From Flectobacillus major DSM 103 (lineage in GTDB: Bacteria > Bacteroidota > Bacteroidia > Cytophagales > Spirosomataceae), in NCBI RefSeq assembly GCF_000427405.1, contig NZ_KE386491.1, positions 2,401,001 through 2,465,000 of the forward strand: a stretch of 64,000 nt of DNA, given 5' to 3'. The stretch's first letter is position 1. Every line of letters starts with the position of its first letter. A program made the position numbers and the translations under genes. Positions 1 to 64,000 of the stretch are shown one piece after another. Below the pieces are notes generated by a model. The model was not told where the DNA came from and did no database searches. It was given only the letters and a program-made list of their open reading frames with translations.

Positions 1-3000
1 CTTTTAGGAGGTGTTATAATAGTTATGCCTTCTCCCAAATTAGAACTACTAACCGTTTGGCAAGTAGCTCCTTCTAAAAACTTATAAACTGTTGAACTCT
101 TTACCTCTGATGGCATTAGGGTTATAACTTGCTGATTAGATAAGGTAAAGCTATACCCTTGATCGGGAACATTCCAAGGAATCATAAATTTGTTATGACT
201 GGCATCTGTATAAAAAGTAATGGTATAATTAGCTCCTCCTTCATCGCTTTGTATATCTTGACAAGAAACCTCTACCTCAGGTGTAGATATACAGTAGTTT
301 TCGGTTTGATAAACCCCATTTTTAAATGCCAACCATTTTCTATTCGCGCCTGTTCCTTGAGCATAATATGCAAATGATAGGGCTGTTAAAGGCTTAATCT
401 CAGCATAAAACTGAGAAACATTTTCCTGCAACTCATTCACATCACTTTTGGTATAAAGGACGACACTCTTTGCCGAACTACAGGCCTCTAATGGTGTATT
501 CCCTTCGCCATCTACAGGCATTGGGTTGTAGGCTATAACATCGTCATTTACATTATCGCCACATATAAATGGACTATCGGCTGTTACATCAATTTTCAAA
601 AGTTCACTAAGTTGGCTAGCTTCAGCCAAAGTCAACGATATTTTTTTGTAGGTATTACCTTCCTCTATTGTTACCATTTTTCCATTAGACAACCTCAATG
701 TCATGGTTGAAGGTACTTTTTGAGCTCCGATTTTTAAGTCACTCTCCCAGCTTTCTATGATATAGTCTATAGAGTTGCTACTATAGCTATAGTTACGCAT
801 TTGAGCTTTACATTCATTACAAGCCCCTTGATTAATAACTTGGCCTGCCGCATCTATAGCACATGCTTGCTGACATACTTTAGTAAGTACATCGTTGGCT
901 TGGCTATCTTCGTCTTTTCGAATGGTAAGACATGGCTTAATAATAGGCTTTTCTAGCTGAATCACTTCAAAACTATATTGCAAACTATTGGCATCTACTG
1001 AAAAATCGCTGGCTACTGGACAGCCCTCTACGCTAGTTCTTATAGAGCCAAATAGAATAGGGTCACGTTCACTTTTGGCTTGTACATTGGTGAATTTTTC
1101 AAGCTTCTTGTCGCTTGTTAGTTTATAGGCAGTTGTATTTTTGTTGTATATGGTAAAATTATTAGGAAAAGAGATAGTGTTTCCATCTGGTAACTTCATG
1201 TCAAAATTAAGTATGATAGTCTGGCTATCACGAGGTTTTAACTGACAGTATACGACTATCTTTTTTTGAAGTTTGCTAAAGTCACGGAAATCTAGCATTT
1301 CAGGATTTTTAAAACAAAGACTACCTCTCAGTGTTCCAAACTCAGTAGGAAGACCAGCCCACGAGCGCCCTTTGAAGTAAGAATAAGCCTTAATATTATG
1401 AAACCAGTCAAAACAGATGCGTTCATTTTCCTCCATTTTGAGTAACTCTTCATTAAAATTGCCCCCTGTTCTAATCACCTCAACCAAATCAAATATCATC
1501 TTACCAAAACCAGCCAATTGAAATACTGGGACTTTGTTGACTAATTGTACATTATTGCCTTTTTGATTAGTAATAGAGGCATTGTTCATGTGAGGAAATC
1601 TATTTTGACTAAGCAAAACGCTAGGTATATCCAAATCACCTACGTAATTGGCATCGAACCCGTTTCTAAATCTAGTATATTCATTTTGGAGATTATTTAG
1701 CCAGTTGGTTTGTGAGAGGCTTATTGCTCCGGCCATCTCGGCATACTCCTCTTCGGAGAAAACTTCATCGACAGATTCATTGGCTACAATATCAAAAACA
1801 TTAGCTTCGGTGTTCCAAGAACCCTTTGCACCACCTTCATACGCTAGCATTTTGGCTTGGTAAGTACTAAATTCGCTTGTTCTAAAATAATGATTTTGAT
1901 AAATGACAGAGGTTGTGCCACTGTTATTGGCCAAGATTCTTAATTCGTATATCTCATTATTACTAAGTGTATTAATGGGAAAACGAACAGATTGAAGAAG
2001 ATCGAATGTACTTGGCTGTCCTACAACTTGGTTATTGTTAAAAACTCCTATTTGAAATGTACACCCTACACATTTAGCCGCAATTTTTTGTGCAATTTGA
2101 GGTTCTACAACAACATACGCTTGTCCACCGTAATCTTCTTTATATGTATTGTACTGATTTTGGGCAGGATATGCCAGTATATCTGATGCAGTAAGGGCAA
2201 ACTCTGTATTGTTTGTGGTAAACTTAAACTCATAATTTTGAGCTAATTTGATAGTAACACCTTGCTCGTTTCTGTATTTTACAACATCTCTTACGTTGTT
2301 GTTATCATAAATAATGATACTGACTTTTGCTATATACTTTGTATTTTTTTTCAACCCACTTGTTGGAAAAGGAATAGTCCCATCCCAATTAACTTTAGGG
2401 TCGATATTATCAATACTATAGGCATTCAACCAACTAGGGGTAGTCCAATCCCATTCTGATGATGGGTCGGTACTTTCTCCATTGTCCTCAACATATCTTA
2501 CACGGATAGCCTGTTTATAGGTATTAGAACTGGCCTTATTGAGCTGGTCTTGAGGGTATTCACATTTTAGATGGAAATTGGACATAGGACTTACTATTCC
2601 TGTAGGAATAATAGATTTAACAAATTTCCAGTTTTCAACAATCTCAGCATTATTTGGGTCAAGACATCTACTTTCATCGCCCAACTTAGCATGAATGCTT
2701 ACCGAAGCACTTGCTTTCCAGATACGTACATAGGCGGCAAAAGTACCTTCGGCATAAATAGGCGAAGGGATTTTTGCTTTTAATAAAAAGCCTACGCCCA
2801 TTTCTAACAGCGAAACCCCAAGGGCATTTAACTCGGCCGAGGCATAACCGTAAACTTGTGCTTGAGCATTCCAAGTAGAAGCACTATTACTCGACATCCA
2901 ACCTTCATTGGGACATAGATTACTATTGACAAGAAGGGCATCAAATCCAGCACCCGCTTTACCATTTATTATTGGTACACCAAGTATTTTCATTCCCACC

Positions 3001-6000
3001 GACACCGACAAAGCTGCGCCAAAAGCTAATCCACTACCACTAACGAGTTTTTCGGAAAGAGGGTCTAATTTCTCTATACTACCAATATCATTACTTTTAC
3101 TTCTAAACAATCCCATGAAATTAGCAGGCACAATAGGGTCAGGAATCTTGTCTGCTAGTTTATCTCCCAACATAAAATAAGCGTTTATACCGACAGAAGC
3201 ATTAATGAACGTATTGGACATGTTAACATATAATCCTAATCGATCATTGATAGAATTAGACTTGCCAAGGTGGAGGAATTTCGTTGATTCAGAAATATAC
3301 AAAAGACCAAAGCCTGTGGTGGATGCTGAAGAATTGGTAATTCCAGTACTTAGATTCAAATATACATCAGGATACATTTTTACAGAAAAAGAAGCTTCTT
3401 CTGAATTATTTCCGAAATTGTAGGCCATAATCAAGCCTGCAGCGATTCGGTTGCTACCTTGGTTGACAGAAGCTACGTTAAACAACCCTGCTAAACTCTC
3501 AGAGCCATTATCAGTACCTGTAGCATTGGCTTTATCAGCCTCAAGCGACTGGAGGTTGTCCAAATCGGGCATTACGGTATTCGTGACTTTTGATACCTTA
3601 TCCTGTATTTTCTTAAACGACGTTACCATTTTGTCTGATACAGGAGGCAAAAGGTCGGTAATAGTATTCAACTGAAACCTTGCATACCCCGCAGCTTGAA
3701 TAAACTGAAGTCCCGAATTAATATTCCCTTGTACTGCCAGCATAGCCGAAATATCAACACTTTTTGCTGTAGTTAAATCAAGCCCAAAGTTGAAGCCCCA
3801 AATATTGGGACTCCATTTGTACTTGAGTCCTGTGCGCGAGCCAGCCTCCGATACCTTGGCAATAGGGCTTCCATCTATACTCAGATTACTATATGCCCCT
3901 CCATAAATGCCTTTAAGGTCTGTTGTTCCGATAGGAATACCGCTAGGAAAGGCTAGGTCTACATCGACACCCCATGCGTTTTCGCCATTAGCATTTTTAG
4001 CAAAAACCATATATACTCCTCCTCCTATTGCACTCGACGATTTAGCTTTAAATTCTGCTTGAGACTTTTCTTTATTCAAGAAGTTGAACCAGAATACTCC
4101 TTTTCCTTCTATGCCTGTAAGGTTACTAACCCCTAGCCTATCAGCATCTTGGAAAACATCTAAAGAACCCTTAAAGCCAAAACTCGACATATTACCTTCT
4201 ACATCAATCTTATCAAAATCAAGTTTGCCAAACTTAAATTTAGATTTTCCGTCAACAACAGCAGCTCGGGCTTCAAAGTTAATACCAACCTTAGCTGTAA
4301 TAGACTGTTGAGCACCACTAACAAGATCCAATGCCCCTTTTATTTCGGCTCTACCTAATACCTTTCCATCAGCATTCACATTAATAGCTAGCGAGTTTAG
4401 CCCTAAACTAAAGTTGGCAATTTTGAGTTGATTAGAATTACTTGGACTTAAAACAAATGACTCTAAGTATGGGTATTCGTTCTTTATCTTTAATTCTTCA
4501 AATTTGAGACTAAATACAGAAGCCTTTCCCAGAATACTAAATTGCCCTTTATATATCCCCAAGCCTACATGTTCTAATTCTCCTGTGCTTAGGTTAAGCT
4601 CGCCCGAGGCATTGATAAAGGAAGATGTATTGGTAACTCCTTGTGAGCTTACTTGGGCTACATTAAAAATATTAAGTTCTACGGTTTTCTTATTGGCCTT
4701 GAGTCCTGCCTCCAATGATAGTAAGTCATTACCCTTTTTATTTGTTGACTTACCTAATTTAAAAGTTAAATCATTTTTATTTGCATTCAGAGGTGACTCC
4801 AAATCTCCTTCTATCAAAAACGTTTCGAGCTTATTCTTTATGATTTCTACCTCCACATGTTTAGCCCCTATTGTTAATGCCTTAGAAATACTAGCTTCAA
4901 AAAGTTCTCCGGTATGATACATCTTTGTATTTACAGTACCATCATCATCTATAAAGAAATACTTTAATTTTAGTTTTTGTGGAGCACCATTAGCATCAAC
5001 AATTTGCCTTGGCAAGCGTATATTAAAGTTTTGAAAGATAACTCCTTTAATATTGTTGAATGTTTGGTTGTCAACAGAGAACGAAGACCCCGTATCGGTA
5101 AAATCGAGTACAATATTTTTTGAAAAAGCCGTTGAGGGGTTACATAAAATATCACTAGCTACTGGAGGGGCAACCGTGTTTTTCTCTGCCCAAAAACCAA
5201 TATAGGGGAATCTAGTTATCTGAAGCCCATATGTTGAAGGAAGTGTAGCTTCAATTCTAAATTTATTCCAAGAAGGTACTTGAATACCAAATTGTAATTT
5301 GGCAACCTTTGCATCGTCGGTGATTGCTTTACCATCTGCACGTTCAGCTACAGCAAAAGAAGGATCAAATACAATTTGTCCCACCAGATTTAGTAAAAAA
5401 GCATTGCTATTGGCACCATTTGAAGCTCGACACCCAAAACAAACTCCTGTTCCTGCTGTAAGATTAATTTTTGCGATACCGTTCAACGACAAGAGTTCGA
5501 TTTCTCGTGGAGCAATCAGTACAAAAGCTCCATCGAGGGTTCCTCCTTTGCGTAAGGCAATATCAGCACCAAAATACAACGAGGTTGGTTCGTTATTTTG
5601 ACTGGCTTGCATGATATTGTTCGACATTTGACTTACTATACCAATTTGAGCCTTGGTATCTGTCTGAGAAAAAGTTAAGGACAAAATAACAATCTTGGCA
5701 TTGAGTCCAGCATGGTCACCACCTACGTTAATGACAATAGGCAGTTTCTTGAAATCAAGAGACTCCCACCCACCACTAATCAACTCGCTTATATTGGAAA
5801 TATTAATAGTGGTTACATCTTGTCGATGAATTATTTCGGTTATCTTACTTACTTTTGGCAATTCTTCGGCACGGCTATTGGGTTCTGGGGTGTTATCTTT
5901 GATAAAATAATACTCGCCATCGTGCTTAGGCATAATCACTTGTTCAGATAATTGCAATGGCTTAATACCTGTACGTTTACAGTCTTCTGGTGAATATTCA

Positions 6001-6092
6001 ATAGCATAATTATCTGTGTTTTTGCCAAACACTATTGTTAGATTCATCAAAGCTCCTAACAAGAGCATGATTTGTAGAAAAAACTTTCTCAT
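1..6092 (-). CDS. Giant secreted protein of unknown function (3' end outside window)
   Basis: An uninterrupted minus-strand frame runs from an ATG at 6092 to the left edge, about 2030 codons, with no stop in the stretches I read; the C-terminus is not visible. The N-terminus (MRKFFLQIMLLLGALMNLT) is a signal peptide. The rest reads as beta-rich, Gly/Ser/Asn-rich extracellular sequence. It has a central stretch rich in Ala, Gly and Ile (about residues 450-1150) and, towards the visible end, Cys-containing segments such as CQQACAID and CNECKAQM. I recognise no named domain, and SprB repeats are absent. The start lies 28 bp downstream of the SprB-repeat gene, so the two are probably co-transcribed. 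It may be a large surface or adhesin-like partner of that protein. Whether it ends in a T9SS domain cannot be seen. The reading frame is certain; the function is unknown. Confidence 0.85.
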   Translation of the reverse strand, partial: MRKFFLQIMLLLGALMNLTIVFGKNTDNYAIEYSPEDCKRTGIKPLQLSEQVIMPKHDGEYYFIKDNTPEPNSRAEELPKVSKITEIIHRQDVTTINISNISELISGGWESLDFKKLPIVINVGGDHAGLNAKIVILSLTFSQTDTKAQIGIVSQMSNNIMQASQNNEPTSLYFGADIALRKGGTLDGAFVLIAPREIELLSLNGIAKINLTAGTGVCFGCRASNGANSNAFLLNLVGQIVFDPSFAVAERADGKAITDDAKVAKLQFGIQVPSWNKFRIEATLPSTYGLQITRFPYIGFWAEKNTVAPPVASDILCNPSTAFSKNIVLDFTDTGSSFSVDNQTFNNIKGVIFQNFNIRLPRQIVDANGAPQKLKLKYFFIDDDGTVNTKMYHTGELFEASISKALTIGAKHVEVEIIKNKLETFLIEGDLESPLNANKNDLTFKLGKSTNKKGNDLLSLEAGLKANKKTVELNIFNVAQVSSQGVTNTSSFINASGELNLSTGELEHVGLGIYKGQFSILGKASVFSLKFEELKIKNEYPYLESFVLSPSNSNQLKIANFSLGLNSLAINVNADGKVLGRAEIKGALDLVSGAQQSITAKVGINFEARAAVVDGKSKFKFGKLDFDKIDVEGNMSSFGFKGSLDVFQDADRLGVSNLTGIEGKGVFWFNFLNKEKSQAEFKAKSSSAIGGGVYMVFAKNANGENAWGVDVDLAFPSGIPIGTTDLKGIYGGAYSNLSIDGSPIAKVSEAGSRTGLKYKWSPNIWGFNFGLDLTTAKSVDISAMLAVQGNINSGLQFIQAAGYARFQLNTITDLLPPVSDKMVTSFKKIQDKVSKVTNTVMPDLDNLQSLEADKANATGTDNGSESLAGLFNVASVNQGSNRIAAGLIMAYNFGNNSEEASFSVKMYPDVYLNLSTGITNSSASTTGFGLLYISESTKFLHLGKSNSINDRLGLYVNMSNTFINASVGINAYFMLGDKLADKIPDPIVPANFMGLFRSKSNDIGSIEKLDPLSEKLVSGSGLAFGAALSVSVGMKILGVPIINGKAGAGFDALLVNSNLCPNEGWMSSNSASTWNAQAQVYGYASAELNALGVSLLEMGVGFLLKAKIPSPIYAEGTFAAYVRIWKASASVSIHAKLGDESRCLDPNNAEIVENWKFVKSIIPTGIVSPMSNFHLKCEYPQDQLNKASSNTYKQAIRVRYVEDNGESTDPSSEWDWTTPSWLNAYSIDNIDPKVNWDGTIPFPTSGLKKNTKYIAKVSIIIYDNNNVRDVVKYRNEQGVTIKLAQNYEFKFTTNNTEFALTASDILAYPAQNQYNTYKEDYGGQAYVVVEPQIAQKIAAKCVGCTFQIGVFNNNQVVGQPSTFDLLQSVRFPINTLSNNEIYELRILANNSGTTSVIYQNHYFRTSEFSTYQAKMLAYEGGAKGSWNTEANVFDIVANESVDEVFSEEEYAEMAGAISLSQTNWLNNLQNEYTRFRNGFDANYVGDLDIPSVLLSQNRFPHMNNASITNQKGNNVQLVNKVPVFQLAGFGKMIFDLVEVIRTGGNFNEELLKMEENERICFDWFHNIKAYSYFKGRSWAGLPTEFGTLRGSLCFKNPEMLDFRDFSKLQKKIVVYCQLKPRDSQTIILNFDMKLPDGNTISFPNNFTIYNKNTTAYKLTSDKKLEKFTNVQAKSERDPILFGSIRTSVEGCPVASDFSVDANSLQYSFEVIQLEKPIIKPCLTIRKDEDSQANDVLTKVCQQACAIDAAGQVINQGACNECKAQMRNYSYSSNSIDYIIESWESDLKIGAQKVPSTMTLRLSNGKMVTIEEGNTYKKISLTLAEASQLSELLKIDVTADSPFICGDNVNDDVIAYNPMPVDGEGNTPLEACSSAKSVVLYTKSDVNELQENVSQFYAEIKPLTALSFAYYAQGTGANRKWLAFKNGVYQTENYCISTPEVEVSCQDIQSDEGGANYTITFYTDASHNKFMIPWNVPDQGYSFTLSNQQVITLMPSEVKSSTVYKFLEGATCQTVSSSNLGEGITIITPPK

Positions 6093-6120
6093 ATTTCCAA
6101 GTAGATAGGGTATTAATAAA

Positions 6121-9100
6121 TCAATAATCGGTTATAATAAGCTGTTTGACAATCCGTTGTGTGCCTCCGTCAAGAATAAGAGAATATACCCCAATCCTTA
6201 GGTTTAAGTCAAACAAGTATGTATGATTAGCATTCAAATCGGTAGTTTGTGGAGCTAATGTAGCCTGATGAACCACCTCGCCAGACACTACCCTGACTAT
6301 TCTAATAGAAAGATCGGCAGGTATTTTTGTTCTTACTATCAAGCTAAACTTCCCTTGATTAGGATTCGGGTAAATCGATGCCGAAGTAATAGGACGAGCC
6401 TTATACTGATAAAGAGAATCTGTTTGATTAATATCTTCGGGTTTAAAAATTTTGATATTCCTAAAAAGAAAGTTCTCACAACTTCCTGCGTATGCGTACA
6501 TCCCGATTCTTTTTTCACCATCTACTACAGGAATAAACATGGCTTTGTTGTTGTCTCGATACACGATTTGTATATCTGAAGGCAAAATCCAGATAATTCT
6601 GTCGGGGATAGGCTTTGTTATATCCAAAGCCACAATTGTATCACCAACAAATGCTTGCGTTGGTAAGATAAAATCAGCTTTTAAGGCATTTTGATTATTG
6701 GTTAAACGAAAACTTTTTTCAACAACGCATCCAGTATTGTTACTTACTTTAGCCTTATAAATACCCGGATTAACAACAGTATATTCTGTTTTATTTTTTT
6801 GAGCAAGATCTTCTATTTCATTAAAAAACCATTGTATTGATTTCCCATGATTCTTGACATTGAGTGTGATAGCTTGCCCAATACACAGGGTATCGCCGCC
6901 CTTTCCTGTTCCTAGCTCAAACATTTCTAGGCTATCAGTTTCTACAATTGTACTTGGGATTAGCAATTGACAGCCGTTTCGGTCGCTCAACCGCACCCGA
7001 TATTCTCCTGCTTTTAATAAGTCAAATCGAATAGTGTCTCCCTTTTTTTCATTTAATACATTGGTCTGGTTTTGCATCAGTTGAGCCACATAGCCACCTA
7101 CTCCTCCTGAGGCGTTGAGTTGCAGGCTAGCTGTGCGTGTACCATAGCATATAGGTTGGCTTTGTTGTATTTGAGCTTTTAGTGCTGTTGGCCAGCGTAG
7201 CTGCACTAGCCTAACCGTGTCGAGACAGCCTTTTCGGTCAACTACCTTGAAGGTGTAGTCGCCTTGTGACAAGCCCTTAAATTGACTATTTTGGTACTGT
7301 TCTATCACATTATCTTGCCAAAAAGTATTTGCACCATTCCCTCCTTTGGCTATTAAGGTAACAATACCATTTTTTTCACCAAGGCATAATGGGTTTTGTT
7401 GATGTTCTACCGTCAGTTCTAATAAAGTTGGTTCTGTAGCATCTAGTAATGTACTTGTTGTACAACGATGGGCATCTTTTACCCAGAAGTGATATGTTCC
7501 TTTTGAAAGTTTCGAGAATAAACTATCTGTATAAAAATTAGTATTATCTTTTGAGTACAGATACGATGGCGTTCCACCACGAGCCTTTATCAGAATTGAG
7601 CCATTACTTTCTTGAAAACAACGAACGGTATCTTGGTAAATCGGTGTTAGCACCAACTGTGTTGGTTGTAATACTTCAACCTGCTTGCTGAGTTTACAAT
7701 TATTGTTATCATACACTGTAACGGTATATTTTCCAGCAAATAGCTTATCAAAAGTACCCGTAGAGTCAAATAGTTCTTTTCCCGACTTTTCATAGGCATA
7801 TCGGTAAGGGGGCGTAGCTTGTTGTGCTACCACTTGAATTCGACCAGTTTGGTCGCCAAAACAGTCATTACTTTTGAGTGTAATTTGGCTACTTAATGGC
7901 GTTGGTTGGTTTAAGGTATATTGTAGTGTATCTACACAGGCATGAGTATCTATTACATAAAAAGTATAGCGTTTTGCTCCAAGCTTTTCAAATTTATATT
8001 GATGCAATGTATCTACTTTATACAATTGGTCCTGAAATCGAATTTGATACCCTGGCGTTCCACCTGTCATATTAATCGCCACTTCACCATTCTCATTACC
8101 AAAACAAAGTGGCATTACACCAGTAGCATTGCTCACTATCTTAGTAGGTTCGGTTAGTTGAATACTATTTACTTGTGCTTGACAACCTTTGCGGTCGCTT
8201 ACCTGTATAGCGTAGATTCCCTTGGGTAGGTGCTCAAATGTTTCCTTTGACTGTATCACAGAGCCAATATCAAGTTTAAATACGTTTGTGCCATTGCCCC
8301 CTGTAGCTTGCACTCGAATACTGCCATCGACACTGCCAAAACAAAGCGGATTTCTGGTTTCTTTCAATGCTAAAGCTAAAACAGCAGGTTCTGTAATACT
8401 CAATTCTTTTGAACGCACACACTGATTATTGTCTTTGACATAAAGTTGATAAATACCTTTGGCCAAATTATCAAATAGCTCTGAAGCAAAATAATTAATA
8501 CCATCCTTTGAATATGTATAGGTTGGCGTTCCTCCTGTGGCTTTTACAGCTATTGTACCGTTGGCTTCGCCATAACATCGGATGGTATCTTGATACATAG
8601 GTGTTACAACAATTTGCGAAGGCTGTATAAGTGTAGTTGCCTTACGAAGTGTACAATTATGTTGGTCTTTTACCACGATGGTATAATCTCCTTTGGTAAG
8701 TTGGCTAAAGGTATTGGATGTTTGATATTGTGTTCCATCTATTGAGTATTGGTACGGTGCTATACCTCCGCCCGTTGCTACTTGTATTTCTCCTGTACTA
8801 TCGCCAAAGCATAAGTTATCTTTCTTACTAAGTACATTCGTTAAAGCAGTTGGCTGGCTTAGTGTTACCCTAATGCTGTCTTGACACCCCATTGCATTCA
8901 ATGCGGTGATTTTGTATGTACCTATTACCAAGCCCGAAAAAATATTTGACGTTTGCCATGCCCCATTATTCAAAGTGTATGTAAATGGTGCTTGATTATT
9001 ATTGCCAAGCACCTCTATACGGCCACTATTTCCACCAAAACATAAAATATTGTCTTTTTGTACTAACTGTAAATCTGCTCGATTTTGTTCTTTTATCTCA

Positions 9101-12100
9101 ACACTTAAAACCGTTCTACAAGATACAGGCGTATCTACTATTGTTATGGCATATACATTAGGTGATAAATTGGTAAATCGTTGTGTCGAACTTGCCTCTC
9201 CACCATTGAGCGATAATTGATAATTACCATTTCCACCAGTAATGGGTTGTATTAGTAAATTGGCTTCGGGCGTATTACAGCTAATACCACTAATACTATA
9301 TGCTGCTCGAATACTATTATTGTTTCTTAAATCGACTGACTGTCGGTAATAGCATAGTTCATCGCTAACGGTAACGACATACGTACCATTAAGAAGACTA
9401 GAAAACGTATTATTGGTACTAGAGTTTGTTTGAGTTGATAGCTGATAAAAATACCCATTTCGCCCTCCTTTTACATTTGTAATACTAATGACACCGTCTG
9501 TAGATGTACAGGTAGTAGGTATGCTCTTATTTATATCAAAAGTTATTTTACTATTTTTAGCAATAATACTTATAGGATAAACTTTGCTACAACCTATATA
9601 ATCGGTAGCCGTAACCCGATAGTCTCCAGCAGGCATGTCCACAAAAACACCAGAATTGTTATTAATAGGCGTTATACTCCTATGTTGATTATCTATTCCT
9701 GTTAGGGTATAATTAAAATTACCATTTGACCCTGTAGCCAAAATGGTAGCTTCACCTTTGGTATAATAGTCGCAATCAACATCTTTTTTATAGAGTGTAG
9801 CAAATTGTATATCTGTTGGTTGAGTTAATACAATTCCCGACAAGCTAAACCTGCAATTATTACCATCTTTACCATATAGTTGATATGTCCCTGCATCTAA
9901 TTGACCAAAGGTTGTACCAGATTGAAATGTTTGATTGTCTAGCGAAAGCTGATAAGATGGTGTTCCTCCATGATGCGATAGTACAATCTGTCCAGTTTTA
10001 TTATCAAAACAAGAAAGATTGGTTTTGCTTGCAAGAGCTATCGTATAAGCAGAATCGGGTTCAATAACGGTAGTATTTGTGGTAGCAGCACAGGCATTTT
10101 CATCCTTTACCGTAAATGTATATCGTTGGCTGGTAAGCTGACTAAAAACTGGTGATACCTGAAAACTCAGGCTATTTTTAGCATATTGATAAGTACCAGT
10201 ACCACCTGTTGCACTTAACCTTACCTGCCCATCGTTACCAGCTTTGCAAGTAACATGCTTAATTTGTTCTACCAACAAAACTAGGTTTTCTGGCTGAACA
10301 ACACTGACAGCCGAAGATATACCAACACACCCTTTAGCATCTTTTATCCATATTTTATAACTGCCAATACTCAAACCTTCAAACAAGCTATCGGCCTGAT
10401 AAATAGTGCCGTCTTTTGAAAATTGATAGGGCAGTGTTCCTCCAGTAGCAAAGCCAATCATATTGCCAGAAGATTCTCCAAAACATTTTACTTGCTGTGC
10501 AATTCGAAGATAAGGTACTAAATCGTTGGGTTGGGTAATAGTAAAGTCATTGTTACTTACACAGTTATTGGCATCTTTGATATAAATTTTATGCCTTCCT
10601 TGGGGCAGCCCTGCAAATATTGAGTCCGATACATAATTTATTCCATCGTTGGAATATTGAAAATTTCGAGTTCCTCCACTTCCTACAATCGTAATTTTAC
10701 CATTAGTACCACCATAACATGATACATGCTCTAGGGTAGCTCCAACAACCAATGATGCTGGTTCTGTAATTTTAGTAGAGGTGTTATTGAGACTATTAGT
10801 ACATCCATTAACGTCTTTAACGTACATGGTATAACTGTCAGCAACTAATGTATTAAATCGATTAGAGATTTGATAGGTATTTCCATCTTTACTATAACTC
10901 AATGCTCCTGTACCTCCTGCTGCTGTAAGTAACATCACACCGTTGTTTCCTCCATGACAAGTAACTTGTTGCTGAATACTAGCACTAAGTGTAATAGCTG
11001 GTGGTTCTAATATCTCTACAGATGCGGTAGTATTACATTGGTTTGCATCTTTTATTTGTATGGTATAACTCCCTGCACTTAAACCAGAAAAAGTACTTTC
11101 TGAACTGAAAGTACTTTGTGTAGTCAACTTAAACGTATACGGAGAAGTTCCACCACTTGCAATTACATGAGTATTTCCATCGCTTCCTCCAAAACAAGTT
11201 ACGTCTGTCTTACGAACCACCGAATCCGCTAGAACTCTAGGCTCAATTACTGTTAAGATTCCAGACTCTCGAATACAGCCATTATTGTCTTTTACCCAAA
11301 TTTTGTAATTCCCTGCTGACAAATCGCTAAAGGTATTATTAACAGAATAAGTAGAATTGTCTTTTGAATAGGTATACGGAGCATTGCCTCCTGAAGGATT
11401 AGCTTTTATTACTCCATTTTGCAAACCATGACAGGTAATTTGACCACTGACTATAGCGTTTGTAATAATAAGGCTAGCCTCAGCAATTTGCCAATTAGTA
11501 ATATTTGAACAAAGAGCGTCTTTGATTACTACGGTATAACGGCCTGCTGATAGCTGGCTAAAAACTGAATCAGCTCTAAATGTTTGTCCATTATCAATAG
11601 AATATTGTATTGTACCAACGGGATTAGAGTTGCTCGCAGAAATTTCCATACGCCCATTTGAAGCTCCATTGCATGATACATCCGTAATACTCACTACTGG
11701 ATTCCGAAGAACACTTCTGGTATTAACAACCTGATTATCAATTGTTTTCACACAACCTACTGCATCTTTCACATAAAATGTATACGTACCGGCCTCTAAC
11801 GATGAAAACTCATTTGTAGCTCCATAATGTGTTCCATCTAGCGAATAACTATATGTGGGTAGGCCTCCAGAAGCCGTTAGAGTGGCACTACCATTATTAC
11901 CTCCAACACACGTAACATAGGTCAAGGCTACAGTCAGTGTTAGTTCAGGATTCTGCGATACAGTAACCTGCCGAGTAATGTCGCACCCAGAAGCATCTTT
12001 TACTTTAACAGCATAACTCCCCGCCGACAAATTACCAAAGGTGGCACTAGATTGAAATGTACCATTATTGAGCGAGTAACTATAAGGAGGTTTGCCTCCG

Positions 12101-13293
12101 CTGGGTTCCATTGTAATACTTCCTGTACTGCCTCCCGAACAACCTGCATTCACTACGCTGCTAGTCGCACTAAGGTCTTCTGCTATATTAAATCTCTGAT
12201 AGATATTCAGTGCTCCATCAACGACAGCATTAAGTAATTGCCCCCCCGTATTGCTTGGAGAAAACGTAACTCCTGTGCGATAAGGAAGTGTATTGGTATT
12301 ACTCAGAGAGCCTCCTGTAAAACTGTACTTTACAAATCTAGCTAGAGAGCCATATTCCACATTATTGACATATACACGATAATAGTTTTCATCGAATGTT
12401 AATTTAAAAGTAGCATTCGAGAAATCTCCATCGTAATGACTAATATCTACTTCTCCTAGATAATTCCTTTTCCATATTTCAAAGCTGTTGTTATGGATAA
12501 ACCTAATTTGTACTCCTCCTACTCCAATCGTAAAATCGAAGTCATTAGTATTACTTGCATTATGTGTATATTCGAGTGAATAAGGTTGAGCCCCCGAATA
12601 ATAGGTATTGGCAGTAAGCTTCAAAAAGTTACTTGTTGTAACTTCCCCTTGAGCATTAATACTATACGTAGTAGAATTACCTGCCGTGTAGCTACTAAAA
12701 CTACTACCTGTAATAGGCACTCCATTCACTTTAAAACTACCTAGATTTATGGGGTTTCCTGTAGTTATATCTATTACTGTAGCCATCAAAACATGAGCGT
12801 TGATAGATACTGGCTCGCATTTTCCTACTTCTACTGATGTAGCTAATTTGGTATAAGCTGGCGAAGAATAATTAGGGTCAATACCATTACCTGAAAAACT
12901 ATTACCATTAGGCACCTCTATATAAACATAGTCATCCGATACAACTACAGGGTCTGATACTTCTCCTGTACATTTATCCCGAACAGTCAAAACATCGTTG
13001 GGACGTAAAAAGCCAAAATCTACTTCAACCTGATAAAAGCCTCCTCTTGTACCACCTCCAACAAAAAAATATGAATTAGGATAACTCGATCCGATAAAAT
13101 AGTCTGTGCCTTCTTGAAGCACAGCTCCATTTTTCATCAACTCATAACATGAACGATCAACAGACATCATTTGACGTACCGTAATTGTTCTGTCAGTAAA
13201 TTTTTTCAAATCTAAAACTGGTTTATTTACCTGTCCAAATACTGGCAGATAGCATGAAACCAAACAAATACTTATTAGTAGTAGTTTTTTCAT
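6121..13293 (-). CDS. SprB-repeat giant surface protein with T9SS type A C-terminal domain
   Basis: 2390 residues from the chosen ATG at 13293, which begins a good signal peptide (MKKLLLISICLVSCYLPVFG). An upstream in-frame start at 13371 would overlap the preceding gene and hide the signal. Residues about 20-375 form a non-repetitive N-terminal region. About 22 tandem SprB-type repeats follow (about residues 378-2117). Each is about 75-85 residues with the pattern CxGGxxG..GGxxPYxYS.DG..F..L.AGxYxxxVKDxxGC...I..P. Then comes an Ig/PKD-like stretch, and a T9SS type A sorting domain beginning near YPNPNQGKFSL and ending VKQLIITDY. SprB of Flavobacterium johnsoniae is the mobile adhesin of gliding; here the role as an adhesin or surface filament is inferred. 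Type A domains normally do not need an SprF-type partner, and none is seen. Confidence 0.9.
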   Translation of the reverse strand: MKKLLLISICLVSCYLPVFGQVNKPVLDLKKFTDRTITVRQMMSVDRSCYELMKNGAVLQEGTDYFIGSSYPNSYFFVGGGTRGGFYQVEVDFGFLRPNDVLTVRDKCTGEVSDPVVVSDDYVYIEVPNGNSFSGNGIDPNYSSPAYTKLATSVEVGKCEPVSINAHVLMATVIDITTGNPINLGSFKVNGVPITGSSFSSYTAGNSTTYSINAQGEVTTSNFLKLTANTYYSGAQPYSLEYTHNASNTNDFDFTIGVGGVQIRFIHNNSFEIWKRNYLGEVDISHYDGDFSNATFKLTFDENYYRVYVNNVEYGSLARFVKYSFTGGSLSNTNTLPYRTGVTFSPSNTGGQLLNAVVDGALNIYQRFNIAEDLSATSSVVNAGCSGGSTGSITMEPSGGKPPYSYSLNNGTFQSSATFGNLSAGSYAVKVKDASGCDITRQVTVSQNPELTLTVALTYVTCVGGNNGSATLTASGGLPTYSYSLDGTHYGATNEFSSLEAGTYTFYVKDAVGCVKTIDNQVVNTRSVLRNPVVSITDVSCNGASNGRMEISASNSNPVGTIQYSIDNGQTFRADSVFSQLSAGRYTVVIKDALCSNITNWQIAEASLIITNAIVSGQITCHGLQNGVIKANPSGGNAPYTYSKDNSTYSVNNTFSDLSAGNYKIWVKDNNGCIRESGILTVIEPRVLADSVVRKTDVTCFGGSDGNTHVIASGGTSPYTFKLTTQSTFSSESTFSGLSAGSYTIQIKDANQCNTTASVEILEPPAITLSASIQQQVTCHGGNNGVMLLTAAGGTGALSYSKDGNTYQISNRFNTLVADSYTMYVKDVNGCTNSLNNTSTKITEPASLVVGATLEHVSCYGGTNGKITIVGSGGTRNFQYSNDGINYVSDSIFAGLPQGRHKIYIKDANNCVSNNDFTITQPNDLVPYLRIAQQVKCFGESSGNMIGFATGGTLPYQFSKDGTIYQADSLFEGLSIGSYKIWIKDAKGCVGISSAVSVVQPENLVLLVEQIKHVTCKAGNDGQVRLSATGGTGTYQYAKNSLSFQVSPVFSQLTSQRYTFTVKDENACAATTNTTVIEPDSAYTIALASKTNLSCFDNKTGQIVLSHHGGTPSYQLSLDNQTFQSGTTFGQLDAGTYQLYGKDGNNCRFSLSGIVLTQPTDIQFATLYKKDVDCDYYTKGEATILATGSNGNFNYTLTGIDNQHRSITPINNNSGVFVDMPAGDYRVTATDYIGCSKVYPISIIAKNSKITFDINKSIPTTCTSTDGVISITNVKGGRNGYFYQLSTQTNSSTNNTFSSLLNGTYVVTVSDELCYYRQSVDLRNNNSIRAAYSISGISCNTPEANLLIQPITGGNGNYQLSLNGGEASSTQRFTNLSPNVYAITIVDTPVSCRTVLSVEIKEQNRADLQLVQKDNILCFGGNSGRIEVLGNNNQAPFTYTLNNGAWQTSNIFSGLVIGTYKITALNAMGCQDSIRVTLSQPTALTNVLSKKDNLCFGDSTGEIQVATGGGIAPYQYSIDGTQYQTSNTFSQLTKGDYTIVVKDQHNCTLRKATTLIQPSQIVVTPMYQDTIRCYGEANGTIAVKATGGTPTYTYSKDGINYFASELFDNLAKGIYQLYVKDNNQCVRSKELSITEPAVLALALKETRNPLCFGSVDGSIRVQATGGNGTNVFKLDIGSVIQSKETFEHLPKGIYAIQVSDRKGCQAQVNSIQLTEPTKIVSNATGVMPLCFGNENGEVAINMTGGTPGYQIRFQDQLYKVDTLHQYKFEKLGAKRYTFYVIDTHACVDTLQYTLNQPTPLSSQITLKSNDCFGDQTGRIQVVAQQATPPYRYAYEKSGKELFDSTGTFDKLFAGKYTVTVYDNNNCKLSKQVEVLQPTQLVLTPIYQDTVRCFQESNGSILIKARGGTPSYLYSKDNTNFYTDSLFSKLSKGTYHFWVKDAHRCTTSTLLDATEPTLLELTVEHQQNPLCLGEKNGIVTLIAKGGNGANTFWQDNVIEQYQNSQFKGLSQGDYTFKVVDRKGCLDTVRLVQLRWPTALKAQIQQSQPICYGTRTASLQLNASGGVGGYVAQLMQNQTNVLNEKKGDTIRFDLLKAGEYRVRLSDRNGCQLLIPSTIVETDSLEMFELGTGKGGDTLCIGQAITLNVKNHGKSIQWFFNEIEDLAQKNKTEYTVVNPGIYKAKVSNNTGCVVEKSFRLTNNQNALKADFILPTQAFVGDTIVALDITKPIPDRIIWILPSDIQIVYRDNNKAMFIPVVDGEKRIGMYAYAGSCENFLFRNIKIFKPEDINQTDSLYQYKARPITSASIYPNPNQGKFSLIVRTKIPADLSIRIVRVVSGEVVHQATLAPQTTDLNANHTYLFDLNLRIGVYSLILDGGTQRIVKQLIITDY
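6940..12160 (-). repeat. About 22 tandem SprB-type repeats (about 235 bp each) in the coding sequence
   Basis: I counted 22 units by aligning the conserved Cys-Gly-Gly start, the central Gly-Gly-x-x-Pro-Tyr, and the closing Val-Lys-Asp-x-x-Gly-Cys of each unit. Units are diverged at both protein and DNA level. The most regular are units 4-10 and 14-20; units 11-13 are degenerate and lack the Gly-Gly. Units 16 and 20 begin almost identically (PMYQDTIRC and PIYQDTVRC) and units 17 and 21 share a NPLC start, which suggests a block duplication four units long. Confidence 0.85.
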
Positions 13294-13309
13294 AAATAAT
13301 AAGGTGCAA

Positions 13310-14500
13310 TTAATGGATTGGTAAGTGTATGTTTGTCTCAAAACTGTAAAGAATACCTTGTTCATTGGCAAGGTTCATCTTTACTTGATAATTTCCTAAA
13401 CTAATATTGTCGGGTAATATCAGGGTTAATTGCTGGGTAACATCATCATAATTTGTATTTAGGTAATAATCGGACGTTTTGCTTTGAAGATGTACCTGAA
13501 AAAATCGTGCTTTGACTTTTAAAAAATTGATTGTTCTAAACACAATCGTATCGTTAGGCTTGTAAAAACTACGAGGAGAAACAATAGCCAATAAATACGG
13601 AAGCGTATTATCAAATACATGGAGTGGTTTTGTCAAAAAAATGCTTTGTTTTTTTTCAGTAAGATTTCTTACGCCAACCAATACCTGCCCAGCAAGAACA
13701 GACTGACTTATGGCAACCTCTAAGCTATGTCCTTGTACAGTGGCAGGGAGTTCGATAGGTAGAGAGTTTCCTCCCATACCAAAAACTACCGAATACCTAT
13801 ACTTTGGCTCAATATATTTTCCGTAAACCAAAAGCTTTTCTCCTTGTAAAATACTGTAGTATGACAACGAGTCTAGTACAGGAGTAGGATAAGTTATAAC
13901 TACTCTCTGAGATGAAAGAACCTGCTGTTTACGTATTTTTAGCTGTACTCGATACTGACCAGGCGTTAAGTTATCAGGTAAAAATAGTTTTACCTGAGTG
14001 GTATCTATCAGTTCCGATTTTACGGCTACAGTATTACCTTCTCTGACCATCCAAGCCTGAATATCTAGGCTAAACGTACCAAAGTTTCGACCATTAACCT
14101 TTATACTTTGCCCTGCCTCAATAGTATCCTTTTCCATTTTTTCTATTATTGGAATAGGCTGAAGTGCTGGTTTTACAATAACAGTATAAACAACTTTTTG
14201 TCCAGAAGAAGAAGTTAAGGTATAATAGACAGGCACATCAAAATTCTGTCGAGCTCCCGATACAGGAACTATTGAACTCAACTCCGATACTGTAATTTGG
14301 GGTTGTAAACCTTTTAAGTTGGTTTGATAAGGAACTTCTATGACAATTGTTTTGGTATCGTTATTTAACTCAATACCATTCACATGTACATCAGCAATAG
14401 TAAAGGAAGTTATTTTGGGAGCTTCCAACAGTGTTTCGTTGGGGTTTTTACAAGAAAAAAATATTGTCCAAAATGCTAATAGTGGTAGAATTTTACACAT
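13310..14500 (-). CDS. IPT/TIG-like domain lipoprotein
   Basis: 396 residues. The N-terminus (MCKILPLLAFWTIFFSCKN) is a lipoprotein signal with a lipobox ending at Cys17. Residues about 28-110 resemble the DUF5018-like surface fold often found at the start of Bacteroidota IPT lipoproteins (ITSFTIADVHVNGIELN, then a TLTSSSGQKVVYTV strand). Next come IPT/TIG-like segments, for example GQSIKVNGRNFGTFSLDIQA and GEKLLVYGKYIEPKYRY. It is the first gene of a minus-strand cluster; its stop lies 16 bp before the start of the SprB-repeat gene. The likely role is a cell-surface anchoring or accessory protein for the two giant proteins downstream; this is inferred from position only. Confidence 0.75.
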   Translation of the reverse strand: MCKILPLLAFWTIFFSCKNPNETLLEAPKITSFTIADVHVNGIELNNDTKTIVIEVPYQTNLKGLQPQITVSELSSIVPVSGARQNFDVPVYYTLTSSSGQKVVYTVIVKPALQPIPIIEKMEKDTIEAGQSIKVNGRNFGTFSLDIQAWMVREGNTVAVKSELIDTTQVKLFLPDNLTPGQYRVQLKIRKQQVLSSQRVVITYPTPVLDSLSYYSILQGEKLLVYGKYIEPKYRYSVVFGMGGNSLPIELPATVQGHSLEVAISQSVLAGQVLVGVRNLTEKKQSIFLTKPLHVFDNTLPYLLAIVSPRSFYKPNDTIVFRTINFLKVKARFFQVHLQSKTSDYYLNTNYDDVTQQLTLILPDNISLGNYQVKMNLANEQGILYSFETNIHLPIH

Positions 14501-14696
14501 AAGTAACTTATGATTTATATAGAACTTGATGGTGTTTTGAGTATAATAACGAAACTATCATATTTATGTCACATTTTATTTAGCAATACAGCAAAATTTC
14601 AAAGTAAAAATATTGCCAAACCTATGAGAACAGTTGCATTTTCTTGCGGCACCTCAGTTTATTATTGTTTGATAGACAGTAATTTTATTTTATCTA

Positions 14697-14727
14697 TTTG
14701 AGACATTAAATTATTTTAATACATTTG
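14697..14727 (+). promoter_or_regulatory. Bacteroidota sigma-A promoter for the TIM-barrel gene
   Basis: TTTG at 14697-14700, 19 bp, then TACATTTG at 14720-14727. This matches the Bacteroidota -33/-7 consensus TTTG-N19-TAnnTTTG exactly. Transcription would begin near 14734, about 27 bp before the ATG at 14761. Confidence 0.75.
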
Positions 14728-14760
14728 TTTATAAAATAAATCTAAATTATTATCCAAAAA

Positions 14761-15717
14761 ATGAATACTAGAAGAGAATTTGTCAAAAACTCGGCAGGCT
14801 TGCTTATGGCGAGTCTGCTACCTTGGAATACCCTGGCCCATCAACTCGGGATAGTCGACAAAGTCGGTATCCAATTGTTTTCGTTACCCAAAATGCTTGA
14901 AAAGGATTTTGCTGGCACAATTGAATTTTTGGCGAAAATGGGTTACAAAGAAGTAGAACTTTTTGGACCATTTCCATTTAGTGCACAAGTAGCACAAGAC
15001 CGTTGGAAATCAATTACACCCATGTTGGGCTTTAGTGGTAGTGGTTATTTTGGCAAAAGTCCTAAAGAAATCAAGAGTATCTTAAAAGCTAATGGTATAA
15101 CAACACCTTCGGCTCATACCGACTTAGATACCCTTGTTAATAATATGGACAAGCTAGGCGAGGCGGCCAATGTTCTTGGCCATAAATATGTGGTGCTGCC
15201 TTCGATACCCGACGATAAAAGACAAACTCTTGATGACTATAAGCGGATTTCGGAAACATTCAATAAAATTGGGGAAAATGCCAAAAGGGTAGGATTGAAA
15301 TTTGGATACCACAATCATGGCTATGGCCTTAGTCCTTTAGAAGGCCAAATTCCGTTGTATTTGATTATGGAACAAACCGACCCCAATCTGGTATTTTTTG
15401 AAATGGATATTTATTGGACTTCGGCAGGGGGTATCGAGCCTATCAGTTTGCTAGAAAAATACCCTAATCGCTATCATCTTTTGCACCTCAAAGATATGAA
15501 AGAGAAAAAACATTTCTCTGGCGATGGCAATACTGCTCCACAATGGTTTGAGTTGTTTCCTTATATGACTTCGGCTGGCGATGGTGTTTTGGGTGTGAAA
15601 GAAATTGTAGAAAAAGCTAAGTCTACAGGCGTAAAACATTTCTTTGTAGAACAAGATTTGGTAGCTGACCCCGATGTGGCACTCAAAAGAAGTATTGATT
15701 TCTTGAAAAAAGTATAA
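14761..15717 (+). CDS. Tat-exported sugar phosphate isomerase/epimerase-like TIM-barrel protein
   Basis: 318 residues. The N-terminus has a twin-arginine signal (NTRREFVKNSAGLLMASLLP). The mature part is a xylose-isomerase-like TIM barrel (AP endonuclease 2 superfamily). Candidate metal ligands lie in the usual places: HNHGYG, FEMDIYW, LHLKDM and FFVEQD. Such proteins isomerise, epimerise or dehydrate sugars and sugar acids; the substrate is not evident. It has its own consensus promoter and converges on the end of the PL11 lyase gene, so it may process sugars released by the neighbouring pectin-type PUL. That link rests on proximity only. Confidence 0.85.
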   Translation: MNTRREFVKNSAGLLMASLLPWNTLAHQLGIVDKVGIQLFSLPKMLEKDFAGTIEFLAKMGYKEVELFGPFPFSAQVAQDRWKSITPMLGFSGSGYFGKSPKEIKSILKANGITTPSAHTDLDTLVNNMDKLGEAANVLGHKYVVLPSIPDDKRQTLDDYKRISETFNKIGENAKRVGLKFGYHNHGYGLSPLEGQIPLYLIMEQTDPNLVFFEMDIYWTSAGGIEPISLLEKYPNRYHLLHLKDMKEKKHFSGDGNTAPQWFELFPYMTSAGDGVLGVKEIVEKAKSTGVKHFFVEQDLVADPDVALKRSIDFLKKV

Positions 15718-15776
15718 AAGCAAATCCACACAAATACTTGATTATCAATACCATACCCCTCATAAATATATTTCAT

Positions 15777-15851
15777 AACACAGCGTTACTTAGCCTTGTA
15801 TAAAGTGTTTTTTCTCTATAAAACAAGATATATGCTCGATAACGCTGTGTT
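15777..15851. terminator. Long inverted repeat between convergent genes
   Basis: A perfect 12-bp inverted repeat, AACACAGCGTTA at 15777-15788 and its complement at 15840-15851, with a 51-nt loop. It sits between the convergent TIM-barrel and PL11 genes and probably stops transcription from both sides. The long loop and weak T tract make it less typical. Confidence 0.5.
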
Positions 15852-15878
15852 TCTTTCTATACTACTCCCTTACAGTTA

Positions 15879-17738
15879 TTACTTTTCTATCGTAATGGTT
15901 TTGGGTATAACCAGTTCAATACGAGGTTTTGGGGCTGGGTTCATGCCTTCGCCCAAATAAAAACTAGGATGTGGAGGCTGATTATAGGCTGAGTTTTGCC
16001 ACGCAATAGCCACTCTATATTGAGGGTCGTGCATCAAGGTATAAATCCGATTATTAGTAGGAATCGTAGTCGTAAATATTCGCAAAGCGGTATTATCTGT
16101 TTTTCTGAAAATAACCTCTTCTCGCCAATCGCCCAGTATATCGGCACTCAATGCTGGGGTAGATTTTGTACCATTATTCGACGAACAATCTGTTGCCGTA
16201 AAAAGGCGATCAGTTTTGTTATTCAGATAATCCCACTTATCGATATGATTCCCGTCAAGCAATTCGCGGGTCAAGTCGGCATCCCACCATACTGCAAAAT
16301 TTGTTGATGAAGGTTTTGCCTTGGCGATTTCAATGCCTTTACAATTATATAAAGCTCCTGTTGCCCCCCAACATTCATAGCCTTTATGGCGTGGGTCTAT
16401 ATCTACGGCCAAACAACGCCCAATATCTTTTCCATTACCTGTTACCCCCCAAATAGTTTTTCCTGTTTGGGCATCTCTAAATTCTAAGCCATATTGGCCA
16501 TAATGTTCTGGTTCTTCATAACATTGCCAAATTTCTTGACCTGGGTGTTCGGGGTCCATATCGGTCATGTGCAGGGCATCGCCATGCCCTAAGCCCTTGG
16601 TATAAAGCCCTCGGCCGTTGTCGTCGATAGCCGATGCTCCGTTGATAATCTCATCGTTACCGTCACCATCAACATCGCCTACTGTCATTTGGTGATTGCC
16701 CATACCAGCGTAATTTGTATTTTCTTCGGTATTGCTATCAAATATCCAACGATGGTGAAGTTTTCCTTCTCGCCAATCCCATGCCACACGTACCAAACGG
16801 GTATAATATCCCCGACCCATTACCAAGCTCGGACGTTTGCCATCTAAATACGCCACTGCTGCAACATAGCGGTCTACTCTGTTTCCATAAGTATCGCCCC
16901 AAGCGGCTACTTGCCCACGAGCAGGTAAGAAATCGGCTGTGGCCATAGCTTTACCAGTTTTTCCGTTAAAAATCGTCAAAAACTCAGGACCATCCAATAC
17001 ATATCCGGCTGTATTGCGGTAGTCAGCTTGTACATTGCCAATTACGTTGCCTTCACCATCAATAGTTCCGTCGGCTGTTTTACAGGCTATTTCAGCTTTT
17101 CCGTCCGAATCAAAATCATATACCATTATTTGGGTATAATGTGCCCCAGCTCTAATATTTTTGCCTAAATCTATTCGCCACAAGCGAGTACCATTTAGGT
17201 GATAGGCATCAATTAGTACATGGCCCGTGTAGCCTTTTTGTGAATTGTCTTTGGCATTGGACGGCTCCCATTTCAGTACAATTTCGTACTGTCCATCGCC
17301 ATCTAAATCACCTACACTACAATCGTTGGCATTATAGGTATAATTTATACCGTCGGGCGTTGTACTCCCTTGTGGTATTTGTAGTGGTATTTCTAAATAG
17401 TTTTGTTGCCATACAACCGCACTTTCACTTACATTAGCCAGTTCTTTGCCATTCACCACTGCACGAAGGCTGTATTTTTCATTACTGGAGCTATTATCTT
17501 CATAGCTGGTAACTGTCTGAATAGGCGTTTTATTAAGTTTGATATTGCCTCTATATACATTAAATGCTATTTCGGCAGGGTCTGTACCCAACAACCGCCA
17601 TCCAATATATACATGCGTAGGGCTAGTACGCACTGCAATAAGCCCACGATTGAGGTTTTCGACGTGGTATTGGCTAAATCCCTGCAAAATTGCTACCCCC
17701 CATACCAATATCGCTATTACTACATTATATTTTTTCAT
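15879..17738 (-). CDS. Rhamnogalacturonan lyase, polysaccharide lyase family 11
   Basis: 619 residues from the ATG at 17738, which opens a signal peptide (MKKYNVVIAILVWGVAILQG). The sequence follows the PL11 (YesW/YesX-type) fold: an N-terminal beta domain beginning ENLNRGLIAV with a WRLLGTDP segment, then an eight-bladed propeller. Several Asp-rich calcium loops are visible: VGDLDGDGQYEI, VYDFDSDGKAEI and VGDVDGDGNDEI. The enzyme cleaves the rhamnose-galacturonate backbone of rhamnogalacturonan I by beta-elimination, here presumably in the periplasm or at the surface. It is the last gene of the SusC/SusD operon; only 21 bp separate it from the GH2 stop. Confidence 0.92.
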   Translation of the reverse strand: MKKYNVVIAILVWGVAILQGFSQYHVENLNRGLIAVRTSPTHVYIGWRLLGTDPAEIAFNVYRGNIKLNKTPIQTVTSYEDNSSSNEKYSLRAVVNGKELANVSESAVVWQQNYLEIPLQIPQGSTTPDGINYTYNANDCSVGDLDGDGQYEIVLKWEPSNAKDNSQKGYTGHVLIDAYHLNGTRLWRIDLGKNIRAGAHYTQIMVYDFDSDGKAEIACKTADGTIDGEGNVIGNVQADYRNTAGYVLDGPEFLTIFNGKTGKAMATADFLPARGQVAAWGDTYGNRVDRYVAAVAYLDGKRPSLVMGRGYYTRLVRVAWDWREGKLHHRWIFDSNTEENTNYAGMGNHQMTVGDVDGDGNDEIINGASAIDDNGRGLYTKGLGHGDALHMTDMDPEHPGQEIWQCYEEPEHYGQYGLEFRDAQTGKTIWGVTGNGKDIGRCLAVDIDPRHKGYECWGATGALYNCKGIEIAKAKPSSTNFAVWWDADLTRELLDGNHIDKWDYLNNKTDRLFTATDCSSNNGTKSTPALSADILGDWREEVIFRKTDNTALRIFTTTIPTNNRIYTLMHDPQYRVAIAWQNSAYNQPPHPSFYLGEGMNPAPKPRIELVIPKTITIEK

Positions 17739-17759
17739 GAATAACAACTAGGATTACTT

Positions 17760-20672
17760 TTATTGATTTTCTTTCTTTTTTACCTTTAGTTCGTCGGGGG
17801 CATCTTTGGTATAGGTATTATAATTAGGCTGGTATTTTTTGTCAAAAAGCCCTTTTACGGCCTCAATAGGCACATTTTCTTTTGGAGCAAAAGCCCCAGA
17901 CTGCATATATTGAGCCATACTATATAATAACTGCTTGGCCACAGGACGGGTGTCGAGGTTGGTTGTCAAATCGACACTAGTAATAATCAATTTTCCTTTA
18001 CCTACTTTTGCTTCAACAATTAAACCCAAAGGACGATTCAGAAACCACGTGTCTATAGGCTGTACAATTGGAAGAAAGCCTTTCGGGAAATTATCTAATA
18101 GCATTACCTGAGCTTTATGACTCAACTCCCACCATTGTAAATTGGCATGAAAGTCGGTTGGGAAGTCCTTAAAAACAGGATGTTGGGGGTCGCAAACAAA
18201 ACCTAATGTATGTGGCGGTCGCATTTTAAACCATGAGGTATTCCAGAACACAGGTTGTAAATAATTAATAACCTCTTTGCCCCTTTCTATTTTACCAGCA
18301 GCTTGTAACAGAACATTTCCTCCTTGATTCAAAACTTCCTCGGCCTTGGCATCGAAGCTTGTACATACATATACCTTAGGAAATAGTGCTGTTGGCAAAG
18401 TGGCAGGATACACCCAAAAATCCCAGTCATTTTGGAAGTCGGTTTGGTCGATAGCTACTGACAAATTGAGCTTTGTTGCCTTTGTAATAATATTGAGAGG
18501 CATCTGTACTTCCCCAACGATTTGGTTATTGCCTATGGCTATAAGCTGTTTTTCAAAAATACCATTGCCCAATACCGTCCCTTGGCTGTCTGTTACCTTC
18601 CACAAAACGGTTGCATTGTTCATTGGCTTTTCGCCAAAATGATATATTTCTACAGGTATTTGTAGGTTTTCATTATTTTGAAAAACAAATTTGGGAAAAC
18701 GAGTTAAAGGTACTGTTGTATTACAAAACCGTCGAAACGCAATTGAATCTATATAGCCTTTTTCTTCCCAAAAACTATCTAACAAACCCACCAATGCCGT
18801 TCCTTGCCCAGAATAATCGTTGAGTCCGAGCATCTGAAATCCTGCTGAAATAGGCGTTCGTAAAGCCATTTCTATTTCAGTTTTATAGCTAATAGCCTGT
18901 AATTTACCCGAAGCCATCAAAAATGCTTCTGCCCTATTACCCAAGCCTCGTTCTTGTAGGTCGTGTTCAAAAAGCTCAAAATTACGGGCTTGATAAAGTC
19001 CTCTATATTTTTTGATTTCTTTAAAATTGGGAAAAACACACCACTGCCCCAGCTCGTGGGTGATATACGGTACAGTAAAATTCTTGACTTTATCGCCAAA
19101 ATCGGTATTGCTCGAAGGCAGTTTATCCCAAGGTAAGCCTCTTGGCCCCGACTTTATCATATATTCATTGGCAGGTACAAGCGGCCAGCTCATAGCTACC
19201 GAAGCCCCCGTGTACTTTCGGCGGGGGTCTTTAGCTTGCCAATATTTCACAAATTTGGTGAGGTATTCTACTTGTTTTCCTCCACGAGGCTCGTTGCCAT
19301 AAGCCAGCATACAATACGAAGCATAATTGCCATATACTTTTGCCATACGATTGGTTTCGTCCATAATATATTGGTCTATCGGGTGTCCATCGCCCAACGA
19401 CGAGCCATGATTTGCCCAACTTGGGCCTTCGGGTTGTAAATAGATACCTACTAAATCAGCAGCAATAAAGGCAGCTTCGGGTGGACAATACGAATGGAAA
19501 CGGAAGTGATTGAGTCCGTAAGATTTGGCTTTCCTAAAAACCTTTTCCCATGAAGCTATATCCATTGGTGCGTAACCCGTAAGAGGAAACTGACAGTTTT
19601 CGACTGTACCTCGGAGAAATATAGGGCGGCCGTTGATTTCAAAGCGTGTTCCCTTAATCGTAAAATCACGCATGCCAAATTGTACAGAACGCTTGGAGGT
19701 ATGTCCGTTATTGGTTTGTAAATGAGCTGATAACCTATACAATGCAGGCGAAAATTCGTCCCACGTGAGGAAATTCTGCCCCATTGGCAAATCCACCTCG
19801 ATTGTTTTTGTTCCTTCAGAAACTTCATAGGTTATAGTAATCGCTTGTGTTTGGTGCTTTTGCTGGCTATTAAAGCTTTGAGCCTGTAAAATAATCTTTC
19901 CAGCCACAGCCTGAGGCAAATCATTAACGATATTGATTTTGAGCTTGGCCATTTTTTTGGCTAAATCGGGGTATACCTGTATATCTTCTAACCAAACTTT
20001 CCCTTCGGCCATAAGCTCTATCTTACCAACAATCCCGTTCCAATTGCCCTGTGTGTGGTCGGTAATACTATGTGAATCTTTACCAACATTAATTTCCTTG
20101 GTACGATTGTCTACTCTTATGGTAATAGTATGCTTACCAGCCGATAGCCTATTTGACAAATCGAAGGTATGCGGTACACATAGCGAATTTTGTAAACCTA
20201 TCTCCTGATTGTCGATCCAAACCCTTGTTTCGGTATGTGGGCGTTCTAGGTGAAGGCTGATTTTTTGGGTTGTCCAATGCTGAGGAATTGTCACTTCTCG
20301 CTGATACCATGCAGCCCCGACATAATGCTTTTGAGGTGTCAGCCAAAAGGGAAACTTGAGGTTATTGGGCAATCGGTATTGGGCCATACGAGGATTAAAA
20401 TACCAAGAACTATCATAAATACTCCCTGTCCATTGGGTATGAATGGTGACGGGATTCCCTTTTCCATTTTCGAGCATAGAAGCAGGCAGTTTTACTTTTT
20501 CAAGCAGCTTTTTTTTGAACCACTGTTCATGAATACCTTTGTCGAGCGAGTCGATTTGAAAACGCCATACCCCTTTTAAGTCAATGGTTTGCTGTGCTAT
20601 TGCTTGCGTTGAGCCCCACAGCAGGCATAACATTATAGTGATAATGACTAAAAACTTATTTTGTTTGTACAT
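17760..20672 (-). CDS. Glycoside hydrolase family 2 enzyme (beta-galactosidase/beta-glucuronidase-like)
   Basis: 970 residues from the ATG at 20672, chosen because it starts a clear signal peptide (MYKQNKFLVIITIMLCLLWG). Longer in-frame starts would overlap the preceding gene. Domains in order: sugar-binding jelly roll (about 25-230, with AAWYQREVTIPQHW), Ig-like domain, TIM barrel (about 345-600), then a C-terminal extension with a glutamine-amidotransferase-like look. Catalytic candidates are the Glu in AYGNEPRGG (about residue 458, acid/base) and the Glu in THELGQW (about 538, nucleophile). It belongs to the group of large PUL-encoded GH2 proteins. The exact substrate is unknown; the context suggests a side chain or oligosaccharide of rhamnogalacturonan. 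Upstream gap to the GH43-like gene: 13 bp. Confidence 0.85.
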   Translation of the reverse strand: MYKQNKFLVIITIMLCLLWGSTQAIAQQTIDLKGVWRFQIDSLDKGIHEQWFKKKLLEKVKLPASMLENGKGNPVTIHTQWTGSIYDSSWYFNPRMAQYRLPNNLKFPFWLTPQKHYVGAAWYQREVTIPQHWTTQKISLHLERPHTETRVWIDNQEIGLQNSLCVPHTFDLSNRLSAGKHTITIRVDNRTKEINVGKDSHSITDHTQGNWNGIVGKIELMAEGKVWLEDIQVYPDLAKKMAKLKINIVNDLPQAVAGKIILQAQSFNSQQKHQTQAITITYEVSEGTKTIEVDLPMGQNFLTWDEFSPALYRLSAHLQTNNGHTSKRSVQFGMRDFTIKGTRFEINGRPIFLRGTVENCQFPLTGYAPMDIASWEKVFRKAKSYGLNHFRFHSYCPPEAAFIAADLVGIYLQPEGPSWANHGSSLGDGHPIDQYIMDETNRMAKVYGNYASYCMLAYGNEPRGGKQVEYLTKFVKYWQAKDPRRKYTGASVAMSWPLVPANEYMIKSGPRGLPWDKLPSSNTDFGDKVKNFTVPYITHELGQWCVFPNFKEIKKYRGLYQARNFELFEHDLQERGLGNRAEAFLMASGKLQAISYKTEIEMALRTPISAGFQMLGLNDYSGQGTALVGLLDSFWEEKGYIDSIAFRRFCNTTVPLTRFPKFVFQNNENLQIPVEIYHFGEKPMNNATVLWKVTDSQGTVLGNGIFEKQLIAIGNNQIVGEVQMPLNIITKATKLNLSVAIDQTDFQNDWDFWVYPATLPTALFPKVYVCTSFDAKAEEVLNQGGNVLLQAAGKIERGKEVINYLQPVFWNTSWFKMRPPHTLGFVCDPQHPVFKDFPTDFHANLQWWELSHKAQVMLLDNFPKGFLPIVQPIDTWFLNRPLGLIVEAKVGKGKLIITSVDLTTNLDTRPVAKQLLYSMAQYMQSGAFAPKENVPIEAVKGLFDKKYQPNYNTYTKDAPDELKVKKKENQ

Positions 20673-20685
20673 TATTGAATGATAA

Positions 20686-21750
20686 TTAAGCTTTGATTTT
20701 GAATAAAAAACCCGATGCTGTGCCATATTGGCCTCCTTGCATGGCCGTAAATAAATAAGCAGGGCGATCATTTTGCATTAAAATTTGGGGTCGTTCAAAA
20801 CGTCCATAACGTTTTAGATAGGCTGGCGGTGGAGGCTCGCTGATATAAGACGAAGCTGGCAAATATGCTACTTGGGGTTTATTCCAATTTTTACCATTTT
20901 TTGAGTCCATCCATAAGCCTACTTCATGATTAAAATACCCCATATCGCGTGTTATCATATAAAAATGCTTGCCCCTTCTAAAAGTAAAGGCATCTTCGAC
21001 CTGCTGATTTTGTCCCATTCCCGAAAAATCAACAATTGGGTTACCTTCAAAACGGATATAAGGGCCATGCAATTGCTGGGCTATTGCCAATCCATATTTC
21101 CGATTACCCCGAATAGCACCCTGAGCGGCAGCATATTCGCTAGTATTCCATGATTTGTAATAGAGCCAATATTCGCCATTGGGGTGCTTGACAAAGGAAG
21201 GATTTGTAGTACAATGGTCGTCCCATGAGCCTATTGTTCCAGCTTCTAAAAGGGGGTTGTCGGGGCGAGTCCAAGGGCCATCCAAACTTGGGGCTGTGGC
21301 TAAACCAATGCGTTTGGTGTCGGTTTTGCCATTGGCATTTCCCATATAAAACAAACAATACTGTCCATCAATATACTGAATATGAGGATTATGACAAGTA
21401 GTAGCATCCCAGTGATTGGCCCCACGAGGAGCTAATATTGTGTCGACATATATCAAGGGGGCTTCGGGCGAGTTGGCTACAGCATGGGCTATTTCACTTT
21501 TATGAATCCATCCTCCCATTTTGTATTCTTCTTTCCAACGAGAAAAAAATACATGAAGTTTGCCATCAGGAGCCAAAATTGGGGCACAACACCATACATA
21601 ATACCCTTCCATTTCGAGGCGACGGCCAAGAGGCTCTAATTTTTTAGCAAAATCAGATAAAGGTAATTCGGGTTGCGGAAGAAGTCGACCCTGCCATTTT
21701 ATCAATGGTATAGCAGATAAACTTGCTAGAAAATCTCGTCGAGATGTCAT
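20686..21750 (-). CDS. GH43-like five-bladed propeller glycosidase with Tat signal
   Basis: 354 residues. The N-terminus (TSRRDFLASLSAIPLI) is a twin-arginine signal. The rest shows propeller repeats typical of GH43/GH117-like enzymes: APILAPDGKLHVFFSRW, CHNPHIQYIDGQYCLFYMGN, TNPSFVKHPNGEYWLYY and VEDAFTFRRGKHFYMI. The Asp in APDG and the Glu in VEDAF are candidate catalytic residues. The subfamily and substrate (arabinan, galactan or another pectic side chain) cannot be set from sequence reading alone. It lies between susD and the GH2 gene; a terminator hairpin precedes it, so its expression relative to susCD may be reduced. Confidence 0.75.
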   Translation of the reverse strand: MTSRRDFLASLSAIPLIKWQGRLLPQPELPLSDFAKKLEPLGRRLEMEGYYVWCCAPILAPDGKLHVFFSRWKEEYKMGGWIHKSEIAHAVANSPEAPLIYVDTILAPRGANHWDATTCHNPHIQYIDGQYCLFYMGNANGKTDTKRIGLATAPSLDGPWTRPDNPLLEAGTIGSWDDHCTTNPSFVKHPNGEYWLYYKSWNTSEYAAAQGAIRGNRKYGLAIAQQLHGPYIRFEGNPIVDFSGMGQNQQVEDAFTFRRGKHFYMITRDMGYFNHEVGLWMDSKNGKNWNKPQVAYLPASSYISEPPPPAYLKRYGRFERPQILMQNDRPAYLFTAMQGGQYGTASGFLFKIKA

Positions 21751-21767
21751 AGGTTATGGTTGTTAAT

Positions 21768-21806
21768 AAAAATCCCCTCTGTGAACTGCGTTTTCATAGA
21801 GGGGAT
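21768..21806 (-). terminator. Rho-independent terminator after susD
   Basis: A perfect 9-bp stem (ATCCCCTCT at 21772-21780 with AGAGGGGAT at 21798-21806). On the minus strand it is followed by a T-rich run (TTTTATTAAC). It stands between susD and the GH43-like gene, inside the apparent operon. Confidence 0.75.
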
Positions 21807-21970
21807 AAGGTGTTGGGGTATTACTAGACTTGGAGACAATCAATATTATTGAGGGTGTCGGGTATTTTCAATGCCCTAATAATGACAAAATGAAAATATG
21901 CTTATCAGGAAATTATTAATTTTCTTCAGCCCTTTAACTCCCACTACTTGCCTAGGTATTTTTCATACTT

Positions 21971-23464
21971 TTAGTAGCCTGCATTTTGTTGCCAAAAACC
22001 AGGGTTAATAAGCATTTCAGACTGAGGAATTGGGTAATACAAATCGTTTTCGTTGACAGGTTTTGCCATTTTATAGGCATTTCTTGTAACAAAAGCATTC
22101 ATTACCTCTATAGCTCGGCCAGTACGCACAAGGTCGTGCCAGCGTAAACCTTCGGCTGCAAATTCGATTCTACGTTCTTTTTCAATGGCCAAACGAAATT
22201 CTTCTTTGGTGGTTGGATTTACTTTTGGTGCTTTTGCAAATGTTCTGATTCTATTCAAAATAGCTACTGCTTCGGCAGTTGGGCCACTTTCTTCATTCAA
22301 AATTTCGGCATACATCAACAACACGTCATTATAGCGTATTACTGGAAAATTGGTTGGATAGTCACGGTTATTAATCATTCCGGCATAACCTTTTTCCAAA
22401 AATTTAGTAAACTGAATACGATTACTGCTTGCTCCTGTTTTGATTTCGACATATCCCGAATCTAGGGTGGCGGCTTTGCGTACATCGGTAGAGGCATAGC
22501 TCGACAACAAGGTAGGCTCTGGCTGGCCGTCGAAACCATCAATTGGTGTAAAAGCCGACCATTGAGAGGGGTATTGAAAAGCTTGTACTCCTGGTACTGA
22601 ACTACCCAAACCAACACCTCCCGACAAATATTGCACCTCGAAAGGATTAGATTTGTTTTCGCCTGCTACCGTAAACAAATCTCTGTAATTTGTGGGAAAA
22701 GTAAAATAAGCACTTTCTTTGGCAATAACATCGGCCAGCTCTTTTTTGGCCAAAGCCAACTTATCGGTTTGTTTTAGCGGATACCCTGCCATTGTTAAAT
22801 AGACCCTCCCCAAGATAGATTTGGCAGCGTATTTGGTAGCACGCCCTTTATCGGCAGTGGCATACACATCGGGCAAATTGGTACTTGCAAATACCAAATC
22901 TTCTACTATTTGTTTGTACACATCGGCTTTGGCTGTACGAGGCATTGCTTTGGCTTCGGCAATTGACAATGGCCTGATTACCAATGGTACATCGCCCCAA
23001 AAACGAACCAAATCAAAAAAGGCCAATGCCCTAAAATACCGAGCTTCGGCTTGGTATTGGTTTACTTTGGCTGAGCCTTCAAATTTGACACCATTGGCTA
23101 GTACCAAATTGGCTCGATACACCACCGAATAAAGGTTTGTCCAAGCTGTGGCAAATGCCCCCGTTTGGCTAGTAGCTGTAAAAAAGCCAATATCAGCCCA
23201 GTCACGTTGAGCTCCTCCTCCGTTGATTTCCAAGGTATTATCAGAACGCACTTCCGACAAATACCAGTTTGAACTTACAGGAATAGGCATATAGGCATTA
23301 TAAACTGCCATAACGGCCTGATTCATTTGGTTTTCGTCAGCGTAGAAGCTATTAGCGGTATTGTTGGTCAGTGGGTTAATATCTATAAGGTCTTCGTTAC
23401 AAGACATAAAAGATACACTTGCTCCAGTGATAAGTATATAGGTAAATAATTTCTTGATTTTCAT
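21971..23464 (-). CDS. SusD/RagB family surface glycan-binding lipoprotein
   Basis: 497 residues. The lipoprotein signal MKIKKLFTYILITGASVSFM ends at a Cys. The SusD signature follows: an early DLIDINPLTNNTANSFYADE, TPR-like helices (YQAEARYFRALAFFDLVRFW) and a C-terminal RRIEFAAEGLRWHDLVRTGR with a final YPIPQSEMLINPGFWQQN. SusD proteins form a lid on the SusC transporter and bind oligosaccharides at the cell surface. It lies 53 bp downstream of susC and pairs with it. Confidence 0.95.
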   Translation of the reverse strand: MKIKKLFTYILITGASVSFMSCNEDLIDINPLTNNTANSFYADENQMNQAVMAVYNAYMPIPVSSNWYLSEVRSDNTLEINGGGAQRDWADIGFFTATSQTGAFATAWTNLYSVVYRANLVLANGVKFEGSAKVNQYQAEARYFRALAFFDLVRFWGDVPLVIRPLSIAEAKAMPRTAKADVYKQIVEDLVFASTNLPDVYATADKGRATKYAAKSILGRVYLTMAGYPLKQTDKLALAKKELADVIAKESAYFTFPTNYRDLFTVAGENKSNPFEVQYLSGGVGLGSSVPGVQAFQYPSQWSAFTPIDGFDGQPEPTLLSSYASTDVRKAATLDSGYVEIKTGASSNRIQFTKFLEKGYAGMINNRDYPTNFPVIRYNDVLLMYAEILNEESGPTAEAVAILNRIRTFAKAPKVNPTTKEEFRLAIEKERRIEFAAEGLRWHDLVRTGRAIEVMNAFVTRNAYKMAKPVNENDLYYPIPQSEMLINPGFWQQNAGY

Positions 23465-23517
23465 TGCTTACAATAATTAAATAAATATCATTCGAGAATA
23501 GTACTGCATGGATTGTA

Positions 23518-26500
23518 CTAGAAGGTCAGGTTCAAACCAAGTGAATAGGTTTTTGACTGAGGATAGCCACCATAATCGCCTCCATCGGCAGGGTTTGGCG
23601 ATTGGGCTTCGGGTGTATATCCGCCGTAGTATTTATGCCAAATGAAAGGGTTTTCGACCGACACATATACCCTAGCCGAGCTAAACCATTTCATCTGAGG
23701 TACAGAGTAGCCCAAGGTAATATTTTTAACACGCAGATAATCAGAGCTATACAACCATCTGGTGTCATAATATGAACTGGTAGTAGCGTACAAACTTGGT
23801 ACCATACCGTTGCCTGGTTTTTCGGGCGACTGCCATCTATCTAACCAAATAGCAAGGCGGTTGTACAAAGATTCGGAAGTAGAGCGGTCGATACTACGGC
23901 CAATCATTGAGTAGATTTTGCCTCCTGTCTGAGCATTCATTAAGATATTCAATGAAAAGCTTTTGTAACTTAACTCGGTTTTGAAACCATAATAGAATGG
24001 AGCTTGTGGATTACCGACAATGGTACGGTCGTTGTCGTCGATTTTGCCATCGCCATTTACATCTCGGTATTTTGAATCACCAGGCAATGTACGAGCCATG
24101 TGCGGATTAGCATCTATATCAGCTTGGTCTTTGTACACGCCAATTACATCGTACAACTTAAATGCGCCAATAGGCTGACCCACTTGAATAATAGATGTCA
24201 AACCACTAAAACCACTTGGAATTGGCGTATTGTCATAGCCTAAGCGAGTAACTTCGTTGGTATTGTATGAAATATTAAAAGTACTGTTCCAGCGTACTGC
24301 ACCAAATTTCTTTTGGGTAGAAAGGCTCAACTCAATCCCTTGGTTTCTGATGTCTCCAATATTTTGCCAGCTATTGGTAAAACCCGTTGTCGATGCCACA
24401 GGTGCACGTAAAAGAAGGTCGCTTGTGGTACGATTATAGTAGTCGATACTGGCCTGTATGGTATTGCGAAGCACGCCAAAGTCTAAACCTACATTATAAC
24501 TTTTGTTGGTTTCCCAGCCCAAATACGAGTTTTCAAACGAAGTTGGGGCATATCCTTTTATTACGGCAGTACCTCCGCCTAGATTATAGTTGTAGTTGCC
24601 CAACAAAGCAAACTGTGCATTATCGACAATACGGTTGTTGCCAGATACCCCATAACTAGCACGTACTTTGAGGTCGGAAATAGCATTGATATTAGCCATA
24701 AAAGGCTCTCGGCTTACTTTCCATGCTACCGATGCGGCAGGAAAAATACCCCACTGGTTATCGCCTCCAAATTTTGATGAACCATCTCGTCGGATACTCG
24801 CCGAAAGCAAATATTTGTCTTTGAAGTCATACTGAACACGCCCAAAATAGGAAATCAAGGCATTTTTGCCACTCGAAATTGTATTGATAGTAGTTGTAGC
24901 TACGCTCAAATCAAACAAATTTGACCAGTCATTCGGAAAATTATTGGCACGTTGTACGCTTGAATTAAACTTGGTAGTTTCAACAGCATAGCCCAATAGC
25001 ACATTCAAATCGTGGTTTTTCCCAATTTTCTTGTTATAATTCAACGTTGTTTGTCCTAAATAATGATAGGTAGAACCCTGCGAGCGGTCAGAATATGAGG
25101 TTGCTGCTAAATCGCTACGAAGTGCCGACGATGGAACCCATGTTTCGTCTAGGTTTGAATAAATATCAGACCCTCCCAATACCTTCAAAGTTAGGTCTTT
25201 GGTCAGGTTAAAGTCTAAATATAAATTGGCATTCAATTTGGTTCTTGTTCTGTTGGCTACAACCCTGTCCATATAACCAATTTGGCTTGTATATCGTCCC
25301 GACCATTTGTAAGTTGGATACCCTCCTAGGCCAGCGTCAGTACCAACCCCCAAATCGCTAATTGGCGGGGCACCCACAGCGGCCATCCCCGAGCGGTCTT
25401 TACCGTCGGTTTGGCCTGAGCCTGTTCTCCATTCAATCGACGGAGCTAAGGTCATACCAAATTTGATATATTTATTCACTTTTGCATCAAAATTAGCCCT
25501 TAATGTAGCACGGTCGTAACCCGTATTTCGGACAATCCCCGTTTGGGTCAAATACCCTCCCGACACGCTATAATTAACATTATCTTGGCCACCCGAAAGC
25601 GTAATCTGGTAATTATCTAACACACCCGTATTGCCAAAAAAGGCCTTATTCCAGTCTACATAATCCAAACTGTCACGACCATACGCCCAACGTGGGTCGT
25701 ACATCAATGTAGCATTGGCCGTTGTTGAATTAATAGGCCCCGTAATACCCAATTCGGCAGCCCTAAATGCCTGCGAATCTGTTGCTTTATAGTCTTTTTT
25801 CAAAGAAATACCACGATTCACCCATTTTACATCAATATCATCTTTCCTAAATTGAATCCATTGTTCGGGGTTCATCACATCTAATTTGCCCTCAATTTGC
25901 GAGAAACTCTTATTGGCGTTGAACTGAATCTTTACTTTACCTTTATTGCCTCGTTTGGTAGTAATAATAACAACCCCATTAGACCCCCTCGAACCGTAAA
26001 TAGCCGCAGATGCTGCATCTTTTAGGACATCTAGCGATTTAATATCGCCAGGATTTAGCCCTTTTATGTCATCAACAGGCACACCATCGACTACATAAAG
26101 TGGGTCGTTCGACGAGTTGATAGAGCCTGTACCTCTTACTCTAATCTGAATATCAGAGCCTGGCTCGCCCGAAGTGGTACGAACATCTACCCCTGGCAAC
26201 TGACCCGCAAGGGCATTTTCTAAACGTGGAACAGGGCGTTCTTCAATATCTTTCGACGAAATACTTGCGGCTGCACCCGTCAGGTTATTTCTTTTTACTT
26301 CACCATAACCCACCACAACTACTTCGTCGAGGGCTTGTGTGTCGGACGACAACACCACCGTTAAAACCTTACGGCCTGCCAAGGCAACTTCTTTGGTAGT
26401 AAAGCCAATCGAAGAAAATATTAACGTAGCGTTTTCGCTCGAAACCTTAATTTGGAATGTACCGTCGGCTTTGGTAGATGTACCAATTTTAGTACCTTTT

Positions 26501-26700
26501 ACCAGTACATTTACTCCGGGTATAGGTTCGTTATTGTCTGAAGAAAGTACTTTTCCAGCAATAGTAACTTCGGCCAGTCGATGGGTAGCAGTTTTGGCCA
26601 AACGAATTGTGGCCAGTATTGCCGAATCGGCAGTAGCGATTAAAGCCAAAACTGCACAAGTTGACAAGAAAATTTTACGTAGATTAGTAAACGAGTACAT
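23518..26700 (-). CDS. SusC/RagA family TonB-linked outer membrane transporter
   Basis: 1060 residues. The signal region MYSFTNLRKIFLSTCAVLAL is followed by a carboxypeptidase-like (CarboxypepD_reg) domain (about 45-125, VTIAGKVLSSDNNEPIPGVN). The TonB box area (DEVVVVGYG) comes next, then the plug (about 135-245, YVVDGVPVDDIKGL and DAASAAIYGSRGSNGVVII) and a long 22-strand barrel ending GLNLTF. It imports oligosaccharides together with the adjacent SusD. It is the first gene of a minus-strand operon (susC, susD, GH43-like, GH2, PL11), so the substrate is most likely a rhamnogalacturonan-type pectin fragment. Confidence 0.95.
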   Translation of the reverse strand: MYSFTNLRKIFLSTCAVLALIATADSAILATIRLAKTATHRLAEVTIAGKVLSSDNNEPIPGVNVLVKGTKIGTSTKADGTFQIKVSSENATLIFSSIGFTTKEVALAGRKVLTVVLSSDTQALDEVVVVGYGEVKRNNLTGAAASISSKDIEERPVPRLENALAGQLPGVDVRTTSGEPGSDIQIRVRGTGSINSSNDPLYVVDGVPVDDIKGLNPGDIKSLDVLKDAASAAIYGSRGSNGVVIITTKRGNKGKVKIQFNANKSFSQIEGKLDVMNPEQWIQFRKDDIDVKWVNRGISLKKDYKATDSQAFRAAELGITGPINSTTANATLMYDPRWAYGRDSLDYVDWNKAFFGNTGVLDNYQITLSGGQDNVNYSVSGGYLTQTGIVRNTGYDRATLRANFDAKVNKYIKFGMTLAPSIEWRTGSGQTDGKDRSGMAAVGAPPISDLGVGTDAGLGGYPTYKWSGRYTSQIGYMDRVVANRTRTKLNANLYLDFNLTKDLTLKVLGGSDIYSNLDETWVPSSALRSDLAATSYSDRSQGSTYHYLGQTTLNYNKKIGKNHDLNVLLGYAVETTKFNSSVQRANNFPNDWSNLFDLSVATTTINTISSGKNALISYFGRVQYDFKDKYLLSASIRRDGSSKFGGDNQWGIFPAASVAWKVSREPFMANINAISDLKVRASYGVSGNNRIVDNAQFALLGNYNYNLGGGTAVIKGYAPTSFENSYLGWETNKSYNVGLDFGVLRNTIQASIDYYNRTTSDLLLRAPVASTTGFTNSWQNIGDIRNQGIELSLSTQKKFGAVRWNSTFNISYNTNEVTRLGYDNTPIPSGFSGLTSIIQVGQPIGAFKLYDVIGVYKDQADIDANPHMARTLPGDSKYRDVNGDGKIDDNDRTIVGNPQAPFYYGFKTELSYKSFSLNILMNAQTGGKIYSMIGRSIDRSTSESLYNRLAIWLDRWQSPEKPGNGMVPSLYATTSSYYDTRWLYSSDYLRVKNITLGYSVPQMKWFSSARVYVSVENPFIWHKYYGGYTPEAQSPNPADGGDYGGYPQSKTYSLGLNLTF

Positions 26701-27350
26701 ACATAAAGGATTGTTTGAAATGATAAACCTTTTCTAAAAGCAATAGCTACCACCCAACCATTTTATCAATGGTTCATCATAAATAATAAGCTCTTGATAG
26801 AATAGTTTTGGATGGATTAAACTTGTATTGAAGTATATTTTACCATGTTTCTTAGCTACTTTCAGTTTTTAACACATAGAATTCCAATACTAAAATTCTT
26901 CTTTTCAAAATTATTCAATTGCTATACCGAAACCATCATGCAGCATCCTGTCAATACAGAAATTTATTGGAATAATACAATAAAAATAGACTTTATCAAG
27001 ATTTAATTCAATTTTTTGCCCTATTTATAGTATTTATCAGGAATATCTTGAGATTGCTACTCTTACAATATTTTTTTACCAAAAGTGTTCGCACACTCAT
27101 TTTTAGTTATTATTTCGTGTATTTGAAGCACCAAAAAGGGTTGGATATTTTCTTAATTCACATTACATTGCTAACAACCTAAAAAACTAGCCTATTTTGG
27201 GGCAAATAGGCTCATATAATGTGCTTTGTGGTAAAACACCCTACCAAAACCGATTAAATATAACGGCGTTCTGAACCAGAAAATAATTGTTTTTTTTATT
27301 CCTAATCCACTACACTATTGTCTTTTCAACCATCTTTAAACACTCAATCC
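26701..27350. other. 650-bp intergenic region between divergent genes
   Basis: AT-rich upstream region of the pectin-type susC (minus) and the unknown lipoprotein (plus). I see no convincing ORF. A possible minus-strand -7 box (TAATTTTG, complement of 26906-26913) lacks a good -33 partner. A minus-strand terminator-like hairpin lies at 27183-27212 and is listed separately. Confidence 0.5.
27183..27212 (-). terminator. Terminator-like hairpin on the minus strand, upstream of susC
   Basis: AGCCTATTT at 27189-27197 pairs perfectly with AAATAGGCT at 27204-27212. Read on the minus strand the hairpin is followed by a run of six T residues. No minus-strand gene lies immediately upstream, so it would end either antisense transcription from the lipoprotein gene or a short RNA or leader of the susC operon. 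Confidence 0.5.
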
Positions 27351-28268
27351 ATGAAAAAATCACTTTTACTTTTTTGCATATTACTAGGAGGGTCGTCGTG
27401 TTCGCCTATTTTGCAAGGCACAAAAGTTAAGAACTTGTCTAATGACTTTTGTAGCCCTGCGGTATTCTATGATTATTCACAAATTGAACATAATCACGAA
27501 AATACTGACCAAATAGACAGTATTCTAGCCCTTCACCTTTCCGAACATGACCGCTTCATTAGCCAAGCAATTGGTATAGCCCCGTATCTTAGTGCCTTGT
27601 ATTTGCCCCAAACCGACACCCTGAAAGCGTTGGTAATGCAACAAAAGATTGACAATAGGCTCACCCTCACCAATATAGAAATAGCCGCTATTGCTGCCGA
27701 ATTAGATTGCAACGGCGAGCGGTTTGGGCAACTTGCCGATTACGTCGAAAATATCAATAATCAAAAAAACACTCGACTTACAGTAGCCTCTGTAGCACTT
27801 GGGGCTTTAACTACCGTAGCAACTGTGCTAATCAGCGACAACAGTGCCAATACTGCCGTTGGGGTTGGTGGTGGTTTGATTAGTGCTGGGCTAGGTGCTT
27901 TGACTATAGCACCCAAAGGCAAAAAAGTACAACTAAGCTTTCAGCGAAATCTTTTAAGAAATATCTGGACAGGCAACAACGATAATCATGACTATCCTGT
28001 GTCGATTTGGAATATTCTGAACGAACGAAGCCTGAGCAATTCGGGCAAAATAACACTTCGTGAAAACATCAAAAAAAGATGGACTGAATACAAATTTGAG
28101 AACAAGGTTGATCAGCAAGAAGAACACCTTTTTTTTGACAACGGAGGTATTTATTCGGCCGAAGACCTTCAAAAAAGAGCCAATATGCTCAACGAACTAC
28201 AGGCAACGATTCGGTCTATCAACCAAGATTTGAGAAGCTTAACGATTAAACTCAATATGGCCAAATAG
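27351..28268 (+). CDS. Lipoprotein of unknown function
   Basis: 305 residues from the ATG at 27351, which opens a lipoprotein signal (MKKSLLLFCILLGGSSC). I do not recognise the family. The N-terminal half is polar and helical. Residues about 145-185 form a Val/Ala/Gly-rich hydrophobic stretch (SVALGALTTVATVLI, then GVGGGLISAGLGALTI) that could be two short membrane-inserting segments. The C-terminal part is charged and helical (AEDLQKRANMLNELQATI). It stands alone and is followed by its own terminator. No function is proposed. Confidence 0.7.
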   Translation: MKKSLLLFCILLGGSSCSPILQGTKVKNLSNDFCSPAVFYDYSQIEHNHENTDQIDSILALHLSEHDRFISQAIGIAPYLSALYLPQTDTLKALVMQQKIDNRLTLTNIEIAAIAAELDCNGERFGQLADYVENINNQKNTRLTVASVALGALTTVATVLISDNSANTAVGVGGGLISAGLGALTIAPKGKKVQLSFQRNLLRNIWTGNNDNHDYPVSIWNILNERSLSNSGKITLRENIKKRWTEYKFENKVDQQEEHLFFDNGGIYSAEDLQKRANMLNELQATIRSINQDLRSLTIKLNMAK

Positions 28269-28293
28269 CCCTAGCTATCCTATAATAACCATA

Positions 28294-28332
28294 AAAAACC
28301 CCTTCAAGCCCTTTGGTTTTGGAGGAGTTTTT
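28294..28332 (+). terminator. Terminator after the unknown lipoprotein gene
   Basis: AAAAACCCCTTC at 28294-28305 pairs with GGAGGAGTTTTT at 28321-28332 (12 positions, one mismatch, one G-T pair). A T-rich run (ttttgtttcttg) follows. It also argues against the longer start of the next gene at 28338. Confidence 0.65.
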
Positions 28333-28370
28333 GTTTCTTGCAAAAAATTTCACAGTACACGATTTATTTT

Positions 28371-29624
28371 ATGAAAAACACCAAACATTGGGCTATATTC
28401 TTGTCGAACAATGCCAATAAACAAGTATTTATTCAACAAGTATTAGCTAAAAAAGCCACTGGAATTCTAGCAGATTTGAACCAAACAGAAGGTTTATTGT
28501 TTTCGAGTCTGACAGTAAATGAGTTTATCGACGAAGAAAACAGACATGGTTTTACGGCTTTGACCAAACACCTCGACAGAAGTTTGAAGTCGATGTCGAG
28601 TGGCGAACAAAAAAAGGCTTTACTACACTATTTGGTAGCACAAAAGCCTAATTACTTGATTTTGGATAACCCTTTCGACAACCTCGACGTAGCCGCTCAG
28701 GAATCGCTATTGGCTATGTTGCACAAAATTGCCGAGCATACATCTTTGGTACAATTAATCAATCGTGAGCGAGATTTATTACCATTTATTACCCATGTTG
28801 CCAGTATCGAAAAAAACAATCAAATTGTTTTTCATGAAGACATTCAGGTATTCCTTGAAGAATACCGACAGGCTCAGGCTTCTACTTTTGTAGGCATACT
28901 GCCTCCTCCTATCAAGCAATACAACCTTGAAGGACAAGAACTTATCAGATTCAACAAAGTAAATGTAAGTTATGGCGAAAAGCATATCCTCAAAGAAATT
29001 ACATGGACTATTCATAAAAATGAATTTTGGCATTTGATTGGGCCAAATGGTTCTGGCAAAACTACCATCTTGTCGATGATTACAGGCGACAACCCCAAGG
29101 GTTACGGACAAGATTTGGTTCTATTTGGTAAGAAAAAAGGCTCTGGCGAAACCGTTTGGTCAATCAAAGACAAAATTGGTTATGTAACTCCAGCCATGAC
29201 CGATTTGTTTAGTACCAGCCACACCCTCGAACAAATGCTTATTTCGGGTTTTTTCGACTCAATTGGGCTATATATAAAACCATCCGAACTCCAAATCAAA
29301 TTGGCTCAACAATGGTTGGTTTTGATAGAAATGGACAAACTAGCCAAAAAACCATTCTTTATGCTATCGACAGGGCAACAACGCATGGCTTTGGTGGCAC
29401 GTGCTATGGTAAAACACCCACCCCTTTTGATTTTGGACGAAGCCATTGCAGGACTCGACGACCACAATACGGCTTTGGTGGTATCGCTAATCAATAAAAT
29501 TGCGAATGAAAGTACCACAACTATTTTGTATGTTTCGCACAGAAATGAAACTGGGCTTTATCCTAGAAACATTTTTCAGCTAACCCCAAGCCAAGAGGGT
29601 TCTACAGGTGTAATAATGAAATAA
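28371..29624 (+). CDS. Twin ABC ATPase (ModF-like) with decayed first nucleotide site
   Basis: 417 residues from the ATG at 28371. It contains two fused ABC domains and no membrane segment. Domain 2 (about 195-410) is complete: Walker A GPNGSGKTT near residue 224, signature LSTGQQR, Walker B LLILDEAIAGLD and the H-loop His in YVSHRNE. Domain 1 (about 1-170) keeps a signature (MSSGEQKK) and Walker B (YLILDNPFDNLD). Its P-loop position reads LSNNANKQV, in which the glycines and the Ser/Thr of GxxGxGK[ST] are lost. ModF/PhrA-type proteins have this twin layout but their role is poorly known. It could be a cytoplasmic regulator or the energiser of an unlinked permease; no permease gene is adjacent. 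Confidence 0.8.
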   Translation: MKNTKHWAIFLSNNANKQVFIQQVLAKKATGILADLNQTEGLLFSSLTVNEFIDEENRHGFTALTKHLDRSLKSMSSGEQKKALLHYLVAQKPNYLILDNPFDNLDVAAQESLLAMLHKIAEHTSLVQLINRERDLLPFITHVASIEKNNQIVFHEDIQVFLEEYRQAQASTFVGILPPPIKQYNLEGQELIRFNKVNVSYGEKHILKEITWTIHKNEFWHLIGPNGSGKTTILSMITGDNPKGYGQDLVLFGKKKGSGETVWSIKDKIGYVTPAMTDLFSTSHTLEQMLISGFFDSIGLYIKPSELQIKLAQQWLVLIEMDKLAKKPFFMLSTGQQRMALVARAMVKHPPLLILDEAIAGLDDHNTALVVSLINKIANESTTTILYVSHRNETGLYPRNIFQLTPSQEGSTGVIMK

Positions 29625-29635
29625 TTCGTAACTTA

Positions 29636-29667
29636 ATTGGGCAAAGGCTTTTGAGCTATTGCCCAAT
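29636..29667 (+). terminator. Hairpin between the ABC gene and the response regulator gene
   Basis: ATTGGGCAA at 29636-29644 and TTGCCCAAT at 29659-29667 form a perfect 9-bp stem. No T tract follows on the plus strand, so it may be a weak terminator or an RNA-processing or stability element. Confidence 0.4.
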
Positions 29668-29701
29668 CCCGTGACCTTAGGGGTCTTTACAGTAAAGAAA
29701 C

Positions 29702-30406
29702 ATGAATGCACAGAAAAAAATACTTTTGGTCGAAGACGAAACCAATGTGGTGGCCTTTATCAAAAAGGGCTTGGATGAAGGAGGGTTTGAGGTATCGGTG
29801 GCACTCGATGGTAATACCGCCCTTAGTATGATTTTTGAATCGACTTTCGACCTCATTATTCTCGACATCATGTTGCCCGACAAAAATGGCATTGAGGTTT
29901 GCCGAACTATTCGTCAACACCATATCAAAACACCTGTACTTTTTTTGACAGCCCTTGGTACATCCGAAAACATTGCACTGGGCCTCAATACTGGTGCTGA
30001 TGATTACTTGGTAAAACCCTTCAAGTTTATTGAGCTATATGCCCGCATCAATGCCCTTCTTCGGCGTACTTCTTATGGCGAACAGGTTTCGGAAGAAAAA
30101 TCTAAAAATGTGTATATTATCAGCGATTTGGTAATCGACGATGATGCCAAAACGGTTTTCAGAGGAAGTACCCCTATTCTACTTACGGCTACTGAATACC
30201 GTTTGCTGCTGGTTTTGATTAAAAACCGAGGCAGGGTTTTGTCGAGGGTCGATATTCTGGAAAGTGCCTGGGATATTAATTTCAATATGGGAACCAATGT
30301 CGTAGATGTATATATCAACTATTTACGTAAAAAAATAGATGCCGACTCAGAAAACAAACTGATTCATACTGTTGTTGGAATGGGTTATGTGCTAAAAGAA
30401 CGATGA
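29702..30406 (+). CDS. OmpR-family response regulator
   Basis: 234 residues. The receiver domain (about 6-120) has the acidic pair in LLVEDETN, the phosphoacceptor Asp55 in LIILDIMLP, Thr in LFLTALG and Lys in DYLVKPF. A winged-helix Trans_reg_C DNA-binding domain follows (about 138-232, TATEYRLLLVLIKNRGRVLS and VVDVYINYLRKKID). The stop codon overlaps the start of the kinase gene (ATGA at 30403-30406), so the pair is translationally coupled. The stimulus and targets are unknown. Confidence 0.95.
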   Translation: MNAQKKILLVEDETNVVAFIKKGLDEGGFEVSVALDGNTALSMIFESTFDLIILDIMLPDKNGIEVCRTIRQHHIKTPVLFLTALGTSENIALGLNTGADDYLVKPFKFIELYARINALLRRTSYGEQVSEEKSKNVYIISDLVIDDDAKTVFRGSTPILLTATEYRLLLVLIKNRGRVLSRVDILESAWDINFNMGTNVVDVYINYLRKKIDADSENKLIHTVVGMGYVLKER

Positions 30407-31776
30407 AAACACAAACAAAACTAGCCTTGATTCTGGGTTTTCTGAGTACGCTATTGGTAGTGGTATTTGGAATAGCCATTTATTATTTTCTGAATCAATT
30501 CTCTTATGTAGATTTCTACAAAAGGCTAGAAGCACGTGTGAGTATTTCGGCACAATACACCCTCAATGCCGATACACAAAACAGTATTTATCTAAAAAAA
30601 CTACGCAATCAATATCTCGAAAAACTAGAAAAAGAAAAAGAGTATTTAGTAGAGGTCGTACCTGATATGTCATTAGACAGTATCGCTACCAAACGAAATA
30701 TTCCTGTCAATTTTTTAGAAAACCTCCTCAAAACAGGTAAATACAAAGAAAAAGATGGCAATCTTTTTTTTGTTGGAGCAAAGCACTACAAAAAAGGTCA
30801 AGAATACCTCGTGATTGTTTCGGCCGAAAACTACTACGCATCACACCACCTTAGTTTTTTGCGTACCATACTTATTGGTGGGGTGTCGATGGTTATTTTG
30901 ATAGTTTTCTTCTTTTCTGTTTATTTCTCAAAACATATTTTTGACCCTATCAAAGAAATCACCGACAAAGTAAAACAAATTAGTACCGAAAATATTCATC
31001 TTCGTTTAGAGAATAGCAACGGCTCCAATACCGAAATTAGCGAACTTACTAGTACTTTCAACGAGCTTCTGAACAGAATAGAAACGGCTTTTGAAACCCA
31101 AAAAAACTTTATTAGCAATGCCTCACACGAGCTAGGGACTCCCCTAACAGCCATTATTGGCGAGGCCGATGTTGCTTTGTTGAAAGTACGAACCTCCGAC
31201 GAATACATCAGGTCTATACAGAATATTCTCCAGCAGGCCGAACGCCTGAATGAAATTACGAGGTCGTTACTCTTTTTGGCACAAACAGCCTACAAAGGCA
31301 ATACCATTGTTTTTGAAAGGGTACGTATTGATGAAGTTATCTGGGAAACCAAAAGGCTAATTGATAAGCTAACGCCCAATAATAAGATTTTTGTAGATTT
31401 ACATTTACTTCCCGAAGACCCCAAAAAGCTAAAAGTAAAAGGCAATCAGCAATTGCTTCAATTGGCTTTTGCCAATATTTTAAGCAACGCCTGCAAATAC
31501 TCCAATAATAGCCCCGTAACAGTACATATAGCATCGAGCAACTCGCAGGTAATTGTACTTGTTGAAGACGCTGGCATTGGTATCCCCGAATCGGAATTAG
31601 CCTTTATCTATGACCCATTTTTTAGGGCTTCTAACACCAATTTGTTTGAAGGATACGGTATTGGCTTGCCCTTAACACGCAATATTGTACATCTTCATAA
31701 AGGCACACTCATTGTCAGTTCGGCCATCAATCAAGGCACTAAAGTACAAGTAAAAATCCCTTTAATGCAATTATAA
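30403..31776 (+). CDS. Membrane sensor histidine kinase
   Basis: 457 residues. Domains: TM helix 1 (about 7-29), a periplasmic sensor of about 120 residues, TM helix 2 (about 152-172), HAMP (about 170-225), HisKA with the phospho-His at residue 242 in NASHELGTPLTAI, and HATPase with ILSNACKYS, EDAGIGIP and GYGIGLPL. The Arg usual in the HELRTP box is Gly here. It overlaps the response regulator gene by 4 bp. The arrangement resembles the CusS/RprX type of Bacteroidota sensors. The ligand is unknown. Confidence 0.93.
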   Translation: MKTQTKLALILGFLSTLLVVVFGIAIYYFLNQFSYVDFYKRLEARVSISAQYTLNADTQNSIYLKKLRNQYLEKLEKEKEYLVEVVPDMSLDSIATKRNIPVNFLENLLKTGKYKEKDGNLFFVGAKHYKKGQEYLVIVSAENYYASHHLSFLRTILIGGVSMVILIVFFFSVYFSKHIFDPIKEITDKVKQISTENIHLRLENSNGSNTEISELTSTFNELLNRIETAFETQKNFISNASHELGTPLTAIIGEADVALLKVRTSDEYIRSIQNILQQAERLNEITRSLLFLAQTAYKGNTIVFERVRIDEVIWETKRLIDKLTPNNKIFVDLHLLPEDPKKLKVKGNQQLLQLAFANILSNACKYSNNSPVTVHIASSNSQVIVLVEDAGIGIPESELAFIYDPFFRASNTNLFEGYGIGLPLTRNIVHLHKGTLIVSSAINQGTKVQVKIPLMQL

Positions 31777-31874
31777 CCGAAAGTAGTATATTCTTATCAA
31801 ATTCTAATCTAACTCTTAAAAGGCACTAATATCTAGCCGATAGCTTTGCAACCATATCTTACGAATAAAGAATT

Positions 31875-32351
31875 ATGGCAAAAACGATATTAGTTCCTAT
31901 TGATTTCCGTATTGTATCGCTCAATACCCTCAAGATCGCTCTTGAATCGCATCAGTACGAGGCTATTCGAGTTGTGCTTCTTTATGCCGAACATTTAGAC
32001 GACTCTATTTCAGACTTGTTGTTCTATTCACCTCACAGAACCATACATTCGCTGATTACTCCCGAATTTAAGGAGGCGTTAGAAATCATTAAAAATAGGT
32101 TTGAAGATTCGTTGAGAAATATCAAAATAGAATTGTTTCATGGACGTACCAGCAATGCTATGTGTTCGTTTCTGGATGCACACAATATCGACGAAATATA
32201 TGTACCCAAAAACCATGAATTCAATACAACCAAAAAAGCTTTCAATCCTGTGCCTCTATTAAAAAAGTCACAGTACCCAATCTTTGAAATTCCGCTCGAA
32301 AGCATGAGTACTCAAACTGAGCATGGGCAATTATTAGAGCTTTTTTATTAA
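31875..32351 (+). CDS. UspA-like universal stress domain protein
   Basis: 158 residues, cytoplasmic. The N-terminus KTILVPIDFRIVSLNTLKIA matches the first strand and helix of the UspA fold (usual form ILVPxDFSxxSxxAL). The typical ATP-binding G-2x-G-9x-G(S/T) motif near the C-terminus is not recognisable; the matching stretch reads IDEIYVPKNHEFNT. It is therefore likely a non-ATP-binding member. It lies 98 bp after the kinase gene and may be transcribed with it or separately. Confidence 0.6.
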   Translation: MAKTILVPIDFRIVSLNTLKIALESHQYEAIRVVLLYAEHLDDSISDLLFYSPHRTIHSLITPEFKEALEIIKNRFEDSLRNIKIELFHGRTSNAMCSFLDAHNIDEIYVPKNHEFNTTKKAFNPVPLLKKSQYPIFEIPLESMSTQTEHGQLLELFY

Positions 32352-32375
32352 TTAAGAAAACCACATACAAACCGA

Positions 32376-32429
32376 GTGCGAAATTGAGAAGGCGGTACTA
32401 GCCCTAGTACTAAATTCTCAATCTAGCAC
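32376..32429. other. Extended 54-bp hairpin between two genes
   Basis: Three nested perfect arms: GTGC (32376-32379)/GCAC (32426-32429), TTGAGAA (32384-32390)/TTCTCAA (32415-32421) and GTACTAG (32395-32401)/CTAGTAC (32404-32410). The internal loops are small and symmetric. It lies after the UspA-like gene and lacks a T tract. It could be a terminator, a stabilising 3' structure or a palindromic repeat unit. Confidence 0.55.
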
Positions 32430-32575
32430 TTATATATTGATTATCAAGGCACAAGCTATCACCTATCTAATTATGTTATTAGATTTATTGTTATCTTTAA
32501 TCTTATAGAATAGCCCTAAAAATCCATCACTTACGGCTAATTCTCTGTGATTAAAAAACTTTAAATCCAACAAAT

Positions 32576-33007
32576 ATGAGAAACTGGCGTATTGTATTAT
32601 TTTGGGGTATCGTACTTGGATCTTGCCAAACTCAAGTTCAGGAAAAACCACACTTAGAGGCATTTATACAGCGATATTTCACCTATTTCAATCAACATGA
32701 CTGGAATAAATTGGCAGAAATGTATATCGAAAAGGCTCAATTCAAAGACCCCTCGTTAGGGAAAGGCATTGTAACACAAACTCGCCAGCAAACCATCCAG
32801 AAATATAGCGAATTACAAAAAGTATTCCCCGATATTCATGATACAATCATAGCGATTTATCCATCAGGAGAAAAACATATCATCGTCGAATTTATCTCGA
32901 CAGGTACATCTCCCGACAAATCAAAATTTGAACTCCCTGTCACCACCATTTTCACTATAGAAAACAATCTCATAAGCAGCGATTTTACCTATTACGATAA
33001 TTTCTAA
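32576..33007 (+). CDS. NTF2/SnoaL-like small lipoprotein
   Basis: 143 residues. The lipoprotein signal MRNWRIVLFWGIVLGSC has its lipobox at GSC. The mature part has the cone-shaped NTF2/SnoaL pattern: an N-terminal helix (LEAFIQRYFTYFNQHDWNKL), AEMYIEKAQFKDPSLG, and late strands (HIIVEFISTG, TTIFTIENNLIS). Such folds serve as small-molecule binding or isomerase scaffolds; no catalytic residue can be named. It is a single gene followed by a MITE-like repeat. Confidence 0.7.
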   Translation: MRNWRIVLFWGIVLGSCQTQVQEKPHLEAFIQRYFTYFNQHDWNKLAEMYIEKAQFKDPSLGKGIVTQTRQQTIQKYSELQKVFPDIHDTIIAIYPSGEKHIIVEFISTGTSPDKSKFELPVTTIFTIENNLISSDFTYYDNF

Positions 33008-33030
33008 AACCCAAAACGCTGTTTGTCATA

Positions 33031-33200
33031 ACATGAGTCATCCCAAATTTTGGGATAATTTGCAATAGAGACCTCTTGTTTGCATTTATTGGGATTCACG
33101 AGATAGACCATCGTGCTTTTTATCCAATAGGGGACAACTTATTATGGTTTCATGTTAAATTTCAGAATAACTCATTCACTAAATTTGAGATGACTCATGT
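33031..33200. mobile_element. MITE-like element, copy A (170 bp)
   Basis: The ends are inverted repeats of 20 bp with one mismatch: ACATGAGTCATCCCAAATTT at 33031-33050 and the complement of ACATGAGTCATCTCAAATTT at 33181-33200. No credible coding frame lies inside. Internal blocks (AATAGAGACCTCTTG, TTGGGATTCACGAGAT, and TTAAATTTCAG at 33154-33164) recur in copy B at 58623-58874. I could not define a target-site duplication. Confidence 0.65.
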
Positions 33201-33317
33201 TTTTTTAGTACCCTCTCCAAAACCATCAAAACACGCATTACAGCAAACGCATTTTCCAAACACATTTCCACCGACAACTTTCATTTCGTCATACCCGTTT
33301 TTCCCCTCCCCAAAACC

Positions 33318-33380
33318 TTCATTATTCATCACTTTATTATTCATCCCTTCATTATCCATTACTTCATTATTTCATTACCC
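33318..33380. repeat. 15-bp tandem repeat, four copies
   Basis: Units: TTCATTATTCATCAC, TTTATTATTCATCCC, TTCATTATCCATTAC, and a last, 18-bp unit TTCATTATTTCATTACCC. It sits about 270-330 bp upstream of the beta-glucan susC start, outside the operator region. Pyrimidine-rich tandem repeats of this kind are common in intergenic DNA of this group. No function is evident. Confidence 0.7.
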
Positions 33381-33450
33381 TATACCTTCTATTTAATTTG
33401 TACAATAAAATCTTTAATTCTGAAAGATATTTAGTACAATTTAAAGGCTT

Positions 33451-33468
33451 GTAGGGGTAATGTTGGGG
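33451..33468 (+). promoter_or_regulatory. Distal operator candidate upstream of beta-glucan susC
   Basis: GTAGGGGTAATGTTGGGG carries two GGGG half-sites 11 bp apart (33454 and 33465) around TAATGT. It matches the element upstream of the GH5 gene closely, and its TAATGT lies 54 bp upstream of the TAATGT in the promoter-proximal site. Confidence 0.55.
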
Positions 33469-33501
33469 CAAAAAACCACCCATACATACTATTATGCAGG
33501 T

Positions 33502-33562
33502 TTTGTTGTAGTAATGTAGTAACAAAACATTGGACTATTTGAAGCAAAGCCCTCTACCTTTG
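33502..33562 (+). promoter_or_regulatory. Operator candidate plus -7 box of beta-glucan susC
   Basis: TTTGTTG at 33502-33508 is followed by GTAATGTAG at 33511-33519. The -7 box TACCTTTG (TAnnTTTG) starts at 33555, 53 bp after the start of the TTTGTTG. A clear -33 TTTG at the usual 19-bp spacing is missing, as expected for an activator-dependent promoter. The same layout recurs before the GH5 and GH16 genes. Confidence 0.6.
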
Positions 33563-33648
33563 CAACAGGTTAACCGAACAAACATTTATCCAAGAAAATG
33601 ATTGAAAGCCTCAATCATCTCACAATCCCTAATAAAAGCTTTTGCAAA

Positions 33649-36600
33649 ATGAACAGAAAAATTGTACTAATCTTTAGTATTTTACTGCTATGTAGTGTAT
33701 TCAACACACTAATGGCACAAACCCTTCGGGTAACAGGTAAAGTAACCTCCAAAACGAATGGCGAAGCCTTAGTAGGAGCAACAGTTGCTGTACTTGGAAC
33801 ATCAAAGGCAACCATCACAGACTCGCTTGGAAAGTACACCCTTAGCGTAACACCAGGAGCAATTATGGTTGTTAGTTACTTAGGGGCATCAGGCCAAAAC
33901 TACACCGTAAAAGCAGGAACAACAGTCGTAAATTTTCAATTAGAAGAAACCTCCAACAACCTCGACGAAGTAGTAGTAGTGGGTTATGGTGCTCAGAAAA
34001 AAAGCGTTGTAACAGGAGCTATTTCAAGCGTAAAAGCATCTGACCTCGAAACCATGCCCATCAACCGTGTAGAAGAAGCCCTACAAGGTAGAACCTCTGG
34101 CTTAACGATTGCCTCGAGCTCGGGACAGCCTGGCTCTGGGGCTACAGTGCGTGTTCGTGGTGTTACAACTCTCAATAACAACGACCCCCTATGGGTTGTC
34201 GATGGCGTAGTAGTTGACAACGGCGGGGTAGGCTATCTCAATCAGTCGGATATTGAGTCGATAGAAGTACTAAAAGATGCCGCTTCACAAGCGATTTATG
34301 GAGCTCGTGCTGCAGCTGGAGTAATTTTGGTAACTACCAAAAAAGGAAAAGCAGGTAGTATTCGTGTTAATTACAATGGCTTTTATGGCACATCTGCCCC
34401 TGCCAAAAAATTGAACCTCTTGAACGCAACCCAATATGCAACCATTCGCAACGAAGCTTCGGTAAATGCTGGCGGAGCAGCGGTATATCCTAATCCACAA
34501 GCTTTGGGACAAGGTACAGACTGGCAATCGTTGATTTTTAACAACAGTGCTCGTCGCCAAAATCATGAGTTAAGTATTAGTGGTGGCAACGACCGCTCTA
34601 CGTTTTACCTTTCGTTTGGTTACCTCGACCAAGAGGGTATTGTGGCTACAGAAATTTCAAAATATACCCGTGCCAACGTTCGCTTGAACAGTACCCACAA
34701 GCTATCGAAATGGATTACAGTAGGCCAAAATCTAGGATATGCCCATGATAAATCCATAGGTTTGGGTAATACCAATAGCGAATTTGGGGGGCCTTTGAGT
34801 TCGGCTATCAACCTCGATCCTATTACACCTGCTGTCGTAACTGACCCCGCTATTTATAACGCAGCACCTTATCGCAACACTGGAATTCGTAGAGATGCAC
34901 AGGGCTTCCCTTATGGTATTTCAACGGCTGTAGGACAAGAAATGATTAACCCACTGGCGTATATTCAAACACGTTTGGGCAATTATGGTTGGAGCGACAA
35001 TATTGTTGGTAATGCGTACTTAGAAGCCCAACCTATTATAGGCTTGAAGTTTCGCTCTACTGTAGGTACAAAAATTGCTTTCTATGGTAGCGAAAGCTTC
35101 ACTCCTATTTCTTGGCTCAACTCTTCTAATATTACTTCGCAAACCTCATACAACAGGTCGATGAACTCTCGTTATGACTGGAATATTGAAAATACGGTTT
35201 CTTATGCAAAAGATTTCCAAAAACATAACTTCAATTTGTTGCTTGGACAAGGAGCATATTCAGAAAACCGCACTTATTCAACCAGTGTGACATTCTATAA
35301 TATCCCTGCCGACAATTTTAATGATGCCTCACTCAACTTCAAAGTACCAAACGACCAACGTTCGTCTGATGCAGGAGAAGGCTCTTTACATACGGTTTCT
35401 TCGTTATTTGCTCGCTTAAATTATAACTATGATGAAAAGTATTTGGTACAAGGTCTGATTCGTAGAGATGGTTCTTCTCGCTTTGGAGCTAACCATAAAT
35501 ATGGTATTTTCCCTTCTATTTCTTTGGGCTGGGTTGCTTCTCGTGAAAACTTCTTTCCTGTCAACAACGTCGTAAACTTCTTGAAAGTAAGAGGTGGCTA
35601 TGGTGTTGTAGGAAACGATGCTATCGGTGACTTTGCGTTCCTTTCTACGGTAGGAAGCGGCCGCAATTATGCGATTGGTAATTCGGGAAGCTATATTATT
35701 GGTTATAGCCCCAATGCTCCTGCCAATCCCGATTTGAAATGGGAACAAACAAGCCAAACCAACATTGGTATAGATGCTACATTGTTCAACAACATGAGCG
35801 TAACCCTAGAATGGTTTAAAAAAGTAACCAAAGATATTTTGCAAAACCCTCGTATTCCGGGTTATGTAGGGGCTATTTCAAACCCTGCTGCCAATGTGGC
35901 GGATATTCAAAATACAGGTATTGAGCTGGAATTAGGTTATCGCAAAAAACTTGGCCAAGTCGACTTTTCAGTAAATGGTAACGTTTCGTATATCAAAAAC
36001 GAAGTTACCAACCTTGGTAATGGTATTGCTTATTTGTCGGGTGGGCAGTCGTTCCAAGCTAGTACTTATCCTATTACTAGAACTGCCGTTGGACAGGCGA
36101 TTAACTCGTTCTTTGGTTTCCAAACATTGGGTATTTTCCAAAACCAAGCCGAAATTGAAAACTATACAAAAGATGGCAAGAAAATTCAGCCAAATGCCAA
36201 ACCTGGCGATTTCAAATGGGCTGATACCGACAATGATGGTGTAATTACTGAAAAAGACCGTACTTTCTTAGGAACTCCTACACCAACGGTTTCTTATGGT
36301 TTTACGGTTAATTTGGCCTACAAAGGTTTCGACATGGTGTTGTTTGGACAAGGAGCGGCTGGTAACAAAATCTTCCAAGGACTTCGTCGTTTGGACATTG
36401 CCAACGCCAACTGGTCAACCAAAATCCTTGACCGCTGGACTGGCGAAGGTACATCTACGACCTACCCGAGGGTAGTCAATGGTGACCCTAACAAAAACTT
36501 TGGTAACCCTTCTAATTTCTATTTGGAAGATGGCAACTACTTCCGTATCAAAACCCTTCAGTTTGGTTATACATTACCCAAAAATGTATCGGATAAGTTA

Positions 36601-36762
36601 GGTTTACAGAAAGCTCGTATTTATGTAATGAGCCAAAACTTGTTGACATTCACCAAGTATACTGGCTACGACCCCGAAATCGGTGGTGGTGTAATGAGTA
36701 TCGACCGAGGTATTTATCCACAGGCTCGTTCGTTTATGCTTGGCTTAAATCTTGGATTTTAG
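33649..36762 (+). CDS. SusC/RagA family TonB-linked outer membrane transporter (beta-glucan PUL)
   Basis: 1037 residues from the ATG at 33649, which opens the signal peptide (MNRKIVLIFSILLLCSVFN). The longer frame start at 33598 only adds a non-signal leader. Domains: CarboxypepD_reg-like (about 27-105, VTGKVTSKTNGEALVGATV), TonB box region DEVVVVGYGAQKK, plug (about 115-230, VRVRGVTTLNNNDPLWVVDG and AASQAIYGARAAAGVILV), and the barrel to the terminal MLGLNLGF. It should import oligosaccharides, here probably beta-1,3-linked glucan fragments judging by the linked GH16 and GH5 genes. susD lies 100 bp downstream. Confidence 0.95.
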   Translation: MNRKIVLIFSILLLCSVFNTLMAQTLRVTGKVTSKTNGEALVGATVAVLGTSKATITDSLGKYTLSVTPGAIMVVSYLGASGQNYTVKAGTTVVNFQLEETSNNLDEVVVVGYGAQKKSVVTGAISSVKASDLETMPINRVEEALQGRTSGLTIASSSGQPGSGATVRVRGVTTLNNNDPLWVVDGVVVDNGGVGYLNQSDIESIEVLKDAASQAIYGARAAAGVILVTTKKGKAGSIRVNYNGFYGTSAPAKKLNLLNATQYATIRNEASVNAGGAAVYPNPQALGQGTDWQSLIFNNSARRQNHELSISGGNDRSTFYLSFGYLDQEGIVATEISKYTRANVRLNSTHKLSKWITVGQNLGYAHDKSIGLGNTNSEFGGPLSSAINLDPITPAVVTDPAIYNAAPYRNTGIRRDAQGFPYGISTAVGQEMINPLAYIQTRLGNYGWSDNIVGNAYLEAQPIIGLKFRSTVGTKIAFYGSESFTPISWLNSSNITSQTSYNRSMNSRYDWNIENTVSYAKDFQKHNFNLLLGQGAYSENRTYSTSVTFYNIPADNFNDASLNFKVPNDQRSSDAGEGSLHTVSSLFARLNYNYDEKYLVQGLIRRDGSSRFGANHKYGIFPSISLGWVASRENFFPVNNVVNFLKVRGGYGVVGNDAIGDFAFLSTVGSGRNYAIGNSGSYIIGYSPNAPANPDLKWEQTSQTNIGIDATLFNNMSVTLEWFKKVTKDILQNPRIPGYVGAISNPAANVADIQNTGIELELGYRKKLGQVDFSVNGNVSYIKNEVTNLGNGIAYLSGGQSFQASTYPITRTAVGQAINSFFGFQTLGIFQNQAEIENYTKDGKKIQPNAKPGDFKWADTDNDGVITEKDRTFLGTPTPTVSYGFTVNLAYKGFDMVLFGQGAAGNKIFQGLRRLDIANANWSTKILDRWTGEGTSTTYPRVVNGDPNKNFGNPSNFYLEDGNYFRIKTLQFGYTLPKNVSDKLGLQKARIYVMSQNLLTFTKYTGYDPEIGGGVMSIDRGIYPQARSFMLGLNLGF

Positions 36763-36783
36763 GTAATAAAAAAACATACCTTC

Positions 36784-36810
36784 CCCCTAAATACCCGATG
36801 GTTTTAGGGG
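36784..36810 (+). terminator. Attenuator-like hairpin between susC and susD
   Basis: CCCCTAAA at 36784-36791 pairs with TTTAGGGG at 36803-36810 (8 bp, 11-nt loop). No strong T tract follows. Its position in the 100-bp susC-susD gap suggests a role in setting the relative mRNA amounts, as weak hairpins do in some operons. Confidence 0.4.
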
Positions 36811-36862
36811 CAATACCAACAAGAACTTTTGTTCATATTTCAAACAAAATATTATTTTAGCA

Positions 36863-38398
36863 ATGACCATCAATTATAAAAAATACCTTGCAGGCTTGGC
36901 AATTGGCGTACAATTACTAAGCTCATGTACTACCGAATTCTTGGAAGTAAGCCCAAGAGGCACTAACCTCGAAGCCAACTATTACCGCAACCAAACTGAG
37001 GCATTCAACGGCCTAGTGGCTGTTTATGACGTAGTAGGCTGGCAAGGTGGGGGTTTTGTTACCAAAATAGGAGCTTTAAATGCCGCCTCCGACGACCACT
37101 ACGCTGGCGGTGGTGGCCCCAATGATATTTCTGATTTTCAGGTTTTTTCTAACTACACCCTTACCCCCGACAGAGGGCCACAGGGCGAATTATGGAGAAA
37201 AGGCTTTTCGGGCGTATTCCGTGCCAATGTGATTCTTCAAAAACTGCCAGGTGTACCTATGGACGAAGCCTTGAAAAAAAGATATATCGCCGAGGGTAAA
37301 TTCTTACGTGCCTATTTCTATTTCGACTTGGTGCGTCTTTTCAAAAACGTTCCTTTGTTTGTAACACCTGTGGCTACATCAGAAATGTACAACGTTTTGC
37401 AGGCCAACCCTACCGAGGTATATGCTCAGATTGAAAAAGATTTGAAAGAATCTTTGGCAGACTTGCCAAGTACCGTACCTGCTAGTACCGAGGGCGGCCG
37501 TGCCACTCAAGGAGCAGCCCGTGCTTTATTGGGAAAGGTATATTTGCAACAAGAAAAATTTGCTGAAGCAGCCCAAGAGCTAGCCGCCGTCAATGGTACT
37601 CCAGGTGGTACAAGTCAGTATGGCTACAAGCTTTTGAGCAATTTCGGAGAGTTATGGAATGTAAAAAATAAATATAACTCAGAATCTATTTTTGAAATTG
37701 CTTATACCAATACTTCTGCTGGTAACTGGGACTGCGTAGCCTGTACTGAAGGTAATGTTTTGAATATTATGGTTGGCCCTCGTGGATACCGTGCCAATAC
37801 TGCCGATGCTCCTGATTACGTTTCGGGCTGGAGTTTCTTGCCTGTTACCCCTGATTTGTTCAATGCTATTCATTTTGACCCACGTTATAAAGCAACTATC
37901 GCTAATTTGGATAGCTTAGAAAAAAATGGTATTGCTAGCTACGAAAAAGGGTATATGAATACAGGCTATTTCTTAGAAAAATTTGCAGGAAGAAATTCAA
38001 ATAAATGGACTGGTGCTGGAAATATGGAATTGAATTTTCCACAAAATATGTACGACATCCGTTTGGCTGATACTTATTTGCTCGAAGCCGAGGCGTTGGT
38101 TCGTAGCAATGGCGATTTACAACGTGCGGCAGCTCTTATCAATGCTGTTCGTGACCGTGCTTACAAAGACAACAAACATCATGTAGCAGCTACTTTCGAC
38201 AATATTATCCTAGAAAGAAGACTCGAATTGGCTGGTGAAGGACATCGTTGGCTCGACCTTGTTCGTTGGAAAAAAGCAGGAACAATTTTGGCTTCAAGAG
38301 GTTTTAAAACAGGTCAACACGAAATATTGCCTATTCCTTTGTTAGAAATGGAAAATACCAAAATCCAACAAAGTAAAGAATGGGGTGGCACAAAATAA
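36863..38398 (+). CDS. SusD/RagB family surface glycan-binding lipoprotein (beta-glucan PUL)
   Basis: 511 residues. The lipoprotein signal ends LLSSC (Cys22). The SusD fold is seen in FLEVSPRGTNLEANYYRNQT, the TPR-like KRYIAEGKFLRAYFYFDLVR, and the C-terminal ERRLELAGEGHRWLDLVRWK with a final EILPIPLLEMENTKIQQ. It pairs with the upstream SusC and captures glycan at the surface. Two inverted repeats follow the gene before GH16, so GH16 probably has its own promoter. Confidence 0.95.
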   Translation: MTINYKKYLAGLAIGVQLLSSCTTEFLEVSPRGTNLEANYYRNQTEAFNGLVAVYDVVGWQGGGFVTKIGALNAASDDHYAGGGGPNDISDFQVFSNYTLTPDRGPQGELWRKGFSGVFRANVILQKLPGVPMDEALKKRYIAEGKFLRAYFYFDLVRLFKNVPLFVTPVATSEMYNVLQANPTEVYAQIEKDLKESLADLPSTVPASTEGGRATQGAARALLGKVYLQQEKFAEAAQELAAVNGTPGGTSQYGYKLLSNFGELWNVKNKYNSESIFEIAYTNTSAGNWDCVACTEGNVLNIMVGPRGYRANTADAPDYVSGWSFLPVTPDLFNAIHFDPRYKATIANLDSLEKNGIASYEKGYMNTGYFLEKFAGRNSNKWTGAGNMELNFPQNMYDIRLADTYLLEAEALVRSNGDLQRAAALINAVRDRAYKDNKHHVAATFDNIILERRLELAGEGHRWLDLVRWKKAGTILASRGFKTGQHEILPIPLLEMENTKIQQSKEWGGTK

Positions 38399-38412
38399 TA
38401 AGCACATGGAGG

Positions 38413-38493
38413 GAGTACCAAATTATAAGTCAAAACTAAGCAACTGATAATCAATCTTAAAGTTCAAAAAGCAACACTTACTATTTGGTACTC
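38413..38493. repeat. 11-bp inverted repeat after susD
   Basis: GAGTACCAAAT at 38413-38423 and its exact complement ATTTGGTACTC at 38483-38493, with a 59-nt loop. It may be part of the susCD 3' end; no T tract follows directly. Confidence 0.45.
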
Positions 38494-38551
38494 TTATTCA
38501 ATAGTCTACTTTTCTGTTAAGCTGAAATACGGCTAAACAGTGTCTATCTTC

Positions 38552-38595
38552 AACTGGTATTTTCCCAAGCATAGCCCTTTGAGGAAATACCAGTT
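38552..38595 (+). terminator. Probable terminator of the susCD operon
   Basis: AACTGGTATTT at 38552-38562 pairs with AAATACCAGTT at 38585-38595 (11 bp, 22-nt loop). TGGTTTTATATC follows. It lies between susD and the GH16 gene. Confidence 0.55.
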
Positions 38596-38683
38596 TGGTT
38601 TTATATCTTATCAACAATACCTTCGTATAACTATACTTTTTCTTTATTTGTCAACATCATTTTAATTCTTTATATTTCCTGAT

Positions 38684-38743
38684 ATTGTTGTAGGTACTAA
38701 GTAGATTACTATTAAAGGCCTACAATCAGTTCCTTTAGGTTTA
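38684..38743 (+). promoter_or_regulatory. Operator candidate plus -7-like box of the GH16 gene
   Basis: ATTGTTG at 38684-38690, with GTAG at 38690-38693 and again at 38701-38704 (11 bp apart). A -7-like box TAGGTTTA (one mismatch to TAnnTTTG) starts at 38736, 52 bp after the start of ATTGTTG. The layout matches the susC and GH5 promoters within 1 bp. The weaker -7 lowers certainty. Confidence 0.5.
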
Positions 38744-38785
38744 TGTAATAATCTATCAAAATATTAACTCTTATTGATTTAGCTT

Positions 38786-39646
38786 ATGAAAAAAATACAT
38801 CAACTGGCTTTTTTATTGGTATTGGGAAGTATTCTTTCGTGTTCGGGACAAAGCAAAAAAACACCCACACCCGTTGTAGCCCCTCCATTAGTACCATTAG
38901 AAGACAAAAAGTGGTCGTTTGAAACATCGCCAGTATGGGCCGACGAATTTGATAATGAGGGTGCTCCTGACCCTAAAAAGTGGGATTATGATATTGGCGG
39001 CGGAGGCTGGGGCAATAACGAACTACAATATTATACCAACAGCACGGCCAACTCGAGTGTATCGAATGGCAAACTAACGATTTCGGCCAAAAAAGAGAGT
39101 ATGGGTGGTCGTGATTATACTTCGGCTCGTTTGGTAACTCGCAACAAAGGAGATTTTTTGTATGGTCGCTTTGAAATCAAGGCAAAACTACCCGCAGGCT
39201 TAGGCTCATGGCCTGCTATTTGGATGCTCCCTACCGACTGGGCGTATGGTGGCTGGCCAAATTCTGGCGAAATAGATATTATGGAACACGTTGGCTACGA
39301 CCCCAATGTAGTACATATTAGTACACACTCGCTGGCCTATTACTTTAAAATTAATACCCAAAAAACAGCCGTAAAAACCGTTCCGACAGCCATAACTGAT
39401 TTTCATAAATATCGTGTTGATTGGACACCCTATGCTATCAGAGGCTTTATTGATGACGAACAGATTTTTGAGTTTGTCAACGAAGGAAAGAGTTTTGCCG
39501 AATGGCCTTTCGACAAACGTTTTCACTTACTGCTCAATATTGCCGTTGGTGGCGACTGGGGCGGAGCAAAAGGACTCGACCCTACTATTTTCCCTGCCAA
39601 AATGGAAGTAGATTATGTGAGGGTTTATAAAATGATTGACAAATAG
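38786..39646 (+). CDS. GH16 endo-beta-glucanase lipoprotein (laminarinase-like)
   Basis: 286 residues. The lipoprotein signal MKKIHQLAFLLVLGSILSC is followed by a Thr/Pro linker and a GH16 jelly roll (about 45-285). The catalytic stretch GEIDIMEHVG has Glu162 (nucleophile), Asp164 and Glu167 (acid/base). Conserved flanks are WADEFDNEG, WGNNELQYYT, RFEIKAKLPAGLGSWPAIWM and LLNIAVGGDWGG. The pattern EIDIME with WGNNELQYYT is that of laminarinases (endo-beta-1,3-glucanases) rather than lichenases, agarases or carrageenases. As a lipoprotein it may act at the cell surface, feeding oligosaccharides to the adjacent SusCD. Confidence 0.92.
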   Translation: MKKIHQLAFLLVLGSILSCSGQSKKTPTPVVAPPLVPLEDKKWSFETSPVWADEFDNEGAPDPKKWDYDIGGGGWGNNELQYYTNSTANSSVSNGKLTISAKKESMGGRDYTSARLVTRNKGDFLYGRFEIKAKLPAGLGSWPAIWMLPTDWAYGGWPNSGEIDIMEHVGYDPNVVHISTHSLAYYFKINTQKTAVKTVPTAITDFHKYRVDWTPYAIRGFIDDEQIFEFVNEGKSFAEWPFDKRFHLLLNIAVGGDWGGAKGLDPTIFPAKMEVDYVRVYKMIDK

Positions 39647-39672
39647 CTTGTTTATCAGTAGTATCGATTATG

Positions 39673-39702
39673 AGTCGGTCGAAATTAGTTCTTCGACCGA
39701 CT
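39673..39702. terminator. Terminator between GH16 and the convergent regulator gene
   Basis: AGTCGGTCGAA at 39673-39683 pairs with TTCGACCGACT at 39692-39702 (11 bp). The loop reads ATTAGTTC, nearly identical to that of the terminator at 58727-58764. Confidence 0.65.
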
Positions 39703-39729
39703 TGTTTGATTATTCGGAATGACTTGGGT

Positions 39730-39758
39730 TTTCATGTTAAATTTCAGAATCACTCATA
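39730..39758. repeat. Fragment of the MITE-like repeat (copy C)
   Basis: TTTCATGTTAAATTTCAG plus AAT-CACTCAT repeats the inner right segment of copy A (33148-33176) with one difference. The terminal inverted repeats are not evident here, so this is a remnant or a separate short module. Confidence 0.5.
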
Positions 39759-39776
39759 TTTATTTTATCTAACTCC

Positions 39777-42683
39777 TTATTCCTTAATACTCAGGAAGTA
39801 ATTAAAGAAATTTACTTCGCTAGGCAACTGTAGTTTTTTGCGAAGACGATAACGGCTTACCTCTACACTCCTCGACGAAATATTCATTAATTGAGCTATT
39901 TCTTTGGTCGATAAATTCATCCGTAAATAAGCACAAAGCTTTAGTTCACTTGGACTTAGGTTCGGAAACTTTTCTTTGAGCAGTACCAAAAAATTACTAT
40001 GTACACTATCAAAATGTACCGAAAACTGGCTCCAGTCTTCGCCTAGTGTATTTTCATCATCAACTACCTTTATCATTTTCCGTAAATCTTCTTTCATTTC
40101 ATCAAGATTTTCGGTTTTGGCCATTCTTGACAAATCGTGTTTGAGTTTCGACAATAATTCGGCTTTTTGCACCAAGTGCATCGCCGACGATGCCAAATCA
40201 GCATTTTTATGAATAATTTCGGCTTCTAATTTTTCATTTCTAAGGCTAACTATTTCTTTTTCACTTTGTTCTAGTTCCAACTGATGTAAATACAACAAGC
40301 GTTTTTGTTCTTCTTGGTATTGAAGTTGTTGTTGAATAAACTTTTGTTGTTGCCACAAAAACAACCAATAGAACATACCCATCAACAGCAACGTATATAC
40401 CAAATATGCCCAAATGGTCAAATACCAAGGTGGCAAAATAACAAATGTATACATTGCTACTGGCGATTCTTTCCCAAAATTGTTACGAGCTTTTACCTTG
40501 AAAGTATAAGTGCCTGCTGGCAATTGTGAATATTCTTTACTGGTTTTTTTGGACCACCCCGACCACGTTTTATCAAATCCATCCAATAAGTAAGCATACT
40601 CAATGGTTTCTTGCTGATTGAATAATGTAGATGAAAACTCAAAGCCAAGCCCATTGAAGCTACTCGCTATACGAGGAATCTGCTGTTCTTGTTGCCCCAA
40701 CAAAGTATTTATTTCGGCCCAATATCCCCCAAAAAATAAGCTATCGGCTTTGCCCGTTGCTGCAACAGCACGGATATTCACATTCACATTGTTTTGCTGA
40801 AGCTTGTAGGCATTATAATTGATATGAAAAAAACCTCTTTCGCTACCTACCAATATATTCTGGGCATCGATCGGATTAATAGATTCAAAACCTGCTACCA
40901 TTTTATTGGTTAGCTCAGGCAAATAAATAATTTTGGGTTGTTTGCCCGATAAATCCAGTACGCCCAATTTGTTATTGGCAATAAACCAGATATTGCCTTG
41001 CGAATCTTCTTTTAGGTAATATACATTCAGCTTACCAAAATACTTTTTCAAATACACCGATTCTTCAAATTTGTCGGTACGGTCATTGTACTCAAACAAG
41101 CCTTTTTCAGATGCCACCACTACCCTATTTTTGATAGCATATACAAAACTGTTATTGAGTGAAAGCGTTAAACCTTGTTTTTCGGAATAGAGCTTTATAT
41201 CGGCATTAAAGCCTTCTTTTAGCGTAATTTTAAATACACCTTGATAGGGATGAGATGTCCAAATTACTTTTTCATTGTGATGGTCTAAGCAGATAAATCT
41301 CGATGAAATATGAAAATTAGGTACTTGCCCAGCAGGCACAAAAGTATTGTTTTGGTACTTAAAAAAGCTCAATCCATTATAATTACCTGCCACAATAAAG
41401 CTAGCAGGCATAATATTGCCTAAAGGCAAAAACGACCAATAGCCATTATCTAGCAACTTGGTAGCTTGGTTGGGATTTACAACAAAAGCCCCTTCGTGAT
41501 GCCCCATAAGGAGTTTCCCATTGATTTCGTTTAAGCCCCACACTTGCCCCGTAGAATTGGGTACTGCACTAAAATGGGCTTTTACGTAGCTCAAATCGGT
41601 AAACTGACCTAGCGGTGCTACAAAAAGGCCATTGGATGTACCCAAATACAGCTTGTTTTGGTAAATGGCACTGGCATAACCCGCACCTTCATTGTCTATT
41701 TTGGGATAAATATTTTTGATAGCATTGTTGGTAGCTACAAAGGCAATTCCGTTGTCGAGACCAAGCCATAGGTTTTGGTGGTTATCAATAAAATTACTTA
41801 GGACATTATTATTGATAAGTCCTTCGTCTTTAGAATAATGCTGAATAAATTCGCCTTTTTTATTGATAATAAAACATCCATTCAAACTGGTAGAAAGGGC
41901 TATTCTGTCGTGGCTAACCCTTGTGGCGTTGTAGATTCTGTACTTAGCTACTTTTTTCATAAAATCGGTAGACAAAGCCATTGTTTGATTACCCCGAAGC
42001 CAGTAAGCCCCGTGTTCGAGGGTTACTACCAAAGCACTGTCTTTATTGACAGGTATAAGGGCCGTAATGAGGCTTTTTTTAGAAAAATCATCGGTTTTCA
42101 AAAATGTTTCCCAACGTCCTTGATTAAATTTCAACAAACCTTTTTCAAAATCTTGTGCTAATAAATACTGCTCGGTAGCCCCCATAAATCGCCAATGTGA
42201 TTGAGGCCTGTAGATGGACACTTTGTTGTCTCGATACTGAAAAATTTTATTACTAGCTCTAAAAAATACACTTTTTTGATACCCACAAACATTCCAAATA
42301 TCAGAAAAGGAATGTTCTTTTTCTGATACTAAATTTTTGAGAGAAACAAACGACAAATCGCCCGAAGCATTGGGCTTGTAGTACCCAAATTCGTTTTCGC
42401 CTCCAGCATACAAGCGATTGTCTGTCCCAAATTCGAGCGAACGCACTTTGGTTTTGTTGGGTAAAGCATACCTTCGCCAAAACGAACCATCAAATGTCAA
42501 TAACCCCTCGTTATTAGCAAAATACATAATTCCTTTTTTGTCTTGACGGATACTCCAGCTTTGTGTTCCTGCTTGGTATTGTTGTTTGGTATAGTTATGA
42601 ATATAGGGAAGACCAATCGTATTTTGGGCTTTTACAAGCTCAACTCCTCCAATAATAAGTAATACAAGAATAAGATGTTTCAT
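39777..42683 (-). CDS. Membrane-bound reg_prop/Y_Y_Y/LuxR-type transcriptional regulator
   Basis: 968 residues from the ATG at 42683, which begins a signal (MKHLILVLLIIGGVELVKAQ). The periplasmic part (about 25-650) has propeller repeats of the reg_prop type (WSIRQDKKGIMYFANNEGLL, then LWLGLDNGIAF). A Y_Y_Y domain follows (about 665-745, YAYLLDGFDKTWSGWS and LPAGTYTFKVKARNNFGKES). A single TM helix lies near residue 750-775, then a cytoplasmic coiled coil and a LuxR-type HTH (about 910-965, LSPSELKLCAYLRMNLSTKE and ISSRSVEVSRYRLRKKL). There is no kinase or receiver domain, so sensing and DNA binding sit in one membrane protein. It is divergent from GH5 and convergent with GH16, and is probably the activator of this PUL. 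Confidence 0.9.
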   Translation of the reverse strand: MKHLILVLLIIGGVELVKAQNTIGLPYIHNYTKQQYQAGTQSWSIRQDKKGIMYFANNEGLLTFDGSFWRRYALPNKTKVRSLEFGTDNRLYAGGENEFGYYKPNASGDLSFVSLKNLVSEKEHSFSDIWNVCGYQKSVFFRASNKIFQYRDNKVSIYRPQSHWRFMGATEQYLLAQDFEKGLLKFNQGRWETFLKTDDFSKKSLITALIPVNKDSALVVTLEHGAYWLRGNQTMALSTDFMKKVAKYRIYNATRVSHDRIALSTSLNGCFIINKKGEFIQHYSKDEGLINNNVLSNFIDNHQNLWLGLDNGIAFVATNNAIKNIYPKIDNEGAGYASAIYQNKLYLGTSNGLFVAPLGQFTDLSYVKAHFSAVPNSTGQVWGLNEINGKLLMGHHEGAFVVNPNQATKLLDNGYWSFLPLGNIMPASFIVAGNYNGLSFFKYQNNTFVPAGQVPNFHISSRFICLDHHNEKVIWTSHPYQGVFKITLKEGFNADIKLYSEKQGLTLSLNNSFVYAIKNRVVVASEKGLFEYNDRTDKFEESVYLKKYFGKLNVYYLKEDSQGNIWFIANNKLGVLDLSGKQPKIIYLPELTNKMVAGFESINPIDAQNILVGSERGFFHINYNAYKLQQNNVNVNIRAVAATGKADSLFFGGYWAEINTLLGQQEQQIPRIASSFNGLGFEFSSTLFNQQETIEYAYLLDGFDKTWSGWSKKTSKEYSQLPAGTYTFKVKARNNFGKESPVAMYTFVILPPWYLTIWAYLVYTLLLMGMFYWLFLWQQQKFIQQQLQYQEEQKRLLYLHQLELEQSEKEIVSLRNEKLEAEIIHKNADLASSAMHLVQKAELLSKLKHDLSRMAKTENLDEMKEDLRKMIKVVDDENTLGEDWSQFSVHFDSVHSNFLVLLKEKFPNLSPSELKLCAYLRMNLSTKEIAQLMNISSRSVEVSRYRLRKKLQLPSEVNFFNYFLSIKE

Positions 42684-42770
42684 AGAATTTAGGGTATCCA
42701 AATCAAGCAAAAACTAGTAGAATTATCGATTAATATGATTTTTATACTGATTTTTCTTCTTTTTAAACAG

Positions 42771-42831
42771 TTTGTTGGGGTAATGTAGGGGTTACTTTTT
42801 ACCATTTCTCCGCAAGTTATTCCTACTTTTG
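42771..42831 (+). promoter_or_regulatory. Operator candidate plus -7 box of the GH5 gene
   Basis: TTTGTTG at 42771-42777 is followed by GGGG, TAATGTA and GGGG (half-sites at 42777 and 42788, 11 bp apart). The -7 box TACTTTTG starts at 42824, exactly 53 bp from the start of TTTGTTG, as before susC. The site also lies 88 bp upstream of the regulator gene on the other strand, so autoregulation is possible. Confidence 0.62.
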
Positions 42832-42993
42832 ACATCGAAAGATATTACATTTATTTGAAAAACTTGTCTGATTCTAACCTTCACCTAATAAGACTCTTTA
42901 TTTAATACAAAGTTTACAGTGAATCTTTATGCTAAATTGATATAGTGTACAAAAGGTTCATTTTTACTAAAAAAAGAACATAATCCTTGTAAC

Positions 42994-44748
42994 GTGAAAA
43001 AAATTATTGGTTTAATAAATGCCCTCATCTGCGGTGTACTAATAACCTTTATGGCACAAGCCCAAGGTTTTTTGAAAGCACAGGGCAAAATTATAGTTAA
43101 CGAAAAAGGCGAAAAGATTATTCTGCGAGGAATGGGCTTGGGTGGGTGGATGCTGCAAGAAGGATATATGTTTAAGCTGAGTAATATTGGACAGCAATAT
43201 CGAATAAAAGACAAAATTGAAGCCCTTGTTGGCCCCCAAAAAACAGAAGCGTTTTACCAACAATGGTTACTAAATCATACTCGTAAAATAGACATCGACT
43301 CGATGGCCGCTTGGGGATTTAATTCGGTAAGATTGCCTATGCACTACAATTTGTACACGCTACCTATCGAACAAGAACCCGTGGCTGGACAAAATACATG
43401 GCTCGACAAAGGTTTTGCTATGACCGACAGCCTTTTGGCTTGGTGCAAGGCAAACAAAATGTATTTGATATTAGACCTACACGCCGCCCCAGGTGGACAA
43501 GGAAACGATTTGCCTATTGCCGACCGTGACCCTGCCAAACCTTCGCTGTGGGAAAGCCAAGCTAATCAAGAAAAAACCATTGCTCTTTGGCGAAAACTCG
43601 CAGAACGCTATGCCAATGAACCGTGGGTGGCAGGCTACGATATTATCAATGAACCCAATTGGGGTTTTGAGAATCCGACAAAAGACTTTAGAGGCACTGA
43701 AGAAAATAAAAACGAGCCGCTACGTAAACTTATGGTGGCAATTACAAGGGCAATTCGAGAGGTAGACCAACAGCATATTATCATTATTGAAGGTAATGGC
43801 TTTGGAAATAACTATCGTGGAATTATGCCTCCTTGGGACAACAACATGGTTCTGAGCTTTCATAAATACGGCAATTTTAATACCCTCGATGCTATTAAAG
43901 GTTTTTTGGCAATCCAAGACCAATATAATGTACCTCTGTGGCTAGGCGAATCAGGAGAAAATTCAAATAATTGGTTTACTGAGGCAATCGCTTTGGTAGA
44001 AAACAAAAATATTGGCTGGGCTTGGTGGCAACTCAAAAAAATGGGTATCAATAATCCACTTGAAATCAAAATAATGCCTTCTTACCAAAAATTACTCGAC
44101 TTTTGGAATGAAAAAGCTCCTCAACCAACAAGCCAAGAAACTCAACAAGCCTTGGATGAATTAATTGAGTTGCTAAAACTAGAAAACAATATTTACCACA
44201 AAGATGTGATTGATGCGATGTTTCGTCAGGTGACAGAAAAGAAAGCAAAACCTTTTAAAAACCACTTCATCCAACAACCTAGTACGGTTATAGATGCCAT
44301 TGATTTTGATTTGGGCGGACAACGGATTGGGTACTATGACAAGGATACAGCCAGTTATCAATATACTCCAGGGGTTAATACCCAAGGTAACAGAGGCCGT
44401 GCTTATCGCAACGATGGTGTAGATATTCAATATAACAAAGCGTCCAATCGTTACCATGTATTTTCTATAGAAACCGATGAATGGCTCAATTACACTGTCA
44501 ATGTTGCCAAAGCTGGCAATTATCAAATCAGTGTTGAGGTAGCATCCGAAAAAACGGAGGGAGCTATTGAGCTAAGCCTTGACGGAAAACCTTTGCCTTC
44601 GTGGCTCGGCACTCCTGCTACAGGTAGTGACGACACTTGGCAAAAGGTTTCCTTCGGCAAGGTTAAACTAAAAAAGGGTTTACAGCAAATCCGTATCAAA
44701 GCGGCCAAAGGCGGTTTTTTACTACGTACTATCCAATTCAATATATAA
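42994..44748 (+). CDS. GH5 endoglucanase with C-terminal CBM6-like domain
   Basis: 584 residues, starting with GTG at 42994 (KKIIGLINALICGVLITFMA signal peptide). GH5 TIM barrel at about 28-370: the early ILRGMGLGGWML, FNSVRLPMHYN and LDLHAAPGGQGND, the acid/base Glu220 in IINEPNWG, and the nucleophile Glu319 in WLGESGEN. After a helical linker, a CBM6-like jelly roll (about 425-584) carries TDEWLNYTVNVAKAGNYQIS. The barrel resembles secreted GH5 glucanases of the exo/endo beta-1,3- or 1,6-glucan group; exact specificity is inferred from the GH16 neighbour. It is driven by the operator-bearing promoter and ended by a strong terminator. Confidence 0.9.
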   Translation: MKKIIGLINALICGVLITFMAQAQGFLKAQGKIIVNEKGEKIILRGMGLGGWMLQEGYMFKLSNIGQQYRIKDKIEALVGPQKTEAFYQQWLLNHTRKIDIDSMAAWGFNSVRLPMHYNLYTLPIEQEPVAGQNTWLDKGFAMTDSLLAWCKANKMYLILDLHAAPGGQGNDLPIADRDPAKPSLWESQANQEKTIALWRKLAERYANEPWVAGYDIINEPNWGFENPTKDFRGTEENKNEPLRKLMVAITRAIREVDQQHIIIIEGNGFGNNYRGIMPPWDNNMVLSFHKYGNFNTLDAIKGFLAIQDQYNVPLWLGESGENSNNWFTEAIALVENKNIGWAWWQLKKMGINNPLEIKIMPSYQKLLDFWNEKAPQPTSQETQQALDELIELLKLENNIYHKDVIDAMFRQVTEKKAKPFKNHFIQQPSTVIDAIDFDLGGQRIGYYDKDTASYQYTPGVNTQGNRGRAYRNDGVDIQYNKASNRYHVFSIETDEWLNYTVNVAKAGNYQISVEVASEKTEGAIELSLDGKPLPSWLGTPATGSDDTWQKVSFGKVKLKKGLQQIRIKAAKGGFLLRTIQFNI

Positions 44749-44774
44749 ATTCAATATCCCTTCTATGAACATGG

Positions 44775-44802
44775 CCAACCCAACAATTGGGTTGGTTTTT
44801 TT
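44775..44802 (+). terminator. Strong intrinsic terminator after GH5
   Basis: CCAACCCAA (44775-44783), a CAA loop, TTGGGTTGG (44787-44795), then seven T residues. A textbook rho-independent terminator. Confidence 0.92.
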
Positions 44803-44878
44803 GTAATTTTAATAATCAATCAAAACCAGTACATTAGTTGTTATATTAAACAGTCTGGTTATTAATCGATTATTGGTT

Positions 44879-45406
44879 TCAAAAGGGTACTCTACCGCCT
44901 CCCTGAGGCCCTCCAGAAGGTGGCCCACCATTACCTTTTGGGGTATTTTTTTCTAAACTTTTGGCAAGGTCTTCACGTCTTTTGAGGTATTTCTCAAATT
45001 GCTTTGGAGCAAGTACCAAACTCATTTCCTTGTCTTTTTCTGCCATCAACGCATCTATACGTTCTTTGAGCAGCTTCATTTCTTTTTCTGAAGGGCGAGA
45101 AGCTGAACCTTTGTTCATATTTTTTTGCCTCAAATCAAGTTGGGCAAAAGCATATTTAGTAGAAATATCAGTAACGTGGTCGGTCTGTTCGGGCGACAAT
45201 TTGAGTTTTTTCTTCATCCATTTTACTTCTTGGTCTACCATTTTTTCGGGGTCTGGAGGCTCAGGAGCATTACGTCCTCCTTCCATATTGGAAGGCATAC
45301 CACCTCTACCTGGGCCTCCTCCTCCTATTTGTGCCACCGAACTAAACGAAACTACAACCGCCACTATCATGACTACTGCACTCAAGCATTTTTGCATTTT
45401 TTTCAT
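44879..45406 (-). CDS. Spy/CpxP-like periplasmic protein
   Basis: 175 residues. The signal peptide MKKMQKCLSAVVMIVAVVVS ends near SVAQ. A Gly/Pro/Arg-rich N-terminal stretch is followed by a helical core (about 58-155) with the pattern of LTxxQ-family proteins (LKLSPEQTDHVTDISTKYA, then LVLAPKQFEKYLKRRED), and a Gly/Pro-rich tail. Spy/CpxP relatives bind unfolded proteins or sense metals in the periplasm. It lies downstream of the ECF sigma factor gene cluster, separated by 172 bp, and may be its effector. Confidence 0.7.
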   Translation of the reverse strand: MKKMQKCLSAVVMIVAVVVSFSSVAQIGGGGPGRGGMPSNMEGGRNAPEPPDPEKMVDQEVKWMKKKLKLSPEQTDHVTDISTKYAFAQLDLRQKNMNKGSASRPSEKEMKLLKERIDALMAEKDKEMSLVLAPKQFEKYLKRREDLAKSLEKNTPKGNGGPPSGGPQGGGRVPF

Positions 45407-45578
45407 ATCAAGATTATATTATTTCAAACATTGAAACGGCCTATTCTCGAAAATATGCTTTTGTACACTACCAGAAGGGTTTTTCTGTAGAACTTCAGTG
45501 AATTTATGTATATCAATATTATTGCTTGTAATTGACAAAGCGGCTTGTTAGTTGCTAGAAAAATACATTCAGCTTGAA

Positions 45579-47063
45579 CTACAAGTTAAAATTGATACCC
45601 CAATTAAGGATATTTGCTCTTATCTTGGTATTGAATTCTTGATTTTTCATCCATGAATTCAAAGAACCTTGAGTAGTACCTTCTACAAATATGCCTAGTA
45701 TTGGTGAAAACTGCCAGCGAATACCAAGGCCAAGTCGTGTGCCAAATACTACCTTTGAAGCATTTTCGAGCTGGCTGACACTCTCAGAAAGTATCCCTTT
45801 CTGTGCGATAACCATCGACGACGATAACGATGCCTGTACGTCTATAACCTCATAACTATAGTGGATTGGTTGCTGAAAAGTAAAATCAGCAATGGCATAG
45901 AGTTTTAGATTGAAGTATTTTTTCTTTTTGTTTTGTAGTGTTATTAGATCATTTTGTGTTGTGATGGCTAAGCTGATGGTATTCATGATATTGTTATCCG
46001 AGAAGATAACTTGTCGGGTACTGTCGAGCGTATTAGGTGATTTTGTGGGTAAACCATTGAACCTTTCTACAGGAATATTGGCTGTCCCCAAAGGGAGAAC
46101 AGCACGGTAATATTGCCCTTCTGGGCTTAGCGATACCGCTGGAACACCCCAGTAGCTACTCCAAGGGGGGATATTATAATAGGGAACACTAAGATTGTAG
46201 TTGGTATAGGCAACGGCTATTCCCATTCTTGATTTTTCAGTAATTTTCCAAGCAATCGTTAATTTTAGTTGCTTGGCTGAGCTTTTTTCAGGATATAGTA
46301 TTTTGTTATTCAGCGAGTTGCTAGAGCTTGGGTTATAGCTTATGGTATTAGATAACAGCCCGTAGTCTAACGAAATGGTTGGGTGTTTTAAACTGAGCTT
46401 AGCCCCACCCGATTTGCTATTGGTATCGCTGTCGATTGCTAACTGAATAGGAAGTACTTTTTCGCTCAGAAGTTGCTGATACTTCTCAGATAAATCAATG
46501 GGTACTATGCCTTTTTGAAGCATCATAGTTGGTGAAACACTGGCTATTTGCTGCTCTGGGACAAAGCTAATGTCATCGCTGTTTTGTTGACTATACACAT
46601 CTGTACGTTGCTGTATTTTAGCACTTTGAGAAGTTTGTAGATACCTCTTTTGGGGTGTTGAATAATAGCTTGGAGAAGTATTGGCTATCATATTACTTTT
46701 GCTCGTTACCTCTGTAGAATTGCTTAGTTGACTTATCGTATTTTGGTAAATTCGACCTACTCTATTAGCAGGATTAATCCCCTTTGTACCTGTCAATGCC
46801 TGATTGGCCAGCATACTCGCATTATCTTTTACAGTCTGATTGTCAGGCGTATGTGTATCATTCACTAACCAAAACACCCATCCTCCAATGACCAAAAGCC
46901 CCAAAGAGGTCATATACTTTAGCCGCGGACTTATCCCTTTATCCTTTTTGGCAATCGTTTCGGCTGCAATATTTGCCCAGAGGTTTTCGGGCGGTGGGAA
47001 AGCTTGATTTTCAAGAGATTTTTTAAAAAAGCTATCTATTTTATGTTCTTGGTTATTTTCCAT
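45579..47063 (-). CDS. Membrane-anchored protein with C-terminal beta-barrel-like region (anti-sigma-like)
   Basis: 494 residues. The N-terminal about 45 residues are cytoplasmic and resemble Bacteroidota anti-sigma-like proteins (IDSFFKKSLENQAFPPPENL, then WANIAAE). One TM helix follows (about 50-66, TSLGLLVIGGWVFWLV), then a Ser/Gln-rich linker (about 70-200). The C-terminal region (about 215-494) has alternating strands and ends in an Asn-Leu (ILNWGINFNL), like an outer membrane porin. The start is 9 bp after the sigma factor gene stop, so the two are probably coupled. It likely controls the sigma factor; the topology is unusual. Confidence 0.65.
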   Translation of the reverse strand: MENNQEHKIDSFFKKSLENQAFPPPENLWANIAAETIAKKDKGISPRLKYMTSLGLLVIGGWVFWLVNDTHTPDNQTVKDNASMLANQALTGTKGINPANRVGRIYQNTISQLSNSTEVTSKSNMIANTSPSYYSTPQKRYLQTSQSAKIQQRTDVYSQQNSDDISFVPEQQIASVSPTMMLQKGIVPIDLSEKYQQLLSEKVLPIQLAIDSDTNSKSGGAKLSLKHPTISLDYGLLSNTISYNPSSSNSLNNKILYPEKSSAKQLKLTIAWKITEKSRMGIAVAYTNYNLSVPYYNIPPWSSYWGVPAVSLSPEGQYYRAVLPLGTANIPVERFNGLPTKSPNTLDSTRQVIFSDNNIMNTISLAITTQNDLITLQNKKKKYFNLKLYAIADFTFQQPIHYSYEVIDVQASLSSSMVIAQKGILSESVSQLENASKVVFGTRLGLGIRWQFSPILGIFVEGTTQGSLNSWMKNQEFNTKIRANILNWGINFNL

Positions 47064-47072
47064 TGTCTGTAT

Positions 47073-47612
47073 TTATTTCGTTACCCCCAATAATTTTTTT
47101 TGTAGAATTTTTCTGGCATCTGCCAAGTTTGATTTAGAAGTCCCTTCACCAATGCCTAATTGTTCGGCTATTTCACGATGTTTTAATCCTTCAAAAACAT
47201 ACAGGTTAAAAACCAGTCGGTAAGAAGGTGGTAACTCTTGAATCAGGTGTAGAATGTCTTGATTTGACAAATAGCTCAAAATATCGTCTTCACTTTCTAT
47301 GTCAAAAATCTCATCGCTATCTTCTAAAGCAATATTTTTCCATTTTGTATTACTTCTAAAATATGCTAAGGCTGTGTTGACAACAATTCGCTTTGCCCAA
47401 CCTTCAAAAGAACCTTCGTGCCGAAAGGTGTTGAGTTGATGGTATATCTTGATAAAGCTTTCTTGAAGAATATCTTTGGCTTCATCTCTATCTGACGCAT
47501 AACGCAAGCACACGCCAAACATTTTGGGCGAAATAACTTGGTAAATCTTCTCAAATACAAGATGATTTCCCCCTTGAAATTGGTCTATATAAGATGAAAG
47601 TGTATCGGGCAT
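47073..47612 (-). CDS. ECF-type RNA polymerase sigma factor
   Basis: 179 residues. Region 2 is seen in LRYASDRDEAKDILQESFIK and the GWAKRIVVNTALAYFR stretch. Region 4 (Sigma70_r4_2) is seen in LPPSYRLVFNLYVFEGLKHR, then EIAEQLGIGEGTSKSNLADA. It is followed after 9 bp by the membrane-anchored protein. This is the usual sigma/anti-sigma arrangement; the regulon may include the Spy-like gene. A GGGG-N7-GGGG element lies 58-72 bp upstream of the start. Confidence 0.93.
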   Translation of the reverse strand: MPDTLSSYIDQFQGGNHLVFEKIYQVISPKMFGVCLRYASDRDEAKDILQESFIKIYHQLNTFRHEGSFEGWAKRIVVNTALAYFRSNTKWKNIALEDSDEIFDIESEDDILSYLSNQDILHLIQELPPSYRLVFNLYVFEGLKHREIAEQLGIGEGTSKSNLADARKILQKKLLGVTK

Positions 47613-47669
47613 AATATTAATGAATGTATAGATAAAGGAATCGATTTCTATTAATAAGATGCTACTGGT

Positions 47670-47684
47670 GGGGAAATGGTGGGG
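47670..47684. promoter_or_regulatory. GGGG-N7-GGGG element upstream of the ECF sigma gene
   Basis: GGGG at 47670-47673 and at 47681-47684, 11 bp apart, around AAATGGT. It matches the beta-glucan operator at 33454-33468 in 13 of 15 positions. Its orientation is opposite to the sigma gene. It could be a binding site for a related regulator or chance. Confidence 0.3.
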
Positions 47685-47706
47685 CGGAGATGTTATTTTT
47701 TATTTT

Positions 47707-47751
47707 AATGTTTCTTAGAGACGTTGCATTGCAACGTCTCTAAGAAACATT
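47707..47751. repeat. Perfect 22-bp palindrome with 1-nt centre
   Basis: Arms 47707-47728 and 47730-47751 are exact complements; the core contains AGAGACGTTGCA. Long, perfect palindromes with this ACGTTGCA core recur in intergenic DNA of many Cytophagales and other bacteria, as far as I recall. The right end covers the first base of the lipocalin stop codon. It may act as a terminator for that gene (T-rich on the minus strand beyond 47707). Confidence 0.75.
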
Positions 47752-48254
47752 TATTTATCATGTTGTTGTGAAACCAATTTTTCTACAGGGTAACCTCGGG
47801 CTTTACAGCGTGCCATTATTTCATCGAGTTGCTTTGGGGGCAATGCTTTTCGACGACTCATAATAAACAAATACTTGTATTCGGGGTGGCCAACTACCAC
47901 ATACGAATAATCGTCGGCTAGCTCAATTACCCAATAGTCTACTTTATAAGGCCACAAAAACTGTGCTTCCATTTGGGCATTATTAGTTCCAGCTACCTGA
48001 AATACCTTAGACTTTACCGAATGAATATCCTCATCATTTCCCTTTTTATAGCTTGTTACTACATCATAATACCCTTTGGGGTTCCATGTATAAAAACCCG
48101 TTGTTTCTCGGGTATTTTTATCAAAAATGGTGGGAATAGAGTACAGCGAGTACCATACTCCAGCATATTGTTTTATGTCTACCCGCTCGACAGGCTTATT
48201 GGGTAGCGACCAAGAAGATAACAAAGCAAAAAGGATTATACTGGTTAGTTTCAT
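47751..48254 (-). CDS. Blc-type lipocalin
   Basis: 167 residues. A signal peptide (MKLTSIILFALLSSWSLP) precedes the lipocalin GxW motif in YAGVWYSLYSIPTIFDKN. The barrel pattern follows: YTWNPKGYYDVV, YWVIELADDYSYVVVGHPEY, YLFIMSRRKALPPKQLDEI. Bacterial Blc proteins carry lipids such as lysophospholipids in the envelope. No Cys follows the signal, so unlike E. coli Blc it is probably a soluble periplasmic or secreted form. It is a single gene; a 22-bp palindrome covers its 3' end. Confidence 0.85.
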   Translation of the reverse strand: MKLTSIILFALLSSWSLPNKPVERVDIKQYAGVWYSLYSIPTIFDKNTRETTGFYTWNPKGYYDVVTSYKKGNDEDIHSVKSKVFQVAGTNNAQMEAQFLWPYKVDYWVIELADDYSYVVVGHPEYKYLFIMSRRKALPPKQLDEIMARCKARGYPVEKLVSQQHDK

Positions 48255-48327
48255 ATTGGTAATATTTTTTTTTACAAATACGAAATTTTCAGAAAATCAG
48301 ATTGCTAGCTCTTTATCCTAGAAAATA

Positions 48328-49764
48328 TCAATCAAAAAATTCTTGGTGAAAATTTACCAAAAATACTTCATGAGTAGCCCTTGTAACGGCTGTATAAAGC
48401 CACCGCACAAAATCCTCGTTGATTTGTTCGTCGGTCAAATAACCCTGTTCTACAAAAACGGCATTCCACTGCCCCCCTTGCGACTTATGACAAGTAAGAG
48501 CATACGCAAATTTTACCTGTAAGGCATTCAGATAAGGGTCTTTTCTGATTTCGGTCATACGGTCTCTTTTGTTGACAATATGCTCATAATCTTGCGAAAC
48601 CGATTCATAAAGGGCTTTACTTTCGTCCTTATTCAGCGACGGATTATTAGAGTAAAGCGTATCTAATAGTACTTTAGCTTCTATATTGGGGTGGTCTTCG
48701 TAGTCTAGTAGGCGAAGGTGCAATGTCGCAAATCTAAAGCCGTGTACCTCCTCGATACCCCTAATTTTCATGACTTCTACAAAATCACCATTGGCCAAAA
48801 AGCCCGCAGGAGAATCTTCTCCGAGCCAGTGATAATTGTTGCGAACAATCATCAGCAAGTCACCAACCGAGAGTTCATCTTCTAAGGCAAAGATTTGCTG
48901 ACGAATATATCGATTGTAAAGAACAGCCGTTTTATTGGAACGAGTAAGAATAATGGTATTTTCTCGCCCAAACTTTCGGTAAGCATAATTGAGGCCATCT
49001 TCAAGTTTTTCGCCCGTCATTTTAAAAAAATCCCTAAAGCCTTTGGTAATAAAACTAATCGCAGGCTTTTCAGAAGCCAACGTGCTTCGCAGTCGAGTAG
49101 CATTGAACAAAATTCCTGATTCGGCATCCTGACGCATCACTTCGGTTAGCTCTTGTTCTAATACGCCCAAATGAAATTGTCCTTCCATATAGCCTTTTTC
49201 TAGGGCAGGCGACATCAGCTTGCCAACGGGTGGTAGCTGTGCCGTATCGCCAACAAAAATGATTTTATTGCCATTGTAGTCCATTTCAGGATGTGAAAAA
49301 ACGTATTCCATCAGGTCGGTCAATAAGCCTGCCGTACCAAATTCAGCATCGTCAGAAATCATTGACGATTCGTCGACAATATAAATGGTATTGGTGGCAT
49401 AATTATTTTGTCGCTGAAACTCCAAGCTACCTGTATATTGATTGGCTACTTGCCTGTATATTTTTTTGTGGATAGTCAAAGCTGCTTTTTTCGAGTAATT
49501 AGACATTACTTTGGCGGCTCGCCCTGTAGGGGCTAGCAATACCGATTTGTAACTAAATTTGGGTAATACCTTTATTATAGTAGATATTACGGTGGTTTTA
49601 CCCGTACCAGCGTACCCTTTTAGTAAAAAACACAAAGGGCCAAAATCGTCTTGATTCGTAATAAATTTATCCATTTTCTCAAACAGCTCGGTTTGGCCAG
49701 AGGTTGGCTCAAATGGAAATTTTTGACGCAGTAAAAAAGCAGGTGTTATATTATCGTTTGCCAC
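48328..49764 (-). CDS. RecD-like superfamily 1 ATP-dependent DNA helicase
   Basis: 478 residues, cytoplasmic. Motifs in order: Walker A LKGYAGTGKTTVIS (about 47-60), LLAPTGRAAKVMS (Ia), IYIVDESSMISDD (II), IIFVGDTAQLPPVG (III), ELTEVMRQ (IV area), and the C-terminal UvrD-like YALTCHKSQGGQW and WLYTAVTRATHEVFLVNF (V and VI). This is the RecD2/Dda-type family of 5'-3' helicases in a short form without the long RecD2 N-terminal region. It probably acts in DNA repair or replication fork processing. It is divergent in function from its neighbours. Confidence 0.9.
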   Translation of the reverse strand: MANDNITPAFLLRQKFPFEPTSGQTELFEKMDKFITNQDDFGPLCFLLKGYAGTGKTTVISTIIKVLPKFSYKSVLLAPTGRAAKVMSNYSKKAALTIHKKIYRQVANQYTGSLEFQRQNNYATNTIYIVDESSMISDDAEFGTAGLLTDLMEYVFSHPEMDYNGNKIIFVGDTAQLPPVGKLMSPALEKGYMEGQFHLGVLEQELTEVMRQDAESGILFNATRLRSTLASEKPAISFITKGFRDFFKMTGEKLEDGLNYAYRKFGRENTIILTRSNKTAVLYNRYIRQQIFALEDELSVGDLLMIVRNNYHWLGEDSPAGFLANGDFVEVMKIRGIEEVHGFRFATLHLRLLDYEDHPNIEAKVLLDTLYSNNPSLNKDESKALYESVSQDYEHIVNKRDRMTEIRKDPYLNALQVKFAYALTCHKSQGGQWNAVFVEQGYLTDEQINEDFVRWLYTAVTRATHEVFLVNFHQEFFD

Positions 49765-49821
49765 AATGAATGATTGCTGGTTTATTTTAAACGTTTTAAA
49801 GTAAGGTTTTAGGCTGTTATC

Positions 49822-50415
49822 TCAAAATACCTGACTTATGTCTATGGCATTTTCAATCAACAAATCCCTAAAGGTATTGATTAAACATACTTTTTTGTAC
49901 GAACGTATTTCTTCTAATCGAATAGCTCGTTGGGTAATTTTTCCCGATTCCAACAAAGCTCGTCTTCTTGTACCTTTTAGCAAAGGTGTATCGGGCGTAA
50001 ACCAGTGCGTACCGTCCCAAAAGGCCAAATTAGCAATAGTAGCATCGGAAACATAGCCGTTTTGACCAATAATAAGTTCATCAAAAGCAGTATTATTGGC
50101 TAGTAGTTCGCCAAAATCGGTTCTATCAAGCCATTTTATAGCATAGTCGATAGGCTTGGCCTCTACCACTTTTAGTGTTTTTATCTGTTTAAATACATAA
50201 GGTACAAAACCGACTTCCTCAATCTCTTGCTCATAAATAACCCGACAACGTACTATTCCTTGCTGAAATTCGGCAGGAATTAGAAGGTAATCAGATAATT
50301 GTATAGGAGCAATATCACCAAATAGCTTTTGACGAGCATCGTTTAGTCGGGCTTCATGAAGGTCTATTTGTTGAACAGCCCCATCTTTTATTTGTATGGT
50401 TTCTAATATTTTCAT
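49822..50415 (-). CDS. Short class IV PLP aminotransferase (PabC/branched-chain-like)
   Basis: 197 residues, shorter than the usual 250-300 of the family. The fold is recognisable: an N-terminal IQIKDGAVQQIDLHEARLND, the Lys in IDYAIKWLDR (about 100) as PLP lysine, FDELIIGQNGYVSDATIANL, FTPDTPLLKGTRRRALLE, and a final IRSYKKVCLINTFRDL. This most resembles aminodeoxychorismate lyase (PabC) homologues of Bacteroidota, which make 4-aminobenzoate for folate. The N-terminal domain is shortened. It is divergent from the deformylase-like gene, 41 bp apart. Confidence 0.8.
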   Translation of the reverse strand: MKILETIQIKDGAVQQIDLHEARLNDARQKLFGDIAPIQLSDYLLIPAEFQQGIVRCRVIYEQEIEEVGFVPYVFKQIKTLKVVEAKPIDYAIKWLDRTDFGELLANNTAFDELIIGQNGYVSDATIANLAFWDGTHWFTPDTPLLKGTRRRALLESGKITQRAIRLEEIRSYKKVCLINTFRDLLIENAIDISQVF

Positions 50416-50456
50416 AATACACTGTAAATTTAGTCTTTCATTTTAAATAATGCCTC

Positions 50457-50954
50457 ATGAAACAACTAAAAGACCTACTCTTATTGGGCGACCCTCGTCT
50501 TTATGAGGTTTGCGAGCCTGTACAAGTACACGAACTACCTTTGGTACACGAATGGGTGACCGATTTGCACCATGTTATGGAGGAAATCCGAGCAAAATAC
50601 CATTTTGGAAGGGCAATTGCTGCACCACAATTGGGTATTATGAAGCGGCTAATTTATATGAATATCGATCGGCCAGTGGTATTTATTAATCCAATTTTTG
50701 AAAATCTTAGCGAAGAAATGTTTGAGCTTTGGGACGATTGCATGAGCTTTCCGCAACTGCTCGTAAGGGTTAAAAGACATAAATCTTTAACGATTAAGTA
50801 TTGGGATGAAAATTGGGAAGAGCAAGTTTGGTCTATGGAAAACGACCTTGCAGAATTACTTCAACATGAATATGACCATTTGGATGGTATACTTTGCACA
50901 ATGCGTGCTATTGATGAAAAAGCGTTTAAATGGCGGGATATTCAGGGCGTATAA
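50457..50954 (+). CDS. Peptide deformylase-like metalloenzyme with altered motifs
   Basis: 165 residues. Motif III (HEYDHLDG) is intact. Motif I reads GRAIAAPQLG instead of GxGxAAxQ (third position Ala instead of Gly). Motif II reads DDCMS instead of EGCLS (the metal-binding Cys is kept, Glu-Gly replaced by Asp-Asp). The three metal ligands, Cys and two His, are therefore present. Family members with altered motifs occur beside a canonical Def in many genomes. It may be a weak or specialised deformylase, or have another hydrolase role. Confidence 0.75.
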   Translation: MKQLKDLLLLGDPRLYEVCEPVQVHELPLVHEWVTDLHHVMEEIRAKYHFGRAIAAPQLGIMKRLIYMNIDRPVVFINPIFENLSEEMFELWDDCMSFPQLLVRVKRHKSLTIKYWDENWEEQVWSMENDLAELLQHEYDHLDGILCTMRAIDEKAFKWRDIQGV

Positions 50955-50983
50955 AACCTCACTGATTCAATCGTTGAGGTTTT
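50953..50983 (+). terminator. Hairpin after the deformylase-like gene
   Basis: AAAACCTCA at 50953-50961 pairs with TGAGGTTTT at 50975-50983, starting inside the stop codon. Confidence 0.6.
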
Positions 50984-51018
50984 CACAATCCTTCTTACAG
51001 CTCTAATCAACAAGACAA

Positions 51019-51060
51019 AATGCTATTATCAGGCAAATACTCTCGCCTGACAATAGCATT
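51019..51060. terminator. Bidirectional terminator between convergent genes
   Basis: A 16-bp stem with one mismatch (AATGCTATT-a-TCAGGC at 51019-51034 with GCCTGA-c-AATAGCATT at 51045-51060) lies between the convergent deformylase-like and OYE genes. Confidence 0.7.
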
Positions 51061-51085
51061 ACTTAATTTAGAAAATCCCTTTTCC

Positions 51086-52156
51086 CTATAAATAATCGGT
51101 AAATCCTTCAGCTCCTGCTGTATAGAATAAATCGTATTTAGGAGGTGTTAATTCTTGGCCTGTTTGTAGTTTTTCTACCAGTGTTGGATTACTAATAAAC
51201 GGACGACCAATGGCTATTAAGTCGGCAATTCCACTAGCTAAATCGGCTTCGGCACGAGCGGTGTCGTATCCTCCTGATAAAATTAATGTACCCTTGAATG
51301 CCTCACGAATATTGTTGATAACAACTGGTGAAACCGCTGGAGCTCCCATCGACTCATGGTTAACAATGTGTACATATACCAAGCCTAAATCATTGAGCTT
51401 TTCGGCCAAATATTGATAATCAGTATCGATTGTATCGAACAACTCGGTATCGTTGAATACCCCATAAGGCGACACCCGAATCCCTACTTTTTCTTTACCG
51501 ATAGCCTCCACTACGGCCTTTGCCGTTTCTAACACAAATTTTGCACGTCCTTCTATTCCTCCGCCATATTCGTCTGTACGGATATTTGATTGTGTATTCA
51601 AAAATTGATCAAGCAAATAGCCATTGGCAGCATGAAGTTCAACACCATCAAAACCTGCTTCGATGGCATTGAGAGATGCCTGAACATATTCTTGTTTTGT
51701 TGCCTGAATTTCGTCAAGGGTCATAGCTGCTGGCACTGGATAATCTTGCATACCCTCGGTATCAGTCCAGATTTGTCCTTTTAGGCCTACCGCCGACGGA
51801 GCAATGATTTTGCTACCTGATGGCATATTGGCCGAATGCGACACACGTCCTGTGTGCATCAACTGAATAAAAATCTTTCCTCCTTTGGCATGTACGGCAT
51901 CGGTTACTTTTTTCCAAGCGGCCACTTGTTCGGCCGAATAAATCCCCGGGATACGGGCATACCCCACGCCATTAGCCGACGGAGCAACCCCTTCGGTAAT
52001 TAATAATCCTGCCGAGGCTCGTTGTTCATAATAAGTAACAATAAGGTCGTTAGGGAGGTTACTAATAGCTCTTGAACGAGTCATTGGAGCCATTGCAATA
52101 TGATTTGATAATGTTATTGTGCCTAATTGGGCAGGAGAAAATAATTTAGAAGCCAT
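51086..52156 (-). CDS. Old yellow enzyme family alkene reductase (NemA-like)
   Basis: 356 residues from the ATG at 52156; the longer frame start adds an unrelated leader. It is an FMN TIM barrel of the OYE class: LFSPAQLGTITLSNHIAMAP, MTRSRA, YEQRASAGLLITEGVAPSAN, the catalytic-site HAANGYLLDQFLN (His and Asn for the substrate), and GRPFISNPTLVEKLQ. These reduce activated alkenes or nitro compounds with NADPH. It lies 55 bp downstream of an ArsR-family regulator gene on the same strand and is probably controlled by it. Confidence 0.92.
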   Translation of the reverse strand: MASKLFSPAQLGTITLSNHIAMAPMTRSRAISNLPNDLIVTYYEQRASAGLLITEGVAPSANGVGYARIPGIYSAEQVAAWKKVTDAVHAKGGKIFIQLMHTGRVSHSANMPSGSKIIAPSAVGLKGQIWTDTEGMQDYPVPAAMTLDEIQATKQEYVQASLNAIEAGFDGVELHAANGYLLDQFLNTQSNIRTDEYGGGIEGRAKFVLETAKAVVEAIGKEKVGIRVSPYGVFNDTELFDTIDTDYQYLAEKLNDLGLVYVHIVNHESMGAPAVSPVVINNIREAFKGTLILSGGYDTARAEADLASGIADLIAIGRPFISNPTLVEKLQTGQELTPPKYDLFYTAGAEGFTDYL

Positions 52157-52211
52157 AGACTGAGTTTTTATATTTACATATCGAAATGTATCAATATAAA
52201 ACCTCAATCAG

Positions 52212-52487
52212 CTAAGAAAGTTCCTGAAAGAATAAAGAAAGTTGGGAAAAACTAGTTTTATTAAGTGAAAATTTATGAAATTTCCCCTCTTTTCGGCATA
52301 CAATAAGCTCGCTGTCGGAAAGGAGCTTGAGGTGATGTGAACACGTAGGCTGCGATACACCTATCAATGCTTGTATTTCGCCACAGCTCATTTCGCCTTG
52401 TTGCGATAATTCAAGCAATATTTTGAGGCGTAGGTTATCGGCTACGGCATTGGTGGCTTTTTCAATAAATTTTAACTCAGACGACAT
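52212..52487 (-). CDS. ArsR/SmtB family winged-helix regulator
   Basis: 91 residues from the ATG at 52487. Pattern: FIEKATNAVADNLRLKILLE, MSCGEIQALIGVSQPTCSHH (recognition helix), LKLLSDSELIVCRKEGKFHK (wing). The two Cys, in MSCGE and PTCSHH, could sense a thiol-reactive compound or metal, but no classic CxC metal motif is present. It is transcribed ahead of the OYE gene and likely represses it. Confidence 0.88.
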   Translation of the reverse strand: MSSELKFIEKATNAVADNLRLKILLELSQQGEMSCGEIQALIGVSQPTCSHHLKLLSDSELIVCRKEGKFHKFSLNKTSFSQLSLFFQELS

Positions 52488-52520
52488 AATTGGGTACGTA
52501 TCATGGAACAATAAAAAAAT

Positions 52521-52565
52521 AGCAACAAGCCATAAGGGCTACTGTGTAGCTTATAGCTTGTTGCT
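52521..52565 (-). terminator. Terminator after mnmA
   Basis: AGCAACAAGC plus ATAAG (52521-52536) pair with CTTAT plus GCTTGTTGCT (52550-52565) with one mismatch. A run of seven T residues follows on the minus strand. Confidence 0.8.
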
Positions 52566-52573
52566 AAAAATCA

Positions 52574-53707
52574 TTATACTGTAGCAGCATAAATACCCGA
52601 AACGGCATCTTGCTTGAACGATTTCATAATCCATCCACCACCAACAACATCGTTACCTTCATAAAAAACTGCCGCCTGACCAGGGGCAATACCCGATACT
52701 TGTTCGTGGAAATGCACTTTCATTTTTTCGCCTTCTTGTACAATCGTTGCTGGTGTACCTGCATCTTTATAGCGTACTTTGGTCACAGTCTCGATAGCAT
52801 CGGGAATACTAGCGTATTTAGAAAGGTTCAACTGCCCTACTATCATACCGTCGCGTTCCAGATCTTTGTCACGGCCCAACACCACTTCATTAGTTTCTTT
52901 TCTGATTTCGGTAACAAAAGCAGGATAACCCAAAGCTATACCTAAGCCTTTGCGTTGGCCAATAGTATAAAAAGGATACCCCTCGTGTTTTCCAAGAATT
53001 TTTCCTTCTGTATCTACAAAATTTCCTCCTCTTACACGGTCTTCGAGTCCTTCTACTCTGCGTTTCAAGAAGCCACGATAGTCATTGTCGGGTACAAAGC
53101 AAATTTCATAACTTTCTGATTTGTTGACCAAATCCATAAAGCCACGCTCAGTTGCCATTTCACGAATCGTAGATTTGGTTAAATGCCCTAAAGGAAGTTT
53201 GGTACGAGAAAGGCTTTCTTGCGACACCCCCCAAAGCACATAACTTTGGTCTTTCCACGTATCTACACCCTTCGATATTACAAAACGTTCGTTTTCTTCA
53301 CGAATATTGGCATAGTGCCCTGTTGCGATAAACTCACAATCTAGCTTGTCGGCACGACGCAAAAGAGCATCCCATTTAATATGCGTATTGCACATTACAC
53401 ACGGGTTGGGCGTACGGCCTTCCAAATATTCTCCGGTAAAGTGATTGATTACATAATCGCCAAATTCTTCTCGAATATCGAGAATATAGTGCGGGAAACC
53501 CAATTCAACGGCAATATTACGGGCATCGTTGATAGAATCTAGTGAACAGCACCCTGTTTCTTTTTTATTGCCTCCCGACGAAGCGTAATCCCATGTTTTC
53601 ATGGTCATTCCTACTACTTCGTAGCCTTGCTCGTGTAACATGACGGCTGCTACAGAGCTGTCGATGCCGCCACTCATGGCGACCAAAATTCTTCCGTGTT
53701 TACTCAT
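52574..53707 (-). CDS. mnmA: tRNA-specific 2-thiouridylase MnmA
   Basis: 377 residues from the ATG at 53707. PP-loop SGGIDSSVAA (about 13), then a Cys pair in ETGCCSLDSINDARNIA, the catalytic Cys in NPCVMCNTHIKWD (about 103), a second catalytic Cys in ESYEICFVPDNDYRGF (about 200), and C-terminal barrel parts (GQRKGLGIALG, GIAPGQAAVFYEGNDVVGGG). It thiolates U34 of tRNA Lys, Glu and Gln, giving s2U. Length and motifs agree with family MnmA. The strand is the same as the ArsR and OYE genes but a strong terminator separates them. Confidence 0.96.
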   Translation of the reverse strand: MSKHGRILVAMSGGIDSSVAAVMLHEQGYEVVGMTMKTWDYASSGGNKKETGCCSLDSINDARNIAVELGFPHYILDIREEFGDYVINHFTGEYLEGRTPNPCVMCNTHIKWDALLRRADKLDCEFIATGHYANIREENERFVISKGVDTWKDQSYVLWGVSQESLSRTKLPLGHLTKSTIREMATERGFMDLVNKSESYEICFVPDNDYRGFLKRRVEGLEDRVRGGNFVDTEGKILGKHEGYPFYTIGQRKGLGIALGYPAFVTEIRKETNEVVLGRDKDLERDGMIVGQLNLSKYASIPDAIETVTKVRYKDAGTPATIVQEGEKMKVHFHEQVSGIAPGQAAVFYEGNDVVGGGWIMKSFKQDAVSGIYAATV

Positions 53708-53903
53708 TTGAATGCGGCGAGGGTTCAAAGTCCTCCGTTTTGAAAATTAAAAATACCTACAGCGACCTTAGCCGACTGTTTTGCAAAATTACAATATTTT
53801 TTTTAACACCGCTCTTAGCTTTTTGGTTCTATGTACCTCAAATCGTACTTTTGCAGAAATATGACGGCCAGTTGGCTGGTCACAAAAGACGGAATAGAAT
53901 ATT

Positions 53904-54509
53904 ATGTTAAAAACAATCGTAAAGGTTTCGCAGGTTTCTAACCTTTCTGATGCACGTTATTGTGCAGGAATGGGCGTAGAATACATCGGTTTTTCGATGG
54001 ACGAAGTTCCATTTGAGCAATACAAAGAAATGCGTGGCTGGTTGGCGGGCGTTCAGATTGTGGGCGAAACAGACACTAAAGATATTAGCCAGATTTTGGA
54101 CTTGGTAGAAACTTTCCAACCTGATCTTGTACAGGTGTCGGCACAAAATTTGCCAGATTTGGAGCAATTACAAAGAGTTGGCTTGCCTATTATCTTGAAA
54201 ACAGATTTTGCTACAGCCAATTTGCCTGCATTGTTCCAAACAACGGCTGGCTATGTAGAATATTTTTTACTAGAAAATACAGATGAGTTTGCTCAATTAG
54301 ACGATGCGGCATTGAGCCAAATCGACGCTTGGGCTTTTCAGTACCCTATTTTACTGGCTTTCGGGATTAAAGAAGATTCTATAGGCCAGCTTATCGACGA
54401 CATACCCGTAAAAGGTATTGCCTTGAAAGGAGGGCAAGAAATTAGGCCTGGATTTGCCGATATGGACGAGCTAATGAATATTTTGGAGGCTATCGAGTCG
54501 GAAGATTAA
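53904..54509 (+). CDS. TrpF-like protein (phosphoribosylanthranilate isomerase fold) without catalytic Cys
   Basis: 201 residues. The fold follows TrpF: the first strand and helix MLKTIVKVSQVSNLSDARYC, EYIGFSMDEV, VQIVGETDTKDISQILDLVE, DLVQVSAQNLPDL, then FLLENTDEFA and IALKGGQEIRPGFADMDELM. In TrpF the first strand is VKICGI, in which the Cys is the general base; here it reads VKVSQV. The DT of the general-acid strand is EN-T. It therefore probably does not catalyse the tryptophan step and may bind another sugar phosphate. No trp genes lie nearby. Confidence 0.65.
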   Translation: MLKTIVKVSQVSNLSDARYCAGMGVEYIGFSMDEVPFEQYKEMRGWLAGVQIVGETDTKDISQILDLVETFQPDLVQVSAQNLPDLEQLQRVGLPIILKTDFATANLPALFQTTAGYVEYFLLENTDEFAQLDDAALSQIDAWAFQYPILLAFGIKEDSIGQLIDDIPVKGIALKGGQEIRPGFADMDELMNILEAIESED

Positions 54510-54523
54510 TAGGCTGTAAAATT

Positions 54524-54570
54524 AAGGCACAAAGTGTTTTTTTTTAATATGTTCGCTTTGTGCCTTTTTT
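54524..54570 (+). terminator. Terminator after the TrpF-like gene
   Basis: AAGGCACAAAG at 54524-54534 pairs with CTTTGTGCCTT at 54556-54566; six T residues from 54565. A strong intrinsic terminator. Confidence 0.88.
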
Positions 54571-54590
54571 ATCATTAACGACAATATACT

Positions 54591-54686
54591 TTATTTGTAA
54601 AAATTATCTTTCTGTGGATTACTCACTGCAAATGAAAGGTACACTCCCATACCCAACAATATAAGGGCAAATATGACAATCGACAT
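54591..54686 (-). CDS. Putative 31-residue single-pass membrane peptide
   Basis: A short frame from an ATG at 54686 to a TAA at 54591. It starts MSIVIFALILLGMGVYLSFA and ends SNPQKDNFYK: one hydrophobic helix, then a short charged tail. The layout is like KdpF or other tiny membrane subunits (helix, then P-x-K). No kdp or cytochrome oxidase genes are next to it. It lies in the gap between the TrpF-like gene and miaA, and no strong start signal can be judged. It could be real or a chance ORF. Confidence 0.45.
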   Translation of the reverse strand: MSIVIFALILLGMGVYLSFAVSNPQKDNFYK

Positions 54687-54860
54687 AGTTAAGTTAAGAT
54701 GTAAGTAAGGTTAAAATTTGAATAATCTTTGGTCTTCTGATGACAATCAACAACAAGCAAACCCTAATCTTTTTATGATATTTTTTGAGTTTTTTACTAT
54801 ATCACTCAAAATGTTCTTTCTTTTTACTTAATCAAATGTACGATTTTCTGCTATTAGTTG

Positions 54861-55760
54861 CTACAACATTGCTACTAACTTAGTGAACGGTTCATTATCC
54901 AACCAATTGATAATTAGGCCGTCACGTTCCATTTTACGAAAATAGGTCATTTGCCTTTTTGCAAATTGATGAATGGCTACATTGAGCCGTTCTACCATAA
55001 TTTCATACGAAATATTACCCGAAAGGTATTCGGTAATAAATTTATATTCTAACCCATAATAAATCAGTTTTTCGGCAGGTACACCCGCTTCTATCAGGTT
55101 TTGTACCTCTGTTACCATTCCTTCTGCTAGTCGTTGGTGGAGGCGTTTGGTAATATTTTGCCGACGAGACTCCACAGGAGGATTTAATCCAAAAATGATA
55201 GAGACAGGAACGATTTTGGAAGGAAGTTGAAAATCGGGATTAGCCTCCAAATACCGATTTATTTCAATAGCCCTTATTAATCGTTTTCGGGTAGAAATAT
55301 CGGCCGTAGCCGAATATTGCTTAGGAACAGCCTCAAATAATGCCAATAGCTCGTCGGATGTGCTATCTTCAAGGCTTTCACGGAAAGGCAAATCAATCGG
55401 TACTGCCGTAAATTGAAAACCTTTGAGTACCGCTTCGAGGTACAAGCCGCTCCCACCACACAAAATAGCTATTTTGCCCCTTGATATAATATCGTTGAAG
55501 GCTTTTTCAAAATCTTGCTGAAACTGATAAATATGATAGCTATGGCCTGCATCGACAATATCTATCAAATGATAAGGAATTTTTTGCCCATTCCATACAT
55601 ATTCGTCCAAATCTTTACCTGTACCAATATCCATGCCCCGATATACCTGTCTGGAATCGGCACTGATAATCTCGGCATTGAGATAAGCGGCCAATTGTAC
55701 TGCCAATTTGGTTTTGCCAGAGGCCGTTGGCCCCAAAATTGTAATTAAATTATACTTCAT
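54861..55760 (-). CDS. miaA: tRNA dimethylallyltransferase MiaA
   Basis: 299 residues, cytoplasmic. P-loop GPTASGKTKLAVQLA (about 10-24), then ISADSRQVYRGMDIGTGKDL, YHLIDIVDAGHSYHIYQF, CGGSGLYLEAVLKG and TRKRLIRAIEINRY. The C-terminal IHQFAKRQMTYFRKM is typical. It isopentenylates A37 of tRNAs reading codons that start with U. A gene of unknown function ends 42 bp upstream on the same strand; the two may be co-transcribed. Confidence 0.96.
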   Translation of the reverse strand: MKYNLITILGPTASGKTKLAVQLAAYLNAEIISADSRQVYRGMDIGTGKDLDEYVWNGQKIPYHLIDIVDAGHSYHIYQFQQDFEKAFNDIISRGKIAILCGGSGLYLEAVLKGFQFTAVPIDLPFRESLEDSTSDELLALFEAVPKQYSATADISTRKRLIRAIEINRYLEANPDFQLPSKIVPVSIIFGLNPPVESRRQNITKRLHQRLAEGMVTEVQNLIEAGVPAEKLIYYGLEYKFITEYLSGNISYEIMVERLNVAIHQFAKRQMTYFRKMERDGLIINWLDNEPFTKLVAML

Positions 55761-55802
55761 TATGGCTAAAAGTGCTTTATTTCGAGAGCGATTGTTACAT
55801 AA

Positions 55803-56684
55803 TTACGCTATTGTTTTTACGTATTTTAGGCTACCTGCATTCCAAATTTTTATCCAATGAGCTTCTTGTAATGTTTTTTCGCTTTTTTCTCCTAAAATTT
55901 TATTGGCAAAGTGTCGTTCGAGGGTCATTGGGTTTATCCAATACACTTGAGGCTGTAAAAGGGTATCAACAGGCTCAAAACCTAGAGTTTTGTAACTGCG
56001 TCCATCCGACCAATCTCTATCGGCATAGCTCATAATATCGTCGGGGTGTAATTCGGCAATAAATGCTTTGAGAAGCTTATCCATTCCTCCTACCACAACA
56101 TACCCTTGCAAGGTAGCAAAGCGTAATAGCTCAAAAGAACGATGGTCTTTGCGGTCGCCCCACTTCATGGTTCGTCCGCCACTAAATGAGGCTACTCCTA
56201 CCAAATAATCGGCTTCAGCTGAGGCATCATGATTGATATATTTAGCCACATATTGTTTTTTCAGAAACAACCCATACTTATACTTAGCCTGAGTAGTTCC
56301 TTGCAAATGATTGTTTATGAGAAAGTTATCTAATGTAGGCTTATCTATTCTTGTTATTATACAATGACGAGCATTGATACGATAGAATTTACCCAAAATA
56401 CTCCTTAATCGAGCTTTTATTAAATCTTGTTGCGTAACCCAGAGGTCTTCCCAAAGGAAAATGATTTTCTGGGCATTCGCTTTGGCCTTATCAGCAAGCT
56501 GTTGCCAATAATCGAGTGATAAACTACGGGCATTCCAAGTATCTAAACTTATCATCAACAAGCAAATTCGCTGTTGGGGAAATGCCAAAACAGGCCAGTG
56601 ATTATTGTCGAGGGTTGTGTTGGGTATCTCGAAAGGAATTTGCTCATTTTCGAGCCATGTTTGGCAATCTTCTATCCAGTTCAA
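55803..56684 (-). CDS. Unknown protein with a phage homing-endonuclease-like (Hef-type) C-terminal module
   Basis: 293 residues, no signal. The N-terminal about 120 residues have an alpha/beta look (RICLLMISLDTWNA, then KIIFLWEDLWVTQ), possibly a Vsr/PD-(D/E)xK-related nuclease core. The C-terminal half (about 125-265) follows a pattern I associate with phage Hef-type homing endonucleases: FLINNHLQGTTQAKYKYGLF, FELLRFATLQGYVVVGGMDK, DDIMSYADRDWSDGRSYKTL, GFEPVDTLLQPQVYWIN. That module also looks like a GNAT-type fold. It ends 42 bp before miaA. The homing role is not shown; it may be domesticated. Confidence 0.5.
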   Translation of the reverse strand: MNWIEDCQTWLENEQIPFEIPNTTLDNNHWPVLAFPQQRICLLMISLDTWNARSLSLDYWQQLADKAKANAQKIIFLWEDLWVTQQDLIKARLRSILGKFYRINARHCIITRIDKPTLDNFLINNHLQGTTQAKYKYGLFLKKQYVAKYINHDASAEADYLVGVASFSGGRTMKWGDRKDHRSFELLRFATLQGYVVVGGMDKLLKAFIAELHPDDIMSYADRDWSDGRSYKTLGFEPVDTLLQPQVYWINPMTLERHFANKILGEKSEKTLQEAHWIKIWNAGSLKYVKTIA

Positions 56685-56987
56685 TCAAAAGGGTATTTAA
56701 AATACAAGAATACAAAGATAAAGCTCGTCCAACAATTTTGTTCTATAAGCCTCATATTGCTATGATTTATCTTTGTTTTGAAAGATGATTTTTTCTTCTA
56801 AAAATGTTATCAGCGTTTATGAAAGAATTTATTTGCAGAAAATAGCGTCATTTATCATAAAATCATTCAATTAATTTATAAAATCATTAAATTTGCTTAA
56901 CCCCTCCAAACTTATCATTATCAGCCAAAATTTATATCTATATCCGCCCCAACTTAATACTTATTCACTATCACACTTAGTTAATAT
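56685..56987. other. Divergent intergenic region
   Basis: About 300 bp between the Hef-like gene (minus) and the beta-helix gene (plus). TATCTTTG at 56768-56775 (plus) and CAAAGATA at 56713-56720 (minus -7 box) fit TAnnTTTG, but neither has a clean -33 TTTG at 19-21 bp. No ORF is convincing. Confidence 0.4.
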
Positions 56988-58595
56988 ATGTACAAGTTTC
57001 ATTGCTATTTTTTATTCATATTATTGGGGATACTGGATCATTCGGTAAATGCACAATCGTGTCAATGCGATTTTACGATTACTCAAGCAGGGAATTATTC
57101 TCCCAACGAAATCAACGCCAAACCAGGGCAAACAATCTGCTTACAAGCTGGACAATACAGCGACATCAGATTCAGTAATTTTAGTGGAACACCCGAAAAA
57201 CCAATCAAGCTAATCAACTGTGGAGGCTTGGTTTCGGTAAAAGGCTATGCCAATGGTATGCTTTTTTCTAATTGCCAGTATTTTAAGCTCACTGGCACTG
57301 GCGACAGTGCATTAAAGTACGGTATTAGTGTAGAAAGTGAAGCAAGCAACTCGATGGGAATTAAGGTAACCGACAAAAGTTCGGACTGTGAAATAGACCA
57401 TGTTGAAGTTCATAATGTAGGCTTTGCAGGAATGATGATTAAAACCGACCCTAGCTGCGATGGTAGTACTTGGAAAGACCAGTTTACCATGTATAATGTA
57501 AAAATTCATGACAATTATATTCATAATACAGGCGGCGAAGGCTTATATATTGGTAGTTCTTTTTGGAATTATGGCCAAAACATTATCTGTTCGGGGACTC
57601 CTCAGGTAGTATTTCCTCATAGTATTGTAGGCTTGGAAATACACCATAATATTGTCGAAAATACTGGGGCTGAAGGAATTCAGTATGGTTGCTCGCCTAA
57701 TGCCAAAGTGCATCATAATCGAGTATCAAAAACGGGAAATACCCCTTTTGCCGACTTTCAAAACAATGGTATTCAAGTTGGGGGTGGCTCGGGTGGCGAA
57801 TGCTATAACAATTCGGTAGAAAATATTCCAGGTGTGGGTATTATCATGATTGGTGGCTTGGGCAACCAAATGGTTTATAACAACCTGATTGTATCGACAG
57901 GCAATAGTGGGATTTTTTCGGATACCCGCCCTGGCTCGCTCGAAAACACCTATGTCAGAATTGCCAATAATACCATTATCAATACCCAAACCGAAAGCAT
58001 CAAAATCTATAGCCTTATTCAAAACTACCATGTTGTCAACAATGCTTTGATTAATCCTGCTACCAAAAAGTATATCAATACTCCCGACGGAGTTCAGTTT
58101 ATAGAGGAGTATAATTTTAAAAGTTTGAATATCAGCGATGCTCTTTTTCAGGATACGTTCAACAATAATTATCAGCCTAGACCCAGCTCGCCTTTGTTCA
58201 AAAAAGGTAAAAACCTTACAAGTTGGAATATCAAGACCGATTTGAATGATACCTTGCGATTAAAAGAAGACTTTGATATTGGATGTTTTGAATATACGGG
58301 CTTTGGGAATGATGATGGCTTTGGGTCGCTTGAGATATTACAGTTATACCCCAATCCTAGCAACAAAACAATCAATATCCAATTACCTATTAATGAGCAG
58401 TTTGTACTTATTGATGTTTTTAACAGTCTAGGAGGGTTAGTTTTACAAAACGAAATAATTCCTTTGAATAATAATTTGTATCGGATAGACATTTCGACAT
58501 TACCCATAGGAGCTTATTATATTAAGCTCACGCAAAATACAGGAGCAACTAATAGTAGACCGCCCATTTTTCAGGGAAAGTTTTATAAATTTTAG
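56988..58595 (+). CDS. Secreted right-handed beta-helix protein with T9SS type A domain
   Basis: 535 residues. A signal peptide (MYKFHCYFLFILLGILDHSV) is followed by a parallel beta-helix region (about 30-420) with short Asn/Gly-rich coils: DHVEVHNVGFAGMMIKTD, VKIHDNYIHNTGGEGLYIGS, LEIHHNIVENTGAEGIQYG, and VRIANNTIINTQTESIKIYS. The C-terminal about 85 residues form a T9SS type A domain (LQLYPNPSNKTINIQLP, then LPIGAYYIKL). Such proteins are often polysaccharide lyases or epimerases (PL6, PL9 or mannuronan-epimerase-like). No catalytic set is recognised, so the substrate is unknown. Confidence 0.85.
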   Translation: MYKFHCYFLFILLGILDHSVNAQSCQCDFTITQAGNYSPNEINAKPGQTICLQAGQYSDIRFSNFSGTPEKPIKLINCGGLVSVKGYANGMLFSNCQYFKLTGTGDSALKYGISVESEASNSMGIKVTDKSSDCEIDHVEVHNVGFAGMMIKTDPSCDGSTWKDQFTMYNVKIHDNYIHNTGGEGLYIGSSFWNYGQNIICSGTPQVVFPHSIVGLEIHHNIVENTGAEGIQYGCSPNAKVHHNRVSKTGNTPFADFQNNGIQVGGGSGGECYNNSVENIPGVGIIMIGGLGNQMVYNNLIVSTGNSGIFSDTRPGSLENTYVRIANNTIINTQTESIKIYSLIQNYHVVNNALINPATKKYINTPDGVQFIEEYNFKSLNISDALFQDTFNNNYQPRPSSPLFKKGKNLTSWNIKTDLNDTLRLKEDFDIGCFEYTGFGNDDGFGSLEILQLYPNPSNKTINIQLPINEQFVLIDVFNSLGGLVLQNEIIPLNNNLYRIDISTLPIGAYYIKLTQNTGATNSRPPIFQGKFYKF

Positions 58596-58622
58596 GGTAG
58601 AAAACACCCATTACAGCCTCCA

Positions 58623-58874
58623 ACATGAGTCATCCTGAATTTTAAATAGAGAACTCTTGCTTGTCTTTGTTGGGATTCATGAGGTTGTCAAGTGAACATT
58701 GAAGAGGCTTATCATTTGCTCAAATGAAAAAGGCATTCGAAATTAGTTTTTCGAATGCCTTTTTCATCTTAAATTTCAGCAAGACACATCTTTAGCCGCA
58801 AAGCATTGTATCTCTACTGGTAAAAATCATATTTAACAATAATCACCATTCTCTAAATTCGAGATGGCTTATGT
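58623..58874. mobile_element. MITE-like element, copy B (252 bp)
   Basis: The left end ACATGAGTCATCCTGAATTT (58623-58642) is nearly the same as in copy A. The right end (58855-58874) is a degenerate inverted copy, complement ACATAAGCCATCTCGAATTT. Internal blocks (AATAGAGAACTCTTG, TTGGGATTCATGAGG, TTAAATTTCAG) match copy A in order. Copy B carries an extra terminator-like segment and fills the gap between two convergent genes. Confidence 0.6.
58727..58764. terminator. Bidirectional terminator inside the MITE-like copy B
   Basis: A perfect 16-bp stem (58727-58742 with 58749-58764; arm core AAGGCATTCGAAA) with loop TTAGTT. A and T tracts lie on both sides, so it works for both convergent genes. 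Confidence 0.88.
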
Positions 58875-58880
58875 TTGAGA

Positions 58881-61800
58881 TTATGCCGACATTTTTGTTT
58901 TGTCTTCACTATGAAGTGAAATTTTGCGATATAACTCGTCTGGATTGAAAGGCTTGCTAATATAATCGTTCATTCCAACAGCAAAAGCCTTATCTTTAAT
59001 ATCTAACATAGCCGAGGCCGTTAGGGCAATAATCGGTAATTGGCTATAATATTCGTTGCCTAAGCTCCTGATTTGTCGGGTAGCCTCATAGCCATCTAGC
59101 TCGGGCATTTGCAAATCCATTAGTACCAAATCGTAGTCGGTTTGTTGTACCATTTGTAAGGCCAATAGTCCATTTTCGGCTACATCGCACTCCACTTCCC
59201 ATCTTTTGAGGAACTGTTTTGCTACAATAATATTAATCTGATTATCGTCGGCGATAAGCAATTTTAGACCTTTTAGGCTTCTATATTGTTGTTGAGGAGT
59301 CAAAGTTTCTATTCGTTTAAATTGGAAAGAGCTATTTCTAAGTTTTAAATCAAAATAAAATACAGAGCCTTCGTTTGGAGTACTCTCTAAATTTATTTTA
59401 CTGCCCTGCATCTCCAAAAGTCGTTTGGTGATAGTAAGGCCCAATCCAGTGCCACCATATTTACGGGTTGTTTCGGAGCTGGCTTGAGTGAAGCTCTCGA
59501 AAATATGCTCCCACTTTTCTTGTGGAATCCCAATACCTGTATCTCTTACCTCAAAATTAATCGTTGTAAATTCGCTATCTTTCTTAACCAATGCGGCCGA
59601 AATCGTAACTTTGCCTTTATCGGTAAACTTCACGGCATTACTTACAAGATTCGTTATAATCTGTCCTATTCTTACCGAATCGCCTTTTACGGCTTCTGGC
59701 AAATCATCGTCTATCATTAGTTTGAGCTGAATACCCTTGTCGACAGCTTTCTGGAGTAATGCCGCCCGAATATTGCCCAATAAATCTTTTATACTAAAAT
59801 CTACTTCTTCAAACTCTATTTTCCCAGCCTCAATTTTGTTGAAATCCAAAATATCATTGATGAGTACTAGCAAATTTTCGGCTGAAAACTTGAGTATTTT
59901 CAAATACTCCAACTGGTCTTCACGCGAATTCTGCATCAACAAATGCGTAATACCAATTACAGCATTCATAGGCGTTCGGATTTCGTGACTCATGGTCGAC
60001 AAAAACTGTGTCTTGGCAATTGCCGCCTGTTCGGCCTGTTCTTTAGCTTTTATCAGGGTACTTTTGGCCTCTATTTGTTCGGTTATTACTTCCGTAAACA
60101 TAATGATACCACCAATTTCATCTTCTTTCTCGAACCAAGGGCGAATCTCCCATCGTAACCATTCTTCTCGCCCATCAAGCCTTGTAAAAGAATCTTCATT
60201 AGAATTCAAGACCTCTCCTTTCAAACAACGCTGATGAATAGCTTTCCAAGTATCATTAATTTCAGGAAAAACCTCGTAGTGATTTTTCCCGATAATTTCT
60301 AGGTCATCCAAACGATAAGATACTTTCCAGATATTACTAGCGGCAATATAATTCATATTTTTGTCGAACATAGCAATAGCTGCTGGAGTATATTCGATAA
60401 AATTTCTTAGCTGTTCTTGTTTTAGATGAATAGCCTGCTCTATTTTTTTACTTTTTGTTACATCTAATATTGCACCATATATTTTCTTGATATTACCTTG
60501 TGTATCAACGGTTGGTTTACCAATTTTCTGCAAATATTTAATATGCCCATTGGGCAAAACAATGCGTAAATCTATACTAAATGGCTCGCCCGACATACTC
60601 GCATGCTGAAGTGTTGACAGGTACAAGTCCCTATCATTGGGGTGAATCAGGCTAATAGTTTCTTCTGCCGACAACGCCAACGAGGGCGTATTTAGCTCAA
60701 AAATCCGAAAAGCTTCAGCCGAGTAACAACTTATATGACTTTCCAAATCAATCACCCAGCTTGCACTATGAGTAAGCGACTGTGTTTCAGACAAAATAGT
60801 TTCGCTTTGTTTCAGTTTTTCCTCCGCTATTTTGCGTTCAGTAATATCATGCCATACCACCAACAAAGCCCTTTTATCATTGATTTTGACAGGATTTAGC
60901 GATACTTCTGCCAAAAAAATCTCACCATTGAAGCGCGTATGTAGCCATTCAAATCGGTGATAACCTTTCTGGGTTGCTAAGGCATCCATTTCCCTTGATT
61001 TTTCGTCCGAGCGACGGCCATCTGGCTGAAACTCTGGTGAAAATTGGGCAGGATGACACGCCAGTAACTGCTCTTTGTTGCTACAGCCAAGCATTTTTAC
61101 AGCGGCTGTATTACAATCGAGAATACCTGTTTCATCAAAAAGCAAGTGGGCATCGGTAGAATACTCAAAAATTACATTGAGCCTTTCTTCGGCCTGTTTT
61201 TGCTTGGTAATTTCTTGAAAAACGCCTATTATTTTGTCACAAATACCCCCTACAATATGGGCTTCGCCTGTGGTTCTTATCCAAATATTTTTTTGTTGAG
61301 CGGTTATTATTTCAAATTCCAGTTCAAAAGATTTATGTTCTTGTTGGGCTATTGCGATGGCTTCAAGAAACCGCTGTTTATCAACCTCTTTTTTGCAAAA
61401 AGCAAGTATTTCCTCTAACGCTGGCGTATAATACTCGTCTAAACCCATGATTTGTTTAGCGATCTTAGTGCTAAACAAGGTTTTAGAGGCTATTTCGAGT
61501 TCCCAACCGCCAATCCGAGCCAGTTCGCTTGATTTACTATACAGGCTTTCGGTTCGTTGTAAAGTTGTCGTCCATTGTTTTTGAGCAGTAATATCCCAAA
61601 AATTACCCGTAATGCGCTGAACCTTACCTGCCGAGTCTTTTTCCAAAATATTAAAACATACCATTGTGTCGACAACCCTCCCCGACGGATGCAAAAAACG
61701 CAACCCACAGGTAAAAGTTGTGTCGTGAGATTCAGTCAATAATGCTTGGAAATAGGTTATAAACAACACCTTATCTTCGACTACCAAGGTATCTAACCAA

Positions 61801-61946
61801 AATGCAGTGGAAGTCGAAACACTTGGGAGTTGTATCCCTAATATTTTTGTAAAAATAGCATTACAGTACTGTATATTTTCGCTGATATTCCAATCCCAGA
61901 AACCAACATTTGTATCCTCAACAATATGATTTACAATATTTTGCAT
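58881..61946 (-). CDS. Hybrid histidine kinase with five PAS domains and a receiver
   Basis: 1021 residues from the ATG at 61946 (another in-frame ATG at 61973 adds 9 residues). There is no TM helix, so it is cytoplasmic. Five PAS/PAC units: GFWDWNISENIQYCNAIF (about 13), GGWELEIASKTLFSTKI, STDAHLLFDETGILDCNTAA, SASWVIDLESHISCYSAEAF and YTPAAIAMFDKNMNYIAASN. HisKA with FLSTMSHEIRTPMNAVIG (phospho-His near residue 654), HATPase with LVSNAVKF, DTGIGIPQEKW and GGTGLGLTI. A receiver (about 895-1015) has IADDNQ, the phosphoacceptor Asp in LVLMDLQMPELDG (about 943), and Lys in ISKPF. The output is unknown; no response regulator gene is adjacent. Confidence 0.93.
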   Translation of the reverse strand: MQNIVNHIVEDTNVGFWDWNISENIQYCNAIFTKILGIQLPSVSTSTAFWLDTLVVEDKVLFITYFQALLTESHDTTFTCGLRFLHPSGRVVDTMVCFNILEKDSAGKVQRITGNFWDITAQKQWTTTLQRTESLYSKSSELARIGGWELEIASKTLFSTKIAKQIMGLDEYYTPALEEILAFCKKEVDKQRFLEAIAIAQQEHKSFELEFEIITAQQKNIWIRTTGEAHIVGGICDKIIGVFQEITKQKQAEERLNVIFEYSTDAHLLFDETGILDCNTAAVKMLGCSNKEQLLACHPAQFSPEFQPDGRRSDEKSREMDALATQKGYHRFEWLHTRFNGEIFLAEVSLNPVKINDKRALLVVWHDITERKIAEEKLKQSETILSETQSLTHSASWVIDLESHISCYSAEAFRIFELNTPSLALSAEETISLIHPNDRDLYLSTLQHASMSGEPFSIDLRIVLPNGHIKYLQKIGKPTVDTQGNIKKIYGAILDVTKSKKIEQAIHLKQEQLRNFIEYTPAAIAMFDKNMNYIAASNIWKVSYRLDDLEIIGKNHYEVFPEINDTWKAIHQRCLKGEVLNSNEDSFTRLDGREEWLRWEIRPWFEKEDEIGGIIMFTEVITEQIEAKSTLIKAKEQAEQAAIAKTQFLSTMSHEIRTPMNAVIGITHLLMQNSREDQLEYLKILKFSAENLLVLINDILDFNKIEAGKIEFEEVDFSIKDLLGNIRAALLQKAVDKGIQLKLMIDDDLPEAVKGDSVRIGQIITNLVSNAVKFTDKGKVTISAALVKKDSEFTTINFEVRDTGIGIPQEKWEHIFESFTQASSETTRKYGGTGLGLTITKRLLEMQGSKINLESTPNEGSVFYFDLKLRNSSFQFKRIETLTPQQQYRSLKGLKLLIADDNQINIIVAKQFLKRWEVECDVAENGLLALQMVQQTDYDLVLMDLQMPELDGYEATRQIRSLGNEYYSQLPIIALTASAMLDIKDKAFAVGMNDYISKPFNPDELYRKISLHSEDKTKMSA

Positions 61947-62456
61947 GATAATACATTCACGATGAGTGTTCAAGTAGGTTTGTTGCCCTTAGGCATAACA
62001 ACAATCTCTTTCTAATATCAATTATGGAGGTAAAACAGAACTCTAGTAAACATACAATTGCTGATATTGTATGCAAATTATCTTAGTTAAGTTGAATGAA
62101 GAACGGAACATAAAACACTTCTTAAAAATGCCACAATAATCATACCAAATAAAATTAACATTTGTTAAATGTACAAAAATCACCTACTAATCATCTATTT
62201 ACTACGACTATACCAAAAAATGTTTTTTTTTATTTTAGCAATCCCGTTTAAAATTGGTAAAATATATGAAGAATAACAGAATTGAATTATGAATATTTGA
62301 GCAATGCTTGATTTTAGCGAAAAGTGTAATAATTATCAAGGCCTATTGCAACCTACTACAAAGGCTAATCTAATATTATCGTACAAATGTTGTATTGAAA
62401 AGGTTGCAATTTACCTAAAGCAAGCAATAAACGAGCATTGTACCCAACACCAACCT
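61947..62456. other. 510-bp intergenic region
   Basis: AT-rich. I find no promoter with full consensus, no hairpin of note and no convincing ORF; a 75-codon plus-strand frame at 62304-62531 overlaps the next gene antisense and was rejected. Confidence 0.5.
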
Positions 62457-63404
62457 TTATTTACGCTTATAACATACCAAACACACATGGTAGCTTGGGT
62501 GTGCCTGTTCGCTAATGGTATAATACTCTGAGGCATCGGCCGAAAACGTTACGGCTTCACCCTGTGGTTCTTTTTCGTATGGAATTACTTTGGCTGGCCG
62601 CTTGAGTGCTTGGGCAATTGTTTCTCCTTTTTGTCTTTTCCAATAAAAAATATTAAGGTAATTTTTTACCAAAATTTCGTCGCCTTGGGCAGAAATATCG
62701 CCCGAGGTAATATATAAATCTTGGCGAGTTTCTTTAGAATCGTTGGGTTGTTCTTGTGAAATACTGATATCGCCCAAATACTCAGCTTCCTGTACTTGGG
62801 TAGTTGATTGGGGATATTTAAGCCGATATATTTGTTTGATTGCCTCACGATTCGACACCAGATAAATATCTTTGCTAAGTGGGTCTACCATTAGGCACTC
62901 GGTATCTTTTATTCCATTGGGAAGCGTAAACACAATTTTATCGTATTTTTGAATAACATTGTGTACAGGCATACTGCTCGTAATGGTGGGTTCTTGAAAA
63001 CGGTATATAGTTTTTTGAGAATGCCATTTAAAATTATCACCAATGTCGCCCAAATAGACTGTTGCCCCTTGTTGATTACCAACAATAGCCATATCTTCCC
63101 AATCTCGATTGTCGGCCTCTTCTAATTCAAATTCGAGATACCCTTTTCCTTTGGCATCCATTACATACAAAATACTCTTGCCCCCACTATCGTTGTGAGT
63201 CCAGAAATAACCTTTATTTTTCTTACTAGATGCAAGCCCCGAAGCCTCGTTTATCGCAAGGTTTTCGATAGGATACCAAATAGCTGTACTCACAAATAAG
63301 CTAGAGTCGCTAATGGCTAATTTAATATCACGGTGTTGCTTTTGTTGGCAAGAACATACAAAGAATAAACTCATAACAAGACAAGTACAAGCAATATATT
63401 TCAT
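62457..63404 (-). CDS. Propeller-like lipoprotein of unknown function
   Basis: 315 residues from the ATG at 63404. The lipoprotein signal MKYIACTCLVMSLFFVCSC has Cys at the end of VCSC. The mature part has repeated beta-strand units of a propeller: INEASGLASSKKNKGYFWTH, NDSGGKSILYVMD, NRDWEDMAIVGNQQGATVYL, GDIGDNFKWHSQKTIYRF, PLSKDIYLVSNREAIKQIYR. The ASGLA...WTHNDSG and RDWEDMA pattern resembles SdiA-regulated/esterase-like propeller proteins of unknown activity. It lies 71 bp downstream of the partial gene at the right edge, same strand. Confidence 0.65.
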   Translation of the reverse strand: MKYIACTCLVMSLFFVCSCQQKQHRDIKLAISDSSLFVSTAIWYPIENLAINEASGLASSKKNKGYFWTHNDSGGKSILYVMDAKGKGYLEFELEEADNRDWEDMAIVGNQQGATVYLGDIGDNFKWHSQKTIYRFQEPTITSSMPVHNVIQKYDKIVFTLPNGIKDTECLMVDPLSKDIYLVSNREAIKQIYRLKYPQSTTQVQEAEYLGDISISQEQPNDSKETRQDLYITSGDISAQGDEILVKNYLNIFYWKRQKGETIAQALKRPAKVIPYEKEPQGEAVTFSADASEYYTISEQAHPSYHVCLVCYKRK

Positions 63405-63475
63405 AGAAAAACTCACAATAATTAAGTAGTGATAATGCAAAAAAACATATAATCCAATTGAGGTTATAAGTTACT

Positions 63476-64000
63476 TTATTTTTCGGTTTTTTTTGCAATA
63501 GGCTTCAAATCTGCTTTGGCGGGGGGATTTTTTGTGGTTGTTGGTTTTACCGCTGTATTGGTTTTGGGAGCGGTTGGTTTAGTCGATAAACTATTGGTTT
63601 TGGTATTGGCAGGAGTATTTTTTGATTTGATGACCTTAGCTGTAACTAGTGCTTTTTCTTCTACTTTTTCTGCTTTTCCTGGGCGAATTTGGTCTTTTTC
63701 GGGTGCTGTTCCTGGTTTTAGTTTTACAAAGGGCTTTGTAGCTTCAGCACTTTGTTTCGCGGGCTTGGCTTCTGTTTTGGGCGAAGCCTCTACCACTTGA
63801 GATGTCAATACTACACCTTTTTGTATTTTTCTGATATACAGAATTTTCTCGTCTTTTAAGGTATTCAAAATCACCTCGGTCGGGATTGTCATATACACCA
63901 ATTTTTCTCGTGCTACGATTTCGTTGGTGTGGAGGTTTACGGCTCGTAATACCACAGAAGCCCAAGGGTCGAGGGTCAACTCGGTGCTTTCTTTGATAGC
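63476..64000 (-). CDS. 3' part of a gene with Lys/Thr/Pro/Ala-rich C-terminal tail (start outside window)
   Basis: The frame is open through the right edge (AIKESTELTLDPWASV and onward), so the annotated TTG at 63979 is not the true start. The visible 5' part looks folded (VVLRAVNLHTNEIVAREKLV, then YMTIPTEVILNTLKDEKILY). From about 63800 to the stop a low-complexity basic tail (about 105 residues) follows, rich in Lys, Thr, Ala and Pro, such as KPTAPKTNTAVKPTTTKNPP. Such tails occur in envelope-associated proteins. The family is not recognised. Confidence 0.6.
   Translation of the reverse strand, partial: AIKESTELTLDPWASVVLRAVNLHTNEIVAREKLVYMTIPTEVILNTLKDEKILYIRKIQKGVVLTSQVVEASPKTEAKPAKQSAEATKPFVKLKPGTAPEKDQIRPGKAEKVEEKALVTAKVIKSKNTPANTKTNSLSTKPTAPKTNTAVKPTTTKNPPAKADLKPIAKKTEK

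Follow-up and report, generated by a model that had tools for sequence, protein, structure and literature searches.

Few regulators of PULs have known DNA sites, and PULs are the route by which Bacteroidota reach plant and algal polysaccharides. The stretch of DNA analyzed here, 64,000 nucleotides of Flectobacillus major DSM 103 (hereafter the window), holds a beta-glucan PUL with its own regulator, which raises the question of what signal marks the promoters of this PUL and which protein reads it. An earlier note, made from the sequence alone, had proposed one operator shared by three promoters, a promoter architecture with fixed spacing, and the PUL's regulator as the binder. We sought to determine how much of this proposal holds when the motif is scored, counted and followed through related genomes.

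The PUL comprises susC, susD, a GH16 gene, a regulator gene on the minus strand, and a GH5 gene with CBM6. The product of susC (33598..36762, plus strand) carries Plug and TonB-dependent receptor domains, and that of susD (36863..38398, plus strand) carries SusD_RagB and SusD-like_3 domains. Both genes are predicted targets, with susD probably co-transcribed with susC. The GH16 gene (38786..39646, plus strand) encodes a laminarinase-like protein with a Glyco_hydro_16 domain, the top PDB match of which is laminarinase 3iln. GH5 (42994..44748, plus strand), also a predicted target, combines Cellulase and CBM_6 domains and has exo-beta-1,3-glucanases among its PDB matches. The regulator (39777..42683, minus strand), with Reg_prop, Y_Y_Y, a hydrophobic segment and a LuxR-type (GerE) helix-turn-helix (HTH), is proposed as the binder on the basis of its co-occurrence with the operator.

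Operators and promoter spacing at susC and GH5

The 20-mer WTGTWGKRGTAATGTWGKRG, an 11-bp direct repeat, has three plus-strand copies, starting at 33449, 33503 and 42772, and each is oriented toward susC or GH5. The copy at 33503 has one mismatch to the 20-mer and none to its 18-base core, TGTWGKRGTAATGTWGKR. This core is matched exactly by the distal susC operator TTGTAGGGGTAATGTTGGGGC (33449..33469), the proximal susC operator TTGTTGTAGTAATGTAGTAAC (33503..33523), which begins 54 bp past the distal copy, and the GH5 operator TTGTTGGGGTAATGTAGGGGT (42772..42792). These are its only three exact matches in 6,221,030 bases, and the reversed pattern had no exact match in the Flectobacillus genome. 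When up to three mismatches were allowed, the whole genome contained 270 matches to the core versus 194 to the reversed pattern, so the signal resides in the exact matches. Two one-mismatch matches elsewhere in the genome (L077 and L078) look coding by eye.

To score sites independently of this genome, we used a weight matrix of 50 sites (21 unique) drawn from other genomes, with the chance match L128 and five loci repeating L054-L058 omitted and the Flectobacillus genome never in training. This relatives-only matrix placed the three operators at the top of the 64-kb window, both strands included: GH5 ranked first (30.8 bits), the proximal susC operator second (29.8 bits) and the distal one third (28.0 bits), followed by a site at 10.4 bits. 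None of 300 shuffles of either the susC or the GH5 gap reached the observed score. The boxes that the earlier note had placed at 33502 and 42771, and the further copy that it had placed at 33451, correspond to these operators. Its 11-bp half-site period, with direct repeats one helical turn apart, was confirmed at all three. It had missed the conserved pairing of the sites at 33449 and 33503, at a distance of 53-54 bp. In G001-G003, as in the window, the GH5 promoter has a single operator, and a second site is therefore not always needed.

A site upstream of GH16 had been included in the same proposal. This site, TTGTTGTAGGTACTAAGTAGA (38685..38705, plus strand), the best one in the GH16 gap, scored -5.1 bits and ranked 91st in the window. 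When that gap was shuffled 300 times, 52 of the shuffles scored as high. The GH16 upstream regions of the G002, G003, G008 and G023 loci contained no operator match. GH16 as a third target is thus unsupported by matrix score, shuffles and the relatives' upstream regions alike and was rejected, leaving two promoters with three operators.

Both of these promoters have TAnnTTTG, described as the -7 box of the primary sigma factor in Bacteroidota (available text of PMC7366714). The susC box, TACCTTTG (33555..33562, plus strand), lies 52 bp past the start of the proximal operator and 106 bp past that of the distal one, and the GH5 box, TACTTTTG (42824..42831, plus strand), lies 52 bp past its operator start. 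The fixed spacing to the -7 box claimed previously was borne out for susC and GH5, at 53 bp from the box starts used there. Among 38 motif matches, 37 had TAnnTTTG at 50-51 bp (single or proximal sites) or 104-105 bp (distal sites) from TGT. The companion claim that no good -33 box is present was broadly right: counted from the -7 box, TTTG occupied -29 to -25 in just 3 of 33 unique promoters of the PUL operator type. The susC promoter of the window, however, carries a -33-like TTGG, 21 bp ahead of its -7 box. The scarcity of TTTG fits activator dependence. In Flavobacterium johnsoniae, the available text of PMC7366714 likewise reports that a -33 motif was not found.

Inheritance of the operator with the regulator

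The exact operator pattern had 38 matches in 20 of 222 family genomes, with 6 for the reversed control. Close orthologues of the regulator (at least 57% identity) were found in 19 of the 222 genomes, the Flectobacillus genome included. All 19 had the motif, as did 1 of the 203 others, and this twentieth genome (G165) had one match without a -7 box. Searches for the regulator and SusC scored the best three candidates per genome, such that weaker copies can be missing. Since genus g32 contributes 14 of the 19 genomes, there are fewer independent events than genomes.

We next asked whether the operator follows the regulator or the transporter gene. SusC orthologues occurred in 29 of 222 genomes (57-100% identity), of which 28 were assessable; G204 was left out because its contig contains only 96 bp upstream of susC. 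The earlier note had tied its proposal to enrichment upstream of orthologous susC genes, and such enrichment was evident: the operator pair was present in 24 of 24 genomes with the regulator and 0 of 4 without it. Distal and proximal operators were paired in all aligned orthologous susC promoters. The pair is 53-54 bp apart in the window, G001, G002, G003, G008, G035 and G023, as well as in Niastella vici and Longitalea arenae (L048 and L049). Where TAnnTTTG is expected, the latter two read TACTTTAG or TAATTTAG.

Operator pairs in the 24 regulator-keeping genomes were strong (exact) in 19 and drifted in five (G023, G161, G201, G203 and G205), the regulators of which are 41-43% identical. The drifted pairs consist of 11-bp repeats 54-55 bp apart, their best site scoring 12.8 to 26.2 bits, and an exact TAnnTTTG stood at the expected place in three of the five promoters (not in G201 and G205). 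SusC identity was 74-76% in these five genomes versus 75-76% in g32, yet the g32 operators are exact. In G006, G013, G020 and G096, where no regulator exceeds 34% identity, no operator was found in the 1500 bp upstream of susC, with best scores of -0.7 to -9.0 bits. By eye, the stretch before susC in G020 reads as an anti-sigma (FecR-like) gene, a different type of control. Across these genomes the operator tracks the regulator rather than SusC, the operator and the regulator drifting in parallel at equal SusC identity. As with the motif itself, its rarity, its spacing and its pairing, this joint inheritance can be read directly from the DNA.

A sibling operator of paralogous regulators

Paralogous regulators of similar length, 27-34% identical, have a sibling operator, TGATGTRGTAATGATG, and one paralogue of this TGATG type (L066) is encoded elsewhere in the same Flectobacillus genome, at 1803938-1806685 of contig C6. 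That the operator geometry is common to paralogous regulators had escaped the earlier note. We analyzed spacing only for operators beginning with TGATG (n = 34) and assumed no spacing. Within 160 bp downstream of the 34 operators there were 29 TAnnTTTG boxes, 26 of them at 50 or 51 bp. With L160 and three L061 rows omitted, upstream half-sites were counted for 30 operators, giving 32 matches in 30 promoters: five at 32 bp, 24 at 42-44 bp, and one each at 53, 64 and 96 bp. The expectation from shuffles was about 14 altogether and 0.16 for each position. The distances mostly equal three, four or five helical turns. L061 agrees with this pattern in having two full sites, 33 bp apart, but disagrees in lacking TAnnTTTG at 50-51 bp.

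Operator and box were then combined into a composite expression, TGATGTRGTWNTGATG-N(33-36)-TAnnTTTG, which was written after many family promoters had been inspected. It had 47 matches in 46 of the 222 family genomes and none when reversed. Among 395 class genomes there were two matches, one of which lies in the Flectobacillus genome and is counted in both sets, and again none for the reversed expression. The rarity of the composite in the class sample implies that, in this exact form, it is largely confined to the family. The sole match outside the family (G562) lies between susC and a regulator of 47% identity. Of 48 distinct matches, 46 had a regulator of the propeller/Y_Y_Y/LuxR class no more than about 1.5 kb away (29 of the 31 loci examined by tblastn, 16 by coordinates, and G237). 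The remaining two (G183 C13 and G027) stand directly upstream of susC, with no regulator of this class in the stretch examined. Twenty matches were new to the search, 18 adjoining a regulator and two directly before susC. Niastella has other operator letters, TGATGGGG.

A strict operator-plus-box expression matched 23 of 40 flanks of paralogue regulators. Among the 17 non-matching flanks, three (L173, L179 and L181) lacked an exact -7 box despite having an operator, two (L185 and L192) had the operator on the opposite flank of the regulator, and one (L177) was the wrong stretch. The other 11, ten of them from g32, had no operator in the flank examined. Because L067, also from g32, has its operator on the other flank, these empty flanks are weak evidence either way.

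The regulator and alternative readings

Pfam matches of the regulator (39777-42683) were to Reg_prop, Y_Y_Y and GerE, the last at 30.5 bits against a cut-off of 23.5, identifying a LuxR/NarL-type HTH. No match to a histidine kinase, receiver or AraC-type HTH was obtained at E ≤ 0.001. A hydrophobic segment between sensor and HTH was seen by eye in the translation, and the sensor had PDB matches to the HTCS sensor structures 4a2l and 3v9f. An AlphaFold model built from 4 sequences, with a mean pLDDT of 56.3, agrees only with a long helix preceding the HTH. The protein is best read as a transmembrane one-component activator. Co-occurrence with the operator makes it the likely binder, as the earlier note had suggested, and we are fairly confident that the motif is the operator of this PUL-encoded activator.

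Binding, activation, the ligand and the polymerase contact we infer from sequence as follows. The periplasmic propeller/Y_Y_Y part would sense a beta-glucan fragment and pass the signal through the membrane helix and the long helix to the LuxR-type HTH domains. These would occupy two head-to-tail half-sites, 11 bp apart, on a single DNA face. With its start 52 bp above TAnnTTTG, the proximal operator would lie just upstream of the would-be -33 position, so that the bound regulator could stand in for a -33 box by holding RNA polymerase and thereby switch on susCD and GH5. The rigid distance to the -7 box, mostly without a -33 partner, fits a polymerase contact just above the -33 region. At susC, the second operator, 54 bp (five turns) higher, would bind another dimer, and its being in phase suggests that this dimer sits on the same face.

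We also lean toward a broader reading, in which this arrangement is the cis-code of propeller/Y_Y_Y/LuxR-HTH transmembrane activators in Bacteroidota. The code would consist of TGnnGnnGTAA-TGnnGnnG locked at about 50-53 bp above TAnnTTTG and commonly accompanied by an in-phase accessory half or full site three, four or five turns higher, with membrane-tethered dimers aligned on one promoter face and the recognition helix setting only the nn letters. If the recognition helix does so, regulators and targets could be paired from sequence, and the target genes of sister regulators with a matching tag and the same spacing could be predicted. Such a pairing rule would predict regulons in unstudied genomes, allow a direct test of transcription activation by a membrane-bound protein, and suggest portable glycan-inducible promoters.

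The same regulator might bind these operators but mainly repress, or switch between repression and activation. A protein bound close above a promoter could also block polymerase, but the proximal operator lies upstream of the -7 box rather than over it, and the TTTG -33 box in just 3 of 33 promoters fits activator dependence. We give this possibility a small chance. Slighter still is the chance that the motif is bound by another DNA-binding protein whose gene lies elsewhere. The two composites without a nearby regulator of the class (G183 C13 and G027) would be explained in this way, but the other 46 of 48 adjoin one, motif and close orthologue co-occur in 19 of 19 genomes versus 1 of 203, and the operator drifts as the regulator drifts at equal SusC identity.

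That the repeats belong to the promoter of an alternative sigma factor, as an extended element, and are not an activator site is very improbable. Their rigid distance to the -7 box would be natural for such an element, but they start at least 50 bp above that box, beyond the usual -33 region, and the box itself is of the primary sigma factor type, TAnnTTTG (PMC7366714, available text). A second copy one pair-length higher and paralogous regulators with letters of their own also speak against it. Chance, or mere sequence relatedness without function, has a negligible probability. Orthologous promoters do share descent, but the operators stand out from differing flanks, the spacing recurs with paralogues only 27-34% identical, and none of the 300 shuffles matched susC or GH5.

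The proposed binding by the PUL's own activator has parallels among other activators. Both MalT of E. coli and the SARP-LAL activators of Streptomyces act on asymmetric direct repeats close to a promoter whose upstream box is weak, and the repeats of SARP-LAL have an 11-bp period. Both differ from the present case in having soluble, unrelated sensors and in belonging to other phyla with other sigma factors.

Within Bacteroidota, the operator resembles those predicted for SusR and HTCS, but the regulator belongs to neither family. For SusR-like regulators of Bacteroides, direct-repeat operators were predicted, their sites separated by 67 or 77 bp, and activation of the sus operons by SusR was reported (Ravcheev et al. 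2013, PMC3878776, available text); in the available text of PMC6874557, the SusR mechanism was still called undefined in 2019. SusR is likewise a membrane regulator of a PUL with two conserved direct-repeat sites at whole-helical-turn spacing, a comparison that relies on the text of PMC3878776 rather than on operator letters. Spacing differs: against the 67 or 77 bp of SusR sites, the susC pair is 53-54 bp apart, which does not fit the SusR arrangement, and the paralogues mostly show 32-44 bp. The proteins also differ, as SusR is NF058541 (TPR plus DUF6377), whereas the regulator had no NF058541 match at E ≤ 0.01 and no DUF6377; the SusR of L211 scored 567.5 bits.

The related periplasmic propeller/Y_Y_Y sensor and direct-repeat operators are shared with HTCS, but membership in that family was rejected because kinase, receiver and AraC HTH are absent. 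Predicted HTCS sites are 21 bp apart on average (PMC3878776, available text), versus 11 bp within a site here. TTRs resemble the regulator in placing a DNA-binding domain on a membrane protein, and Y_Y_Y occurs in 7.7% of them according to a protein survey (PMC10269533), the available text of which describes no operators for Y_Y_Y-type TTRs. Our literature search, the scope of which lay outside most subscription papers, supplements and RegPrecise, found no operator for propeller/Y_Y_Y/LuxR regulators. The motif is a well-supported variant of PUL operator, no description of which was found in the literature searched.

We also examined four SusE/F loci, recognizing SusR in one of them (L211). 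Family matching covered a single ORF from each of L210 and L211, the L210 one being a PAP2 protein. The gap between susR and susB in L211 contains one TGnnG repeat at 11 bp.

Composite operators apart from a class regulator

In two genomes (G183, contig C13, and G027; loci L245 and L246 respectively), a composite operator, in which the operator shared by paralogous regulators is joined to a TAnnTTTG -7 box at a set spacing, precedes a susC/susD pair. No regulator of the propeller/Y_Y_Y/LuxR class was found within the 15-kb stretch covered at each locus. Control of these susC/susD pairs by a distant regulator is possible.

Divergent upstream regions and a possibly broken regulator gene

SusC orthologues of G096 and G013 (loci L275, L276) adjoin regulators of 26-27% identity. 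By eye, both loci lack the operator and carry CGTA/TGTA words ~11 bp apart, ~130-200 bp upstream of susC, perhaps a further operator variant. The alignment of the G237 regulator (L244, 4866-7674) falls into three segments that differ in reading frame, and the regulator's gene may be broken or misassembled there.

Repeats around susC-susD-GH16

Two copies of a 28-bp repeat, TTTCATGTTAAATTTCAGAATnACTCAT, lie one either side of susC-susD-GH16 (33148-33175 and 39730-39757). A pattern search of the window's genome with its 23-base core returned 16 copies at ≤ 2 mismatches (reversed control, 0), and the element is possibly a small dispersed repeat. At loci L054 and L055, a palindrome resembling CTAGTCCGAGACTTAGTCTCGGACTAG recurs in the gap upstream of GH16.
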